Source of the DNA: Deltaproteobacteria bacterium
Lineage (GTDB): Bacteria; Desulfobacterota; Desulfobacteria; Desulfobacterales; SpSt-501
Direction: 5' to 3'
DNA length: 44,283 nucleotides
NCBI GenBank assembly: GCA_016219005.1
Contig: JACRCN010000066.1
Location: 1-44,283, forward strand
Shown here piece after piece: positions 1 to 44,283 of the stretch (positions within the stretch are counted from its first letter, which is position 1; each line of letters opens with the position of its first letter). The position numbers were made by a program, and so were the translations under genes. The notes under the pieces are model-generated. The model did no database searches. It was given only the letters and a program-made list of their open reading frames with translations, and was not told where the DNA came from.

Positions 1-195
1 GGCCGATTGTCCGCCGGGGTGGTTACCATTGTCGCGATGTCGGAAATCGTATTCTCTGCCATCCTGGCCTACATCTTTTTGGATGAAAAATTGACCTTCA
101 TAGAAACAATTGGAGCTCTGGTGATCGTTGCCGGAATCCTTTTCCTGTTCACTCCCGGCCGCGTGTTCAACATGAGCAAATCACACCAGAAGTAA
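1..195 (+). CDS. EamA/DMT-family permease, C-terminal fragment
   Basis: The 3' end of a gene that begins before the window; the frame is open from base 1. The roughly 64 visible residues contain two hydrophobic helices (around VVTIVAMSEIVFSAILAYIF and ETIGALVIVAGILFLF) separated by a short acidic loop (LDEKLTF), and end in a short basic tail. The helix, 'ldEklt', helix arrangement is typical of the last two helices of the second EamA repeat in drug/metabolite transporters, which export amino acids, nucleosides or other small metabolites across the inner membrane. The substrate cannot be told from this piece. The FAD oxidoreductase starts about 50 bp downstream on the same strand, so the two may be co-transcribed. 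Confidence 0.75.
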   Translation, partial: GRLSAGVVTIVAMSEIVFSAILAYIFLDEKLTFIETIGALVIVAGILFLFTPGRVFNMSKSHQK

Positions 196-247
196 AGGCG
201 TTGCGCGGGTGAAAAGCTGATTGTCAAAAATTGAAAGGGAGGATTTT

Positions 248-1447
248 ATGCGTAAGATTTACATTCCTGACAAAGTCAACATGCGAGCTGATGCGGTGGT
301 TATTGGAGGGGGTATTATCGGTACGGCGACCGCCTATTGGCTCTCGAAATTCGGACTGAAGACCGTACTTGTCGAAGCCCGGGAAGGTCTTTCCACTTTT
401 ACGACCGCTGCATCCGCCGAGTGTTTCCGGGCTCAATTCACCGAGCCTGAATTAGCCGCCATCGCAAAGGAGTCAATCGAAGTTTTTGAAAATTTCGCCG
501 CGTTCACCGGATTGAACGATTGCTCGATCCATATTCGCCAACAGGGGTATCTTTTCATCACGGACGAAGAAAAAGCGATTCCGGATCTTAAAGCCGCGGT
601 GGAGCAGCAGCACAGGATCGGTGTGGGCGACACGGTATTTCTGACCGGTGAAGAGGTTGTTAAAAACTTTCCCTATATTTCAAATGCTGTGGTCGGAGCG
701 ACTTTCCGGCAGAAAGACGGGTGGCTTTCATGCCACGAATTGACCCAGGGTTTCGCCAAAGCGTCAACGGCAGAATTTCTTCTCAAGACCAAAGCGATCG
801 GTATTCAAACGGACGCTCAGGGTGTCAAGGCGGTTGCAACGGATCGTGGCGTGATCCAGACCCGCCTTGTTGTCGATGCGGCCGGACCCTTTGCGGGCGT
901 CATCGGCAAAATGGTCGGCCTTGATTTGCCACTCGAGTTGGTCAGGCGACAAAAGACTTATATACGCACCCCAAAGACCCCGGCAAACGCACCTTTTACG
1001 ATCGATCTTGTGAACGGTTCCTATTGGCGGCCGGAGGCGGGCGGCGGTCTCTTAGGGTGGGTCGACCCTGATGAACCGCCTACTCCTCCTTTGGAGAATC
1101 CAAAAGGGGACTATGAATTCCCGCTTTTCTGCCTTGAACATTGTTCGAGGCTCACGCCTTTCTGGGCCGGTGTTGCCGAAAATCTGAAAAAAAGCGATAT
1201 CAACGTTTCCGCCGGACAGTACGTCTATACCCCGGATGGCCAGCCGATCATCGGCCCTGTTGAGGGAGTAAATGGATTTTATCTCAACTGTGGCTATTGG
1301 ATGGGCGTCATGGTCTCGCCGGCGACCGGCCGTATATGCGCCGAACTTGCTACCGGCAAGATGGGTAACAATAACAACCCGTTCCGTTTAGGTCGCTTTG
1401 CGGAAACCTCTGCTAAAAAGGGCTCCAGTTTCTTAAGCGGCCATTAA
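248..1447 (+). CDS. FAD-dependent oxidoreductase, DAO family (sarcosine oxidase beta-like)
   Basis: A 399-residue flavoprotein of the D-amino acid oxidase fold. The N-terminus carries the dinucleotide-binding motif VVIGGGIIGTATAYWL and then an acidic strand end (VLVEAR). The C-terminus has the family's second FAD-contacting segment (TPDGQPIIGPV, then GFYLNCGYWMGVMVSPATG). Length and layout fit sarcosine oxidase beta, dimethylglycine dehydrogenase-type and glycine oxidase-like enzymes, which oxidise the C-N bond of secondary or primary amines. The substrate is not readable from sequence. The start at 248 is chosen because GGGAGG lies 7 bp upstream; an in-frame TTG at 221 has no such site. No alpha, gamma or delta sarcosine oxidase subunit is next to it, so a single-subunit dehydrogenase with another electron acceptor is possible. 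Confidence 0.85.
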   Translation: MRKIYIPDKVNMRADAVVIGGGIIGTATAYWLSKFGLKTVLVEAREGLSTFTTAASAECFRAQFTEPELAAIAKESIEVFENFAAFTGLNDCSIHIRQQGYLFITDEEKAIPDLKAAVEQQHRIGVGDTVFLTGEEVVKNFPYISNAVVGATFRQKDGWLSCHELTQGFAKASTAEFLLKTKAIGIQTDAQGVKAVATDRGVIQTRLVVDAAGPFAGVIGKMVGLDLPLELVRRQKTYIRTPKTPANAPFTIDLVNGSYWRPEAGGGLLGWVDPDEPPTPPLENPKGDYEFPLFCLEHCSRLTPFWAGVAENLKKSDINVSAGQYVYTPDGQPIIGPVEGVNGFYLNCGYWMGVMVSPATGRICAELATGKMGNNNNPFRLGRFAETSAKKGSSFLSGH

Positions 1448-1866
1448 TCCGATGACCTTGGATCAGACAGAGCCCTCCGCTGATCAAAGAGCGTATTGCC
1501 TCTGAGAGAAGCCATGCAGATGTTTCGAGGAGCTTGACAATCATCAACAACTAGCCTATGTTTATCATTGCCTAATTCCGGCAACCGCCGGGAGCGGGGG
1601 ACCCAGGTTTTTGGGGCGCATCGCCAATTGGCGACGGATAACCTCTTCGGTCCTAGCCCTGCAGCTAACCTCGTAGGCGTCGATGAGGAAAACCTTCGGA
1701 ATTGAACGGGGGGCTTTCCTCGACCATTTCGATTCCGGAGGTTTAGGACATGCCTTCTGCGTATCACCCGTTGCACACGCCGCATTCCTGCCTCCTTCAA
1801 GACCCGTCAACACCCCGAGACAGACGTCATTGCAGGCTTCGCGATCCAAGGAAGTCATCCTACCTC
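1448..1866. other. 419-bp stretch without a recognisable gene
   Basis: Between the FAD oxidoreductase and the FG-GAP lipoprotein. Short open frames exist on both strands, the longest on the minus strand (about 1565-1858), but none has a convincing ribosome-binding site or a motif I know. No T-tailed hairpin follows the oxidoreductase. The last bases hold the likely ribosome-binding site of the next gene (AAGGAAG at 1848-1854). It may contain decayed coding sequence. Confidence 0.5.
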
Positions 1867-3651
1867 GTGACAGCTGAAACCTTTACGACGATAATTGCGC
1901 GCGCATTTATTCTCCTGGCCGTTTGCGCAACCGTCATGAGCTGCGGCGGCGGCAGCGGAGGTTCCAGTGAGAGCGCCAACGGAAGCAGTGCGCCTGCTGT
2001 CGACGGCAGCGCCACCGGTGGGGAGCGCAACCCCGTTTGCGTTGCCGGCATGAGCAGCGGTGAAGTCACCCGGCCGCAGTTTCTCATGAACCTGCAAGGC
2101 CAAACCAGTTGGTATGCATCGCCGGTAGTCGCCGACCTGGACGGGGATGGGGTAAATGAGCTCATCGCGGCCTATTATTCGGTCTACGTCTTCGCCGCGG
2201 ACGGCTCGCTACTTTCCCGGGCCGATGGCGGCAGCGGCCGCATCTACGCCCCCCACGTGGTGGTCGACCTGGAAGGAGACGGCATTCCTGAAATCGTCTA
2301 TGGCAGCGGGCATGAGGTCTATGCCTACGAATGGAAAAACGGCGGACTAAGCCTCAAAGCCGGATGGCCGGCAGATACCACCACGGCCGGAGAATCCCCG
2401 GAGGTGCGCGGGTTGGCCGCCGCCGATCTCGACGGCGACGGGCTTATCGAGATCGTGGCCACGACCACCCAGACCCAAAGCACAAGCGCCGGCGGTGCCC
2501 AGGTTTTCGTTTTTTCAAGCAACGGCGCCCTTTTTCAACCCGCCGGCCTGAGTTTTCCCGCCTGGCCACGCTACAACTACCGCACCGGCACCGGAGGGGA
2601 CGCCGACCGCAACGGCCAAGGGCATTCGGGTTACGGCTGCTATGGGCTCAACGTCGCTATCGGCAACATTGACGACGATGACGACTTGGAGATCATCGTC
2701 ACTTATGACAATCATGAAATCCAGGCCTTCAAACTCAACGGCGTTGCCATTGAAGCCTCCTCCTGGTTCACCAATCCTTCGAGCCAGTTCCTGGGCAACC
2801 GCATGACATGGGGACAGTTCATCCGCTGGGCCGATCCTCAGGTGGAGGAGAACCACTACCACCTGCACGTCGGCGACTGGCCACACCCCAGTGTCCAGGA
2901 GTGGCTGCAGTGGACCGCATCCCCGCCGAACATCGTCGACCTGGACGGCGACGGCAAAAACGAAGTCGTGGGGGTCCCCAACGTTGAGAAAAATGTGCCT
3001 TACGTGACCCAGGCTTACGCGATCATGGTTCTCGAAGGCGCCCACGGCGACGGCAGCCGCTCGGCCATGCGCAAAAGTGGCTGGGAAACGCTGCCCAGAG
3101 GCGCAGCCCCGATATCGGTGGACGGATGGTATCCGCCCAATGGCATCCCTGCGCCGACCACGCTCAATATCCAGGGCGACAGCCGGCCGGAGATTATCGT
3201 CTCCCTTAACGACGGGTTCATGCACGCCTTCAGCGCCGAGGCCCGGGAGATCTGGCGTTTCAACTTCACCCATGGCAAAGCGGTGATGTATGCTTCGGAG
3301 GCAACCATAGCGGATCTCAACCAGGACGGCTCCCCGGAGATCCTTTTCACAACCTACGGAGACCCTGATGTGACGGACTCTGGGTATCTGGTGATTCTAG
3401 GCGCGGACGGCCGCCTGCTGCATGACGTCGCTCTTCCCGATCCCGGCCGCGACGGTAACGGCAATGGCGCTCCAGCCGCCCCGGCGGTCTACGATCTCAA
3501 CGGCGACGGTCAACTGGAAGTCTTCGTCCAGACGTTCGAGCATGGCATGGACGTGTTTACGGTTCCGGGGTCCGCCTGCAACTGTATGCCTTGGCCTACC
3601 GCCCGCGGTGGACCTCTGCGCATGGGCCAGCCGAGCGGAAACGATCTGTGA
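1867..3651 (+). CDS. FG-GAP/VCBS-repeat lipoprotein with calcium loops
   Basis: About 594 residues. The N-terminal hydrophobic stretch (RAFILLAVCATVMSC) ends in a lipobox-like cysteine followed by a Gly/Ser-rich linker, so the protein is probably an exported lipoprotein. The body contains at least eight repeats with a calcium-loop pattern D-x-D-x-D-G followed by [E]-[IV]-[IV], for example DLDGDGVNELIAAY, DLEGDGIPEIVYG, DLDGDGLIEIVAT, DLDGDGKNEVVGV, DLNQDGSPEILFT and DLNGDGQLEVFVQ. This is the FG-GAP/integrin-alpha-like beta-propeller pattern used for extracellular binding. Two loops are altered (NIDDDDDLEIIVT, NIQGDSRPEIIVS). A GTG start at 1867 is preferred because it places the signal peptide at the N-terminus and has AAGGAAG 12 bp upstream; a longer in-frame start at 1750 would bury the signal. 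The ligand is unknown. Confidence 0.8.
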   Translation: MTAETFTTIIARAFILLAVCATVMSCGGGSGGSSESANGSSAPAVDGSATGGERNPVCVAGMSSGEVTRPQFLMNLQGQTSWYASPVVADLDGDGVNELIAAYYSVYVFAADGSLLSRADGGSGRIYAPHVVVDLEGDGIPEIVYGSGHEVYAYEWKNGGLSLKAGWPADTTTAGESPEVRGLAAADLDGDGLIEIVATTTQTQSTSAGGAQVFVFSSNGALFQPAGLSFPAWPRYNYRTGTGGDADRNGQGHSGYGCYGLNVAIGNIDDDDDLEIIVTYDNHEIQAFKLNGVAIEASSWFTNPSSQFLGNRMTWGQFIRWADPQVEENHYHLHVGDWPHPSVQEWLQWTASPPNIVDLDGDGKNEVVGVPNVEKNVPYVTQAYAIMVLEGAHGDGSRSAMRKSGWETLPRGAAPISVDGWYPPNGIPAPTTLNIQGDSRPEIIVSLNDGFMHAFSAEAREIWRFNFTHGKAVMYASEATIADLNQDGSPEILFTTYGDPDVTDSGYLVILGADGRLLHDVALPDPGRDGNGNGAPAAPAVYDLNGDGQLEVFVQTFEHGMDVFTVPGSACNCMPWPTARGGPLRMGQPSGNDL

Positions 3652-3748
3652 CCTTGCTGGATCTTTATCGGTCTGGATTCTTTGGTTGCGCCAGCATATC
3701 AACCCGTTTCGTTATACGGACGAATCATAACCATACCCGATCATCCCT

Positions 3749-4726
3749 ATGAAGATTGGTTTTGCCTTAATCCGCAAGGAAGCAGACGCTTGCCTCTCGC
3801 AGGGCCTGCATGAAGAGGCTCTGGGGTTATATGCCAAGTTTATTGCCGGCTCGGCCAAAATTGACCCGGGCATCAAATCCGCTATCGAAAAGGAAATCCA
3901 GCGTATCGAGTTGAAGATGAGCTGCGGCGATACCGGAGCGATCCCGGAACCCTCTGCCGGTCGAATCGACCCGATCAAAGATGCCTGGGGGATGCGTGCC
4001 ATCGAATCCGATCTTCCCGCATGCGTCCAGGACCTGGTCCGACCCCCGGGACGCAGCCAGAAGCATGCATCCGACATCAGCGCTGCAGATTGGGCTGACG
4101 GCATGGTCGATATTTATGCTTTGGTTGCAAACGACAAGGACCACCCATCCTCGGAGGACTTGAAAGGAAGGCCCTCTTTTGATGATCCTGAAGATCCGAA
4201 GATATTGCTTAACCGAGATTCGCCCGAAAGAAAGCGTTTTCATCGAGATTATGCAGCAACGTCATTTCTTGGAATTATCGCGGCGTTCGTGCTGGTAGGG
4301 AGCATTTTGATTTATTCCGGTGATTGGTTCTCTGAAATTAAGCGAAATAAAAGTGCGGAGGTGGTTCAAGACGCAGCCAAAATTGTTTTTAAAAAAACGC
4401 CGGCGCTTGTTGGCAAGGAGCATATGTCCGCTTTGCCCGATAACGGAATGGAGGATCAGAGCGCCATGCGGTCCGGGGAGACGGCGATCAGTGGAGATGC
4501 TGCGTCCCTGGTTGATCCGGATGGGACACAAGCTGGAGTCAAGACCCCCTCGTCTCCCGCCAATGATGAGAGAACAGCAAATAGAACCCCCGGCGACGAA
4601 GTCAAAGAAGATGGAGCTAGCTATTCCGAAATGCCGGCTGTCGAAAATAAAGACATCGGGACCGCACCGGAAGAACCGGATCCGGCTTCGGTGATTGATT
4701 ATGTCCTCAAAAAGCGCAGGTTTTAA
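3749..4726 (+). CDS. Unknown single-pass membrane protein, TPR-like N-terminus
   Basis: A 325-residue protein I cannot name. Residues 1-58 look like a pair of alpha-helices of tetratricopeptide type (EADACLSQGLHEEALGLYAK), followed by a charged region. One hydrophobic helix at about 170-190 (TSFLGIIAAFVLVGSILIYS) follows a basic stretch (ERKRFHR), which suggests the N-terminal part is cytoplasmic. After the helix comes a low-complexity acidic, Pro/Ser/Thr-rich tail of about 130 residues, probably disordered and extracytoplasmic. There is no catalytic motif. It lies 328 bp upstream of the receiver-like/BTAD regulator on the same strand and could belong to the same system; this is inference from position only. 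The ribosome-binding site is weak. Confidence 0.65.
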   Translation: MKIGFALIRKEADACLSQGLHEEALGLYAKFIAGSAKIDPGIKSAIEKEIQRIELKMSCGDTGAIPEPSAGRIDPIKDAWGMRAIESDLPACVQDLVRPPGRSQKHASDISAADWADGMVDIYALVANDKDHPSSEDLKGRPSFDDPEDPKILLNRDSPERKRFHRDYAATSFLGIIAAFVLVGSILIYSGDWFSEIKRNKSAEVVQDAAKIVFKKTPALVGKEHMSALPDNGMEDQSAMRSGETAISGDAASLVDPDGTQAGVKTPSSPANDERTANRTPGDEVKEDGASYSEMPAVENKDIGTAPEEPDPASVIDYVLKKRRF

Positions 4727-5054
4727 CCTTAATAATTTCCTGGCATCGAATGGGCATGGCTTCGATGCAGGCTCGTGTCAACTCGCTGCAGTGCGGAAGT
4801 TTGCTTTGCTGAAAGCAGAGCAGCGGCGCACATCCAAATTCCACCCGCTTTCTCCATCTGGCCATGCCGAGCGCGGTCGGTCCTAAGCCGATTCAATTTT
4901 AGAAACAGGCTCTCCAACCATCTCCGACGGGCGCACCAACCTGGATGTCATCGCACCGGGACTCACAGCAGGCGGTGGTGAGAGCGATTCCAATCCCAAC
5001 GCTTTCTCCGGTAATCTCCCGTGCCGTGATTGCCGGCTTCAACCGGTTACCGCC
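4727..5054. other. 328-bp intergenic stretch before the BTAD regulator
   Basis: No recognisable gene, tRNA or terminator. The frame of the downstream regulator stays open upstream of its ATG to a TAA near 4885, but it contains no ATG, GTG or TTG, so the ATG at 5055 is the first possible start. That start lacks a good Shine-Dalgarno sequence. The promoter of the regulator probably lies here, but I cannot point to a convincing one. Confidence 0.4.
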
Positions 5055-6512
5055 ATGGATCGTGAGCCACCCGCCAACTCTCCGAATCCATCAACTATCC
5101 TCGTGGTTGATCCGGATGATAGGATCTACAAAGCATTTTGGGCCACTTTAGGCTCCCGGTATCATCTGGTTTTTACGCCCAACGAAGCGCTGGCAAACCT
5201 GATCATCAATGATTTTCCTTTCGCCATGGTGTTCGTCGGCCAGAACTCGACGACCCAATCCGATAGTTTGCTTATCCGGACCCTTAAAGCCGAGCAGCCT
5301 TCCATTCCGATCGTCTTCATCGCCAAAAAGCCGACGGCGGACCTTATTCTATCTTCATTCAGGGCCGGTGCCAGAGATATCATTACGGCTCCGATTGAAC
5401 CGGAAGAGTTGATGTATATCACGGAGCGAATTGCTACCCTGAGGCTGACAGGGCGAACTTCCGATAATTTGCCGCCGTCATCTGCGCGTTTCAATTTAAG
5501 GAACCTTTGGTCCCAGTTGCGATACGGAAGCCAAGGCTATGTTGAAATCGGAATGCAGATGGAGCGGCAAGCGTCTTCTCTTGAAAACGGCACGGGCTCC
5601 GACGATTCCACTTTAGTTGACCGGCTGCGCGATGCGCCGGCCAAGGTCGTGAGGGCGTTGGAGCATAGAACGGATAAGGTTTCGGGGTGGGTGGATACGG
5701 CGGGCATGCGTGTCTATTTCCTGGGCCACTTCCGTACCATCATAAATGGTCAAATGGCGGATGAGTGGCCGAGCAAAAAGGGCAAATCTCTTTTTGCGTA
5801 CCTTTCTTATCATTACAACAAACCCATTTTTCGCGATGTGCTCATGGACGTTTTCTGGCCCAAGTCGATGGCGGAATCGGCGCGCAACAGCCTGAACGTG
5901 GTGATTCATGGTTTACGAAAACGGCTTCAGCAGTTTGACACGGCAAGAGAATACATCATCTTCAAGAATGAGTGCTATTGCATTAATCCGGAGATCGGCA
6001 TTTGGACCGATGTCGACGAGCTCAGAGCGCTCTGGCGGAAAGGCCGGGCTGTCGAAAAAAATAAGGGGCTTGAGGCGGCGGTGGAATTCTACGACCAAAT
6101 TGCCGCCATCTACAGCGGCGATTTCATGTCCGATGAATTATATGAGGATTGGTCCACGCTTGAAAGAGAAAACCTGAAAGAGATTTTTCTGGTCACTCTT
6201 GAAAAAATCAGCGAGAACCGATTTCGCTTGGGCAACCTTGCCGAGGCGATCAGCATTTGCAAAGCCATTCTGGGAAGAGACGGCTGCCGTGAAGAAATAT
6301 ACCGCCGCTTGATGTGCTGTTACCAAAAAACCGGGCGCCGGGACAAAGCCTTGCTGGCCTATCGCAAATGTGTCCATGCGTTGAAGACCGAACTCGATGT
6401 CGCCCCAGCGGCTGCTACGATTGAGTTATATAAGAAAATCAAAACCGATGCACCCGACCCATGTGAATCTCTTAGGCCGGGTGCTGCCGCGCGCCTGCCC
6501 AAAGCCAGCTGA
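5055..6512 (+). CDS. SARP/BTAD-type regulator with a degenerate receiver domain
   Basis: A 485-residue regulator. Residues about 14-125 fold like a response-regulator receiver: acidic pocket VVDPDD, a beta-3 strand at AMVFVGQN and helix 4 at SFRAGARDIITAPIEP. The phospho-accepting Asp (usually LLDLxMP) and the conserved Lys (usually TKPF, here TAPI) are missing, so phosphorylation seems unlikely. Residues about 217-470 are an AfsR/DnrI (SARP) type output: a winged helix (VYFLGHFRTIINGQ, WPSKKGKSLFAYLSYHY, SARNSLNVVIHGLRKRL) followed by the bacterial transcriptional activation domain of TPR helices. SARPs are best known from actinobacteria, where they activate secondary metabolism. Here the regulator precedes two unknown genes on the same strand, its most obvious candidate targets. 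Confidence 0.88.
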   Translation: MDREPPANSPNPSTILVVDPDDRIYKAFWATLGSRYHLVFTPNEALANLIINDFPFAMVFVGQNSTTQSDSLLIRTLKAEQPSIPIVFIAKKPTADLILSSFRAGARDIITAPIEPEELMYITERIATLRLTGRTSDNLPPSSARFNLRNLWSQLRYGSQGYVEIGMQMERQASSLENGTGSDDSTLVDRLRDAPAKVVRALEHRTDKVSGWVDTAGMRVYFLGHFRTIINGQMADEWPSKKGKSLFAYLSYHYNKPIFRDVLMDVFWPKSMAESARNSLNVVIHGLRKRLQQFDTAREYIIFKNECYCINPEIGIWTDVDELRALWRKGRAVEKNKGLEAAVEFYDQIAAIYSGDFMSDELYEDWSTLERENLKEIFLVTLEKISENRFRLGNLAEAISICKAILGRDGCREEIYRRLMCCYQKTGRRDKALLAYRKCVHALKTELDVAPAAATIELYKKIKTDAPDPCESLRPGAAARLPKAS

Positions 6513-6576
6513 CCCCAACCGGCCGAAACTGAATAACCCAACATTAATCAACAAATAATTCTATTTTAAGTGTCCT

Positions 6577-6594
6577 ATAATTAGCCATAATTAT
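6577..6594. promoter_or_regulatory. AT-rich inverted repeat upstream of the 6701 gene
   Basis: ATAATTA (6577-6583), GCCA, TAATTAT (6588-6594): a perfect 7-bp inverted repeat inside an AT-rich island between the BTAD regulator and the next gene, about 105 bp before that gene's ATG. It could be an operator or part of a promoter. Only the symmetry is observed. Confidence 0.3.
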
Positions 6595-6700
6595 GATGGA
6601 TCAGGTTCGTCCAACCGACCCTCTTCAATTGCTAATGGGAACCCGTTTATTGCGGCGACGAACCAGTTCCGATTAGCACCCTTGGCAAAGGAGGCATCCT

Positions 6701-7165
6701 ATGTCCGGCCAACCACAAGCAGCACCATGGATCTCGTTCAACGTAACCGGGTTAACCGTCACCGAACCACCTCCAACACTTGCGCCCAGCACCATCATCC
6801 CGAGGACAGGCTCGTTTGTAATGAGCGCACAGTACGCGATTGACTTCGTCTTCGGAAAAGGGCTGAATGACTTGATCGTCGGGGGGCTGCCGGTATTCGA
6901 GTACAACGTAACCTACTTCGCGGAAAGCATTGGGCCCGGCGCCGAGTGGAGCGGGACGCCACCGGCGATATCGTGCATTCTGGGCAATTACACGTATGGC
7001 GCCCCGCAAACAAGCCTTACGGTGTCTGCCATGAGTCTGACGCCCGGAACCTACCGCACCACGTGTGTTGCGAAAATGTCGCCGCGCGGAGGCGGCAGCG
7101 GCGGGTTCCCGTTCCATGTGGTAGGGTTCGTGGAGGGACCCATGATAGAAATCTACCAGCCCTAA
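6701..7165 (+). CDS. Unknown protein, beta-rich (154 aa)
   Basis: A 154-residue protein that I do not recognise. It has a strong ribosome-binding site (AAAGGAGG, about 7 bp before the ATG). There is no signal peptide, transmembrane helix or charged catalytic motif. Composition is rich in Gly, Pro, Ser, Thr and aromatics with alternating hydrophobic residues, as in a beta-sandwich. The last 60 residues (LTVSAMSLTPGTYRTTCVAKM, then FPFHVVGFVEGPMIEIY) have the same order of elements as the C-terminus of the 251-residue protein encoded next (LTASIHSEPLPSGTYRLEADATF, then SRLVHV), suggesting a shared domain. It follows the BTAD regulator on the same strand and may be controlled by it. The domain kinship is my own reading by eye. 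Confidence 0.65.
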   Translation: MSGQPQAAPWISFNVTGLTVTEPPPTLAPSTIIPRTGSFVMSAQYAIDFVFGKGLNDLIVGGLPVFEYNVTYFAESIGPGAEWSGTPPAISCILGNYTYGAPQTSLTVSAMSLTPGTYRTTCVAKMSPRGGGSGGFPFHVVGFVEGPMIEIYQP

Positions 7166-7214
7166 AACGGGCAAACAGATTCGAGAATATCAATCAAACC
7201 TGGAGATCGATGTT

Positions 7215-7289
7215 ATGAAAATGCCGCGGGGCCTATTTAAATTTCCAATGGGCCCCGCACATCGCAGCCGCAAGAGGGCGAACCCATGA
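7215..7289 (+). CDS. Possible 24-residue leader peptide coupled to the next gene
   Basis: A 25-codon frame: ATG at 7215 with GGAG about 10 bp upstream, ending in a TGA that overlaps the ATG of the 251-residue protein at 7286 (ATGA). The peptide is short, basic and Pro-rich (MKMPRGLFKF..., ending RSRKRANP). A GC-rich hairpin (7226-7258) lies inside it. The exact stop/start overlap is the type used for translational coupling, so this may be a leader controlling the downstream gene. It could also be chance, because the frame is short. Confidence 0.3.
   Translation: MKMPRGLFKFPMGPAHRSRKRANP
7226..7258 (+). promoter_or_regulatory. GC-rich hairpin before the 7286 gene
   Basis: GCGGGGCC (7226-7233) and GGCCCCGC (7251-7258) are perfect 8-base complements around a 17-base AT-rich loop. 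No T-run follows, so this is not an intrinsic terminator. It ends about 15 bases before the AGAGGG ribosome-binding site of the 251-residue protein and lies inside the possible leader peptide. An attenuation or mRNA-stability role is possible. Confidence 0.45.
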
Positions 7290-8041
7290 AAAACCATGAG
7301 AAGCGCCATAAGGAATTATCCGGCACTGAGGTGAAAAGAGACCGCAAGAAGGAATCAGGCGAAGAGGGATTCAAGGAAGACTTAAAACCTGAGAGCCATG
7401 CGCCTTTTGACGCGGATGAGGATACGACCGCTCGGATTTCTTTCCTAATCGATTTTTCACTTGCCGAAGGGCAAATCGAGGGAAGAATCATTCACCGCCT
7501 GACAAATAAGCACATGAAATTCGTTGGCCTCGATCAGACCGCCATCAGCCAGTTCATGAAGAAATATCTGTCGCGTCTGGATAAGAGCGTGGTGAGAGCG
7601 ACAGAAAGAGAGCAAGTTCCATCGACTGATTATCAAGATGCCGAAAAAGAGGAAGCGGCGGCGGCCTCGAATGAGATCCGGACAAAAAGTTTTCTCGTTA
7701 TTCCAGCCGGCGCGGCGCAGCCGACGGAAATATTGCAGCAAGGGCAACCTTTTCAAGTGCAATGGTGTTTCGATCCGCCAGCGAGCCTGTCCGTGCGGGG
7801 GCAGCACATGAATTACAAAGTCAGCATATGCCGGAAAAAACTTGCCAGTGGGCACCGTGAGGTGGTGGGTGAAATCGAGGGGGACGTCGCCTGCAGCGAA
7901 GCGTTGACCGCAAGCATTCACTCGGAACCGCTGCCTTCCGGGACCTATCGCCTCGAAGCAGATGCCACATTCAGCTTAAAGGGCAGAAAGCCCGACTGGA
8001 GTGGTGTCTGCCGCGACAGTCGCCTGGTGCATGTGGCTTGA
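7286..8041 (+). CDS. Unknown protein, charged N-terminus and beta-rich C-terminus (251 aa)
   Basis: A 251-residue cytoplasmic-looking protein that I do not recognise. The first 45 residues are very rich in Lys, Glu and Arg (KNHEKRHKELSGTEVKRDRK) and probably disordered. The middle (ARISFLIDFSLAEGQIEGRI) looks like an alpha/beta segment followed by another charged linker. The C-terminal half (from about residue 130) is beta-rich and ends with LPSGTYRLEADATF and SRLVHV, resembling the end of the 154-residue protein encoded upstream. The ribosome-binding site is AGAGGG at 7273-7278. The pair may have arisen by duplication of a C-terminal domain and may be a target of the BTAD regulator. No enzyme motif or membrane segment is visible. 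Confidence 0.65.
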   Translation: MKNHEKRHKELSGTEVKRDRKKESGEEGFKEDLKPESHAPFDADEDTTARISFLIDFSLAEGQIEGRIIHRLTNKHMKFVGLDQTAISQFMKKYLSRLDKSVVRATEREQVPSTDYQDAEKEEAAAASNEIRTKSFLVIPAGAAQPTEILQQGQPFQVQWCFDPPASLSVRGQHMNYKVSICRKKLASGHREVVGEIEGDVACSEALTASIHSEPLPSGTYRLEADATFSLKGRKPDWSGVCRDSRLVHVA

Positions 8042-8111
8042 ATCCCGATATGACAAGCGAGCTCATCGGATGAAGATGAGGCGTGTCTTATTGCCTGTCT
8101 GCTGTTTGAAT

Positions 8112-8345
8112 TCAGTTTAATTCGGGTGTCGGACTTGACGTCGTCAATGGAAAGGGGATATGCCGCCCCGCGTGCCTTACGATGGGGCTTAAATCCTTGA
8201 CCTTTGTTTCGCCTGTCAGCATGTTTATCCGGCGCTCATAGTCTTTGCAGATAGGGCAGCGGAAAATAACCCATTCCCCCTCTGAAACCGAAACGCATTC
8301 GTGGTAGCCGTACGTTGAATCCAATTCGAAATTAAGTTCAATCAT
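8112..8345 (-). CDS. Small unknown protein with a CPIC motif (77 aa)
   Basis: A 77-residue minus-strand protein. It starts with an acidic beta-strand segment (MIELNFELDSTYG) and has a single C-x-x-C pair in WVIFRCPICKDYERRINM, like half of a zinc ribbon; metal binding would need dimerisation or other ligands such as the nearby His and Cys at YHECVSV. The ribosome-binding site (GAAGGA) lies about 10 bp before the ATG. I recognise no named family. It is convergent with the plus-strand unknown genes and stands alone. Confidence rests on the ribosome-binding site and the protein-like composition. Confidence 0.5.
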   Translation of the reverse strand: MIELNFELDSTYGYHECVSVSEGEWVIFRCPICKDYERRINMLTGETKVKDLSPIVRHAGRHIPFPLTTSSPTPELN

Positions 8346-8403
8346 TTTTGATCAGTCCTTCAATTAATCGTTATATGGAGCCTGAGTGACGGATATCGTT
8401 ACG

Positions 8404-8536
8404 TTGGGCAATAAAAGCAATTAATATACCATCTAATGCAAGGTGGCTCGCAGCCCATCCAACATGCACAATTTATTGATAATATTTAATACGATAAATG
8501 AAGGGCCCTTGAGCTGGCGGAAGGGCCTTTTTTTTT
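8404..8536 (+). ncRNA. Possible small RNA with its own promoter and terminator
   Basis: A -35-like TTGGGC (8404-8409) and a -10-like TACCAT (8427-8432) are separated by 17 bp. About 70 bp further on is a clear intrinsic terminator. The predicted transcript would run from about 8440 to 8536, near 97 nt. No protein gene lies upstream on this strand that would need the terminator: the nearest plus-strand gene ends at 8041, and the genes on both sides are on the minus strand. The promoter matches are imperfect, so this is a hypothesis. Confidence 0.25.
8504..8536 (+). terminator. Intrinsic terminator
   Basis: GGCCCTT (8504-8510), a 10-base loop, AAGGGCC (8521-8527), then nine consecutive T (8528-8536). 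Perfect stem plus T-run on the plus strand; the best terminator in the window. Confidence 0.8.
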
Positions 8537-8747
8537 GCGGGTCAAAAAAATGGCGGTTCGCAGCTTTTACCGGGAAAGGTGGCCTAAGCGCCCGTCGTTG
8601 GATTTCCGGCAGTTCGTCACTTGAAAAAATCTCAAAGAAAGGCTCCTCGCGCGTCTCAGCTGAAACGGGAGGAGCCACGGGTGAGGAAGGAGAGCACGGC
8701 GGCGGCGAACGCGAGCGGCAGCCGGCCGAACACCGGGGCGGACGGCA

Positions 8748-9146
8748 TCACCGGCTGAAGTTCATGAACGGAACGGCCGCCTGGCCGTCAACGCCGGGAC
8801 GATTTTGCTGCCAGTCGAGGATCCGGCAGCCGTCGGTTTCCCCGGCCGGGGCCTGGCAACTGATGACGGGCATGACCGGATCGCCCGCCACGGACTGGTA
8901 ATCAAACATACGGGCGCGGTCCGCCGGGATGCTTTCCATCTCCAGAATGTGCAGTAGATAGACGTAGGTATCCCCCTGGAACAAGTCGGTTGTCCCGCGG
9001 GCATCGCTGATGCGTTTCTTGAATTTAACGATGGCACCGTCTTTATTCGCCGCGGCCACGACCAGATTGAACTCGCCGTGGCGGCGCTTGTCTTCGTTTT
9101 TTTCCTGCTGGTTGGTAGTGAGGAGAAACTTTCCGATGTAAATCAT
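8748..9146 (-). CDS. Unknown protein (132 aa)
   Basis: A 132-residue protein without signal peptide or membrane helix. It begins MIYIGKFLLTTNQQEKNEDK and includes EFNLVVAAANKDGAIVKFKKRI, then LFQGDTYVYLLHILEMESI. It alternates hydrophobic and charged residues as in a small alpha/beta or beta-barrel cytoplasmic protein. The ribosome-binding site AAGGA lies about 10 bp upstream of the ATG. I do not recognise a family. It precedes, on the same strand, the TraB/GumN gene but is separated from it by 160 bp that show no feature. Composition and the ribosome-binding site argue for a real gene. Confidence 0.6.
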   Translation of the reverse strand: MIYIGKFLLTTNQQEKNEDKRRHGEFNLVVAAANKDGAIVKFKKRISDARGTTDLFQGDTYVYLLHILEMESIPADRARMFDYQSVAGDPVMPVISCQAPAGETDGCRILDWQQNRPGVDGQAAVPFMNFSR

Positions 9147-9306
9147 CGCTCATCCTTATTTTCGATGTGGTTGTGATCGTCAGGCAGAAGGCATATTAGC
9201 CGCTTCGCCGCCGTTTGTCCAGACATACCGGCGTGTTACTCCGAACCGTCAACCCGCCCGGGTCTTCCGCAGCCGTCAACCGTCCGACCCGGCGCAGGCT
9301 CGGCGG

Positions 9307-10260
9307 CTAACGCTGCTCCACCCGGTAGCCCCTGGCCTGCAGCAGCTCGACCACGCTGCCCGGCCCGATGAGGTGCATGACACCTACGATCACCAGCGCA
9401 GGTTCCCCCTGCCGGATCAGGTCTTCGATCTTCCCGGCCCAGGCCTGGTTGCGCTGAGCCAGGATCCGGTCGCGCACGTCCGGGTGCTGGTCGATGGTTT
9501 TGAACAGCAGCCGCTGGAGCCCCGGGGCAGCACCCGACCGCCACAATCCCACCATTTCGGAAGCGAATTCCGGAACCTGATCCAGATCCTGGAGCGTCAG
9601 GGCGAGAAAGGCATCCTCGGCGGCGGCGTTCATCCCGGCCAGCAGCTGCAGCTGGAACTCAGCCGTTTCCAACGCGGCAATCCCCTTCCGGTCGGCTTTG
9701 GCCTTGTTGAAAAAATGCATGTCCACGCCCAGGTTCGGGTCAAACCCCAGGCGCTGGAACTCCAAGGCCGAAAGCGTCATGGCGATCATCCATGGCCTGA
9801 AACCGGCGACGGCCGCCGCGGGCAAGCCGGTTTCCGCAAGCTTGTCTTCGAGCCGCCGTCGGGTCCGGGGACCGATCGTATCGAAGACACTCCGGCCGGC
9901 GGGAAGCATCCCCAATTCGAGCATGCGCGCCTGCACGCGCGGGTCTTGCATGAGGCCGATATCGGTTTCGAAAACGACGGCCCGGCACGCGGCATAGGCC
10001 GCATCCATGGCCGGCGGCAATGGGTAGTCATCCGCGCGCATGAAATGGATCGAGCCCAGCAGGAAGACCGCTCCGCCTCCGGCCGGAATCTCCCACAGAC
10101 TCGTCTTGGCGGAACCCGGCAGCGCTTGGGCGTGGCCCACCATCGGAGCCGCGGCCCCGGCGACCCACAGCAAAAAGGCCAGAAACGCCAGCGCCCTGGG
10201 GATGGTCTTCACGACCGGCCGAAAAGCGGCCATGGAACTCACACGGTGGAGCGCAATCAT
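9307..10260 (-). CDS. TraB/GumN-family protein, exported
   Basis: A 317-residue protein of the TraB/GumN family. After an N-terminal signal sequence (ALAFLAFLLWVAGAAAPMVGHAQA) come the two family motifs: WEIPAGGGAVFLLGSIHF near the start of the mature protein and ALVIVGVMHLIGPGSVVELL near the end, each with a Gly-x-x-His core, plus conserved acidic positions (VFETD). Members are proposed metal-dependent hydrolases or peptidases; function is poorly known. The ATG at 10260 overlaps the stop of the upstream GatB/YqeY gene as ATGA, so translational coupling is likely; an in-frame TTG at 10272 is less likely. Confidence 0.85.
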   Translation of the reverse strand: MIALHRVSSMAAFRPVVKTIPRALAFLAFLLWVAGAAAPMVGHAQALPGSAKTSLWEIPAGGGAVFLLGSIHFMRADDYPLPPAMDAAYAACRAVVFETDIGLMQDPRVQARMLELGMLPAGRSVFDTIGPRTRRRLEDKLAETGLPAAAVAGFRPWMIAMTLSALEFQRLGFDPNLGVDMHFFNKAKADRKGIAALETAEFQLQLLAGMNAAAEDAFLALTLQDLDQVPEFASEMVGLWRSGAAPGLQRLLFKTIDQHPDVRDRILAQRNQAWAGKIEDLIRQGEPALVIVGVMHLIGPGSVVELLQARGYRVEQR

Positions 10261-10754
10261 GGAGTCGGCCAATTCTTCAAGATGTCGTTGACGAGCTTGC
10301 CGTCGGCGGTCTTGCCGAAGTGCTTCATGATAACCCCCATGGCCTGCATCTTGTTTTTGAACTGGGAAAAGTCGATGTTGCCCCGGACCCAGTCGACGAT
10401 CTCCTCGCGCGCCACCTGGCGCGGCAGGTAGGTCTCCAGTATCTGCAGGTAGTCGGAAGTCGCCTCCTTTTTGGCCTCGAGCACGATGTGCTCGGATTTG
10501 ATCAGGCCCTGGATGATGCCGATGATGTCGTCGTTGGTGATCTCCTCGGCCTGCTTGGGCCGCGTCGACTTCTTGCCGTCCTCCAGCGTCACCGGCACGG
10601 TGAGCTTGAAGAACTCCGACATGACTTGGCGGATGGTGTTGCGCCCGACTTCGTCCTTGGCCCGCATCGCCTGCCGCAGGTCTTCCTTCAGCTTCGCCTG
10701 CAGCGGCAGGTTCATGTCCGGATCCCAGCCGTAGGCGTCTTTTATATCAGCCAT
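10257..10754 (-). CDS. GatB/YqeY domain protein
   Basis: A 165-residue stand-alone GatB/YqeY protein. It has the usual features: LKEDLRQAMRAKDEVGRNTIRQV at the N-terminus, an acidic helical middle (EITNDDIIGIIQGLIKSE), a Tyr-Leu-Pro segment (ILETYLPRQVAREEIVDWV) and the C-terminal DFSQFKNKMQAMGVIMKHF that corresponds to the tRNA-binding helical domain of the GatB amidotransferase subunit. Such proteins lack the GatB kinase core and may assist tRNA-dependent amidation or bind tRNA; their role is not established. The ribosome-binding site GAAGGAGAA precedes the ATG. It is the first gene of a coupled pair with the TraB/GumN gene. Confidence 0.9.
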   Translation of the reverse strand: MADIKDAYGWDPDMNLPLQAKLKEDLRQAMRAKDEVGRNTIRQVMSEFFKLTVPVTLEDGKKSTRPKQAEEITNDDIIGIIQGLIKSEHIVLEAKKEATSDYLQILETYLPRQVAREEIVDWVRGNIDFSQFKNKMQAMGVIMKHFGKTADGKLVNDILKNWPTP

Positions 10755-10880
10755 ATCCGTTCTCCTTCTGCTGACATCTCATGTCCGCAGGCGCGGAAGC
10801 CTTCGGATGCGCCGCAACCCCTGCGTATCGGCCGTGCACGTGAACTCCTGAGCCCTCATCCGGTTCGCCCTACCCTCCGG

Positions 10881-12323
10881 TTAGCCCCGTGCGAGTTCCG
10901 CGGCGGTCTGGCGGATGCGCCGCCAGGCCTGCTCCACGTGGCGGCGCTCGGTGTGGGTCTGGCCGACGCAAAACCGCAGCGTCAGGCGATCCTGCAGCCG
11001 GGTGTGGGTAAAAAAGAGCGCGCCGCTTGCATTCAGCCGGTCCATAAGCGCCTGGTTGAAGCCGTCGCCGCCCCGGTGGCGGAAACAAACGAGGTTCAGG
11101 GGTGGGAGCACCGCCAGTTCGAAATCCGGGTCCAGCCGGACCCAGCCGGCGAACTCCTGGGCGAGCGCCACGTGTCGCCGCACGTGGTGCTGGAGGCCTT
11201 CCACCCCGTAGTGCCGGATCACGAACCACAGCTTCAGCGCCCGGAAGCGCCGTCCCAGGGGGATCTGCCAGTCGCGGTAGTCGATCACCGCCCCGGTCTC
11301 GGTGGCCTGGTTGCGCAGGTACTCGGGCAGAATGCTCAGGGCCTGGATGAGCGCTGCGCGGTCGGCCACGAAAAAACAGTCGCAATCGAAATTGGTGAAC
11401 ATCCACTTGTGCGGGTTGAAACAGTAGCTGTCCGCAAACTCGAGCCCGGCCTGGACGTGGCGGAACTCCGGGCACAGCGCGGCGGTGCCGGCCATGGCCC
11501 CGTCCACGTGCAGCCACAGGCCCTGCTCGCGGCAGATCCGGCCGATCTCGGGAACGGGGTCGATGGCGTTCGAGGACGTGGTTCCCACCGTGGCCGCCGC
11601 GAAGAAGGGCACGCAGCCGGCCTGGCGGTCCTCGTTGATCCGTTGCGCCAGCAAGTCAGGGCGCAGGGCGAAGTTCGCGTCCACGTCGATCAGGCGCAGG
11701 TTCTCCCGGCCGATCCCGGCGATCTTGGCGCCCTTCTCGATGGAGGAGTGGGCCTGGCTGGAGGTGTAGGCCGTGAGCCGCTCCCGGCAGCCGCGTGCGT
11801 TGCTGGCGAGTCCCGTCGCCCGCTCCCGGGCGGCCAGCAGCGCGCACAGGGCGGCGCTGGAGGCGGAATCTTCGATCACGCCGCCGCCGGTACCCGTGGA
11901 ACGGAAGCGCGGCGGCAGGTCCAGCATCTGCGCCACCCAGTCGAGCACGTGGGTTTCGAGCTCCGTGCAGGCGGGGCTCGTGGCCCACAGCATGCCCTGC
12001 ACGCCGAGCCCGGAGGAGATCAGGTCGCCCAGAATGGAGGGTCCGGAGGCGTTGGCCGGAAAGTATGCGAAAAAATTCGGCGACTGCCAGTGCGTGATGC
12101 CGGGCAGAATCCGTTCGCTTACATCCCGCAGCACGGCGTCGAAGGGCTCACCCTGCTGCGGCGGGTGGGCCGGCAGCGCGGCGCGGGTGTCGCCCGGCTT
12201 GACCGGGGAGAGCACCGGCAGGGATTCCACGCGCTCGTAATAGTCGGCGATCCAGTCGATGGCGGCGTACCCGAAACGCCGGAACTCGGCGGGACTCATG
12301 TGGTAGGTTTTTTCTTCGGACAT
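10881..12323 (-). CDS. Aromatic-L-amino-acid decarboxylase-type PLP enzyme
   Basis: A 480-residue group II PLP decarboxylase close to the animal/plant aromatic amino acid decarboxylases. Visible elements: N-terminal ERILPGITHWQSPNFFAYFP, His192 (SSQAHSSIEKGAK) that stacks on PLP, Asp274 (LHVDGAMAGTA) that pairs with the pyridine nitrogen, Lys306 (CFNPHKWMFTNFDC) that forms the Schiff base, and the C-terminal DYRDWQIPLGRRFRALKLWF. Tyr335 (LPEYLRNQ) occupies the loop position of human Tyr332; Tyr there indicates decarboxylase, Phe the aldehyde-forming branch. Substrates are likely Phe, Tyr, Trp or DOPA, giving arylalkylamines and CO2. The gene stands 126 bp from the GatB/YqeY gene and just downstream of the reductase gene on the same strand. 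Confidence 0.9.
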   Translation of the reverse strand: MSEEKTYHMSPAEFRRFGYAAIDWIADYYERVESLPVLSPVKPGDTRAALPAHPPQQGEPFDAVLRDVSERILPGITHWQSPNFFAYFPANASGPSILGDLISSGLGVQGMLWATSPACTELETHVLDWVAQMLDLPPRFRSTGTGGGVIEDSASSAALCALLAARERATGLASNARGCRERLTAYTSSQAHSSIEKGAKIAGIGRENLRLIDVDANFALRPDLLAQRINEDRQAGCVPFFAAATVGTTSSNAIDPVPEIGRICREQGLWLHVDGAMAGTAALCPEFRHVQAGLEFADSYCFNPHKWMFTNFDCDCFFVADRAALIQALSILPEYLRNQATETGAVIDYRDWQIPLGRRFRALKLWFVIRHYGVEGLQHHVRRHVALAQEFAGWVRLDPDFELAVLPPLNLVCFRHRGGDGFNQALMDRLNASGALFFTHTRLQDRLTLRFCVGQTHTERRHVEQAWRRIRQTAAELARG

Positions 12324-12345
12324 GACGGCGTTCCTCTCAAAGGTG

Positions 12346-12828
12346 TCAGCGGTGGATGCGATCGTAGATCAAGAGGTCGTAGGCCGGAGGGCCCGGGATG
12401 CGCTCCGCAGAGGTGAGGGCGAAGGCTTCCGCGGGGATTTCCGGGAAGAAGGCGTCGCCGTCAACGGTCAACGGGACCACCGTGAGGTAAATACGGTCGG
12501 CGATCGGCAGGGCTTCCCGGTAGAGCTGCCCGCCGCCGATGATGAAGATCTCCTCCTCGCCGGCCGGGCAAAGCGCGAGCGCGGCCTCCAGCCCCGACGC
12601 GGCCAGGCAGCCCTCCGGCCGGAACCCCGGGCGGCGGCTGACCACGATGTTGGTCCGTCCCGGAAGGGGCCGACCGATGCTTTCATAGGTGCGCCGCCCC
12701 ATGATCACCGTGTGCCCGAGAGTGATGCGCTTGAACCGCTTCTGCTCCCCGGGGATTTTCCAGGGGATGCTTCCGCCGCGGCCGATCACGCGATGTTCCG
12801 CCATGGCGGCGATCAACGCGATCCGCAT
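12346..12828 (-). CDS. folA: Dihydrofolate reductase
   Basis: A 160-residue dihydrofolate reductase from the chosen start; the E. coli enzyme is 159 residues. Motifs in order: MRIALIAAMAEHRVIGRGGS (Met20-loop region), IPWKIPGEQKRFKRITLG with an acid at the catalytic position (Glu28 here, Asp27 in E. coli), TVIMGRRTYESIGRPLPGRT for NADPH binding, and EIFIIGGGQLYREALP. It reduces dihydrofolate to tetrahydrofolate with NADPH. In-frame upstream starts at 12861 and 12933 would add 11 or 35 residues that do not match the family, and neither has a good ribosome-binding site. No thymidylate synthase gene is adjacent. Confidence 0.92.
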   Translation of the reverse strand: MRIALIAAMAEHRVIGRGGSIPWKIPGEQKRFKRITLGHTVIMGRRTYESIGRPLPGRTNIVVSRRPGFRPEGCLAASGLEAALALCPAGEEEIFIIGGGQLYREALPIADRIYLTVVPLTVDGDAFFPEIPAEAFALTSAERIPGPPAYDLLIYDRIHR

Positions 12829-13120
12829 CTCAACGCGCTTGTTGACTTCGGCAGTGTTCATCGCGACAACAACCGACCCGACCGGCAGTGGTGAGGGAAG
12901 AAGGCCGTTTACCGCACCCGGATACGGATGCACCGGCGGTTACAATAGAAAACCGCATCTTGGGTGTCAAGCGACAAAACAGCCCGCGCGGCGCCGGCGT
13001 TGTGTCAAATTCCGGCCCGCAGCAGCGCGTGACGATCCGCGCATCTCTTGAAAACCGTTGCAGTCCGCAAGGCGGTCATACTATACTGAACCAGATGCGC
13101 CAGGCTTTCGAAAGGTGACC

Positions 13121-14062
13121 ATGACCGCAACGCGTGTGATCAACGATATCGAACCTCCGGGGAAGCCTCGCGCCCAGGATGAACTCATCAAAAAGGTCAC
13201 CTGGATCGGTGTGGCCGTGAACATCGTTCTGGCCGCTCTCAAGCTTTTTGCCGGAATATGCGGTGACAGCCAGGCCGTCGTGGCCGACGGCGTCGAGTCT
13301 CTTCTGGATGTGTTCACGGTTATGCTCGTCTACGCCGCTTCGCGTTTCTGGATGCGGCCTCCGGACGACACCCATCCTTTCGGCCATGGCCGGATGGAAA
13401 CGCTGGTGGCGGTCTTCATCGGCGTCTCCCTGGTGGGCGCTGCGGTCGGCATCGGCTGGGAGTCGATCGCCACCCTGCACGAAAAGCACTTCGCCCCGCC
13501 GGGATGGATTGCGGCCGTCGCCGCTTTCGCTTCCATTGTCGGCAAGGAAGTCCTCTACCGCTGGACGGCTGCGGTCGGCCGCCGGATGAAAAGCTCCGCG
13601 GTCATTGCCACCGCCCTGCACTACCGCTCGGATTCCTTCAGCTCCTATCCGGTCCTTCTCGCCGTGGCCGGTGCCATTCTGTTTCCCGGCTGGTCCTTTC
13701 TCGATCACGTCGGGGCCGTCGTCGTTTCGATTTTCATCCTGCATTCCGCCTTTCAAATCACCTGGCCGAGCCTCAAGGAGCTGATCGATGCCGGGGCCCC
13801 GGTCGAAATCCGAAAACAGATCCGCGAGATTGCCGGTACGAACAAAAACGTCATTCAGGTCCACGACATCCGCACGCGTTACATCGGATCGAGCCTCCAG
13901 GTCGTCCTGCACCTGGTGGTGGACGGTGGCATCACGGTGCGCGAGGGTCACGCGATTGCGGAAGATGTGGAGCATCGGCTCAGCCGGGAGATCGACGAGG
14001 TGGTCGATGTGGTGGCGCACGTCGAACCCCCGGAAGGAGCCGTTGAGGAGGGAATGCCATGA
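13121..14062 (+). CDS. Cation diffusion facilitator (CDF) metal transporter
   Basis: A 313-residue inner-membrane protein of the CDF family, which exports divalent metals such as Zn, Fe, Mn or Co in exchange for protons. It shows the first metal-site helix (VVADGVESLLDVFTVM), the conserved cytoplasmic loop HPFGHGRMETLVAV, the second metal-site helix (ALHYRSDSFSSYPVLLAV) and a C-terminal dimerisation domain (VIQVHDIRTRYIGSSLQV, then EDVEHRLSREIDEVVDV). The first site has Asp at both ends of the VADGVESLLD motif where zinc exporters often have HSxSD, so iron or manganese is as likely as zinc. The ATG at 13121 has GAAAGGTG just upstream. The stop overlaps the next ATG (ATGA), coupling it to the coiled-coil protein. 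Confidence 0.93.
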   Translation: MTATRVINDIEPPGKPRAQDELIKKVTWIGVAVNIVLAALKLFAGICGDSQAVVADGVESLLDVFTVMLVYAASRFWMRPPDDTHPFGHGRMETLVAVFIGVSLVGAAVGIGWESIATLHEKHFAPPGWIAAVAAFASIVGKEVLYRWTAAVGRRMKSSAVIATALHYRSDSFSSYPVLLAVAGAILFPGWSFLDHVGAVVVSIFILHSAFQITWPSLKELIDAGAPVEIRKQIREIAGTNKNVIQVHDIRTRYIGSSLQVVLHLVVDGGITVREGHAIAEDVEHRLSREIDEVVDVVAHVEPPEGAVEEGMP

Positions 14063-14955
14063 ATAAAGAGCGCAACTATCAACCGGTATTGGTCGTCCTG
14101 GTGCTGATCGTCATCGGGGTGGCGGCATGGAACCTGTTCACGGACTGGCAGGTCCGGCGGACCGAAACAGCCCGCCAGCAGGAGGGCCAGGAGTGGCGGC
14201 AGCGGGCGGAGGCGCTGTCGAAAAAGGTCGCCGAACTGGAGACCGAACTCAAAAATGTTCAGGATGAAAAGGCGCCCGAGGACAAGGCCGCCGAGGTCTT
14301 CGGCCCTGCCGTAACCGCGGGGGCGTCACCGGATAAAGCCTCCGGCGTCGAGAGCAACGAACGGCAGATCATCGCCTTTTTCAACTACCTGGACGGCCGG
14401 GACTACGTGAAGGCCTACGCGCTAGAAGGCGGCACCTATGCGCAATACACCGCGGCCGTGGCCGAGCTTTCCGCAAGCCTGCCGAAAGTCGCAGGCGAAA
14501 CCGAGTCGCTCTATACGACGTTGAAGAATGTCTCCCATTTCTTTCGCGTGCTGGGCAAAAAGAGAACCGAGCTCATGGCGGACATCCTCAAAAACGAGCA
14601 GGAGATCCTGGAGCCGGCCATGCGCGTCTTCTACCAGTGGTTCACCGCTCCGGCCGGCAAGCTCCAGGGAAAGCCCTCGCTGCCGGTGATGTATGAGTAC
14701 GCGAGTTACTTCATGCACACGCTCGGCGGCCGGAGCTACCTGATGCGCCGCGATTCCAAGCTCCGGTTGCTCACGACCTACTATTGCATCCTGGTCCTGG
14801 ACCGGGCCAACGAGAGCGGGATGAACCCGAACGGGGTCGACATCCGGCCCATCATCGCCTCCACCGCCAACGACATCCGCAGCCAGAAGGGGCTGATCCA
14901 CCAGAAGGCATACCTGGCCGAGCTCTCACGGCTGGCCGACAAATACCCGATGTGA
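14059..14955 (+). CDS. Unknown membrane-anchored coiled-coil protein
   Basis: A 298-residue protein coupled to the CDF transporter by an ATGA overlap. Residues about 8-26 form one membrane helix (PVLVVLVLIVIGVAAWNLF), followed by a coiled coil at about 34-75 (heptad-like EWRQRAEALSKKVAELETEL) and a linker. The rest, from about residue 105, is an alpha-helical domain of about 190 residues (RQIIAFFNYLDGRDYVKAYA, and YYCILVLDRANESGMNPNGV) that I do not recognise. The topology suggests a periplasmic domain. Coupling implies a partner role for the transporter, for example metal handling or assembly; that is inference. Confidence 0.75.
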   Translation: MNKERNYQPVLVVLVLIVIGVAAWNLFTDWQVRRTETARQQEGQEWRQRAEALSKKVAELETELKNVQDEKAPEDKAAEVFGPAVTAGASPDKASGVESNERQIIAFFNYLDGRDYVKAYALEGGTYAQYTAAVAELSASLPKVAGETESLYTTLKNVSHFFRVLGKKRTELMADILKNEQEILEPAMRVFYQWFTAPAGKLQGKPSLPVMYEYASYFMHTLGGRSYLMRRDSKLRLLTTYYCILVLDRANESGMNPNGVDIRPIIASTANDIRSQKGLIHQKAYLAELSRLADKYPM

Positions 14956-14999
14956 GGGCGCCACGCCGCGTCGGTATCGAAGCCCACGGGAGGGACGGC

Positions 15000-15785
15000 A
15001 TGACATTGAAAGAGCACGAGTACGTTCGACAGACCCTGGAGCGCTACACGAACTGTCGTCTCGAGGATTTCTGTGACCACATCCTCATCACGAACTTCAA
15101 GCGCTACATTCTGCGCTTCCAGGAAAAAACCAAGGCCCAGTTTTCCGAGGGGAACTTCCGGATCGCCAATGCCAAGAATCTCAACTGCACCATGATCGAT
15201 TTCGGCATCGGCTCGCCCCAGGCCGCCCTGGTGATCAACTGTCTGGCCTACCTGGACAACCTGAAGTCGATCATCATGCTGGGCATGTGCGGCGGCATCG
15301 ACGACATCCTGAAGACCGGCGATTTCCTGGTGCCCTCGGCGGCCATCCGCGGCGAGGGCACCAGCCGGCACTATATGCCGCCCGAGTTCCCCGCCATCCC
15401 GGCCTCGTCGGTCAACCTCTACTGCATCGGCGCCGTGCGCAAACTCGGCCTCACCCCCCACTCCGGCATCGTCTACACCACCGACCGCCGACTGTGGGAG
15501 TTCGACGAAGACTTCGTAGGTTATCTCCGCAACCGGCGAATCCTGGCGATCGAAATGGAGCTGGCCACCCTCTTCACCGTCGCCTATCGCTACGAGCTGC
15601 CCATCGGATCCGTCATGCTGGTATCCGACATGCCGCTTCAGCGCAGGGGCATCAAGGACAAGAAGCTCTCGGAGGCTATCTATGCCAAGCACATGGAGAC
15701 CCACCTCGATGCCGGCATGGACGCCGTCGCCAAGCTGAACGCCAACTGGGACAAGGTGTCCCGCAAACTCACCTCTGAGTGGTGA
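15000..15785 (+). CDS. AMP nucleosidase, short form
   Basis: A 261-residue nucleoside-phosphorylase-fold enzyme that matches the short AMP nucleosidases of Bacteroidetes and relatives: AMP plus water to adenine plus ribose 5-phosphate. Conserved stretches as I recall them from the Bacteroides-type proteins: LEDFCDHILITNFKRY, MIDFGIGSPQAALVINCL, IIMLGMCGGIDDILKTGDF, AAIRGEGTSRHYMPPEFP, GIVYTTDRRLWEFDEDF and the acidic ribose-binding region AIEMELATLF, with LVSDMP near the C-terminus. The start at 15000 follows a GGGAGGG ribosome-binding site; the longer open frame upstream overlaps the previous gene and is not expected to be translated. It may serve purine salvage and control of AMP levels. 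Confidence 0.92.
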   Translation: MTLKEHEYVRQTLERYTNCRLEDFCDHILITNFKRYILRFQEKTKAQFSEGNFRIANAKNLNCTMIDFGIGSPQAALVINCLAYLDNLKSIIMLGMCGGIDDILKTGDFLVPSAAIRGEGTSRHYMPPEFPAIPASSVNLYCIGAVRKLGLTPHSGIVYTTDRRLWEFDEDFVGYLRNRRILAIEMELATLFTVAYRYELPIGSVMLVSDMPLQRRGIKDKKLSEAIYAKHMETHLDAGMDAVAKLNANWDKVSRKLTSEW

Positions 15786-15825
15786 AAACTGCTTTAAAGC
15801 ACCGCCTCGCACCCGGGGGCCGCGT

Positions 15826-15900
15826 TATATGCTGCGCTTGCCAAAACGCCGCGCGCCTTGACTGACGGCCGGATGCTTGTTTTTCAACAGCCTTGTTAAC
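15826..15900 (-). repeat. MITE-like repeat, copy 1 (partial)
   Basis: On the minus strand this begins GTTAACAAGGCTGTTGAAAAAC and matches copy 2 (18798-18941) in inverted orientation. A 38-bp block (15852-15889) is identical to the reverse complement of 18798-18835, and similarity continues for about 28 bp further with a few mismatches to about 15826. The end motif TTAACA..GTTGAAA recurs as an inverted terminal repeat in copy 2. Confidence 0.85.
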
Positions 15901-16036
15901 GCCGTTTTCGCATGCGCCTTTCTTTCCGTTGATTCGAGCTCGGAGCCTGAACATTCTTGGCATCTCGCCTGTAATGATTATCGTTAAGCATTAAGCGTCG
16001 CGGAATACGGCGCGTTCCCGTTCCTTAATCTGGCGG

Positions 16037-17137
16037 ATGTCGACGATGAACCGGCGCCGATTTCTAAATACATTTTTCGACCTCCTGAAAGTTTCGCTGG
16101 CGGCGAGTGTCCTGCCACCGTGGGTGCAGGCCTCCCTGGCGGATTCCCAGGAGCCGCTGCACTATAGGCCCCTGAATGGCATGAGCCTGCGCGACATGGC
16201 CGGCCGCAAACTCCACCACGGCGACGGCCGCTTCCTCAACCCGCTCGGTCGCGACCCCGGCGGGCGGCTGCTGCAGGTTATCTCGTGGAAGTTGTTTCAC
16301 AAGAACGCATTTCAGGCCGATCTCGAGGACCAGCGCGTGACCCCGGTAGCTGTCGACTGGCCGGCGGTCCGCCGCAACGACGGGCTGTCCATCACCTACC
16401 TCAAGCACGCCAGCCTGCTGATCAACGACGCCGGCCGCCGCCTGCTGATCGACCCGGTCTTTTCCGACATCTTCTGGTTCATTCGCGACTTCACCCCCTT
16501 CGCGTTCGAGCTGAACGAGATGCCCGTGCCGGACCAGGTGCTGCTCACCCACGGGCACTATGACCATCTGGACACCGCCGCACTCTCGCAGCTTCCCCGC
16601 ACGGTCCATGTCATCAGCCCCTTAGGCTATGCCGGCATTCTGGATGAGCTGGGCATGCCGAACCGGACCGAGCTCGACTGGTATCACAGCTACTCGGACG
16701 GGGACCGGGAGATCATTCTCGTACCCTGCAACCACTGGACGATGCGAAACCCCGTGGCGGGCCCCAACCGCGCGCTGTGGGGCTCCTACATCCTCCGCAC
16801 CGCCAGCGGCCCCACGGTCTATGTTTCCGGCGACACGGCCTTTTTCGACGGCTTCGCGCAGATCGGCGAGGAGTTCGACATCGACCTGGCGGTTATCAAC
16901 CTGGGCGCCTACGAACCCCGCTGGTTCATGGCCCGGAGCCACATCAGCCCCCGGGAAACCGTCCAGGCATTCAAGCAGCTCGGCGCGAAACGGCTGGCGG
17001 TCATCCACTGGGGCACGTTCCAGCTGGGCGACGAGCCGGTGCATCTGCCGCCGCAGCACATCCGGGAGGAGCTGCGCCAGGAGGGGCTGCTGGACCGCCT
17101 CGTGGATTGGAAGCATGGCGAAACCTTATTTCTCTGA
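16037..17137 (+). CDS. Tat-exported metallo-beta-lactamase-fold hydrolase (UlaG/NAPE-PLD-like)
   Basis: A 366-residue protein. The N-terminus has a twin-arginine motif (NRRRFLNTF) followed by a hydrophobic stretch (LLKVSLAASVLPPWVQASLA), so it is probably exported folded by Tat. The body is a metallo-beta-lactamase fold: ITYLKHASLLINDAGRRLL, LIDPVF, and the metal site THGHYDHLD (His172, His174, Asp176, His177), then VPCNHWTMR, VYVSGDTAFF and a C-terminal VIHWGTFQLGDEP. This arrangement matches the RomA/NAPE-PLD-like branch, which hydrolyses phosphodiesters such as N-acyl phosphatidylethanolamine; the substrate here is unknown. The initiator could also be the ATG at 16046. The gene starts about 136 bp after the repeat copy 1. 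Confidence 0.88.
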   Translation: MSTMNRRRFLNTFFDLLKVSLAASVLPPWVQASLADSQEPLHYRPLNGMSLRDMAGRKLHHGDGRFLNPLGRDPGGRLLQVISWKLFHKNAFQADLEDQRVTPVAVDWPAVRRNDGLSITYLKHASLLINDAGRRLLIDPVFSDIFWFIRDFTPFAFELNEMPVPDQVLLTHGHYDHLDTAALSQLPRTVHVISPLGYAGILDELGMPNRTELDWYHSYSDGDREIILVPCNHWTMRNPVAGPNRALWGSYILRTASGPTVYVSGDTAFFDGFAQIGEEFDIDLAVINLGAYEPRWFMARSHISPRETVQAFKQLGAKRLAVIHWGTFQLGDEPVHLPPQHIREELRQEGLLDRLVDWKHGETLFL

Positions 17138-17243
17138 CGGATTTTCCCTTTTGCCTGCGCCCGGTCTCCATGCTAAAGAGAAGCTAACGTCGTTGCCGCC
17201 ACCGCACAGGCTTTTAAATCCCGTGGCGCAGAAGGATAGTAAC

Positions 17244-18173
17244 ATGGCAATGCTGTTCATGGCTCCGAAGGTGAGAAGCGACTCCTGGGTCAAGCACCTG
17301 CGGGCGCAGGACTGTGGGCTGGATTTGCGGGTCTGGCCCGAAACAGGCCCGGCCGACGAGATCGAATTCATCCTGTGCTGGAAGCATCCGCTAGGGGAGT
17401 TGAAGAAGTACCCAAACCTTAAATGCATCGCCTCGCTGGGCTTCGGGGTCGACCACATCCTGAGAGACCCCGACCTGCCGCCGGGAGTTTCGATCGCCCG
17501 CCTCGTCGATGAGTTCATGGTCCACGCCATGAGCGAATACATCCTCACGGCGGTTCTTTGCCACACGCGGCAGTTTGATCGCTTCCAGCAGGACCAGTTT
17601 CAGAAGAAATGGCAAACGCGCCGGCCGCTGCGTCCGCAAAACGTGCGCGTGGGGATCATGGGGCTGGGTCACCTGGGCGCGGATGCCGCCCGGTTGCTTC
17701 GCCTTCTGGGGTTTCAGGTTTCAGGCTGGAGCCGCACGCCGAAACATGTCGAAGGGATCACGGCCTGGGCGGGACCGGATGCGATGGAGGAGTTCCTCGC
17801 CCAGGCGAACGTTCTCGTCTGCCTGCTGCCGCTCACCCGCGCCACCCAGGGCATCCTGAACAGTCGGACCTTCACCCGGCTGCCGGAGGGCGCCTACCTC
17901 ATCAATGCAGCCCGGGGTGAACACCTGGTGGAGGCGGACCTGCTGGCCGCCCTTGACAGCGGGCACCTGTCCGGGGCTTGTCTCGATGTTTTCCGGGAGG
18001 AACCGTTGCCCGAGTCGCACCCGTTCTGGAGCCATCCGCGCATCACCGTGACCCCGCACAGCGCGAGCCTCACCGATCCCAGGACCGTGGCGCCCCAGAT
18101 CGTGGAAAACTACCGCCGGGTGCGCTCGGGGCTTGCGCCCCGGCATGTCATCGATATCGAAAAGGGCTATTGA
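17244..18173 (+). CDS. ghrA: D-2-hydroxyacid dehydrogenase, GhrA-like
   Basis: A 309-residue NAD(P)-dependent dehydrogenase close in length to E. coli GhrA (312), which reduces glyoxylate and hydroxypyruvate. Motifs: substrate domain ending CIASLGFGVDHIL, dinucleotide-binding VGIMGLGHLGADAARLL followed by a basic residue pattern (GWSRTPKH) that favours NADPH, and the catalytic Arg224 (INAARGEHL), Glu253 (DVFREEPLP) and His272 (TPHSAS). The ribosome-binding site GAAGGA lies about 8 bp upstream of the ATG at 17244. It lies 106 bp downstream of the metallo-hydrolase gene and 14 bp before the secreted protein gene. The symbol is by similarity only. Confidence 0.88.
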   Translation: MAMLFMAPKVRSDSWVKHLRAQDCGLDLRVWPETGPADEIEFILCWKHPLGELKKYPNLKCIASLGFGVDHILRDPDLPPGVSIARLVDEFMVHAMSEYILTAVLCHTRQFDRFQQDQFQKKWQTRRPLRPQNVRVGIMGLGHLGADAARLLRLLGFQVSGWSRTPKHVEGITAWAGPDAMEEFLAQANVLVCLLPLTRATQGILNSRTFTRLPEGAYLINAARGEHLVEADLLAALDSGHLSGACLDVFREEPLPESHPFWSHPRITVTPHSASLTDPRTVAPQIVENYRRVRSGLAPRHVIDIEKGY

Positions 18174-18187
18174 AAAGGAGTGCTTTC

Positions 18188-18775
18188 ATGAAATCCGCGG
18201 TAAAGACGATCATGGTTGCAGCCTTCCTGGGGATGCTGCTTGCACCGGTGCAGGCCGCCGAACTCGAATCCGGTTTTATGGACACGAAATGGGCGACACC
18301 GGCAAAGGACCTGAAAGGTTTCACCCAGGTGGGCGGCAGCGAAAAAATCGCCTATTACGTGAACCTCCGGCGGACGTACACCTTCTTCGGCACCGAGGTC
18401 CCGGATGATGTGGTTTACGGATTTTACGACGACAAGTTTTTTGCCGTCTATGTCAATATAGAAGGCATCGATATTTTCAGCCAGATCAAGAGCTACATTC
18501 AGCACAAGTACGGCGTTCCCAGCAAGGTCAGCCGCGAAACCCGGGGCAACCTGACCACCTACTCCTGGAAGCTCAACCAGACGCAAATCAAGTTCAAGCA
18601 CCATGAAACATCCGGCAAAATGAAAATATCCTTCTATTACCTGCCCATCGCCAAGCAGGCCAACGCGGAAATGAAACAGGACCTGGAAGATGAACCGCCG
18701 GGACCCGTCTTTCCCCTCAGCGCCGTCCGGCAGTCGGAAGCCATCCGGCAGCAGATGGAATTTCTGAGCTTCTAA
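18188..18775 (+). CDS. Unknown secreted protein (195 aa)
   Basis: A 195-residue protein with a clear Sec signal peptide (MKSAVKTIMVAAFLGMLLAP, cleavage near VQAAE). The mature part has a beta-rich pattern (IAYYVNLRRTYTFFGTEVPD, VVYGFYDDKFFAVYVNIEGI) and then DIFSQIKSYIQHKYGVPSKV, an arrangement seen in small periplasmic proteins that monitor a quantity across paired strands; I cannot name the family. The ribosome-binding site AAAAGGAG is about 8 bp upstream. It follows the GhrA-like gene by 14 bp and is likely co-transcribed with it. Repeat copy 2 begins 23 bp after its stop. Confidence 0.8.
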   Translation: MKSAVKTIMVAAFLGMLLAPVQAAELESGFMDTKWATPAKDLKGFTQVGGSEKIAYYVNLRRTYTFFGTEVPDDVVYGFYDDKFFAVYVNIEGIDIFSQIKSYIQHKYGVPSKVSRETRGNLTTYSWKLNQTQIKFKHHETSGKMKISFYYLPIAKQANAEMKQDLEDEPPGPVFPLSAVRQSEAIRQQMEFLSF

Positions 18776-18797
18776 ATCGCCGGCCTTCCTGCCAGAG

Positions 18798-18941
18798 TGT
18801 TGAAAAACAAGCATCCGGCCGTCAGTCAAGGCGCGTGGCGATTTGGACAGCGCATCATATGGGCTCATATGTGAGCACTTGCAAGCGCCACGCAACGCCG
18901 GTTCCCGGCCTGAGGCCCCGTCTTTCAACGCCCTGTTAAGG
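18798..18941 (+). repeat. MITE-like repeat, copy 2
   Basis: About 144 bp. Left end TGTTGAAAAAC; right end (18920-18941) is, reversed and complemented, CCTTAACAGGGCGTTGAAAGAC, so the element has imperfect terminal inverted repeats when its left end is completed from copy 1 (GTTAACAAGGCTGTTGAAAAAC). The interior holds two CATATG sites. No coding capacity. The right end lies only 2 bp from the stop codon of the convergent LarA-like gene. Confidence 0.85.
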
Positions 18942-18942
18942 T

Positions 18943-20244
18943 TCAGCCGGTCTGTGAAGCGAGCGGCATGTCCAGGTTGCCGGCCGCATCGAAGCTCAGG
19001 GGGGCCGTCGCAAGGATCTCGGCGTGGGGCAGCGTACCGATCTCATCGAGCAGGGCCCGGCTGGCCCAGAATTCGGAAAGATGCAGAGTGTCGCGGATGA
19101 TCACCGCCCGCACCTCGGCGGCCGGTTTCGGCCCGATGGTGGTGAAACAGGCCTGAATGGCCTTGCGGTCGTTCGGCAGCCGCACGGGGATGAAGGCCTT
19201 GTGCAGCGAAAGACTCGTGAGCGCGTTCATCAAGGTGGTCTCGTAGTCGAGCGCCTGGAAGACCTTTTCGGTGATGATATCGGCGTTGCCGAGGCCGATG
19301 GCATTGCCGCCGGTCCCGGCGGAGAGATTGAGGATGGCCACCCGCGCGGCTTTCAGGATCCCGGAAAAGTCGCTCTCCATCAGGTCGTAAGCCCGGCCGG
19401 TGACGTTCGGGTCCATGCCGGCGCCGCTGATCTCCTTCCCGATCCGCTCCACCACCAGGACATCCAGCTCCCGGAACGGCAGCCGCGGGATGTTGGCCTT
19501 GGCCAACGCGTTGAGGCGGGCCTCGTCTTCGAAAATCCGGCCGGCGGGAACGGCGCTAATGCGCAGCGCCTTGTCGAAGGAATTCTCCACCACGGCCAAG
19601 CCGAAGCGGAAATTGCTGTTGGCGGCGATCGCCCCCCCCATCTCCTTGAGCAGCGGGAAAAAGCCGTATTTCATTGCCCAGGTGTGATAGGCCACGGCCC
19701 CCAGGTGCTTGCCCATGCCGATACAAAGCATCTTCAGGATCCCGCTCTCGGCCGGTCCGATGAACTTGGTGTGGGGCTTGATGCGATTGACCACGATCGA
19801 GTGCTCCAGCGCCAGCGCGTCCCGGGCAAAATAGAGCGGCACCTCGCCGAACACGGTCCCGATGCGCGCGGCCTCCATGGAGGACACGATCGGCGCGCCG
19901 CAGGCCGCCTCGGTGACGCCAAGCCGCTCCAGCACGGCAGCTTGGCCCTTGGCCGCAGCACCGCCGTGGCTGCCCATGGCCGGGATGATCGCCGGCCGCG
20001 CCCCCAGCTCCTGCAGCCGCCCGCACACGGCCTGGACGATGGCGGCGAGCCGGTCGATACCCCGGCTGCCCACCCCGACGGCTACGCGGTCGCCGGGACG
20101 GATGCCGCTTGCCGGCAGGACGGCGTCGAGTTCGCGGTTCACCGCCTGGTTCACATCCTGAATCTGCCGCGCGTCGAAATGCATTCGCACCCGGAAAAAC
20201 TCCGGAAAATCGAAATCCGCCTCGATGAAAGCTGGATAGCGCAT
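18943..20244 (-). CDS. LarA-like nickel-pincer isomerase family protein
   Basis: A 433-residue protein of the LarA (DUF2088) superfamily. LarA racemises lactate with a nickel-pincer nucleotide attached to a lysine. Family-type elements: GDRVAVGVGSRGIDR, PAIIPAMGSHGGAAAKGQ with His93, VVNRIKPHTKF with Lys156 and His158, GILKMLCIGMGKHLGA and a C-terminal domain. The ordering of glycine-rich strand, GSHGG and RIKPHT fits, but the sequence is far from lactate racemase itself, so another 2-hydroxyacid or sugar-acid isomerisation is likely. None of the cofactor-making genes (larB, larC, larE) is in the window. The ribosome-binding site GGAGGGTT immediately precedes the ATG. Divergent from the SHOCT protein gene. 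Confidence 0.8.
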   Translation of the reverse strand: MRYPAFIEADFDFPEFFRVRMHFDARQIQDVNQAVNRELDAVLPASGIRPGDRVAVGVGSRGIDRLAAIVQAVCGRLQELGARPAIIPAMGSHGGAAAKGQAAVLERLGVTEAACGAPIVSSMEAARIGTVFGEVPLYFARDALALEHSIVVNRIKPHTKFIGPAESGILKMLCIGMGKHLGAVAYHTWAMKYGFFPLLKEMGGAIAANSNFRFGLAVVENSFDKALRISAVPAGRIFEDEARLNALAKANIPRLPFRELDVLVVERIGKEISGAGMDPNVTGRAYDLMESDFSGILKAARVAILNLSAGTGGNAIGLGNADIITEKVFQALDYETTLMNALTSLSLHKAFIPVRLPNDRKAIQACFTTIGPKPAAEVRAVIIRDTLHLSEFWASRALLDEIGTLPHAEILATAPLSFDAAGNLDMPLASQTG

Positions 20245-20303
20245 AACCCTCCACCCTCGGCTGCGGCAGTGACAAACCCGCCGGCTTGAGTTAAAGTAAA
20301 TAA

Positions 20304-20828
20304 ATGAGCACCAAAGCCGACAAACCGGGCGCCGAGTTGGTCAAAGGAGTCCTGCTGGCGCATTTGATCATCGGCCTGCACGTGGGCGTGATCGCGCTCA
20401 TCGGACTATTGGTCATTTTCTTCGGCGGCATAGCGCGCTACTGGGGCTGGATTCTGCTGGGCGGCTTGACGGCCGCCGGTCTTTTCGGCGCCTTTCTCTA
20501 CCGCAAGGTCAAGTCCAGGGGCCGGGACGTCTACCGGGACATCCGCAGCGCGCCGGTGATGCCGGGTGGGACCCTCGAGGTCAGCCTTCTCGGCGGCCTG
20601 GCATCGATCAAGTTCAGCAAACCCACGGATGCCCCGGCCTTGCCGCACGCGACCGCTCTCCCGGCGCTGCTGGAAGACTCGGCGACCCTGCGAATCCGCG
20701 AGCTGGGCAACCTGGCCCAGCTGTATGAGAAAAACCTCATCACCCGCGAGGAATTCGAGCAGGCCAAGGCCGCCATGTTCACCCCCGTTTCCCGCCCAGG
20801 ATACGGACCCGGGACATCAGGGAATTGA
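20304..20828 (+). CDS. Membrane protein with C-terminal SHOCT domain
   Basis: A 174-residue protein with two membrane helices (about residues 20-42, HLIIGLHVGVIALIGLLVIF, and 46-66, WGWILLGGLTAAGLFGAFLY). After a linker it ends in a SHOCT domain (LGNLAQLYEKNLITREEFEQ), a short helical hairpin found at the C-terminus of many membrane and secreted proteins, probably for oligomerisation. The last 50 bp overlap the end of the convergent gene at 20779-21174. The ribosome-binding site is weak. No catalytic residues are visible. Confidence 0.8.
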   Translation: MSTKADKPGAELVKGVLLAHLIIGLHVGVIALIGLLVIFFGGIARYWGWILLGGLTAAGLFGAFLYRKVKSRGRDVYRDIRSAPVMPGGTLEVSLLGGLASIKFSKPTDAPALPHATALPALLEDSATLRIRELGNLAQLYEKNLITREEFEQAKAAMFTPVSRPGYGPGTSGN

Positions 20829-21174
20829 AGGCGGCCTCCGGGACCTGCTCCCAGGGGGATTGCGGAACGAACTGGATGAAGGATTTGACCCCCGGCGTGA
20901 ACACCTTGCCGCCTTGAATCCCGGGGCTGCACAGACGATATTTGAACTCCCCGCCCAGATCGAGCAGCAGGTCCAGCTCATGGCCTTCGTCGAGAAGGTC
21001 CACCATGAGCGCGTTCGACACGCGGCCGCGCCCCCGCAGGCGGCGGCCGCGGCTCGGATCCTCGACGACTTCGATCACGGCCTCCTCGACCTCGACCGCC
21101 TGGTCATTGCGAGCGAGCAACACGGCCCGCTCGACCCGGTATTTTCCCTCTGCAAACGGTATCCACTCGGCCAT
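20779..21174 (-). CDS. Unknown protein (131 aa)
   Basis: A 131-residue cytoplasmic-looking protein (AEWIPFAEGKYRVERAVLLA, ALMVDLLDEGHELDLLLDLG, VKSFIQFVPQSPWEQVPEAA). It contains an acidic central part and no signal peptide, helix bundle or motif that I recognise. The start at 21174 has GGAGG 5 bp upstream (an adjacent ATG at 21177 is also possible). A longer open frame reaches 21261 but the extra 29 residues have no supporting ribosome-binding site. Convergent and overlapping by 50 bp with the SHOCT protein gene, so the two 3' ends share sequence; both look like genuine proteins. Confidence 0.6.
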   Translation of the reverse strand: MAEWIPFAEGKYRVERAVLLARNDQAVEVEEAVIEVVEDPSRGRRLRGRGRVSNALMVDLLDEGHELDLLLDLGGEFKYRLCSPGIQGGKVFTPGVKSFIQFVPQSPWEQVPEAAFNSLMSRVRILGGKRG

Positions 21175-21283
21175 CATCGCCTCCGCCGCCACCGCGTCCC
21201 TGGTTGGATCCGCCGTGCCCCATTTCCTGACATTCTTAGACCCCTGCCGGGTTAATATCAAGCCTGAAAAGCGTGGGTTTATT

Positions 21284-21311
21284 TTGACAAAATCGCATAA
21301 AAATGTCTAAA
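21284..21311 (+). promoter_or_regulatory. Sigma-70-type promoter candidate for the AOR gene
   Basis: A perfect -35 TTGACA (21284-21289), 16 bp, then TCTAAA (21306-21311), four of six matches to the -10 consensus. The start would be near 21318, giving a leader of about 110 nt to the AOR ATG. The region is AT-rich against its neighbours. Confidence 0.5.
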
Positions 21312-21427
21312 TCCGGCCATCACGGCGATCCCGTTCCAAATCGCGAGCGCACCGCAAGCGGTTTTATGGTTCTCCGGAAATGGAGACGGCGCTGAAACCC
21401 GAAATCGGTGAGTCAAGGAGAGAGTCT

Positions 21428-23272
21428 ATGCACGGCTGGTGCGGAAAAATTCTGAGAGTGAACCTGAGCCGCGGTAAAATCTCAAACGAGGCGCTGGACC
21501 CGCAGGTGGCCCGGGACTACATTGGCGCCCGGGGATTCGGCATCTACTACCTGCGACGGGAAGTCGACCCCGCCTGCGACCCTCTCGGACCCGAGAACAA
21601 GATCGTCATGGCCGCCGGGCCCCTGACGGGCACGGCGGCCCCCACCGGCGCGCGCTACGTGGTGACCACCAAGTCACCTCTGACCGGCGCCATCACCTGT
21701 TCCAACTCCGGCGGCAATTTCCCGGCCGCCCTCAAGAAGAGCGGCCACGACGCCATCATCATCGAGGGCCGGTCGGCCGAGCCTGTCTATCTTTGGATCG
21801 ACGGGGACCGCGCCGAACTGCGGCCCGCCGGCCACCTGTGGGGCAAGACCACCCATGAAACCGACGACGCCCTGCGCGGCGAGACTCACGCCAAGGCCAA
21901 GACGGCCGTGATCGGGCCGGCCGGGGAAAAACTGGTGCTGTTTGCCGCCATTATGAACGACCGCGACCGGGCCGCCGGCCGGGCCGGCGTCGGCGCGGTC
22001 ATGGGATCCAAGAACCTGAAGGCGATCGTGGTGCGGGGCGAGAGCGAGGTCTGCCTGGCGGACCCGGCCGCCTTCAAGGCCGCCAACACGAAATACCGCG
22101 AGGCTTTCAAGGCCAAGACCCGGGACAACCCGCCACCGCTGCGCGTGCACGGCACCGCCATCACCGTGGTTGGCACCCAGAGCCACGGTGTTTTCCCCAC
22201 GCGCAATTTCCAGCAGGGCACCTTCGAGGGCTGGGAGTCCATCTACGGCGAAACCCTCACCCGGAAATACCTGGTGCGGGCCAAACCCTGCTTCAGCTGC
22301 CCGATCGCCTGCGGCCGGGTCACCCGCATCCCGGACGGCCCCTACCAGGGCGAGGGCGAAGGGCCGGAGTACGAGACCGTCTACGCGCTCGGCTCGGATT
22401 GCGGGGTGGACGACCTGGCCGCCCTCACCAAGGCGAACTACGAGTGCAACGAGCTGGGGCTGGACACCATCAGTATGGGATCCGCCATAGCCTGCGCGAT
22501 GGAGCTTTATGAAAAGGGCGAACTGAAGGAATCCGAAATCGGGATGCCGCTGCCCTGGGGCGACGGCGCGGCGCTGGTCAAGCTCACCCGCATGACCGCA
22601 CAGCGGGAGGCTTTCGGCAACATCCTGGCCGAGGGCAGCCGGCGCCTGGCCGCCCGCTACGGGCGCCCGGAGCTTGCCATGGTCGCCAAGGGCCTGGACT
22701 TCGCGGGCTACGACCCGCGCGGTGAGCAGGGCATGGGCCTCGCCTACGCCACCTCGCCCATCGGCGGCTCCCACATGCGCGGCGACCCGGCCTATTTCGA
22801 GTTGCTCGGCGTGCCGGTGCCCGCCGACCCCCACACCTGGGAGGACAAACCGCCGCTGGTGGCCAAATGGCAGGACCTGTTCAGCGTGATCGACGCGGCC
22901 GGGCTGTGCGTCTTCTTCAGCGTGCGCTACCTGGTCGAACAAAACCTGATGGTGAAGCCGGTCGGCATCACCGAACTGCTCAACGGTGCGACCGGCGCCG
23001 GTTACAGCCCCGAGGAGGTCGAACGGGCCGGCGAGCGCATCTTCAACGCCGAGCGGCTCTTCCTGCTCGCGGCAGGCTTCACCCGCCAGGACGACAGCCT
23101 GCCGCCGCGGATCACCCGGGAGCCCATGCCCGCCGGGCCGGCCAAGGGCCGGGTCTGCCGCCTGGAGGAAATGCTGGTGCCTTACTACAAACTACGGGGC
23201 TGGACCTCCGAGGGTGTGCCGTCGCAGGCAAAACTCAAGGAGCTGGGGTTGCTGAAAGAAGCTCAAGGCTGA
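21428..23272 (+). CDS. Aldehyde:ferredoxin oxidoreductase (AOR family)
   Basis: A 614-residue tungsto/molybdopterin enzyme that oxidises aldehydes to acids with ferredoxin as partner, or works in reverse. It begins with the family's MHGWCGKILRVNLSRGKI and has the pterin-binding region (RAAGRAGVGAVMGSKNLKAI). Cys288, Cys291 and Cys295 (KPCFSCPIACGRV) with Cys494 (AAGLCVFF) form the iron-sulfur site; by my recollection these are the same numbers as in the Pyrococcus furiosus enzyme. AGGAGAG lies 6-7 bp before the start. It is followed 17 bp later by a MoaD-like gene, the usual pairing. The aldehyde substrate is not fixed by sequence; aromatic or short aliphatic aldehydes are both possible. Confidence 0.95.
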   Translation: MHGWCGKILRVNLSRGKISNEALDPQVARDYIGARGFGIYYLRREVDPACDPLGPENKIVMAAGPLTGTAAPTGARYVVTTKSPLTGAITCSNSGGNFPAALKKSGHDAIIIEGRSAEPVYLWIDGDRAELRPAGHLWGKTTHETDDALRGETHAKAKTAVIGPAGEKLVLFAAIMNDRDRAAGRAGVGAVMGSKNLKAIVVRGESEVCLADPAAFKAANTKYREAFKAKTRDNPPPLRVHGTAITVVGTQSHGVFPTRNFQQGTFEGWESIYGETLTRKYLVRAKPCFSCPIACGRVTRIPDGPYQGEGEGPEYETVYALGSDCGVDDLAALTKANYECNELGLDTISMGSAIACAMELYEKGELKESEIGMPLPWGDGAALVKLTRMTAQREAFGNILAEGSRRLAARYGRPELAMVAKGLDFAGYDPRGEQGMGLAYATSPIGGSHMRGDPAYFELLGVPVPADPHTWEDKPPLVAKWQDLFSVIDAAGLCVFFSVRYLVEQNLMVKPVGITELLNGATGAGYSPEEVERAGERIFNAERLFLLAAGFTRQDDSLPPRITREPMPAGPAKGRVCRLEEMLVPYYKLRGWTSEGVPSQAKLKELGLLKEAQG

Positions 23273-23289
23273 AAGCGCATTGCAAAAGC

Positions 23290-23523
23290 ATGAAGGTGCA
23301 GATCCACACTTTTGCCAACCTGCGCGACTACGCCCCGACCGGCAGGGGGAATTTCGAACTATCCCTTGCCGCCCGGGCGACGGTCGCTCACGTGTTCGCC
23401 GCACTGCGGATCCCTGCAACGGTCGAGGCGGTGATACTCGTCAACGGCCGCCGGGCGGATCAGACCACTCCGCTCGCAGCCGGAGACGAAGTCACGCTCT
23501 TCCCGCCCATGGAAGGCGGGTAA
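23290..23523 (+). CDS. MoaD/ThiS-family small sulfur carrier
   Basis: A 77-residue ubiquitin-fold protein (MKVQIHTFANLRDYAPTGRG, LRIPATVEAVILVNGRR, EVTLFPPMEGG) ending in the Gly-Gly tail that is thiocarboxylated. MoaD proteins donate sulfur to molybdopterin. Located 17 bp after the AOR gene, it probably supplies sulfur for that enzyme's tungstopterin. The ribosome-binding site is weak, so it may depend on translation from the upstream gene. The next gene converges from the other strand about 146 bp on. Confidence 0.9.
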   Translation: MKVQIHTFANLRDYAPTGRGNFELSLAARATVAHVFAALRIPATVEAVILVNGRRADQTTPLAAGDEVTLFPPMEGG

Positions 23524-23669
23524 AGTTGACGTCTTTGAAAATGCCGCCTGCGTTGAATCGTATCCATTGATGAAGGTGCTTGCAGGCCGACATGCGACGG
23601 GTCAACCCGCATCGTCACCCGACCTCTGCAGCGAATAACCCTTGAGGCCGAAGCGGCCATTCCGGGGGA

Positions 23670-25118
23670 TCAAAGTTCGTCGCCGAAATCGGCCTTGAAC
23701 GCATCCACAACTTTCTGCCCCCAATCACCCCCTACGGGTTCCAGCCTTCCGAAGAAGAAGCGCATCACCGGTGGTTCCTCCACGAATCGGAGTCCGCCGA
23801 TAAGTTCTCTGTGGCGATAAAGCCAGGCAACGCGTTCGGCCACATACTCGATGTGGCCGATGGTAAATGCGCGGCGGGGTATGGCGAGGCGCACAAGCTC
23901 CATCCGGGCGGTGACTTCATTGCCGTTTCGATCACGGTCTTCCGACATGGTTCCTCGTTCAACCCCCCGGGCTCCGGATATCAGGTACAACGCTGCATTG
24001 AGGGCCTCCGCCGGATACTGAAGAGGTGGGACATGGGGCAGGAATGCCCGCGCATCGACGTGGCCGGCCAGCCCACCCGGAGGTGTAACGACCGGAACAC
24101 CGTGTTTCTGCAAACGCTCGACCAGGTACTGAATGAACTCGGGGCTGCTTCCCGCCACCTCGGTCTGTGTCATTTCCTCGAGGCCTACGGCCATTGCCTC
24201 TATTTCCTTGGTGGACATGCCGCCGTACGTCGAGAAACCTTCGTAGACGGGAAGCCACGTCATCAGGTGATCGAAGTGCTGTTTGTGATTGGTGGCGATG
24301 AGGCCGCCACGGGCGCCACCGCTCTTGCGCCCCGACATGTAAAAGATATCCACCAAGCCCATCATCTCTATAAGGATTTCTTGAATGGACCTGTCGGCAT
24401 ATCCGGCCTCACGCTGTTTGATGAAATAGGCATTTTCACCGATCAGGCTGCCGTCCAGGACTAAAAGGAGACCGTGTTTCTTGGCGACCTTATTTACTTC
24501 CCGGAGGTTTTGCATGGAGAAAGGCTGGCCGCCGATAAGATTTGTTGTGGCCTCCATGCGGACGAAGGCAACATTCTCAGGGCCATGCGCTTCAATGGCC
24601 TTCCGGAGCTTTGCCATATCGATATTGCCCTTAAAGGGATTGCTGCCCGCCGGTATCAGAGCCTCGTCTCCCACCAAATCCAGAATCTGGGAACCGACGA
24701 GTTCCACGTGGACCCGGGTTGAAGGAAAGTGATAATTGGTCAGGACAACTTGAGGGGCCTTGAGGAGGACCTTGACGAGAAGATGCTCCGCCGCCCGCCC
24801 CTGATGGACCGGCAATGTGTGCTCAAATCCGAAGATCTTCTTTACTACCTTTGCCAGCTTGAAGAAGCTCTCGGAGCCGGCGTAGGCATCGTCGGCTACC
24901 ATCATGGCGGCGAGTTGGTTGTCGCTCATGGCATTCGTGCCGCTATCCGTCAACATATCGAGAAAAACTTCCCTCGATGGAAGCAGAAAGGTGTTGTAAC
25001 CCACGGAGCGCAAAGCATTAAGGCGTTCCGCAGCCGGAATGAGATTTATCTTCTGAACGATCTTGACCCTGTGCATCTCTACGGGAACGCGCCGGCCGTC
25101 AGCCAATGTGATAATCAT
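23670..25118 (-). CDS. Beta-eliminating lyase (tyrosine phenol-lyase/tryptophanase family), divergent
   Basis: A 482-residue fold-type I PLP enzyme of the tyrosine phenol-lyase/tryptophanase family. Retained: LRSVGYNTFLLPSREVFLDM, LTDSGTNAMSDNQLA, the tyrosine of DDAYAGSESFF, the HQGRAAEHLL motif, PLP Asp in LVLDGSLIGENAYF, the Schiff-base lysine in MSGRKSGGARGGL, ARGVERGTMS and the carboxylate-binding arginine in VRLAIPRRAF. Compared from memory with Citrobacter tyrosine phenol-lyase, two usually invariant positions differ: the Thr after Phe123 is Pro (HFPSTRV) and Arg217 is Leu (DGSLIG). Substrate choice may therefore differ. Last gene of the five-gene minus-strand set, 79 bp after the ammonia-lyase; the ribosome-binding site is AAGGAGA. 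Products of the classical reaction would be pyruvate, ammonia and phenol or indole. Confidence 0.85.
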   Translation of the reverse strand: MIITLADGRRVPVEMHRVKIVQKINLIPAAERLNALRSVGYNTFLLPSREVFLDMLTDSGTNAMSDNQLAAMMVADDAYAGSESFFKLAKVVKKIFGFEHTLPVHQGRAAEHLLVKVLLKAPQVVLTNYHFPSTRVHVELVGSQILDLVGDEALIPAGSNPFKGNIDMAKLRKAIEAHGPENVAFVRMEATTNLIGGQPFSMQNLREVNKVAKKHGLLLVLDGSLIGENAYFIKQREAGYADRSIQEILIEMMGLVDIFYMSGRKSGGARGGLIATNHKQHFDHLMTWLPVYEGFSTYGGMSTKEIEAMAVGLEEMTQTEVAGSSPEFIQYLVERLQKHGVPVVTPPGGLAGHVDARAFLPHVPPLQYPAEALNAALYLISGARGVERGTMSEDRDRNGNEVTARMELVRLAIPRRAFTIGHIEYVAERVAWLYRHRELIGGLRFVEEPPVMRFFFGRLEPVGGDWGQKVVDAFKADFGDEL

Positions 25119-25197
25119 CGGGTTCTCCTTTATTGTTGTTTTCGATTACATACCCCATTCGAGGATACACGTGCCTGCGGATGCATACGCGTGCCGA

Positions 25198-26760
25198 TCA
25201 TTGTCGCGGCAAGGGTCCGTCCGTGCAAACCCAGCCCGCGTCGATCGCCTGCGTCAAATCTCGCAAATCGTGATCCAACCGGCGGTCGGCCGTCAAGACG
25301 GGCGACCGGGAGCGCACACGGTCAAGGAGTCGTTCGGCGCCCGTGGAAAACAGCTTTTCGTCGCGTAAGGCGGCGGCATTGGAAAGGGCAACGAGCAGGG
25401 CGGCCAGCACCTGTTGGAGCAGTGTGATCACCTCTGCGGCATTGAGCGCGGCGTTCAGCCCCATGCTCACCTTGTCCTGATTGCTGGCCTCGGTGGGACG
25501 CGAGAGCACCGTGTCGGGGGCTGACCGCTGCACGGCCAGGGCGGTCAGGGCGCTGCAGGTGATCTGCAGGGCCTTCACACCGCAACCCTCGTACGCCACC
25601 AAGGTCTCGGGCAGTCCGACATTGAGGCGTGAATCCAACAACAGCGCAAACTGCCGGTCCATCAGGTCGGTTACGGAGGCGGCGGCGATCTTGATCAGAT
25701 CCATGGCCAAGGCCACATGCCCGCCATAAAAATTGCCGGCGAAAACGGTTTCACCCCGTTCCGGATCGACAATGGGGTTGTCGTTGACGCTGTTCAGCTC
25801 ACGGTGCAGCACTTCCAGCACCCAAGTCAGGCCGTCGCGGGCAGCGCCGATCGCATGCGGAGCACAGCGGATGGAGTATGGGTCCTGAATGAGGCGGCCT
25901 TCTTCCTTCCCGCTATCCATCATGCGACTGCCGGCCAGGGCGGATCGAATGGCCCCGGCCGCCGCGATTTGCCCGGGATGGTGTTTGAGCCGGTGGGCGA
26001 TGGGGGCAAAGGCCTGGGAACGGCCGAACATCACTTCGGCGGCCAGAGCCGTGGCGGCCTCGCAAGTCGCCAGGGTGCGTTCCATGCGCACGGCGCTGAT
26101 GGCGCCGATGGCGGTCATCACGGCTGTGCCGTTCATGATCGCCAGAGACTCCTTGGGCACGAAATGGTGCACCGCCAGACCGGCGCGCCGCAGGGCCTCG
26201 CCGGCCGGCAGGATGTCGCCCTCATAATAAGCTTCACGTTCCCCCATCAGCACCGCCGCCAGGTAGGAAAGTGGCGTCAGATCCCCTGATGCGCCCACCG
26301 ATCCCAGCATTGGAATCACCGGGATCACCCCCTGATTGAGAAGACCGCACATGGCCTGCAGCAGCTCCGGCAGCACGGCCGAATAGCCCTTGGCCAGACT
26401 CACTATGCGAGCAAAGACGATGGCGCGGGCCTGCTGGATGGAAAACATTTCCCCCAGTCCGCAGCCGTGCTGGCGGACAATCTGGTAGGCAAACTCCTGG
26501 ATGTGCGTCGGATCGACCACGTGTTTCGAGCTGTAGCCCACACCGGTGGAAACGCCATAGATGCGACTCCCCGCGCCGAGGGAGCGTTCCAGAACAGCCC
26601 GGCTTTTCTGCAGCTTTGCCGTCCAGGCCGGAGCCGACGAAAGCCGCACCCGGCGTCCCTCGAAGGCGACACCCATTAGAGCTTCCAGCGACACATCGTC
26701 GTCACCGATGACGATCTCGGGCAGCGGTGATACCGAACCGTGGCCGTTTGTTAAGTTCAT
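25198..26760 (-). CDS. MIO-type aromatic amino acid ammonia-lyase (or aminomutase)
   Basis: A 520-residue enzyme of the histidine/phenylalanine/tyrosine ammonia-lyase family. The MIO prosthetic group forms from Ala157-Ser158-Gly159 (GSVGASGDLTPLSYLA). The catalytic tyrosine of the inner loop is Tyr68 (IYGVSTGVG). Other conserved parts: NGTAVMTA, DPYSIRCAPHAIGA, NSVNDNPIVD and ASNQDKVSMG. The selectivity pair (His-Leu in Rhodobacter TAL, Ser-His in HAL) is Gln97-His98 (VRQHGCG), which is neither. HAL's glutamate in NQEDHVSM is absent, arguing against histidine. No other histidine-degradation gene is near. The ATG at 26760 has GAGG 6 bp upstream. It overlaps no other gene in this start but lies 32 bp after the CoA ligase stop, in the same operon. 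Likely product: cinnamate or coumarate. Confidence 0.9.
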   Translation of the reverse strand: MNLTNGHGSVSPLPEIVIGDDDVSLEALMGVAFEGRRVRLSSAPAWTAKLQKSRAVLERSLGAGSRIYGVSTGVGYSSKHVVDPTHIQEFAYQIVRQHGCGLGEMFSIQQARAIVFARIVSLAKGYSAVLPELLQAMCGLLNQGVIPVIPMLGSVGASGDLTPLSYLAAVLMGEREAYYEGDILPAGEALRRAGLAVHHFVPKESLAIMNGTAVMTAIGAISAVRMERTLATCEAATALAAEVMFGRSQAFAPIAHRLKHHPGQIAAAGAIRSALAGSRMMDSGKEEGRLIQDPYSIRCAPHAIGAARDGLTWVLEVLHRELNSVNDNPIVDPERGETVFAGNFYGGHVALAMDLIKIAAASVTDLMDRQFALLLDSRLNVGLPETLVAYEGCGVKALQITCSALTALAVQRSAPDTVLSRPTEASNQDKVSMGLNAALNAAEVITLLQQVLAALLVALSNAAALRDEKLFSTGAERLLDRVRSRSPVLTADRRLDHDLRDLTQAIDAGWVCTDGPLPRQ

Positions 26761-26792
26761 CTTTTCCTCGTTCGTCCTGCGATCCAGACTTA

Positions 26793-28307
26793 TTAACACT
26801 GCTGTTTCAATTCGTTCTTATGAATTTTGCCGCTGCCGGTCTTGGGCAGGGCCTCGACAAACGTGACCTTCTTGGGAATTTTATAGGGAGCGAGCCGGCC
26901 CCTCAGAGCCGCCGTCAAATCCTCCGCCGTCAGCGCACCGGCCTCCCTCAACACAACAAAGGCCGCCGCCACCTCGCCCCGCGTGGCATCTGGTATCCCC
27001 ACGACGGCCGCTTCGGACACCTGGGCAATGGCTTCGATGGCGTGCTCCACTTCGGCGGCATAGATATTCTCGCCGGCACAGATAATCAGATCGTTTTTGC
27101 GGCCCACGATATAGATAAACCCCTCGGCGTCCCGTTTGCCCAAATCGCCGGTATGAAACCACCCGTCGCGCAGGGCCGCCGCTGTGGCTTCGGGATTGTT
27201 CCAGTACCGGCTAAACACCGTGGGGCCTTTGACGATAATTTCTCCGGCAGCCTCGGGCGGCACCTCCTGGCCTGCGTCGTCCACGATGCGCACCAGGGTG
27301 TGGAAAAGCTCCTTGCCGATGGAGCCTGCCTTGCGCCGGGCATCTTCCAGATCCAGGGAGGTGATGCGCAGGGTTTCGGTCATGCCGTATCCCTGGACAA
27401 AGCGGATGCCCTTTTCTTCCTGATACTGGTGAATCAGGGGGACCGGCATGGGAGCGCCGCCGGCGATGAAGAAGTTGACATGCGAAAAATCGGCATCCTC
27501 CCATGCCGGGGCTTTGCTCATCATCTTGTACATCACCGGCACGGCAAACATGTAATTGATCTTCTCTTTGGTAATGAGATGGATGATCTCGGAAGGGTTG
27601 TCGAAATCTCTGATGACCAATGTTCCGCCCGCGTAGATCACAGGGGTCGCGGAAGCCACCAAGGCGCCGATATGAAATAGAGGGGCCACCACCAAGGATT
27701 TGTAGGTCGCATCGATGCCATAACTGAGAAGATTTTGAATGGACCCGAACAGGAAATTCTCATGGGAGAGAACCGCGCCTTTGAGATGGCCGGTGGTGCC
27801 CGAAGTAAACATGATCAACAGGGGATCGCCGAGCGTTACTTCCCAGGGGAACACCGGTTCAGTCGCGGCGCGCGGGTCGGCCCGATCATCGAAGCCCGAG
27901 GCCGCCGCAAGCGCTTCCCCCGCATGCTGCAGATAGTTTTCAACCTTCCCGCCGCAATCGCGGCACTGTTCGACGACCGCCGCAAAACAGGGGGAATGGA
28001 TCAATATGCGCGGCTCACAGTCGGCGATGATGCGCACCAGTTCCGGCACCGCCAAATGGTGGTTGATAGGCACAATGATAGCGCCGGTCTTGGCGCAGGC
28101 GAAAAAAATCTCAAAAAAGGCGCTGCAATTGACCATCACGGTGGCCACGCGGTCGCCTTTTTGAATACCTTTCGCCAGCAAAATGTGCGCCATCCGGTTG
28201 ACCCGTTCGTTGAACTCTCGATTGGTGCAGCACTGGTCGCCTTGCTTCAAAAAGAGACGATCCGGCCATAAACGCGCCCGCTTGTAGCTCCACTCTCCGA
28301 TATTCAT
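26793..28307 (-). CDS. AMP-dependent acyl/aryl-CoA ligase
   Basis: A 504-residue ANL-superfamily ligase of the acyl-CoA synthetase type; it adenylates a carboxylate and transfers it to CoA. Motifs: P-loop IMFTSGTTGHLKGAVL (residues 169-177 usually SGTTGxPKG; here His-Leu replaces the x-Pro), YGMTETLR, GWFHTGDLG, GRKNDLIICAGENIYAAEVE and the C-terminal catalytic Lys494 (PKTGSGKIHKNEL). The size and adenylation motif fit 4-coumarate:CoA ligase-like and medium-chain enzymes; specificity is not determined. ATG at 28307 with AGGAG 8 bp upstream; a GTG at 28310 is also possible. The gene follows the KS-beta stop by 17 bp and precedes the ammonia-lyase, consistent with activation of its arylacrylate product. 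Confidence 0.92.
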   Translation of the reverse strand: MNIGEWSYKRARLWPDRLFLKQGDQCCTNREFNERVNRMAHILLAKGIQKGDRVATVMVNCSAFFEIFFACAKTGAIIVPINHHLAVPELVRIIADCEPRILIHSPCFAAVVEQCRDCGGKVENYLQHAGEALAAASGFDDRADPRAATEPVFPWEVTLGDPLLIMFTSGTTGHLKGAVLSHENFLFGSIQNLLSYGIDATYKSLVVAPLFHIGALVASATPVIYAGGTLVIRDFDNPSEIIHLITKEKINYMFAVPVMYKMMSKAPAWEDADFSHVNFFIAGGAPMPVPLIHQYQEEKGIRFVQGYGMTETLRITSLDLEDARRKAGSIGKELFHTLVRIVDDAGQEVPPEAAGEIIVKGPTVFSRYWNNPEATAAALRDGWFHTGDLGKRDAEGFIYIVGRKNDLIICAGENIYAAEVEHAIEAIAQVSEAAVVGIPDATRGEVAAAFVVLREAGALTAEDLTAALRGRLAPYKIPKKVTFVEALPKTGSGKIHKNELKQQC

Positions 28308-28324
28308 CACCGGGGCTCCTGTTT

Positions 28325-29548
28325 CTATCCGATCTTTTTCATGATGACCGCGGCAAAGGTACCGCCGGATGAAACGCCGTTGAGCAGACCGTAACGGATG
28401 GCAACCTGGGTTTCAGCATTTAAGACAAAATTCAGCGGCGCTAGCGGTTGGGAAAGTCCCAGGGTGGGGGCCAGGGTTCGATTTTGGATGGACAACGCCA
28501 TGGCCGCCGCTCGAATCCCACCGGACGAAAAACCTTCGCCCAGCGAGCCTTTGATAGCGCTGACACGGGGTTGGCGGCCTGGGGAGGAGAAAACCCCGCC
28601 CAAGGCCTCGGCCTCGATTCGATCCGATCGTCGCCCGCCGTTGGCGGCCGCGCTTACATAATCGATCTCGCCGGAGTCGATGTGGGCGGCGGCCAGAGCT
28701 CTCGTCATTGCGAGAGACGGCCCGATGGGGTCCGTCGGCCAATCGTTGGGACCGGCGGGTGCTGCGCTCAGGCCCCAACCCGCGATTTCACAGTAGGGGA
28801 TGGCCCCCCGGGCTTCGGCGCTTTCCAGGGATTCGAGGCAGACGATACCCGCACCTTCGCCGACAATTGTGCCGTTGCGCTGAGCATCGAAGGGCCGGAG
28901 CTCCTCCATCCCGCCTTTCTGGGGAGAAAGGGTGCGGAAGTGGGTCAGCACGTTGAAATAAAATTCCGAAATGATATCGCCGCCGCCCGCGAGGATGACG
29001 TCGGCGCGCCCCCGCATGATTTCGGCCGCGGCATAGGCCATGGCCGTCTCCGCCGACACCTCGCGATGGTTAACGGTGGTGTTGACGCCCCGGACGCCCA
29101 GTTCGATGGCCGCATGTCCGGCCGGCGCGTTCATCACGACGTTTGGCACGAGGATGGGGTTGGCCCGTCTGGGGCTGTCGGTGAAGAGCACCTTTCCGAA
29201 TTGGGCGGCTACATCTGTACCCCCGAAGCAGGTTCCCAGCACAACACCCACCCGGTCCCGGTTGTGCGGACCGATTTGAAAAGCGGCATCGTCGAGGGCC
29301 ATGCGTGCCCCCGCTGTGGCCATTTGCGATAGCCGGTCCATGCGCCGCAGGGTTGCGGGACGGATGAAATCCTGTGGGGTGAAATCCCTGATCTGAGCTC
29401 CCAATTTGGCATCAAAGCGGGTGGTGTCGAATAGGGTGATGGGTCGAATGCCGGAAAAGCCGCCGAAAAGTTGCCGCGTGAAAACATCTTTACCCACGCC
29501 CAACGGCGTGACCAGGCCCACACCGGTTACCACGACCCGCCTAAGCAT
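28325..29548 (-). CDS. Ketosynthase-like protein lacking all catalytic residues (KS-beta/CLF-like)
   Basis: A 407-residue thiolase-fold protein with the FabF-type frame (RRVVVTGVGLVTPLGVG, DVILAGGGD, NGTIVGEGAGIVCLES, SSGGTFAAVIM). All three catalytic positions are changed. The nucleophile Cys is Glu163 (NHREVSAE), the first His is Ala301 (the NAHGT region reads SAAANGG) and the second His is Glu338 (GSLGEGFSSGG); the lysine (AIKGS) remains. This is the hallmark of a chain-length factor, an inactive partner of an active ketosynthase in type II polyketide, flexirubin and aryl polyene systems. It overlaps the upstream KS-alpha gene by 8 bp, so the proteins are probably made in equal amounts and form a heterodimer. 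Confidence 0.9.
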   Translation of the reverse strand: MLRRVVVTGVGLVTPLGVGKDVFTRQLFGGFSGIRPITLFDTTRFDAKLGAQIRDFTPQDFIRPATLRRMDRLSQMATAGARMALDDAAFQIGPHNRDRVGVVLGTCFGGTDVAAQFGKVLFTDSPRRANPILVPNVVMNAPAGHAAIELGVRGVNTTVNHREVSAETAMAYAAAEIMRGRADVILAGGGDIISEFYFNVLTHFRTLSPQKGGMEELRPFDAQRNGTIVGEGAGIVCLESLESAEARGAIPYCEIAGWGLSAAPAGPNDWPTDPIGPSLAMTRALAAAHIDSGEIDYVSAAANGGRRSDRIEAEALGGVFSSPGRQPRVSAIKGSLGEGFSSGGIRAAAMALSIQNRTLAPTLGLSQPLAPLNFVLNAETQVAIRYGLLNGVSSGGTFAAVIMKKIG

Positions 29549-30788
29549 GCGTAACCCCTGAATCGGCGAATTTGCCGAAAACCACCGCGGTGTTGTTGCC
29601 CCCGAAGGCAAAGGAGTTGGAGAGCACGATGTTGATGTCAGAAGCGCGGGCGCCTTCCGTAACGAAATCCAGGTCGCATTGGGGGTCGGGTGTCTGGTGG
29701 TGGATCGTCGGCGGAATGAAGTGGTGATGGATCGCCAGCACCGCGGCCACCCCTTCGATGGCGCCTGCGGCCCCCAGGGTATGGCCGATCATGGACTTGG
29801 TCGAGCTGATCGGGATTTGATACGCCCGCCGGCCAAAAACGGCCTTGATCCCCTTGGTTTCCATTAAATCATTGGCCGGTGTGGCCGTGCCGTGGGCATT
29901 GATATAATCCACCGCTTCCGTCGAAACACCGGCATCTTCCAGGGCGCGCCGCATCGCGAGCGCGGCCCCGGCGCCTTCGGGGTCCGGAGCGGTCATATGG
30001 TGGGCATCGCAGCTGACTCCGTAACCCAGGATCTCACCGTAAATACGGGCTCCCCGTTGCCGGGCATGCGACAACGCCTCCAGAATCATGACACCGGAGC
30101 CTTCGCCCAGGGAAAGCCCTTGTCGATTTTTATCAAACGGCTTGCAGTGCTCCGGGTCCACGGCCTGCAAAGCGTTGAAGGCCGCATAGGTGATCCGGCA
30201 CAACGGTTCGGTGCCGCCGCAGATGACGACCGGCGCCATATTCGTCTGGATCAGGTCCCGGGCGTAACCGATAGCGGTGGCCCCGGATGAGCAGGCGGTC
30301 ATGAAGGTGGTCTTGGGCCCCCTGATCCTCAACTGAGAGGCAATCTGGTCGGCCGAAGAAGCGCAGCAGAAGGAAGCAAACCGGGAATAGGCCAGTCCCC
30401 GGCCCGTGCCCAGGAGATAGTCCCGGTAAACCGCCTCGCATTCAAGCATCCCGCCGGCCCCGCCCCCGATCACCACACCCATCTCGCCCCGCAGCTTGTC
30501 CGGTGCCGCGAAAAGCCCGGCATCGTTCAAAGCCTCTACGGTCGCCGCCATGGCCATGCAGTCCGCGCGCGACATGCGTTTGAGGGAATAGGGACGCGGA
30601 ATCATCTCACGGGGAGCAAACTGTTGCACCTCACCGCCGTTGTGGGTTCTGAATTCGGCGGTATCAAAGACGGTAACCGGCCCGATGCCGCAGCGGCCGG
30701 CCTGCAGGGCGCTGGAAAACTCGGGCACGCTCCGGGCGATGGCATTTACGGTCCCCAGTCCGGTAACAACGACCCGATTCTGCTCCAT
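29541..30788 (-). CDS. Beta-ketoacyl-ACP synthase, FabF-type (KS-alpha)
   Basis: A 415-residue ketosynthase with an intact triad: Cys166 (MTACSSGATAIG), His299 (YINAHGTATPAND) and His336 (STKSMIGHTLGAAGAIEG), plus the C-terminal SFAFGGNNTAVVFGKF. It elongates acyl-ACP chains with malonyl-ACP. The start at 30788 has GGAGG three bases upstream; the longer open frame reaching 30908 has no support. First gene of the five-gene minus-strand set, and probably the first transcribed, with a promoter in 30789-31004 upstream of it. Overlaps the KS-beta gene by 8 bp. A housekeeping fatty-acid role is less likely because no acpP or fabG is adjacent and the inactive partner is present. Confidence 0.95.
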   Translation of the reverse strand: MEQNRVVVTGLGTVNAIARSVPEFSSALQAGRCGIGPVTVFDTAEFRTHNGGEVQQFAPREMIPRPYSLKRMSRADCMAMAATVEALNDAGLFAAPDKLRGEMGVVIGGGAGGMLECEAVYRDYLLGTGRGLAYSRFASFCCASSADQIASQLRIRGPKTTFMTACSSGATAIGYARDLIQTNMAPVVICGGTEPLCRITYAAFNALQAVDPEHCKPFDKNRQGLSLGEGSGVMILEALSHARQRGARIYGEILGYGVSCDAHHMTAPDPEGAGAALAMRRALEDAGVSTEAVDYINAHGTATPANDLMETKGIKAVFGRRAYQIPISSTKSMIGHTLGAAGAIEGVAAVLAIHHHFIPPTIHHQTPDPQCDLDFVTEGARASDINIVLSNSFAFGGNNTAVVFGKFADSGVTHA

Positions 30789-30949
30789 AAGCCTCCGACC
30801 GAAATCGGTCCGCGCCGACAACCGATTCACGGTCACGACATCGTCAGGTGAAAAAGGTGAATTCGCCTTGAAATTCCGGCCAGGCGGTGCTTTGCGCCTC
30901 GGCGGCACAACGCCTTCTCACTAATCAGATGTCTCCCACGGAGTCAAGG

Positions 30950-30975
30950 TCATTTCGTCCGGTCATATCGTCCGG
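30950..30975. repeat. Tandem 13-bp direct repeat in a divergent intergenic region
   Basis: TCATTTCGTCCGG (30950-30962) directly followed by TCATATCGTCCGG (30963-30975), one mismatch. It lies between the divergent KS-alpha and sensor kinase genes and could be a regulator-binding site for either. I saw no clear promoter hexamers on either side. Confidence 0.35.
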
Positions 30976-31004
30976 AATTCACGGAATCGCCTGACAAGGC
31001 CCTC

Positions 31005-32501
31005 ATGCAGTTTCCTCAAAAATTGGTTTACAACCATCCCGCAAGTGCTACTATGGGCGACATGAGATATCTTCCTCAAACACTGCGCTCGCAAATCATG
31101 ATGTCCTTCGTGATCTGCTTTGCCTTCATGGCCGCGCTCATCGCCCTTAACTACAGCAACTTCAGTCAGCTGTCGCGCTCCATGCAGTTTTTTGAGCTGG
31201 CCGAAGGGCTCAACAGCAACATCCTGGAGATGAGGCGTTATGAGAAAAACTTTTTCCTGTACCGCCAGAACTTCAGTTATGAGGAAAACATCACCTACAC
31301 GAACCAACTGGCACTGACGCTGCAGCGGGAAAAAGACACCTTGATTGAAGCCATCGGCCGGGACAACTTCAACTTGTTCGGTAAGTATGTTCAAGATTAC
31401 GCGGCGTTGATGTCCAAACTGCATCAGGCATCCTGTGAACCCGACGGCTGCGTCGAGCTTCAGGCCCTCATCCGCGGCGTGGGCCAAAACCTGCTGACCC
31501 TCGCGGATCAGTTGGTGGCGGTGGAACGTCGCACCATCCATGGACTGCTCCAGCAGATGATCCCCCTGCCCCTGATCAGCCTGTTGCTGCTGGTGGTGCT
31601 TTTAGGGTTCGTCATCTTTTTCATCGGAGAAAAAGTGATCCGGCCGCTGGCGCGCATCACACGCGAATCCGAGGCCGTGGCCCAAGGGACTTTCGAGCGC
31701 ATCACCCCCTACGGGGATGACAAGAACGAGATTCATCACCTGGTGGCCGCCATCAACCGCATGGTGGGCGAATTGGAGAAACGCCGCGAGCAACTGGTTC
31801 AATCCCGCAAGATCGCCTCCATCGGCACGCTGACCGCAGGGATAGCCCACGAAATTAATAACCCCATCAATAACATTTCTCTGATTCTGGAGTCCTTGCT
31901 CGAAGATGAAAATACCATGGAAGACGCCGAACGCCTGCGACTTTACCAGGAAGCCATGGATCAGGCCGACCGCGCCAGCGAAATCGTCAAAAACCTGCTG
32001 GAGTTTTCGCGAGCCAGTTATCCGCGGATGGAGGAAACCCGCTTAGAGGAAGTCGTGGACAAGACCTTTCGTTTGGTCAAGAACGAATTAGATCTGCATC
32101 ACATCCGATTCATCAAGGAAGTGAACTCCGATTTTCCCCCGCTCCACTTGGATAAAAGCGGGTTACAGCAGGTGCTGCTCAACCTGTTCATGAACAGCAT
32201 TCAGGCCATGGAAGACGGCGGCGAGCTGAAAGTGATGATCTGCCCCGCGGAAACACCCTCTGAAGCTCGTATCGACATCATCGACACCGGGCCCGGAATC
32301 GCACCGGAGCACATCAACCAGGTCTTCGATCCCTTTTTTACCACCAAGAAGGTCGGTGTCGGAACGGGACTCGGGTTGTCCGTCAGCTACAACATCATCA
32401 AGAAAAACGGCGGCCGGATGGAAGTCAACAGCCGCTCAGGCCAAGGCGCCTGCTTTTCCATTTTTCTGCCGCTGGCCGGTCGCGTGGTCGCCGAGGGCTG
32501 A
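31005..32501 (+). CDS. Sensor histidine kinase (NtrB-like class with HAMP)
   Basis: A 498-residue two-pass membrane kinase. Membrane helix 1 at about 31-50 (IMMSFVICFAFMAALIALNY), an alpha-helical periplasmic sensor at about 51-185, helix 2 at about 186-207, HAMP at 208-260, HisKA with phosphorylated His282 (AGIAHEINNPINNIS), and the ATPase domain with N box (LNLFMNSIQAM), G1 (DTGPGIAPEHI), F box (FDPFFTTK) and G2 (GTGLGLSV). The periplasmic part resembles a four-helix bundle; no small-molecule-binding motif is visible. Alternative starts at 31053 and 31062 are possible and would trim only the cytoplasmic tip. It is followed at 4 bp by the NtrC-type regulator, its cognate partner. Confidence 0.93.
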   Translation: MQFPQKLVYNHPASATMGDMRYLPQTLRSQIMMSFVICFAFMAALIALNYSNFSQLSRSMQFFELAEGLNSNILEMRRYEKNFFLYRQNFSYEENITYTNQLALTLQREKDTLIEAIGRDNFNLFGKYVQDYAALMSKLHQASCEPDGCVELQALIRGVGQNLLTLADQLVAVERRTIHGLLQQMIPLPLISLLLLVVLLGFVIFFIGEKVIRPLARITRESEAVAQGTFERITPYGDDKNEIHHLVAAINRMVGELEKRREQLVQSRKIASIGTLTAGIAHEINNPINNISLILESLLEDENTMEDAERLRLYQEAMDQADRASEIVKNLLEFSRASYPRMEETRLEEVVDKTFRLVKNELDLHHIRFIKEVNSDFPPLHLDKSGLQQVLLNLFMNSIQAMEDGGELKVMICPAETPSEARIDIIDTGPGIAPEHINQVFDPFFTTKKVGVGTGLGLSVSYNIIKKNGGRMEVNSRSGQGACFSIFLPLAGRVVAEG

Positions 32502-32505
32502 GGCA

Positions 32506-33855
32506 ATGGAGCGCTTCCGGATCGCTGTCATTGACGACGAACCCATCATCGGCCGCGAGATCAAGCGCGGTCTTTCGAAGGAGCCCCATTACGAGGTCGA
32601 AACGTTCCTGGACGGCGAGTCCGCCCTGCAGCGTTTGGAGCAAATGGACTTCGATCTGCTCCTGTGCGATCTGCGTCTGCCGGCAATGAGCGGCCTGGAT
32701 GTGCTGCACGCTGCCCGCAGGCGGGTTCCCCACTGCGAAGTCATTCTCATCACCGCGCACGGCTCCGTCGACTCGGCCATCGAAGCCATCCGGGCCGGCG
32801 CCTTCCACTACGTGGCCAAGCCCGTCAAAATGGCCGATCTCAGGCTTCTGGTCAAACGCGCGCTGGAGAAAGTGACCCTGGTCCGGGAAAAGGAGGCCCT
32901 CAAGGAAGCCCTGTTTTCCCAGAACCGCCCGGCGGAAATCATCGGCAACAGCAAGACCATGCTCAATGTCTTCCGGCTGATCGAAAAGGTGGCGCCTTTG
33001 GACAGCAACGTGCTGATCCAGGGCGAAAGCGGAACGGGCAAAGAGATGATCGCCTTGGCCCTTCATCAGCGCAGCGGCAGGAGACAACAACCTTATGTAT
33101 CCTTTAACTGCGGCGGATTCACCGAGGAGCTGATCACCAACGAGTTGTTCGGCCACGAAAAGGGGGCCTTCACCGGCGCCACCGAAACAAAGATCGGCCT
33201 GCTGGAAGCCGCTCACCGAGGCACGATCTTCCTGGACGAAATCGGTGAGATGCCGGCTACCATGCAGGTCAAGCTGCTGCGTTTCGTAGAAGAGCGTACG
33301 CTGCTGCGGGTCGGCGGAGTCAAGCCATTGCCAATCGATGTGCGCTTGGTTGCCGCCAGCAACCAGGACCTCAAAGAAATGGTCAGGGCTCATACCTTTC
33401 GGGAAGATCTCTACTACCGGCTCAACGTCGTGATGATTCCGTTGCCGCCGTTGCGGGCCCGTCCGGACGACATTCCCCTGCTGATTCGCTGCTTCCTTGA
33501 AAAATACAGCCGTGCCTTCGGCAAGGAGGTGAAAGGCGCATCCTCGGAGGTGCTGGACATCCTCTCCCGCTACCCGTTTCCAGGCAATGTGCGCGAATTG
33601 GAAAACATCATCGAGCGCGCCGTGGCCCTCTCCGATGAGCCTGAAATTTCGGCGCGCGATCTTCCTTCCGATCTCAGAGAGCTTTCCATGCGAAGCATCG
33701 AGGCTGCGCCAAGGCTGACCCTCGAAGAAATGGAACGAAAATATATCCAGGAAGTCCTGATCAAAACCAACTACCGCAAGAGCATAGCCGCCGAAATCCT
33801 CGGCCTGCCCCGGACCACCTTGTGGCGCAAAATGAAGCAGCACGGTTTGGAATAA
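32506..33855 (+). CDS. NtrC-type sigma-54 response regulator
   Basis: A 449-residue regulator with receiver, AAA+ and helix-turn-helix domains. Receiver: Asp55 (LLLCDLRLPAMSG), Lys105 (AKPVKM). AAA+: Walker A GESGTGKE (about 173-180), the sigma-54 contact loop GAFTGA (220-225), Walker B TIFLDEIGEM (Asp244, Glu245), and arginine-finger region LYYRLNVV. C-terminal Fis-type DNA-binding helices (KSIAAEILGLPRTTLWRKMK). It should activate sigma-54 promoters from upstream palindromic sites. GAGG lies a few bases before the ATG; the open frame continues upstream inside the kinase gene but starts there without support. Likely target: the promoter region at 33917-34095 just downstream. Confidence 0.95.
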   Translation: MERFRIAVIDDEPIIGREIKRGLSKEPHYEVETFLDGESALQRLEQMDFDLLLCDLRLPAMSGLDVLHAARRRVPHCEVILITAHGSVDSAIEAIRAGAFHYVAKPVKMADLRLLVKRALEKVTLVREKEALKEALFSQNRPAEIIGNSKTMLNVFRLIEKVAPLDSNVLIQGESGTGKEMIALALHQRSGRRQQPYVSFNCGGFTEELITNELFGHEKGAFTGATETKIGLLEAAHRGTIFLDEIGEMPATMQVKLLRFVEERTLLRVGGVKPLPIDVRLVAASNQDLKEMVRAHTFREDLYYRLNVVMIPLPPLRARPDDIPLLIRCFLEKYSRAFGKEVKGASSEVLDILSRYPFPGNVRELENIIERAVALSDEPEISARDLPSDLRELSMRSIEAAPRLTLEEMERKYIQEVLIKTNYRKSIAAEILGLPRTTLWRKMKQHGLE

Positions 33856-33916
33856 GCCATTGAATGCACCCTGCTCATAGTGCCCCCTCATTGGACCCTG
33901 TTCTCACACGTCATTT

Positions 33917-33935
33917 TTGTTCCAAATTGAAACAA
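33917..33935. promoter_or_regulatory. Palindromic activator site, copy A
   Basis: TTGTTCCAAATTGAAACAA; on the other strand TTGTTTCAATTTGGAACAA. It resembles copy B (TTGTTTCAATTCGAAACAA) at 17 of 19 positions when read in the reversed orientation. The centre is 80 bp upstream of copy B's centre and about 155 bp upstream of the sigma-54-like element, a usual distance for NtrC-type upstream sites. Confidence 0.6.
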
Positions 33936-33991
33936 ACAAATCAACTATTTGAATTTACTTAATTATTATACAATCCAACTAATGGTAAAGG

Positions 33992-34020
33992 CTTTCTTGT
34001 TTCAATTCGAAACAAGAAAG
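33992..34020. promoter_or_regulatory. Palindromic activator site, copy B
   Basis: CTTTCTTGTTTC, five bases (AATTC), GAAACAAGAAAG: perfect 12-base arms. Core TTGTTTCAATTCGAAACAA at 33997-34015. Located about 75 bp upstream of the sigma-54-like element. Such a long symmetric site in an AT-rich tract before an NtrC-type regulon is a good candidate for binding by the regulator encoded at 32506. Confidence 0.65.
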
Positions 34021-34079
34021 ATGTGAGCTGAAGTGCCGGTTTTATAATTACTATCTGATATCATTAACAAATCTTATCA

Positions 34080-34095
34080 TGGCGCGGAAATTGAA
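34080..34095 (+). promoter_or_regulatory. Sigma-54 (-24/-12) promoter candidate
   Basis: TGGCGCGGAAATTGAA compared with the consensus TGGCACG-N4-TTGCA. The GG of the -24 part is exact with one change (A to G), and the -12 part is TTGA rather than TTGC. Spacing is correct. The ATG of the universal stress protein lies 48 bp after the element. Palindromes A and B lie upstream. Confidence 0.6.
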
Positions 34096-34142
34096 AAACG
34101 TCGATTAGCCAACGGATCTTTGTTCCATGGAGAATACCGGCA

Positions 34143-34562
34143 ATGTCGCCCAAAAAAATCCTGGTTCCTTTGGTGCCGTCCGCAAAAGATCTCAAGAGTG
34201 TTCATTATGCCTTGTCTCTGGCCGAAAGGCTTGATGCTCAAGTGTATATCCTTCAGCAAGCCGCTGCTTCAGGTTTGGATCATCCGCTCTCAATGTGGAT
34301 GGGCGAGGCGTTGTTGGATCTGATCAATAGCGCGCGCCAGGCAGGTTTGGTGGTGTCGCATCACATCGCCCACAGGAATTTGGAAGAGGAGATCGTGGGC
34401 CTGGTTCGGAATGAAGGGATTGATGTGCTTGTTTTCGGCGATGACGACGCGGCCGGCGGGCGTCTTGTGTTGCAGATCAAGCCCCTGATTCCGAGCCAGA
34501 TCATCCAGGTCAAGGGGAAGGACCACATCAGCTACTTGAAACAAGAGGATGGAGCAAGATGA
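34143..34562 (+). CDS. Universal stress protein (UspA-like)
   Basis: A 139-residue alpha/beta protein of the universal stress family: strand 1 KKILVPLVPSAKDLKSVHYA, then SLAERLDAQVYILQ, and the C-terminal segment VRNEGIDVLVFGDDDAAGG. The ATP-binding motif G-x2-G-x9-G(S/T) at the C-terminus is not intact, so ATP may not be bound. GGAGAA lies upstream of the ATG. The gene starts the putative sigma-54-dependent operon and its stop overlaps the next ATG (ATGA). Possible role: stress or redox state sensing for the unit. Confidence 0.75.
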   Translation: MSPKKILVPLVPSAKDLKSVHYALSLAERLDAQVYILQQAAASGLDHPLSMWMGEALLDLINSARQAGLVVSHHIAHRNLEEEIVGLVRNEGIDVLVFGDDDAAGGRLVLQIKPLIPSQIIQVKGKDHISYLKQEDGAR

Positions 34563-36079
34563 CGATTGTAATGATCTCAAGCATGTATCAGAGCGGGCGA
34601 GAGGAACTGGCCCAGGTTTTGGCACGCAAAACGGGTTGGCCGGTGCTGAGCCGGGAGGAGTTGGTCGATGAGGCGCGCAAACTGGGCATCAAGATAGGCC
34701 GGCTGGAAGTGGCTATGATTAAAACACCGGGCTTGTCCGAAAAACTGGTACGCGAGAAGGAGTTATATCTCGCGTTCCTGACCGCGACCCTGTGCGAGAA
34801 GGCCCGCGAGACTAACCTCATTTATCATGGCCGGGCCGGGCACCTGCTGCTGCCGGGGGTCAGTCATCGACTGCGGGTCGGGCTGACGGCTCCGCAAGAG
34901 ATTCGGATCAAGCGCACGGCTCAGGTCTTGAACCTGGCCCCGGACAAGGCCGAAACCTATCTCGGCCAGCTGGATGAGGATGTCGCCAAATGGATCCGCT
35001 ACATTCACCGGGTGGACGGTTGCGACCCCAACCAGTTCGACCTGTTCTTCAATCTGGAAAACATGGGACTGTCCAATGCAGCCGGAATTCTCTGCGCCAC
35101 GGCGGAGCTGCCTGATTTCCAGGCCACCCCGGCCAGTTTGAAGCTGCTGAACGATCTTAATCTTTCAGCGCAAGCCAAACTGCGCCTGGCCTTGAATGAA
35201 CTCACGCTTCAGGTCGATCTCCAGGTTCATGCCGACAACGGGGTGATCACGGTCACCTATCCGCCGGAGCAGGACCAGGCCAGCCAATACATACCCCAGG
35301 TGCTGGCCGAGCTGCCCGGCTGCCGGGAGATCCAATGCACCATGGCCGAGACAAATATTCTGTGGGTTCAGGAACGGTTCGAGCCCAAGTCGGAAAATTT
35401 CGGCCAAATTATCCGACTGGCCCAACGCTGGGGGGCGGCGGTGGAGTTGCTGCGCTTGATTCAGCCCGGGGAACTGCCGGGTGATGCCGAGACCCTTCGC
35501 GGCGATCCGGACTATGGCTACGCCCGCCAGGAATGTGCGCTCGCCGATGACGGCGGCGTGCAGGATGATGACCCGCAGGCCGTCATGGACGATGGAGGGG
35601 TGGGCCAAACCGAGGAGGAATTGGTCGATTTGGGCCGCTTCGGCGGACGTCACACCATCTGTGGCGGTTATGACCAGATCCTGAAGCGGGTTCAAGGCAG
35701 CGGCCGCTACACCTTGGTCGTCATCGGCGACATGTTTATGTCCAAGGGGCATTCGGCCCGCACACGCCAGACCCGGGAACTGGCTTTGAACATCCGGGAC
35801 CGGCTCAAGGCGCCGGTGATCACCGCGGACGAACTCAAGTCACGGTTTCTCTTCGGTAAACGCCAGGCTGTCACATTGCTGGGGTACTTATCATTGACGA
35901 TTTTGATCTACGTACTGGTTTTTACGAACCAGAAGCCGATCCTGGATTTTCTGGGAGGCCCTCTTCATCAAAATTTCAAAGTCCTGGCGGCGGTGACGGT
36001 GACCCTTTTCAGCCCCTTGCTCGCCTATGTGTATGGCTGCGTGTCGGGGCTGGCCTTGAAGATCATCAACGTGGACTAA
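34559..36079 (+). CDS. Cytidylate-kinase-like protein with two C-terminal membrane helices
   Basis: A 506-residue multi-domain protein. Residues about 1-185 match the cytidylate-kinase-like family (MISSMYQSGREELAQVLARK, WPVLSREELVDEA, NLIYHGRAGHLLLPG, LRVGLTAPQEIRIKR, FDLFFNLENMGLSNAA) but the P-loop lacks the usual lysine, so phosphotransfer is doubtful. About 205-275 looks BON-like (LRLALNELTLQVDLQVHADN). A further alpha/beta stretch (SGRYTLVVIGDMFMSKGHSA) precedes two membrane helices near the end (TLLGYLSLTILIYVLVF and VLAAVTVTLFSPLLAYVYGC). Coupled to the stress protein by an ATGA overlap and followed by the TauE/SafE permease. A membrane-associated sensor or regulator of the permease is the inference; the family's function is not established. 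Confidence 0.78.
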   Translation: MTIVMISSMYQSGREELAQVLARKTGWPVLSREELVDEARKLGIKIGRLEVAMIKTPGLSEKLVREKELYLAFLTATLCEKARETNLIYHGRAGHLLLPGVSHRLRVGLTAPQEIRIKRTAQVLNLAPDKAETYLGQLDEDVAKWIRYIHRVDGCDPNQFDLFFNLENMGLSNAAGILCATAELPDFQATPASLKLLNDLNLSAQAKLRLALNELTLQVDLQVHADNGVITVTYPPEQDQASQYIPQVLAELPGCREIQCTMAETNILWVQERFEPKSENFGQIIRLAQRWGAAVELLRLIQPGELPGDAETLRGDPDYGYARQECALADDGGVQDDDPQAVMDDGGVGQTEEELVDLGRFGGRHTICGGYDQILKRVQGSGRYTLVVIGDMFMSKGHSARTRQTRELALNIRDRLKAPVITADELKSRFLFGKRQAVTLLGYLSLTILIYVLVFTNQKPILDFLGGPLHQNFKVLAAVTVTLFSPLLAYVYGCVSGLALKIINVD

Positions 36080-36106
36080 ACCGTTTAAAACGGCCTGGAG
36101 GAACCA

Positions 36107-37234
36107 ATGCACGAGATATTTGCGGGAAATTTCATCGACATCAATCTGGCCTCGGCGCTGCAGGTGGTTTTGCTGGGTTTTATCGGCGGCATCTTGAGCG
36201 GGTTCATCGGCAGCGGGGGTGCCTTCTTTATGACGCCCGGCATGATGAACCTGGGGGTGGATGGCGTCATCGCCGTAGCCAGCAACATCACCCACAAATT
36301 CGGGAAAGCGCTGGTCGGTTCCAAAAAGCACGCTGCCGCGGGCAACGTGGACAAAAAACTGGCGGCTTTCATGCTGGGCACTGCCCTTATCGGAGTTCAG
36401 ATTGCCGTCTGGATCAACAGCTATTTGTTCAAGGGTGGGGGCGACGGCCACGCTGCAGACCAGGGCGCCGGCGCCAACCTCTACATCAGTCTGGTGTTTG
36501 CCGTTATTTTGTCGGCCGTCGCCGTCTCCATGCTCAGAGACATCTTCAAGTCCAAGGGCAACGGGGAGGCCGTCGCCGGGCCCTCCATGAAGATCGCCGA
36601 ATACCTTTCGCGCCTGAACCTGCCCCCGGTCATTCACTTTGGCGTGGCCGACACCAAGGTCAGCCTCTGGGTGTTGATGGTGGTGGGCGTCGCTACCGGA
36701 TATCTGGCCGGAACGATCGGCGTAGGCGGGTTTATCGGCGTGCCGGCCATGATTTACGTTTTCGGTGTGCCTACGGCTGTGGCCACGGGCACGGAACTTT
36801 TCCTGGCGGTGTTCATGGGCGGCTATGGCGCGTTGAGTTATGCTTATCTTGGCTTCGTGGACCTGCGCCTGACCATGCTCCTCTACCTTGGTTCCTTGGT
36901 GGGCATTCACCTCGGTGTGTACGGGGTCAAGGTGGTCAACGAAAAGTATATCCGTGTCGTCACCAGTCTGATCATTCTTCTGTGCGTATTCAGCCGGGTT
37001 ATCGCAATTCCAGTCTATCTCCGGCAACTCGCCTATGTGAACATGGACGCCGGTTGGGACACCTACTTCAATACGGCCAGCAAGTTATTTCTATTCGCCA
37101 GCGGCATCAGCGGTGCGCTGGTAATCCTCATGCAGGTCATTCGCGCATACCGCCAGAGACGCCAAATCCAGAAGACCCTGCTGGTGGTCCGCAAGCCGGG
37201 TCTGGTATCGACCGAGTCGGCCAAGGCGGCGTAA
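36107..37234 (+). CDS. TauE/SafE-family (TSUP) permease
   Basis: A 375-residue permease of the TSUP family, which exports sulfite, sulfoacetate or similar anions across the inner membrane. The family's two related repeats are visible: LLGFIGGILSGFIGSGGAFF early and GVATGYLAGTIGVGGFIGVP later. About nine membrane helices, with a hydrophilic insert near residue 105 (GGGDGHAADQGAGAN). In sulfur-metabolising anaerobes such exporters protect against sulfite or thiosulfate stress. GGAGGAAC lies 3 bp before the ATG. Third gene of the putative sigma-54-dependent operon, 27 bp after the kinase-like gene. Confidence 0.9.
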   Translation: MHEIFAGNFIDINLASALQVVLLGFIGGILSGFIGSGGAFFMTPGMMNLGVDGVIAVASNITHKFGKALVGSKKHAAAGNVDKKLAAFMLGTALIGVQIAVWINSYLFKGGGDGHAADQGAGANLYISLVFAVILSAVAVSMLRDIFKSKGNGEAVAGPSMKIAEYLSRLNLPPVIHFGVADTKVSLWVLMVVGVATGYLAGTIGVGGFIGVPAMIYVFGVPTAVATGTELFLAVFMGGYGALSYAYLGFVDLRLTMLLYLGSLVGIHLGVYGVKVVNEKYIRVVTSLIILLCVFSRVIAIPVYLRQLAYVNMDAGWDTYFNTASKLFLFASGISGALVILMQVIRAYRQRRQIQKTLLVVRKPGLVSTESAKAA

Positions 37235-37298
37235 CGGTTTTTTTTGGATAGATGCAGAGGCCGCGCAAGGCATCAGCCCCTCTGCCAAGGAGGAAACC

Positions 37299-37712
37299 AT
37301 GAGCTACCAGTGCGATATTCTTATTGTGGATGATGAGCCAATTGTCGGCGAGCGCCTCAAGGCCTTTATTAAAAAAGACGGCCACCGGTCGGAGACATTT
37401 GTCGATCCATCGGCAGCCTTGAAGCGCCTGGAGGAAAAGGATTTCGACATTGTGATCAGTGACATCCGCATGGGCGAAATCGACGGCATCCAGGTGATGC
37501 AGAAGGTGTTTCAGAAATCTCGGCGCACCAAGGTCATCATGATTACCGGCTACGCCACCCTGGAACTGGCTCGGGAATCATTGACCAAAGGAGCTTTTGA
37601 TTTCATTGCCAAACCGTTCAAGTTAAAGGAGATCCGACGGACCATCGAAAAAGCCGTGGAGTCTCTTGAAAAAAGCGAGCCGCGCAAAACGGGAGAAGCG
37701 GTAGTGGGGTGA
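37299..37712 (+). CDS. Receiver-only response regulator
   Basis: A 137-residue single-domain receiver: acidic pocket (LIVDDEPIVG), phospho-acceptor Asp55 (IVISDIRMGEIDG), Thr in MITGYA, and Lys105 (FIAKPFKLKEIRRT). There is no output domain, and the C-terminus ends in a short charged tail. It probably acts by protein contact or as a phosphate sink for the kinase encoded at 31005. AAGGAGGAAA lies 4 bp before the ATG. It follows the TSUP gene by 64 bp. Confidence 0.93.
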   Translation: MSYQCDILIVDDEPIVGERLKAFIKKDGHRSETFVDPSAALKRLEEKDFDIVISDIRMGEIDGIQVMQKVFQKSRRTKVIMITGYATLELARESLTKGAFDFIAKPFKLKEIRRTIEKAVESLEKSEPRKTGEAVVG

Positions 37713-37760
37713 CCGTTGAAGGCTTCCCGTCCGGACATTTACCAAAAAGCGTTTTACATG

Positions 37761-37784
37761 CTTTCGGCCGCTGCCGGCCGAAAG
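37761..37784 (+). promoter_or_regulatory. Strong hairpin before the 60-residue gene
   Basis: CTTTCGGCCG (37761-37770), loop CTGC, CGGCCGAAAG (37775-37784): a perfect 10-base stem. No T-run follows; the ribosome-binding site AAGGAG of the next gene starts 2 bases after the stem. It may act as a transcript stabiliser or modulate initiation rather than terminate. Confidence 0.6.
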
Positions 37785-37801
37785 TCAAGGAGTGCTTCGT
37801 T

Positions 37802-37984
37802 ATGGCTATCTACAGAAGCCCAATGGAAAAAATCCTGGAGCAGCAAGAAGAGAACACCGTCATTACCAACCCCAAGGAGCCGGCGAGGACTTTTTTCCGC
37901 AAGATCGCCTATACCTACGACTGTTGGAAGGATAAACTGCAAAGAATATTTCGTCGCGGCCACGGTGATGACCGGACAGCTTAG
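37802..37984 (+). CDS. Small unknown protein (60 aa)
   Basis: A 60-residue basic protein (MAIYRSPMEKILEQQEENTV..., then ARTFFRKIAYTYDCWKDKLQ). Ribosome-binding site AAGGAG with a spacing of 9. The C-terminal half is an amphipathic helix rich in aromatic and basic residues; one Cys. No family recognised. It ends the putative operon and is immediately preceded by a strong hairpin. Convergent with the Rrf2 remnant. Confidence 0.55.
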   Translation: MAIYRSPMEKILEQQEENTVITNPKEPARTFFRKIAYTYDCWKDKLQRIFRRGHGDDRTA

Positions 37985-38024
37985 ACCAAGTTGAGATTCC
38001 CTTCTTTCGGTTCTTGAATATCTT

Positions 38025-38135
38025 AATGTTCTGACGCTTGGCTATAATTCTCAATTTGATGGGGCTTTTTCCGTAACACTCCGCCATATCGAGCAAAAGT
38101 CTTGTTCCATACTGGCGGCGGGCCGTTAATTGCAT
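38025..38135 (-). pseudogene. Rrf2-family regulator, N-terminal remnant
   Basis: From the ATG at 38135 (GGAG 6 bp upstream) the first 37 codons read MQLTARRQYGTRLLLDMAEC, then KSPIKLRIIAKRQNI, a clear Rrf2-type helix-turn-helix start. After that the similarity stops and the frame continues as basic, unrelated sequence. The remaining wing, dimerisation helix and cysteine cluster are missing. It looks like a truncated regulator that kept its start and ribosome-binding site. Rrf2 proteins in these anaerobes often control redox or iron-sulfur genes. Confidence 0.65.
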
Positions 38136-38207
38136 AAGCACTCCAATAGAATGCCTTCAAACTGTGGCAAGCTTTTCAAAAAAAATCGTGGCAGCTGACC
38201 ACATCGC

Positions 38208-39446
38208 TCATAGCTGCCGCAAAATTTCAGCCGGTTTCATCCTTGAGGCCCGTTTTCCCATGGCATAGCTTGCAAGACCCCCTGCCGTTAAAGACAACAG
38301 AATTGAAACTGCTGACAAGCCGAACGAAATGCTAACAGGCAGCCTGACACTTCGGACTGCGGTCTCCGCATTCTTGGCGAAGGCAGGCACAAGGTTCAGT
38401 TCCCAGGGCGTTGAAATGGGGATCGAGAGGAACCCGAGCAGAAAAGACAAAATATATCCCATTAAAAGCCCGCCAAGCCCTCCCAGAAGCGACTGCAGGA
38501 AGGCTTCTCCCATCAATTGTTTCTGAATATCTTTTTCAGTCCAGCCGACAGCTTTCAAAACACCGATCTCCCTTGAGCGTTCGACCAGATTCGAGAGCAT
38601 GGTCTTGATGATAAGCAATACCGCCCCACCGAAGGCGATGATTGAAACCAGGAGGGAGAATTGATCGGAGATCTTCGAAACTCCGCCCATGAGCTCCATC
38701 AATGAATCCGAGCTTGTAACGGATACGCCGTTTAGTTTTTTGACGATATCCATTTTAACCTGTCCGAGGAGCGAAGGGCTCTTCAGGCGCAGAAAGATCA
38801 CGTTGACGCCGCCAGATCCCTCATTCATAAGCGACTGGGCGTCCGCAAGCGGCAAATACATATTGGCTGATGCCACCTGGGCCCCTTCGCGGATCTCAAG
38901 GAGCCCCACTACACTGTGATGCTTCCCCCCGATCTCCAGATTGTCGCCGACCTTTTTGTGGATAAATTTTGCATAGTGCTTTTCAATGAGGACTTCACCA
39001 TGCTTTTGCGGGAAGCGGCCTTCCTTGATCCATTCTTTTGCCTTGACCGGACCCAGGCTCGGCTGCGACGCATCAACGCCCATGATCGTGCGAAAGCCGC
39101 TCTTGTCAAACTCCCACAGCAGCAGCGATTTGGCTGATGAGTCGATGCCTTCGATTGTTTCGATTTGATTCAAATCATCCTGCGAAAGCACCTGATTGGA
39201 AAACGGCAACCGTATTCCGCGCATTGAGGCCGGCTGTTGCGTGGCGTCCGATGTTCGCTTTTCAGGGCGTTGAACGACGATATCGGTACCCAAACTCCTG
39301 AAGGGCAGGCTGACGGCCTCCTGATACGCGCTCGACACCGCATTGATCGCGACAAAGAGGGCAATGCCGATACCTATCCCAAGTATATTGACAAGGGTCC
39401 TGTGTCGGTGATGACGAAGCTCCTGTACCACATACCGATAGTTCAT
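38208..39446 (-). CDS. MacB/FtsX-type ABC transporter permease
   Basis: A 412-residue membrane protein of the MacB/FtsX class. One N-terminal helix (LVNILGIGIGIALFVAINAV), a large periplasmic domain of about 220 residues (MacB-PCD), then three helices near the C-terminus (SLLVSIIAFGGAVLLII, LLGGLGGLLMGYILSFLLGF, SAVSILLSLTAGGLASYAM). The cytoplasmic coupling segment VERSREIGVLKAVGWTEKDI is typical and contacts the ATPase. Last gene of the ECF sigma operon, 6 bp after the thioredoxin-like gene. It pairs with the other permease (40524-41774) as a probable heterodimer served by the ATPase. Such systems are mechanotransmitters or exporters of lipoproteins and peptides; substrate unknown. Confidence 0.92.
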   Translation of the reverse strand: MNYRYVVQELRHHRHRTLVNILGIGIGIALFVAINAVSSAYQEAVSLPFRSLGTDIVVQRPEKRTSDATQQPASMRGIRLPFSNQVLSQDDLNQIETIEGIDSSAKSLLLWEFDKSGFRTIMGVDASQPSLGPVKAKEWIKEGRFPQKHGEVLIEKHYAKFIHKKVGDNLEIGGKHHSVVGLLEIREGAQVASANMYLPLADAQSLMNEGSGGVNVIFLRLKSPSLLGQVKMDIVKKLNGVSVTSSDSLMELMGGVSKISDQFSLLVSIIAFGGAVLLIIKTMLSNLVERSREIGVLKAVGWTEKDIQKQLMGEAFLQSLLGGLGGLLMGYILSFLLGFLSIPISTPWELNLVPAFAKNAETAVRSVRLPVSISFGLSAVSILLSLTAGGLASYAMGKRASRMKPAEILRQL

Positions 39447-39452
39447 GTGCGC

Positions 39453-39866
39453 TCACTTCTTATCCGTTAGCTGGTCCAATGCCTTGCGTAAGCTTTCCAT
39501 GGTCCATTTGCCCTGAAAGGCAGCAGGTCCCGAACCGGAGGGGAACCCTATCAATTGCACCTCTTTCCCTGCGACCGAAACCACCGATTTCCCGTTTACC
39601 CAGATGATGAGGGGGATATGCTGCTTGAGACCCTTTTGGGCCATAAACTTCTCCCCCTCCTTGCTTTCGAAATCGTACCAGGATGAGCTGATCTTATCCC
39701 CATAACCCGAGAGGACTTGCCTGATCTGCTCCACTGTCGGCCGAAGTGGGCCATGGTTCATGTAGAGGACCTCAACCGTGACCGGGCTTGCCGAACGGCT
39801 TGTTATCGGAAAAGAAAGCAGTACCAAGAGAGCCATCGCAACACTTGCAGGGATACTTTTTTTCAT
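39453..39866 (-). CDS. Secreted thioredoxin-like protein lacking the CxxC motif
   Basis: A 137-residue protein with a Sec signal peptide (KSIPASVAMALLVLLSFPI, cleavage near SRSAS). The mature part looks thioredoxin-like: TVEVLYMNHGPLRPTVEQI, then a helix and SSSWYDFESKEGEKFMAQKG, LKQHIPLIIWVNGKSVVS with the cis-Pro segment, and a C-terminal helix. The redox motif after the first strand (usually CxxC) reads MNHGPL, so it has no redox activity of that kind. It overlaps the ATPase gene by 4 bp and lies 6 bp before the second permease, so it is most likely a periplasmic accessory for the transporter. The fold is my inference from pattern. Confidence 0.75.
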   Translation of the reverse strand: MKKSIPASVAMALLVLLSFPITSRSASPVTVEVLYMNHGPLRPTVEQIRQVLSGYGDKISSSWYDFESKEGEKFMAQKGLKQHIPLIIWVNGKSVVSVAGKEVQLIGFPSGSGPAAFQGKWTMESLRKALDQLTDKK

Positions 39867-40531
39867 GAGGCAATCTCCCCATCTTTCATGCGGATCAACC
39901 GATCCGCCTGTTTGGCCAGATCCGGTTCATGAGTAACCATCAGGATGGCTACGCCATCTTCATCGTTAAGCCGATGCAGTATAGACATGATGGCTTCACC
40001 GGTTGCCGAGTCGAGGTTGCCGGTCGGCTCGTCGGCGAAAATAATCTTGGGACGATTCACCAGAGCCCTGGCAATGGCCACACGCTGTTTTTCTCCCCCC
40101 GAAAGTGCTGACGGCAGGTGCTCTGTTCGGTGATTCAGCTCCATTTTTTCAAGCATTTCCATGGCTCGCTGGCGTTGTTGCTCTTGGGCGATCTTCATGG
40201 GAAAAAGAGGCAGGGCCACGTTTTCCCAGGCCGATAGGGTCGGGATCAGGTTGAAGGATTGGAAAATAAACCCGACATTTTCACGCCGGTAAAGGGCGAG
40301 TTCGTCCTCCGAGGCCTCGGTGATCTCTTTCCCTCCCAGGGAGACCTTGCCTTCGGTCGGTTTTTCCAGGCCCGAAAGAAGGGACAAAAGGGTCGTCTTG
40401 CCACAGCCGGATTTGCCGACCAGACAAGCAAATTCCCCCTGATCTACCGCAAAGGAAACCCCCTTCAGCACTTCAAGGGAACCATAGGACTTTCTCAGAC
40501 CTACACCTGACAGAACGGCCGAATTAATCAT
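39863..40531 (-). CDS. ABC transporter ATPase, MacB/LolD type
   Basis: A 222-residue ATPase with Walker A GKSGCGKTTLLS, Q-loop IFQSFNLIPTLSAWENV, signature LSGGEKQRVAIARALV, Walker B IIFADEPTGNLD and H-loop VTHEP. The size and the LSGGEKQR motif place it with the MacB/LolD/FtsE group that drives FtsX-like permeases. It overlaps the upstream permease gene by 8 bp and the next gene by 4 bp, so all three are coordinately translated. It should power both permeases of the operon. Confidence 0.95.
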   Translation of the reverse strand: MINSAVLSGVGLRKSYGSLEVLKGVSFAVDQGEFACLVGKSGCGKTTLLSLLSGLEKPTEGKVSLGGKEITEASEDELALYRRENVGFIFQSFNLIPTLSAWENVALPLFPMKIAQEQQRQRAMEMLEKMELNHRTEHLPSALSGGEKQRVAIARALVNRPKIIFADEPTGNLDSATGEAIMSILHRLNDEDGVAILMVTHEPDLAKQADRLIRMKDGEIAS

Positions 40532-41774
40532 GTCTTAAAACCTCCGATGGTTTGATTCTCGCAATGTGCCGTCCAAGCAACCCTCCGGTCATGCCACCTA
40601 TGATAACGGACAGGAGGATGGCAAAGATAGCCAGGCTCCAGGGGACAGTTACCGGAAGCCGCAATGTTTTGAAAATCTGATCCCCTCCTCCCGGCAGGAA
40701 ATGCGGAGTAGGGCTCATCTCCCAGGGGATGGGAATGCTGACGCTCATAAAACTAAGCCCGTAGGAAACAACGATGGCTGCGAAGAGCCCCAAGACGCCT
40801 GCAAGAAAACATTGCACGACCGACTCCCCCATCAGTTGGAAAACAACATTTCTATTGGTCCATCCAACCGCTTTTAAAACGCCTATCTCCTTGGCTCGTT
40901 CAGCGATGTTTCCAGCCATCGTTTTGAAAGCGATCAAAATTGCGACGATGATGGCAATAATAGAGGCCACCATGGTAAATTTGTCGGAAAGGGCGAAAAG
41001 ACTGCCCAAAAGCTTAAGGAAAGAGTCCGGGGTTGCCACGGCCGCCTTGTCTCCGAGAATCGTTTTCATCGAGGAAGCGATGCTGCTGATTTTATCCTGG
41101 TCTGCCTTGATAAAGAGCAGGTTCACGTCATCAGGGGCGTAAGGCGATACGGATTGCAGCTGCTTGGAAGCAACGGCAAGGCTCTCGGCCTCCTTCAGCG
41201 GCAGATAAACATTTGCCACGGCAATCTTGGTTGCACGGGAGGCATCGACGAGGCCGACGACCGGAAATTCATGGCTGGATATGGCTATCGTGTCTCCCAA
41301 CTTGATCCCAAACTGCCTGGCATATGCAACCTCGACGAGAGCCTCCGCTTTCCCATTCTCAAGAAACCTTCCGTCGGCAATAGAGTATTTCAACACCGCC
41401 GGCCCAATTGAGTTTTCGCCTTCGATGCCAAGGACAATCCACGCCCGGTCAGCGTCAAAAACCCAGAGCAAGAGCGCCTTGCCCATTCCCTTGAGACCAG
41501 GCAGATTGCCGATTTTTTTGACCTCCTCATTTCGCAGCGTTACAGCCGAGCAGGGAAAGACCGCGCCTGTAAGTTCCTCGGGTACATCTCCTGCGCGCTG
41601 AACGGTGATGTCGGCACCAATTTCCTTAAGGGGAATTTGTGCGGCTTCGCGGTATGCTATGGAAAGGGCGTTTAGAATGATCAAAAGGGCAATTCCGATC
41701 GACAGTCCGAAAGCGGCGATCATGGCCCTTCTTCTTTGGTAATAAAGCTCCTTAAACATGTAACGCAAATTCAT
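40524..41774 (-). CDS. MacB/FtsX-type ABC transporter permease
   Basis: A 416-residue permease of the same class as the other one in the operon: N-terminal helix (MIAAFGLSIGIALLIILNAL), a large periplasmic domain, and three C-terminal helices (MVASIIAIIVAILIAFKTM, LAGVLGLFAAIVVSYGLSF, SLAIFAILLSVIIGGMTGGL) with the coupling segment AERAKEIGVLKAVGWTNRNV. The shared ends (LKAVGWT) and layout suggest duplication of the two permeases. GGAGG lies about 8 bp upstream of the start at 41774, which overlaps the stop of the periplasmic sensor gene by 4 bp. It probably forms one half of a heterodimeric complex. Confidence 0.92.
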   Translation of the reverse strand: MNLRYMFKELYYQRRRAMIAAFGLSIGIALLIILNALSIAYREAAQIPLKEIGADITVQRAGDVPEELTGAVFPCSAVTLRNEEVKKIGNLPGLKGMGKALLLWVFDADRAWIVLGIEGENSIGPAVLKYSIADGRFLENGKAEALVEVAYARQFGIKLGDTIAISSHEFPVVGLVDASRATKIAVANVYLPLKEAESLAVASKQLQSVSPYAPDDVNLLFIKADQDKISSIASSMKTILGDKAAVATPDSFLKLLGSLFALSDKFTMVASIIAIIVAILIAFKTMAGNIAERAKEIGVLKAVGWTNRNVVFQLMGESVVQCFLAGVLGLFAAIVVSYGLSFMSVSIPIPWEMSPTPHFLPGGGDQIFKTLRLPVTVPWSLAIFAILLSVIIGGMTGGLLGRHIARIKPSEVLRHD

Positions 41775-42253
41775 CGGTTGCCTCCGCTCGGAGAGGACAT
41801 TGATGTCCCCGTGCAATTCATGCTCTGACGCATAAGGCGAAAGAACTGCTCCTGTTGATTTGAATTCAAAATCTGCTTGATATCCGCAATATGCGAGATC
41901 ACCTCTTTCTGGATCGTATCCTGAATTGAGGCCAGCTCTCTTCGTAAAGCATCTATCTTGTCAGGTTCCTCCCCCCTTTGGAGTAAATCGATCAGGAGAT
42001 CTTTTTTCTGCTCCACGGATGCTTTCATTTCGTCCATTTGGCCATGAAATGCGTGGGCAAGGGGTCCCATCCTTTCAAGCTGGCCGCCGGTTAATCCGAG
42101 TGACTGGTAAAGATGGCCGTTTCCCGTTGAAAAGCAGCTAAGCGAATCGCGCTGAGGTTGTTTCATGAAATAGTGGTACCCCAGCGTACCTATGACAGCC
42201 GCATTGATGGTCAAGGACAAAATCAGAATGCCAGCCAACAAATTTGATCTCAT
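41771..42253 (-). CDS. CnrX/Spy-like periplasmic protein, membrane-anchored
   Basis: A 160-residue protein with an uncleaved-looking N-terminal helix (LLAGILILSLTINAAVIGTL) and a mainly helical periplasmic domain: GLTGGQLERMGPLAHAFHG, an LTxxQ-like repeat, then the long helix DEMKASVEQKKDLLIDLLQR and a second copy LNSNQQEQFFRLMRQSM. The pattern matches the CpxP/Spy/CnrX/ZraP superfamily of periplasmic metal or stress sensors. Located between the anti-sigma factor and the transporter, with 4-bp overlaps on both sides, it is a good candidate for the signal input of the sigma/anti-sigma pair, as in CnrYXH. A His-rich metal site is not obvious. Confidence 0.78.
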   Translation of the reverse strand: MRSNLLAGILILSLTINAAVIGTLGYHYFMKQPQRDSLSCFSTGNGHLYQSLGLTGGQLERMGPLAHAFHGQMDEMKASVEQKKDLLIDLLQRGEEPDKIDALRRELASIQDTIQKEVISHIADIKQILNSNQQEQFFRLMRQSMNCTGTSMSSPSGGNR

Positions 42254-42741
42254 CTGATGTGGCCTTCGTTGTAGCTCAACAGCCGCTCGTAGTTATCTGC
42301 CAATGATCCTGGAGGAACAGGGTCAAACACCTTGAGAGAACTTAAAAAGCCTTCTTCAGGGTAGGCGGCAACGTTATGGAACGGTTGGGTTTTAATGAAA
42401 GAATTCCCTATATAGGCCCCGCAAAGCATCCCGATTGCAAGGATGACGGATGCGAAAACAGGAGACGGCAGTGCCCCCCATCCCCAGTTCCTCCAACAAG
42501 ACCCTAAAAGGCCCTTTTCCGGTGTTAGTCCGATTTTATGGGAAACCCGCTTATAGAACCCTGGGGTCGGACGGATCTCGGTCAAATCACCCAGGATGTG
42601 CCACGTCTGTTTAAGCCTAACATGCTGCTCAAGGCAGGAGTGGCAGCCAGCAAGGTGTCTTTCGACCTGTTCCTTTTCTAAGACCGAAAGCTCACCATCT
42701 TGATAGGCTGACAGCTTTTTTTCAATCGTCTGGCATTTCAT
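42250..42741 (-). CDS. Anti-sigma factor with zinc-finger domain
   Basis: A 163-residue protein with an N-terminal zinc-binding anti-sigma domain (KCQTIEKKLSAYQDGELSVL, then ERHLAGCHSCLEQH with His-x3-Cys-x2-Cys), one membrane helix at about 95-112 (PSPVFASVILAIGMLCGAYI) and a short periplasmic tail. This is the arrangement of membrane anti-sigma factors that hold an ECF sigma factor until a signal arrives. The start at 42741 has GGTGAG 7 bp upstream; the TTG at 42783 is less likely. It overlaps the periplasmic protein gene by 4 bp and follows the sigma gene by about 50 bp. Confidence 0.9.
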   Translation of the reverse strand: MKCQTIEKKLSAYQDGELSVLEKEQVERHLAGCHSCLEQHVRLKQTWHILGDLTEIRPTPGFYKRVSHKIGLTPEKGLLGSCWRNWGWGALPSPVFASVILAIGMLCGAYIGNSFIKTQPFHNVAAYPEEGFLSSLKVFDPVPPGSLADNYERLLSYNEGHIR

Positions 42742-42791
42742 CTGTCGTCTCACCGATTGATCCCATCTGACCGTATTAGACAACGCTCAGG

Positions 42792-43409
42792 TTAAAAACC
42801 TGCGCTCTTTTTTAAAAATATTTCCAGTTTCTTTTGAAGGGTGCGTTTTGCCCGGACGAGCAATGATTCAACTGCGGAGGCTGAACAGCCAAGAACGCGG
42901 GAGATCTCTTCATATGAGAGGCCGTCATATCTCTTTAATATCAGGGCGATGCGTTGATTTTCGGGCAAAGTTTGAAGGGCGTTGGCAATCTGCTGGCTTC
43001 GCTCCCGGGCAAGCAAGAGGTCCTCAGGGTTTGGAGACTCATCTAACTGGGTTTCAGCCTCCGGGTGTCTGGAACCAGGGGCATTTTGAAAAAATTGAAG
43101 CCACTTTTTCCGCCGAGCCGATTTGATTTCATTGAGACAAAGATTGACACAGATACGATAGAGCCAGGTCGTGAATTTGGATTTGTGTTGGAAACTTTTT
43201 GCTGCCCGCCAGGCTTGTAAAAAAGTCTCTTGCGCCAGATCTTCCGACTTTGATCGATCCCCCATGAACCGATAGATCAAATTGAGAACAGAAGTCTGGT
43301 GCCGGTTTACCAGGATCTGGAAGGCATAATCATCCCCCTCTGCAACCCTGGCAACCAATTCTTCGCTTGGCGTTTGATTGCCCCAGTCTCTGTTCGCGGT
43401 GTCGGGCAT
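42792..43409 (-). CDS. ECF-type RNA polymerase sigma factor
   Basis: A 205-residue sigma factor of the extracytoplasmic-function group. Region 2: AFQILVNRHQTSVLNLIYRF, SKSEDLAQETFLQAWRA, FTTWLYRICVNLCLNEIK; region 4: QTLPENQRIALILKRYDGLS, YEEISRVLGCSASAVESLLV, RAKRTLQKKL. It directs transcription of the operon below it and perhaps other targets. The initiator may be the ATG at 43409 or the TTG at 43418; neither has a clear ribosome-binding site. The downstream zinc-finger anti-sigma factor is its likely partner. Confidence 0.95.
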   Translation of the reverse strand: MPDTANRDWGNQTPSEELVARVAEGDDYAFQILVNRHQTSVLNLIYRFMGDRSKSEDLAQETFLQAWRAAKSFQHKSKFTTWLYRICVNLCLNEIKSARRKKWLQFFQNAPGSRHPEAETQLDESPNPEDLLLARERSQQIANALQTLPENQRIALILKRYDGLSYEEISRVLGCSASAVESLLVRAKRTLQKKLEIFLKKSAGF

Positions 43410-43519
43410 TGATGGCAACAGTGGCGGTTCTATGATCGATTAAACCCTTCCTCGTCAGGACGGATAGGTAGCGGAGGGTAAATCAAAATTATCGCGTTGG
43501 CAATTCTCGGGAATTCGAG

Positions 43520-43549
43520 GACGTTATATGGGCGGGATAGTTTTGTGAC
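43520..43549 (-). promoter_or_regulatory. Candidate ECF-type promoter for the sigma operon
   Basis: On the minus strand GTCACAAAA (43549-43541) is followed after about 17 bases by CGTC (43523-43520). Elements of this kind (GTCACA and CGTC) occur at some ECF promoters. It lies about 110 bp before the sigma factor ATG. The similarity is modest and the assignment is a proposal for autoregulation. Confidence 0.3.
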
Positions 43550-43601
43550 GTTTAGACCGTTTCGGAAAAAGGCACATTGTTTGTTTGAATCCCCTTTGAT
43601 T

Positions 43602-44283
43602 TCAGGAAATCCATTTTTTGTGTATGTTTCTTAAGCTGAAAAAGAACAGCACCATGCAAAATAGGCAAATGCCCGCAAAATCAAGGACGATGGGCATTAT
43701 GTTGCTGTTATGAAAACCGCCTTTGAGGATGTCGACCCCATAGGTCAACGGCAGCACATACGCCAGTGGTTTCAAGAGCATCGGCAGAGCATCGATCGGG
43801 AAAAACAGACCGCAAAGAAAAATCATGGGGAACCTGAAAAAGTTTGAAAACGTCTGGGCTTCGAAGATTTCGCTGACCGATACCGCAATGAATAGCCCCA
43901 TAAAGGTCGATGCGATCCCTATCAGCACGACTGCCGGGACGACCGCACCCCAGGCGACACGGGACAGGTCCGCAAGAAAGAAGGCGATGGCAACCGGAAC
44001 GAGCGCGTTCACGAGGCCGAAAAGGATGGCCCCTCCGGTTTTGGCCAGCATCAGGAGTTCCAGGGAGATCGGTGCCAGCAGAAGCCGCTCGAAGGAACGG
44101 CCTTTTTTCTCGAAGGTGACGGTCACCGCCAACATGGAAGTGGTGCCGAAAAGGATCGAAATCGCCACCACGCCAGGCAGCAGCGCAAGAAAGTCTTCCA
44201 GCCCACGGCCTGACTTGATAAAAAACATGGCCGTCCAGGCAATCGGAAATATCAGGCCCCAGCTGATATTGGGCGGTTTGAGA
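43602..44283 (-). CDS. ABC-2 type transporter permease, 5' end beyond window
   Basis: The C-terminal 227 or so residues of a membrane protein; the frame is open to the window edge on the minus strand. It has about five membrane helices (SWGLIFPIAWTAMFFI, LLPGVVAISILFGTTSMLAV, GAILFGLVNALVPVAIAFFL, VVLIGIASTFMGLFIAV, FRFPMIFLCGLFFPIDALP) and the ABC-2 signature segment FEKKGRSFERLLLAPIS, typical of permeases exporting drugs, polysaccharides or lipids. Its stop lies about 50 bp upstream of the ECF promoter candidate. No ATPase gene is visible because the window ends. Confidence 0.9.
   Translation of the reverse strand, partial: LKPPNISWGLIFPIAWTAMFFIKSGRGLEDFLALLPGVVAISILFGTTSMLAVTVTFEKKGRSFERLLLAPISLELLMLAKTGGAILFGLVNALVPVAIAFFLADLSRVAWGAVVPAVVLIGIASTFMGLFIAVSVSEIFEAQTFSNFFRFPMIFLCGLFFPIDALPMLLKPLAYVLPLTYGVDILKGGFHNSNIMPIVLDFAGICLFCMVLFFFSLRNIHKKWIS

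Follow-up and report, generated by a model that had tools for sequence, protein, structure and literature searches.

In the window, the whole stretch of 44,283 nucleotides that was analysed, three genes on one strand appear, on a slight balance of probability, to form a unit in which a SARP-type regulator with a phosphorylation-dead receiver controls a soluble, domain-sharing pair of proteins, here called F1 and F2; taken together, the three probably work as a genuine unit that has yet to be described. Behind this reading stand the architecture of the regulator, the residues lost from its receiver, its homology, the domain common to F1 and F2, and the linkage of these genes in six genomes. The three open reading frames were found at the positions given by the first-pass annotation, and the features of the region are as follows.

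3749 to 4726, plus strand: 325-aa protein with one transmembrane segment, judged to lie outside the unit
4905 to 4941, plus strand: candidate operator upstream of the regulator, a 15-nt direct repeat (12/15 identical, 22 bp start to start)
5055 to 6512, plus strand: SARP-type regulator of 485 aa (pseudo-receiver, winged helix and BTAD)
5094 to 5444, plus strand: pseudo-receiver domain of the regulator, residues about 14-130, from a weak Response_reg match and alignment
5706 to 5960, plus strand: winged-helix DNA-binding domain of the regulator, residues about 218-302, Trans_reg_C
6006 to 6440, plus strand: BTAD domain of the regulator, residues 318-462
6630 to 6678, plus strand: inverted repeat in the gap between the regulator and F1 (15/18 pairs, 13 nt between the arms), just 5' of the F1 ribosome site
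6701 to 7165, plus strand: F1, a 154-aa protein with a single GTYR domain (profile E 2.2e-9)
7286 to 8041, plus strand: F2, a 251-aa protein with a variable N-terminus, a middle part and a C-terminal GTYR domain (profile E 1.5e-10)
7676 to 8041, plus strand: C-terminal GTYR domain of F2, common to F1 (hhalign)

SARP regulators are known mainly from actinomycete antibiotic clusters. The sequence of the window regulator confirms its assignment to the SARP/BTAD family: the BTAD domain scores 89 bits against a curated Pfam cut-off of 22.1 (E 5e-25; 1.2e-25 in another search), and N-terminal to it lies an OmpR-type winged helix, for which Trans_reg_C reached 24.7 bits (E 2.4e-5, cut-off 26.2) in the Pfam search of the window and 28.0 bits, above the cut-off, in the genome search. 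Alignment with other regulators starts at residue 218, and a search of viral contigs yielded no relative. As in the SARP/AfsR-type BTAD regulators (PF03704 + PF00486), a winged helix is followed by the BTAD and the gene adjoins its presumed targets, but here an N-terminal pseudo-receiver is added, and in place of antibiotic enzymes the neighbouring genes encode uncharacterised proteins. The domain order is the same as in the REC-wHTH-BTAD regulators (COG3947), whereas the receiver in the window lacks Asp, Lys and Thr. A C-terminal BTAD is also held in common with STAND/MalT-like ATPases; the Pfam search gave no ATPase match in the window protein.

The receiver is recognised by Response_reg at 20.5 bits (E 5.5e-4), short of the curated Pfam cut-off of 30.2, and its residues were read by alignment with an ordinary response regulator from the same genome. 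VVDDE is replaced by VVDPD, which leaves Asp-Pro at the acidic pair and one acidic residue gone, FVD by FVG (acceptor Asp to Gly), VIT by FIA (Thr to Ala) and PKP by TAP (Lys to Ala). The absence of Asp and Lys, already remarked on in the first-pass annotation, is thus borne out, and the Thr is missing as well, together with one acidic residue. The N-terminus can be classed as a pseudo-receiver, by a profile match below cut-off and by the loss of its key residues, and with all of these positions altered it would not be expected to act as a phosphorylated response regulator. Because the receiver has no residues to take phosphate, the activity of the regulator may be set by non-phosphate means, which could be its own amount (with possible autoregulation), a bound ligand or partner, or constitutive dimerisation. 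The ChxR-type atypical response regulators are alike in combining a phosphorylation-free receiver with an OmpR-type output, and ChxR is reported to function without phosphorylation (PMC3960148); the window regulator differs in its additional BTAD, and its independence of phosphorylation is predicted from sequence. The ChxR precedent and the statement that pseudo-receivers are common and their switching mechanisms unknown (PMC12632262) both favour a receiver that serves as an active input of a different sort, through heterodimerisation or ligand binding, with the BTAD part as output. We consider this rather doubtful, given that a receiver-like part was found in none of five BTAD proteins from other module loci, a set in which the G798 protein is cut by the contig end and from which the cut G479 regulator was left out. 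This alternative bears on the input alone and can hold together with the three-gene unit. With no receiver detected in those five proteins, the input domain seems exchangeable.

F1 and F2, which carry the motifs LTPGTYR and LPSGTYR respectively, have no transmembrane segments by hydropathy and gave no convincing match in Pfam, NCBIfam, PHROGs, PADLOC or PDB sequences. Direct BLASTP between them found nothing (best 16.5 bits), and the evidence for a common C-terminal domain comes from the families, not from the window pair alone. An Anaerolineae protein (L116/L136) matches F1 at 52.8 bits (31% over 133), and profile-profile comparison of F2 with F1 by hhalign, along the C-terminal domain, gave 88%, E 2.9e-6 and a score of 45.8; with the window sequences removed it gave 35%, E 4e-4 and 32.3, against a best score of 22.8 in column shuffles (200 each). 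The single window proteins are weak on their own. With the window sequences removed from both profiles, the 251-aa protein scored 22.0 against F1 (3.5%, E 0.012) and the 154-aa protein 28.2 against F2 (16%, E 0.0016); the F1 HMM gave the 251-aa protein only E 0.7. The common C-terminal domain proposed earlier, for which a profile comparison had been named as the refuting test, is confirmed at the level of the families. When all 480 window ORFs were ranked by profiles built from Chloroflexota proteins only (five for F1; three for F2, matching F2 residues 79-229), F1 headed its list at E 2.2e-9 and F2 its own at E 1.5e-10. Two Chloroflexota F2 proteins carry a helix-hairpin-helix domain. The F2 middle part scored 16.4 against a 79-aa protein that stands alone in G771, hardly more than the top value of 14.8 from 100 shuffles, and the middle part of the window F2 by itself reached only E 0.023 against the others; a relationship here is unproven. 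A Paraburkholderia match to that 79-aa protein (E 0.07) was rejected as it overlaps a large ORF. As to a beta-sandwich structure (Ig-like or E-set fold), the single-sequence folds were of low confidence (pLDDT 31 and 56), and the fold search returned no match at E 0.001.

The linkage of these families to BTAD genes across genomes supports a unit. Every one of the six close-family loci (the window and five Chloroflexota genomes) has a BTAD gene at 157-2279 bp from F1, while 561,350 bases of control DNA (40 stretches) from four of those genomes contained none. In 4/6 loci (3/5 among the Chloroflexota) F2 comes after F1 on the same strand, at a distance of 35-120 bp; no F2 was found in the G479 and G790 loci. 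The association of GTYR proteins with BTAD regulators, raised for checking in the first-pass annotation, holds for this close family and does not extend to a 205-residue F1 subfamily (0/6 places, in stretches of 4.2-17 kb) or to the single F1-family locus of the actinomycete Nonomuraea (0/1). Apart from Nonomuraea, searches of genome contigs, viral contigs, plasmids and phages with F1, F2 and F1 relatives gave no relative. A plasmid search with the G771 F2 hit 11 records, the best places all lying within its first 118 residues, outside the GTYR domain, and a match in G665 (E 0.004) was rejected, with no module genes nearby.

Gene order and orientation are rearranged among the six genomes, and the N-terminal make-up of the regulators accompanying F1 differs between loci, a STAND-type BTAD gene being the companion in G479. 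Such variable regulators would suit a horizontally transferred islet whose neighbours have no regulatory link, the BTAD gene controlling something else. So would the confinement of F1 and F2, among the searched relatives and phylum, to the window's own genome, save for one match in G280 (E 0.004) whose DNA reads by eye as phosphate-transporter genes and which was judged chance, and the lower GC of 5055-8041 (0.526) relative to 8700-44283 (0.591). The GC evidence is weak, however, as F1 itself stands at 0.591 and equally low values are found next door, in the 325-aa gene (0.527) and an oxidoreductase gene (0.525), and passive hitch-hiking would tend to break a linkage that survives in six genomes despite rearrangement; we therefore regard an islet without a regulatory link as unlikely.

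The nearest relative of the window regulator is the module regulator of G798 (37% over 240 aa), the best own-phylum place among the matches listed reaching 34%. The listed best BTAD matches in that phylum are mostly open frames of about 1000-1170 aa, two of which resemble STAND/MalT-like ATPases by eye. In the tree the window regulator joins four of the five other module regulators at 92/93, with that of G771 placed elsewhere; a single clade of all six was rejected (p-AU 0.016), and a grouping of the window regulator with proteins of its own phylum was not (p-AU 0.092). Of Chloroflexota BTADs unlinked to the module the tree has hardly any (one gene from a plasmid, plus the STAND gene that adjoins the G479 module), so the grouping may reflect descent, not the module.

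Other genes accompany the module in some hosts. A small CPxC protein occurs in four of five Chloroflexota module loci and had no relative in the plasmid search; its profile gave no supported candidate among the window ORFs, the best being at 1855-2103 on the minus strand (E 0.071), opposite an FG-GAP gene, and the adjacent ORF at 8112-8345 on the minus strand (E 8.5) was not supported as a partner. In G798 a vanadium haloperoxidase (PDB 1qhb, E 2.9e-101) adjoins F1 or F2, and in G790 a protein 58% identical to it adjoins the module, which hints at oxidative or halogenating chemistry in these two Chloroflexota genomes. With antibiotic clusters of streptomycetes reported to be activated by SARPs, the module could be imagined as a specialised-metabolite or halogenation unit in which the SARP activates an enzyme set, the haloperoxidase is the enzyme, and F1 and F2 play an accessory or scaffolding part. 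We hold this to be quite improbable, since the haloperoxidase is found in 2/6 loci only, with none among the window ORFs or in the fetched G771, G784 and G479 stretches. The window thus differs from the Chloroflexota modules, all five of which have a BTAD neighbour, in having no detected CPxC protein (theirs 4/5) or vanadium haloperoxidase (theirs 2/5). The upstream 325-residue membrane protein, once suggested to belong to the same unit, had to be dropped: five fetched loci of its relatives (9.6-16 kb; four from the same genus, one from the same genome) contained no BTAD, F1, F2 or CPxC gene, nor did the 2-3 kb loci of the other five relatives.

Direct heptamer repeats, 11 or 22 bp apart, are the rule for SARP sites. 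The repeat at 4905-4941, reached by 2/1000 shuffles at spacing 22 and by 6/1000 at spacing 11 or 22, fits this rule, as does another direct repeat, spaced at 11 bp, that precedes F1 in G784 (2/500 shuffles); the signal was strong in 2/10 regions tested, and as an operator the 22-bp repeat is suggestive only. The inverted repeat (0/300 shuffles; RNA fold of 6600-6705, z -2.05), next to the F1 ribosome site read as AAAGGAGG at 6687-6694, is a candidate operator or leader hairpin, and the 188-bp gap that holds it suggests that the regulator and F1 may be separate transcripts.

In the three-gene unit that we favour, the regulator would use its winged helix to bind repeats close to the unit and its BTAD to contact RNA polymerase, turning on F1 and F2, which would probably assemble through their common domain, with F2 contributing the middle part. 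A broader picture, speculative and held with less than even confidence, is that of an undescribed two-subunit intracellular F1-F2 system with a SARP regulator of its own, the input domain of which is exchanged between genomes (nothing, TPR, STAND or dead receiver); such a system would have passed sporadically from phylum to phylum and be haloperoxidase-coupled in some hosts. Taken together, the window presents a sequence-defined candidate regulator-target unit that occurs in Chloroflexota too; its dead receiver raises the question of the input mechanism, and no library searched describes its two protein families. Thanks to the conserved F1-F2 pair and the exchangeable N-terminus of the regulator, the regulon and the interaction of F1 with F2 can both be put to direct test.

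Three open reading frames that the first-pass annotation had placed here were all present as it described them, F1 and F2 being the products with a C-terminal GTYR domain:

5055-6512, + strand, BTAD regulator of 485 aa
6701-7165, + strand, F1, 154 aa
7286-8041, + strand, F2, 251 aa

In the 485-aa product a pseudo-receiver is followed by a winged helix and then by a BTAD domain. It had been proposed that the receiver lacks both Asp and Lys; when aligned with an ordinary response regulator that this genome also encodes, it has Gly for the acceptor Asp and Ala for Lys, and two further positions are gone, with Ala for Thr and Pro for one of the two acidic residues. A profile search of the genome gave three BTAD matches, the regulator being the sole full-length one; the second (25.8 bits, above the cut-off) spans just 63 of 146 positions and the third (21.4 bits) lies under the cut-off. 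By its make-up the regulator is an ordinary SARP with a dead receiver.

Neither F1 nor F2 matched any family library searched, and the two partner families are undescribed in those libraries. Among same-phylum relatives each was found in one of 96 genomes, the window's own; across the phylum F2 was again confined to that genome (1/395), and F1 gave matches there and in one other of 297 genomes, the second match being judged a chance one. A motif scan yielded one true relative of F1, in the Anaerolineae MAG G479 (locus L116; 31% over 133 residues, 52.8 bits). With a two-row alignment, three of 301 genomes of the G479 phylum were matched, namely G479, G771 (E 2e-15) and G665, the last of which (E 0.004) was rejected; a three-row alignment found 10 places in seven of 158 genomes of the G771 class, G771 included. 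Among the genomes listed, none is common to the search of the G479 phylum and that of the window's phylum, so the two phyla are taken to be different. The close F1 members, of about 141-158 aa, come from the window, G479, G771, G798, G790 and G784, and a 205-aa subfamily occupies six places in G785, G507 and G802, where lengths were read as 184-242 aa, one of them cut. The F1 family also occurs in the actinomycete Nonomuraea gerenzanensis (L162:7932-8405, +), which extends the GTYR domain to actinomycetes.

When the window ORFs of 30 aa or more, 480 in all, were ranked with family profiles built without any window sequence, F1 and F2 came first with their own profiles (E 2.2e-9 and 1.5e-10, respectively), and the runner-up was in each case the other protein (F2 at E 0.7 with the F1 profile, F1 at E 0.034 with the F2 profile). 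The suggestion that the two share a C-terminal part is borne out by profile comparison: the hhalign alignment of F2 to F1 follows the C-terminal domain for 118 columns (88%, E 2.9e-6, score 45.8), against 22.8 for the best of 200 column shuffles and 11.6 for the reversed profile. Without window sequences the comparison gave 35%, E 4e-4 and a score of 32.3 (top of 200 shuffles, 21.7). The single window proteins score lower against the window-free profiles, at 16% and E 0.0016 for the 154-aa protein with F2 and 3.5% and E 0.012 for the 251-aa protein with F1; the F1 and F2 of G771 match directly (31.5% over 73, 30.8 bits).

Gene order at the loci of the close F1 members (Chloroflexota, apart from the window)
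Window: regulator, F1, F2, all +
G771: BTAD regulator and CPxC small protein, +; then F2, F1 and a 79-aa protein, all -
G798: BTAD regulator (cut by the contig end), F1, F2, haloperoxidase, all -
G790: F1, haloperoxidase, +; CPxC, BTAD regulator, -
G784: F1, F2, +; CPxC, BTAD regulator, -
G479: BTAD regulator (cut), F1, -; CPxC, +; STAND-TPR-BTAD protein, -

The last three G771 genes share the minus strand, so F1 is ahead of F2 there. The F1-F2 gap is 35-120 bp, and F1 is separated from the BTAD gene by 188 bp in the window, 157 in G479, 1711 in G771, 1139 in G798, 2279 in G790 and 1242 in G784. No F2 was found at the G790 and G479 loci, and no CPxC protein in the 7.6 kb contig of G798. BTADs were confirmed by Pfam in the window, G771, the G479 STAND protein, G798, G790 and G784, and in the cut G479 gene by a BTAD profile built for this analysis.

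On 40 control stretches from four of the five Chloroflexota genomes, G771, G784, G790 and G798 (561,350 bases, 400,000 of them from G771), this BTAD profile had zero matches. The proposed linkage of the GTYR domain to BTAD regulators holds at the six close-member loci but not throughout the family: BTAD was found neither at any of the six 205-aa subfamily places (stretches of 4.2 to 17 kb) nor within 8 kb of the Nonomuraea gene, and both results count against the link. At BTAD loci outside the module, many covering 2-4 kb only, F1, F2 and CPxC were all absent at E <= 0.1. The regulator and the F1/F2 pair are a real conserved unit.

Repeats were sought in 10 regions over all loci. A 15-nt direct repeat with 22-bp spacing lies upstream of the window regulator (reached at that spacing by 2 of 1000 shuffles) and an 18-nt inverted repeat directly ahead of F1 (0/300); at the other loci, covered by eight of the regions, a comparable direct repeat was seen upstream of F1 in G784 only (11-bp spacing, 2/500). 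Promoter and terminator scans were not above shuffles (5 versus a mean of 4.3, and 4 versus 6.3).

A simple hydropathy scan gave no TM segments in F1 or F2, bar one marginal stretch in the F2 of G771; with signal peptides judged by eye alone, we infer that both are intracellular. The F2 proteins of G798 (L153:3792-4814, -) and G771 (L139:7255-8214, -) start with a helix-hairpin-helix domain, which the window F2 lacks. The G798 domain matches its counterpart in the models for ribosomal L21 and S2, NuoE and phasins, and the G771 domain matches stretches on rhizobial and haloarchaeal plasmids. The G798 haloperoxidase matches vanadium enzymes in the PDB (1qhb, E 2.9e-101) and is 58% identical to that of G790; none was found among the window ORFs.

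Several neighbours were recorded in passing. A 74-aa ORF with a double-glycine-type leader (L139:4652-4876, -; Bacteriocin_IIc E 0.0042, under cut-off) lies about 0.7 kb from the G771 regulator, and beside a 205-aa-type F1 relative in G802 three ORFs (L158:1513-4697) look by eye like a set of ubiquitin-like E1, E2 and JAB-type proteins. In the window, 1750-3651 encodes a 633-aa FG-GAP repeat protein; the first 90 residues of a 325-aa protein with a TM segment (3749-4726) recur, in varied contexts, in several same-genus proteins and in a paralogue of the same genome; and a 77-aa ORF with a CPIC motif (8112-8345, -) looks by eye like the CPxC small proteins of the Chloroflexota module, with no such resemblance by profile (E 8.5).

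Among open-licence papers nothing was found on BTAD with haloperoxidase, nor on 'bacterial transcriptional activator domain' with Chloroflexi; a search of this scope does not show the unit to be unpublished. Titles retrieved for BTAD, receiver domain and response regulator name no such unit, those for SARP and vanadium-dependent haloperoxidase concern enzymes, and the SARP papers among those listed are mainly Streptomyces work.

In a tree built from 56 BTAD regions, the regulator of the window clusters with four module regulators (support 92/93, under the starred threshold), that of G771 falling outside this group. A single clade of all six module regulators was rejected (p-AU 0.016), and placing the window regulator with a same-phylum group was not (p-AU 0.092). 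Taken together, the grouping and these tests indicate that regulators have probably been exchanged, and that joint inheritance of F1 and this type of regulator is likely, though unproven.
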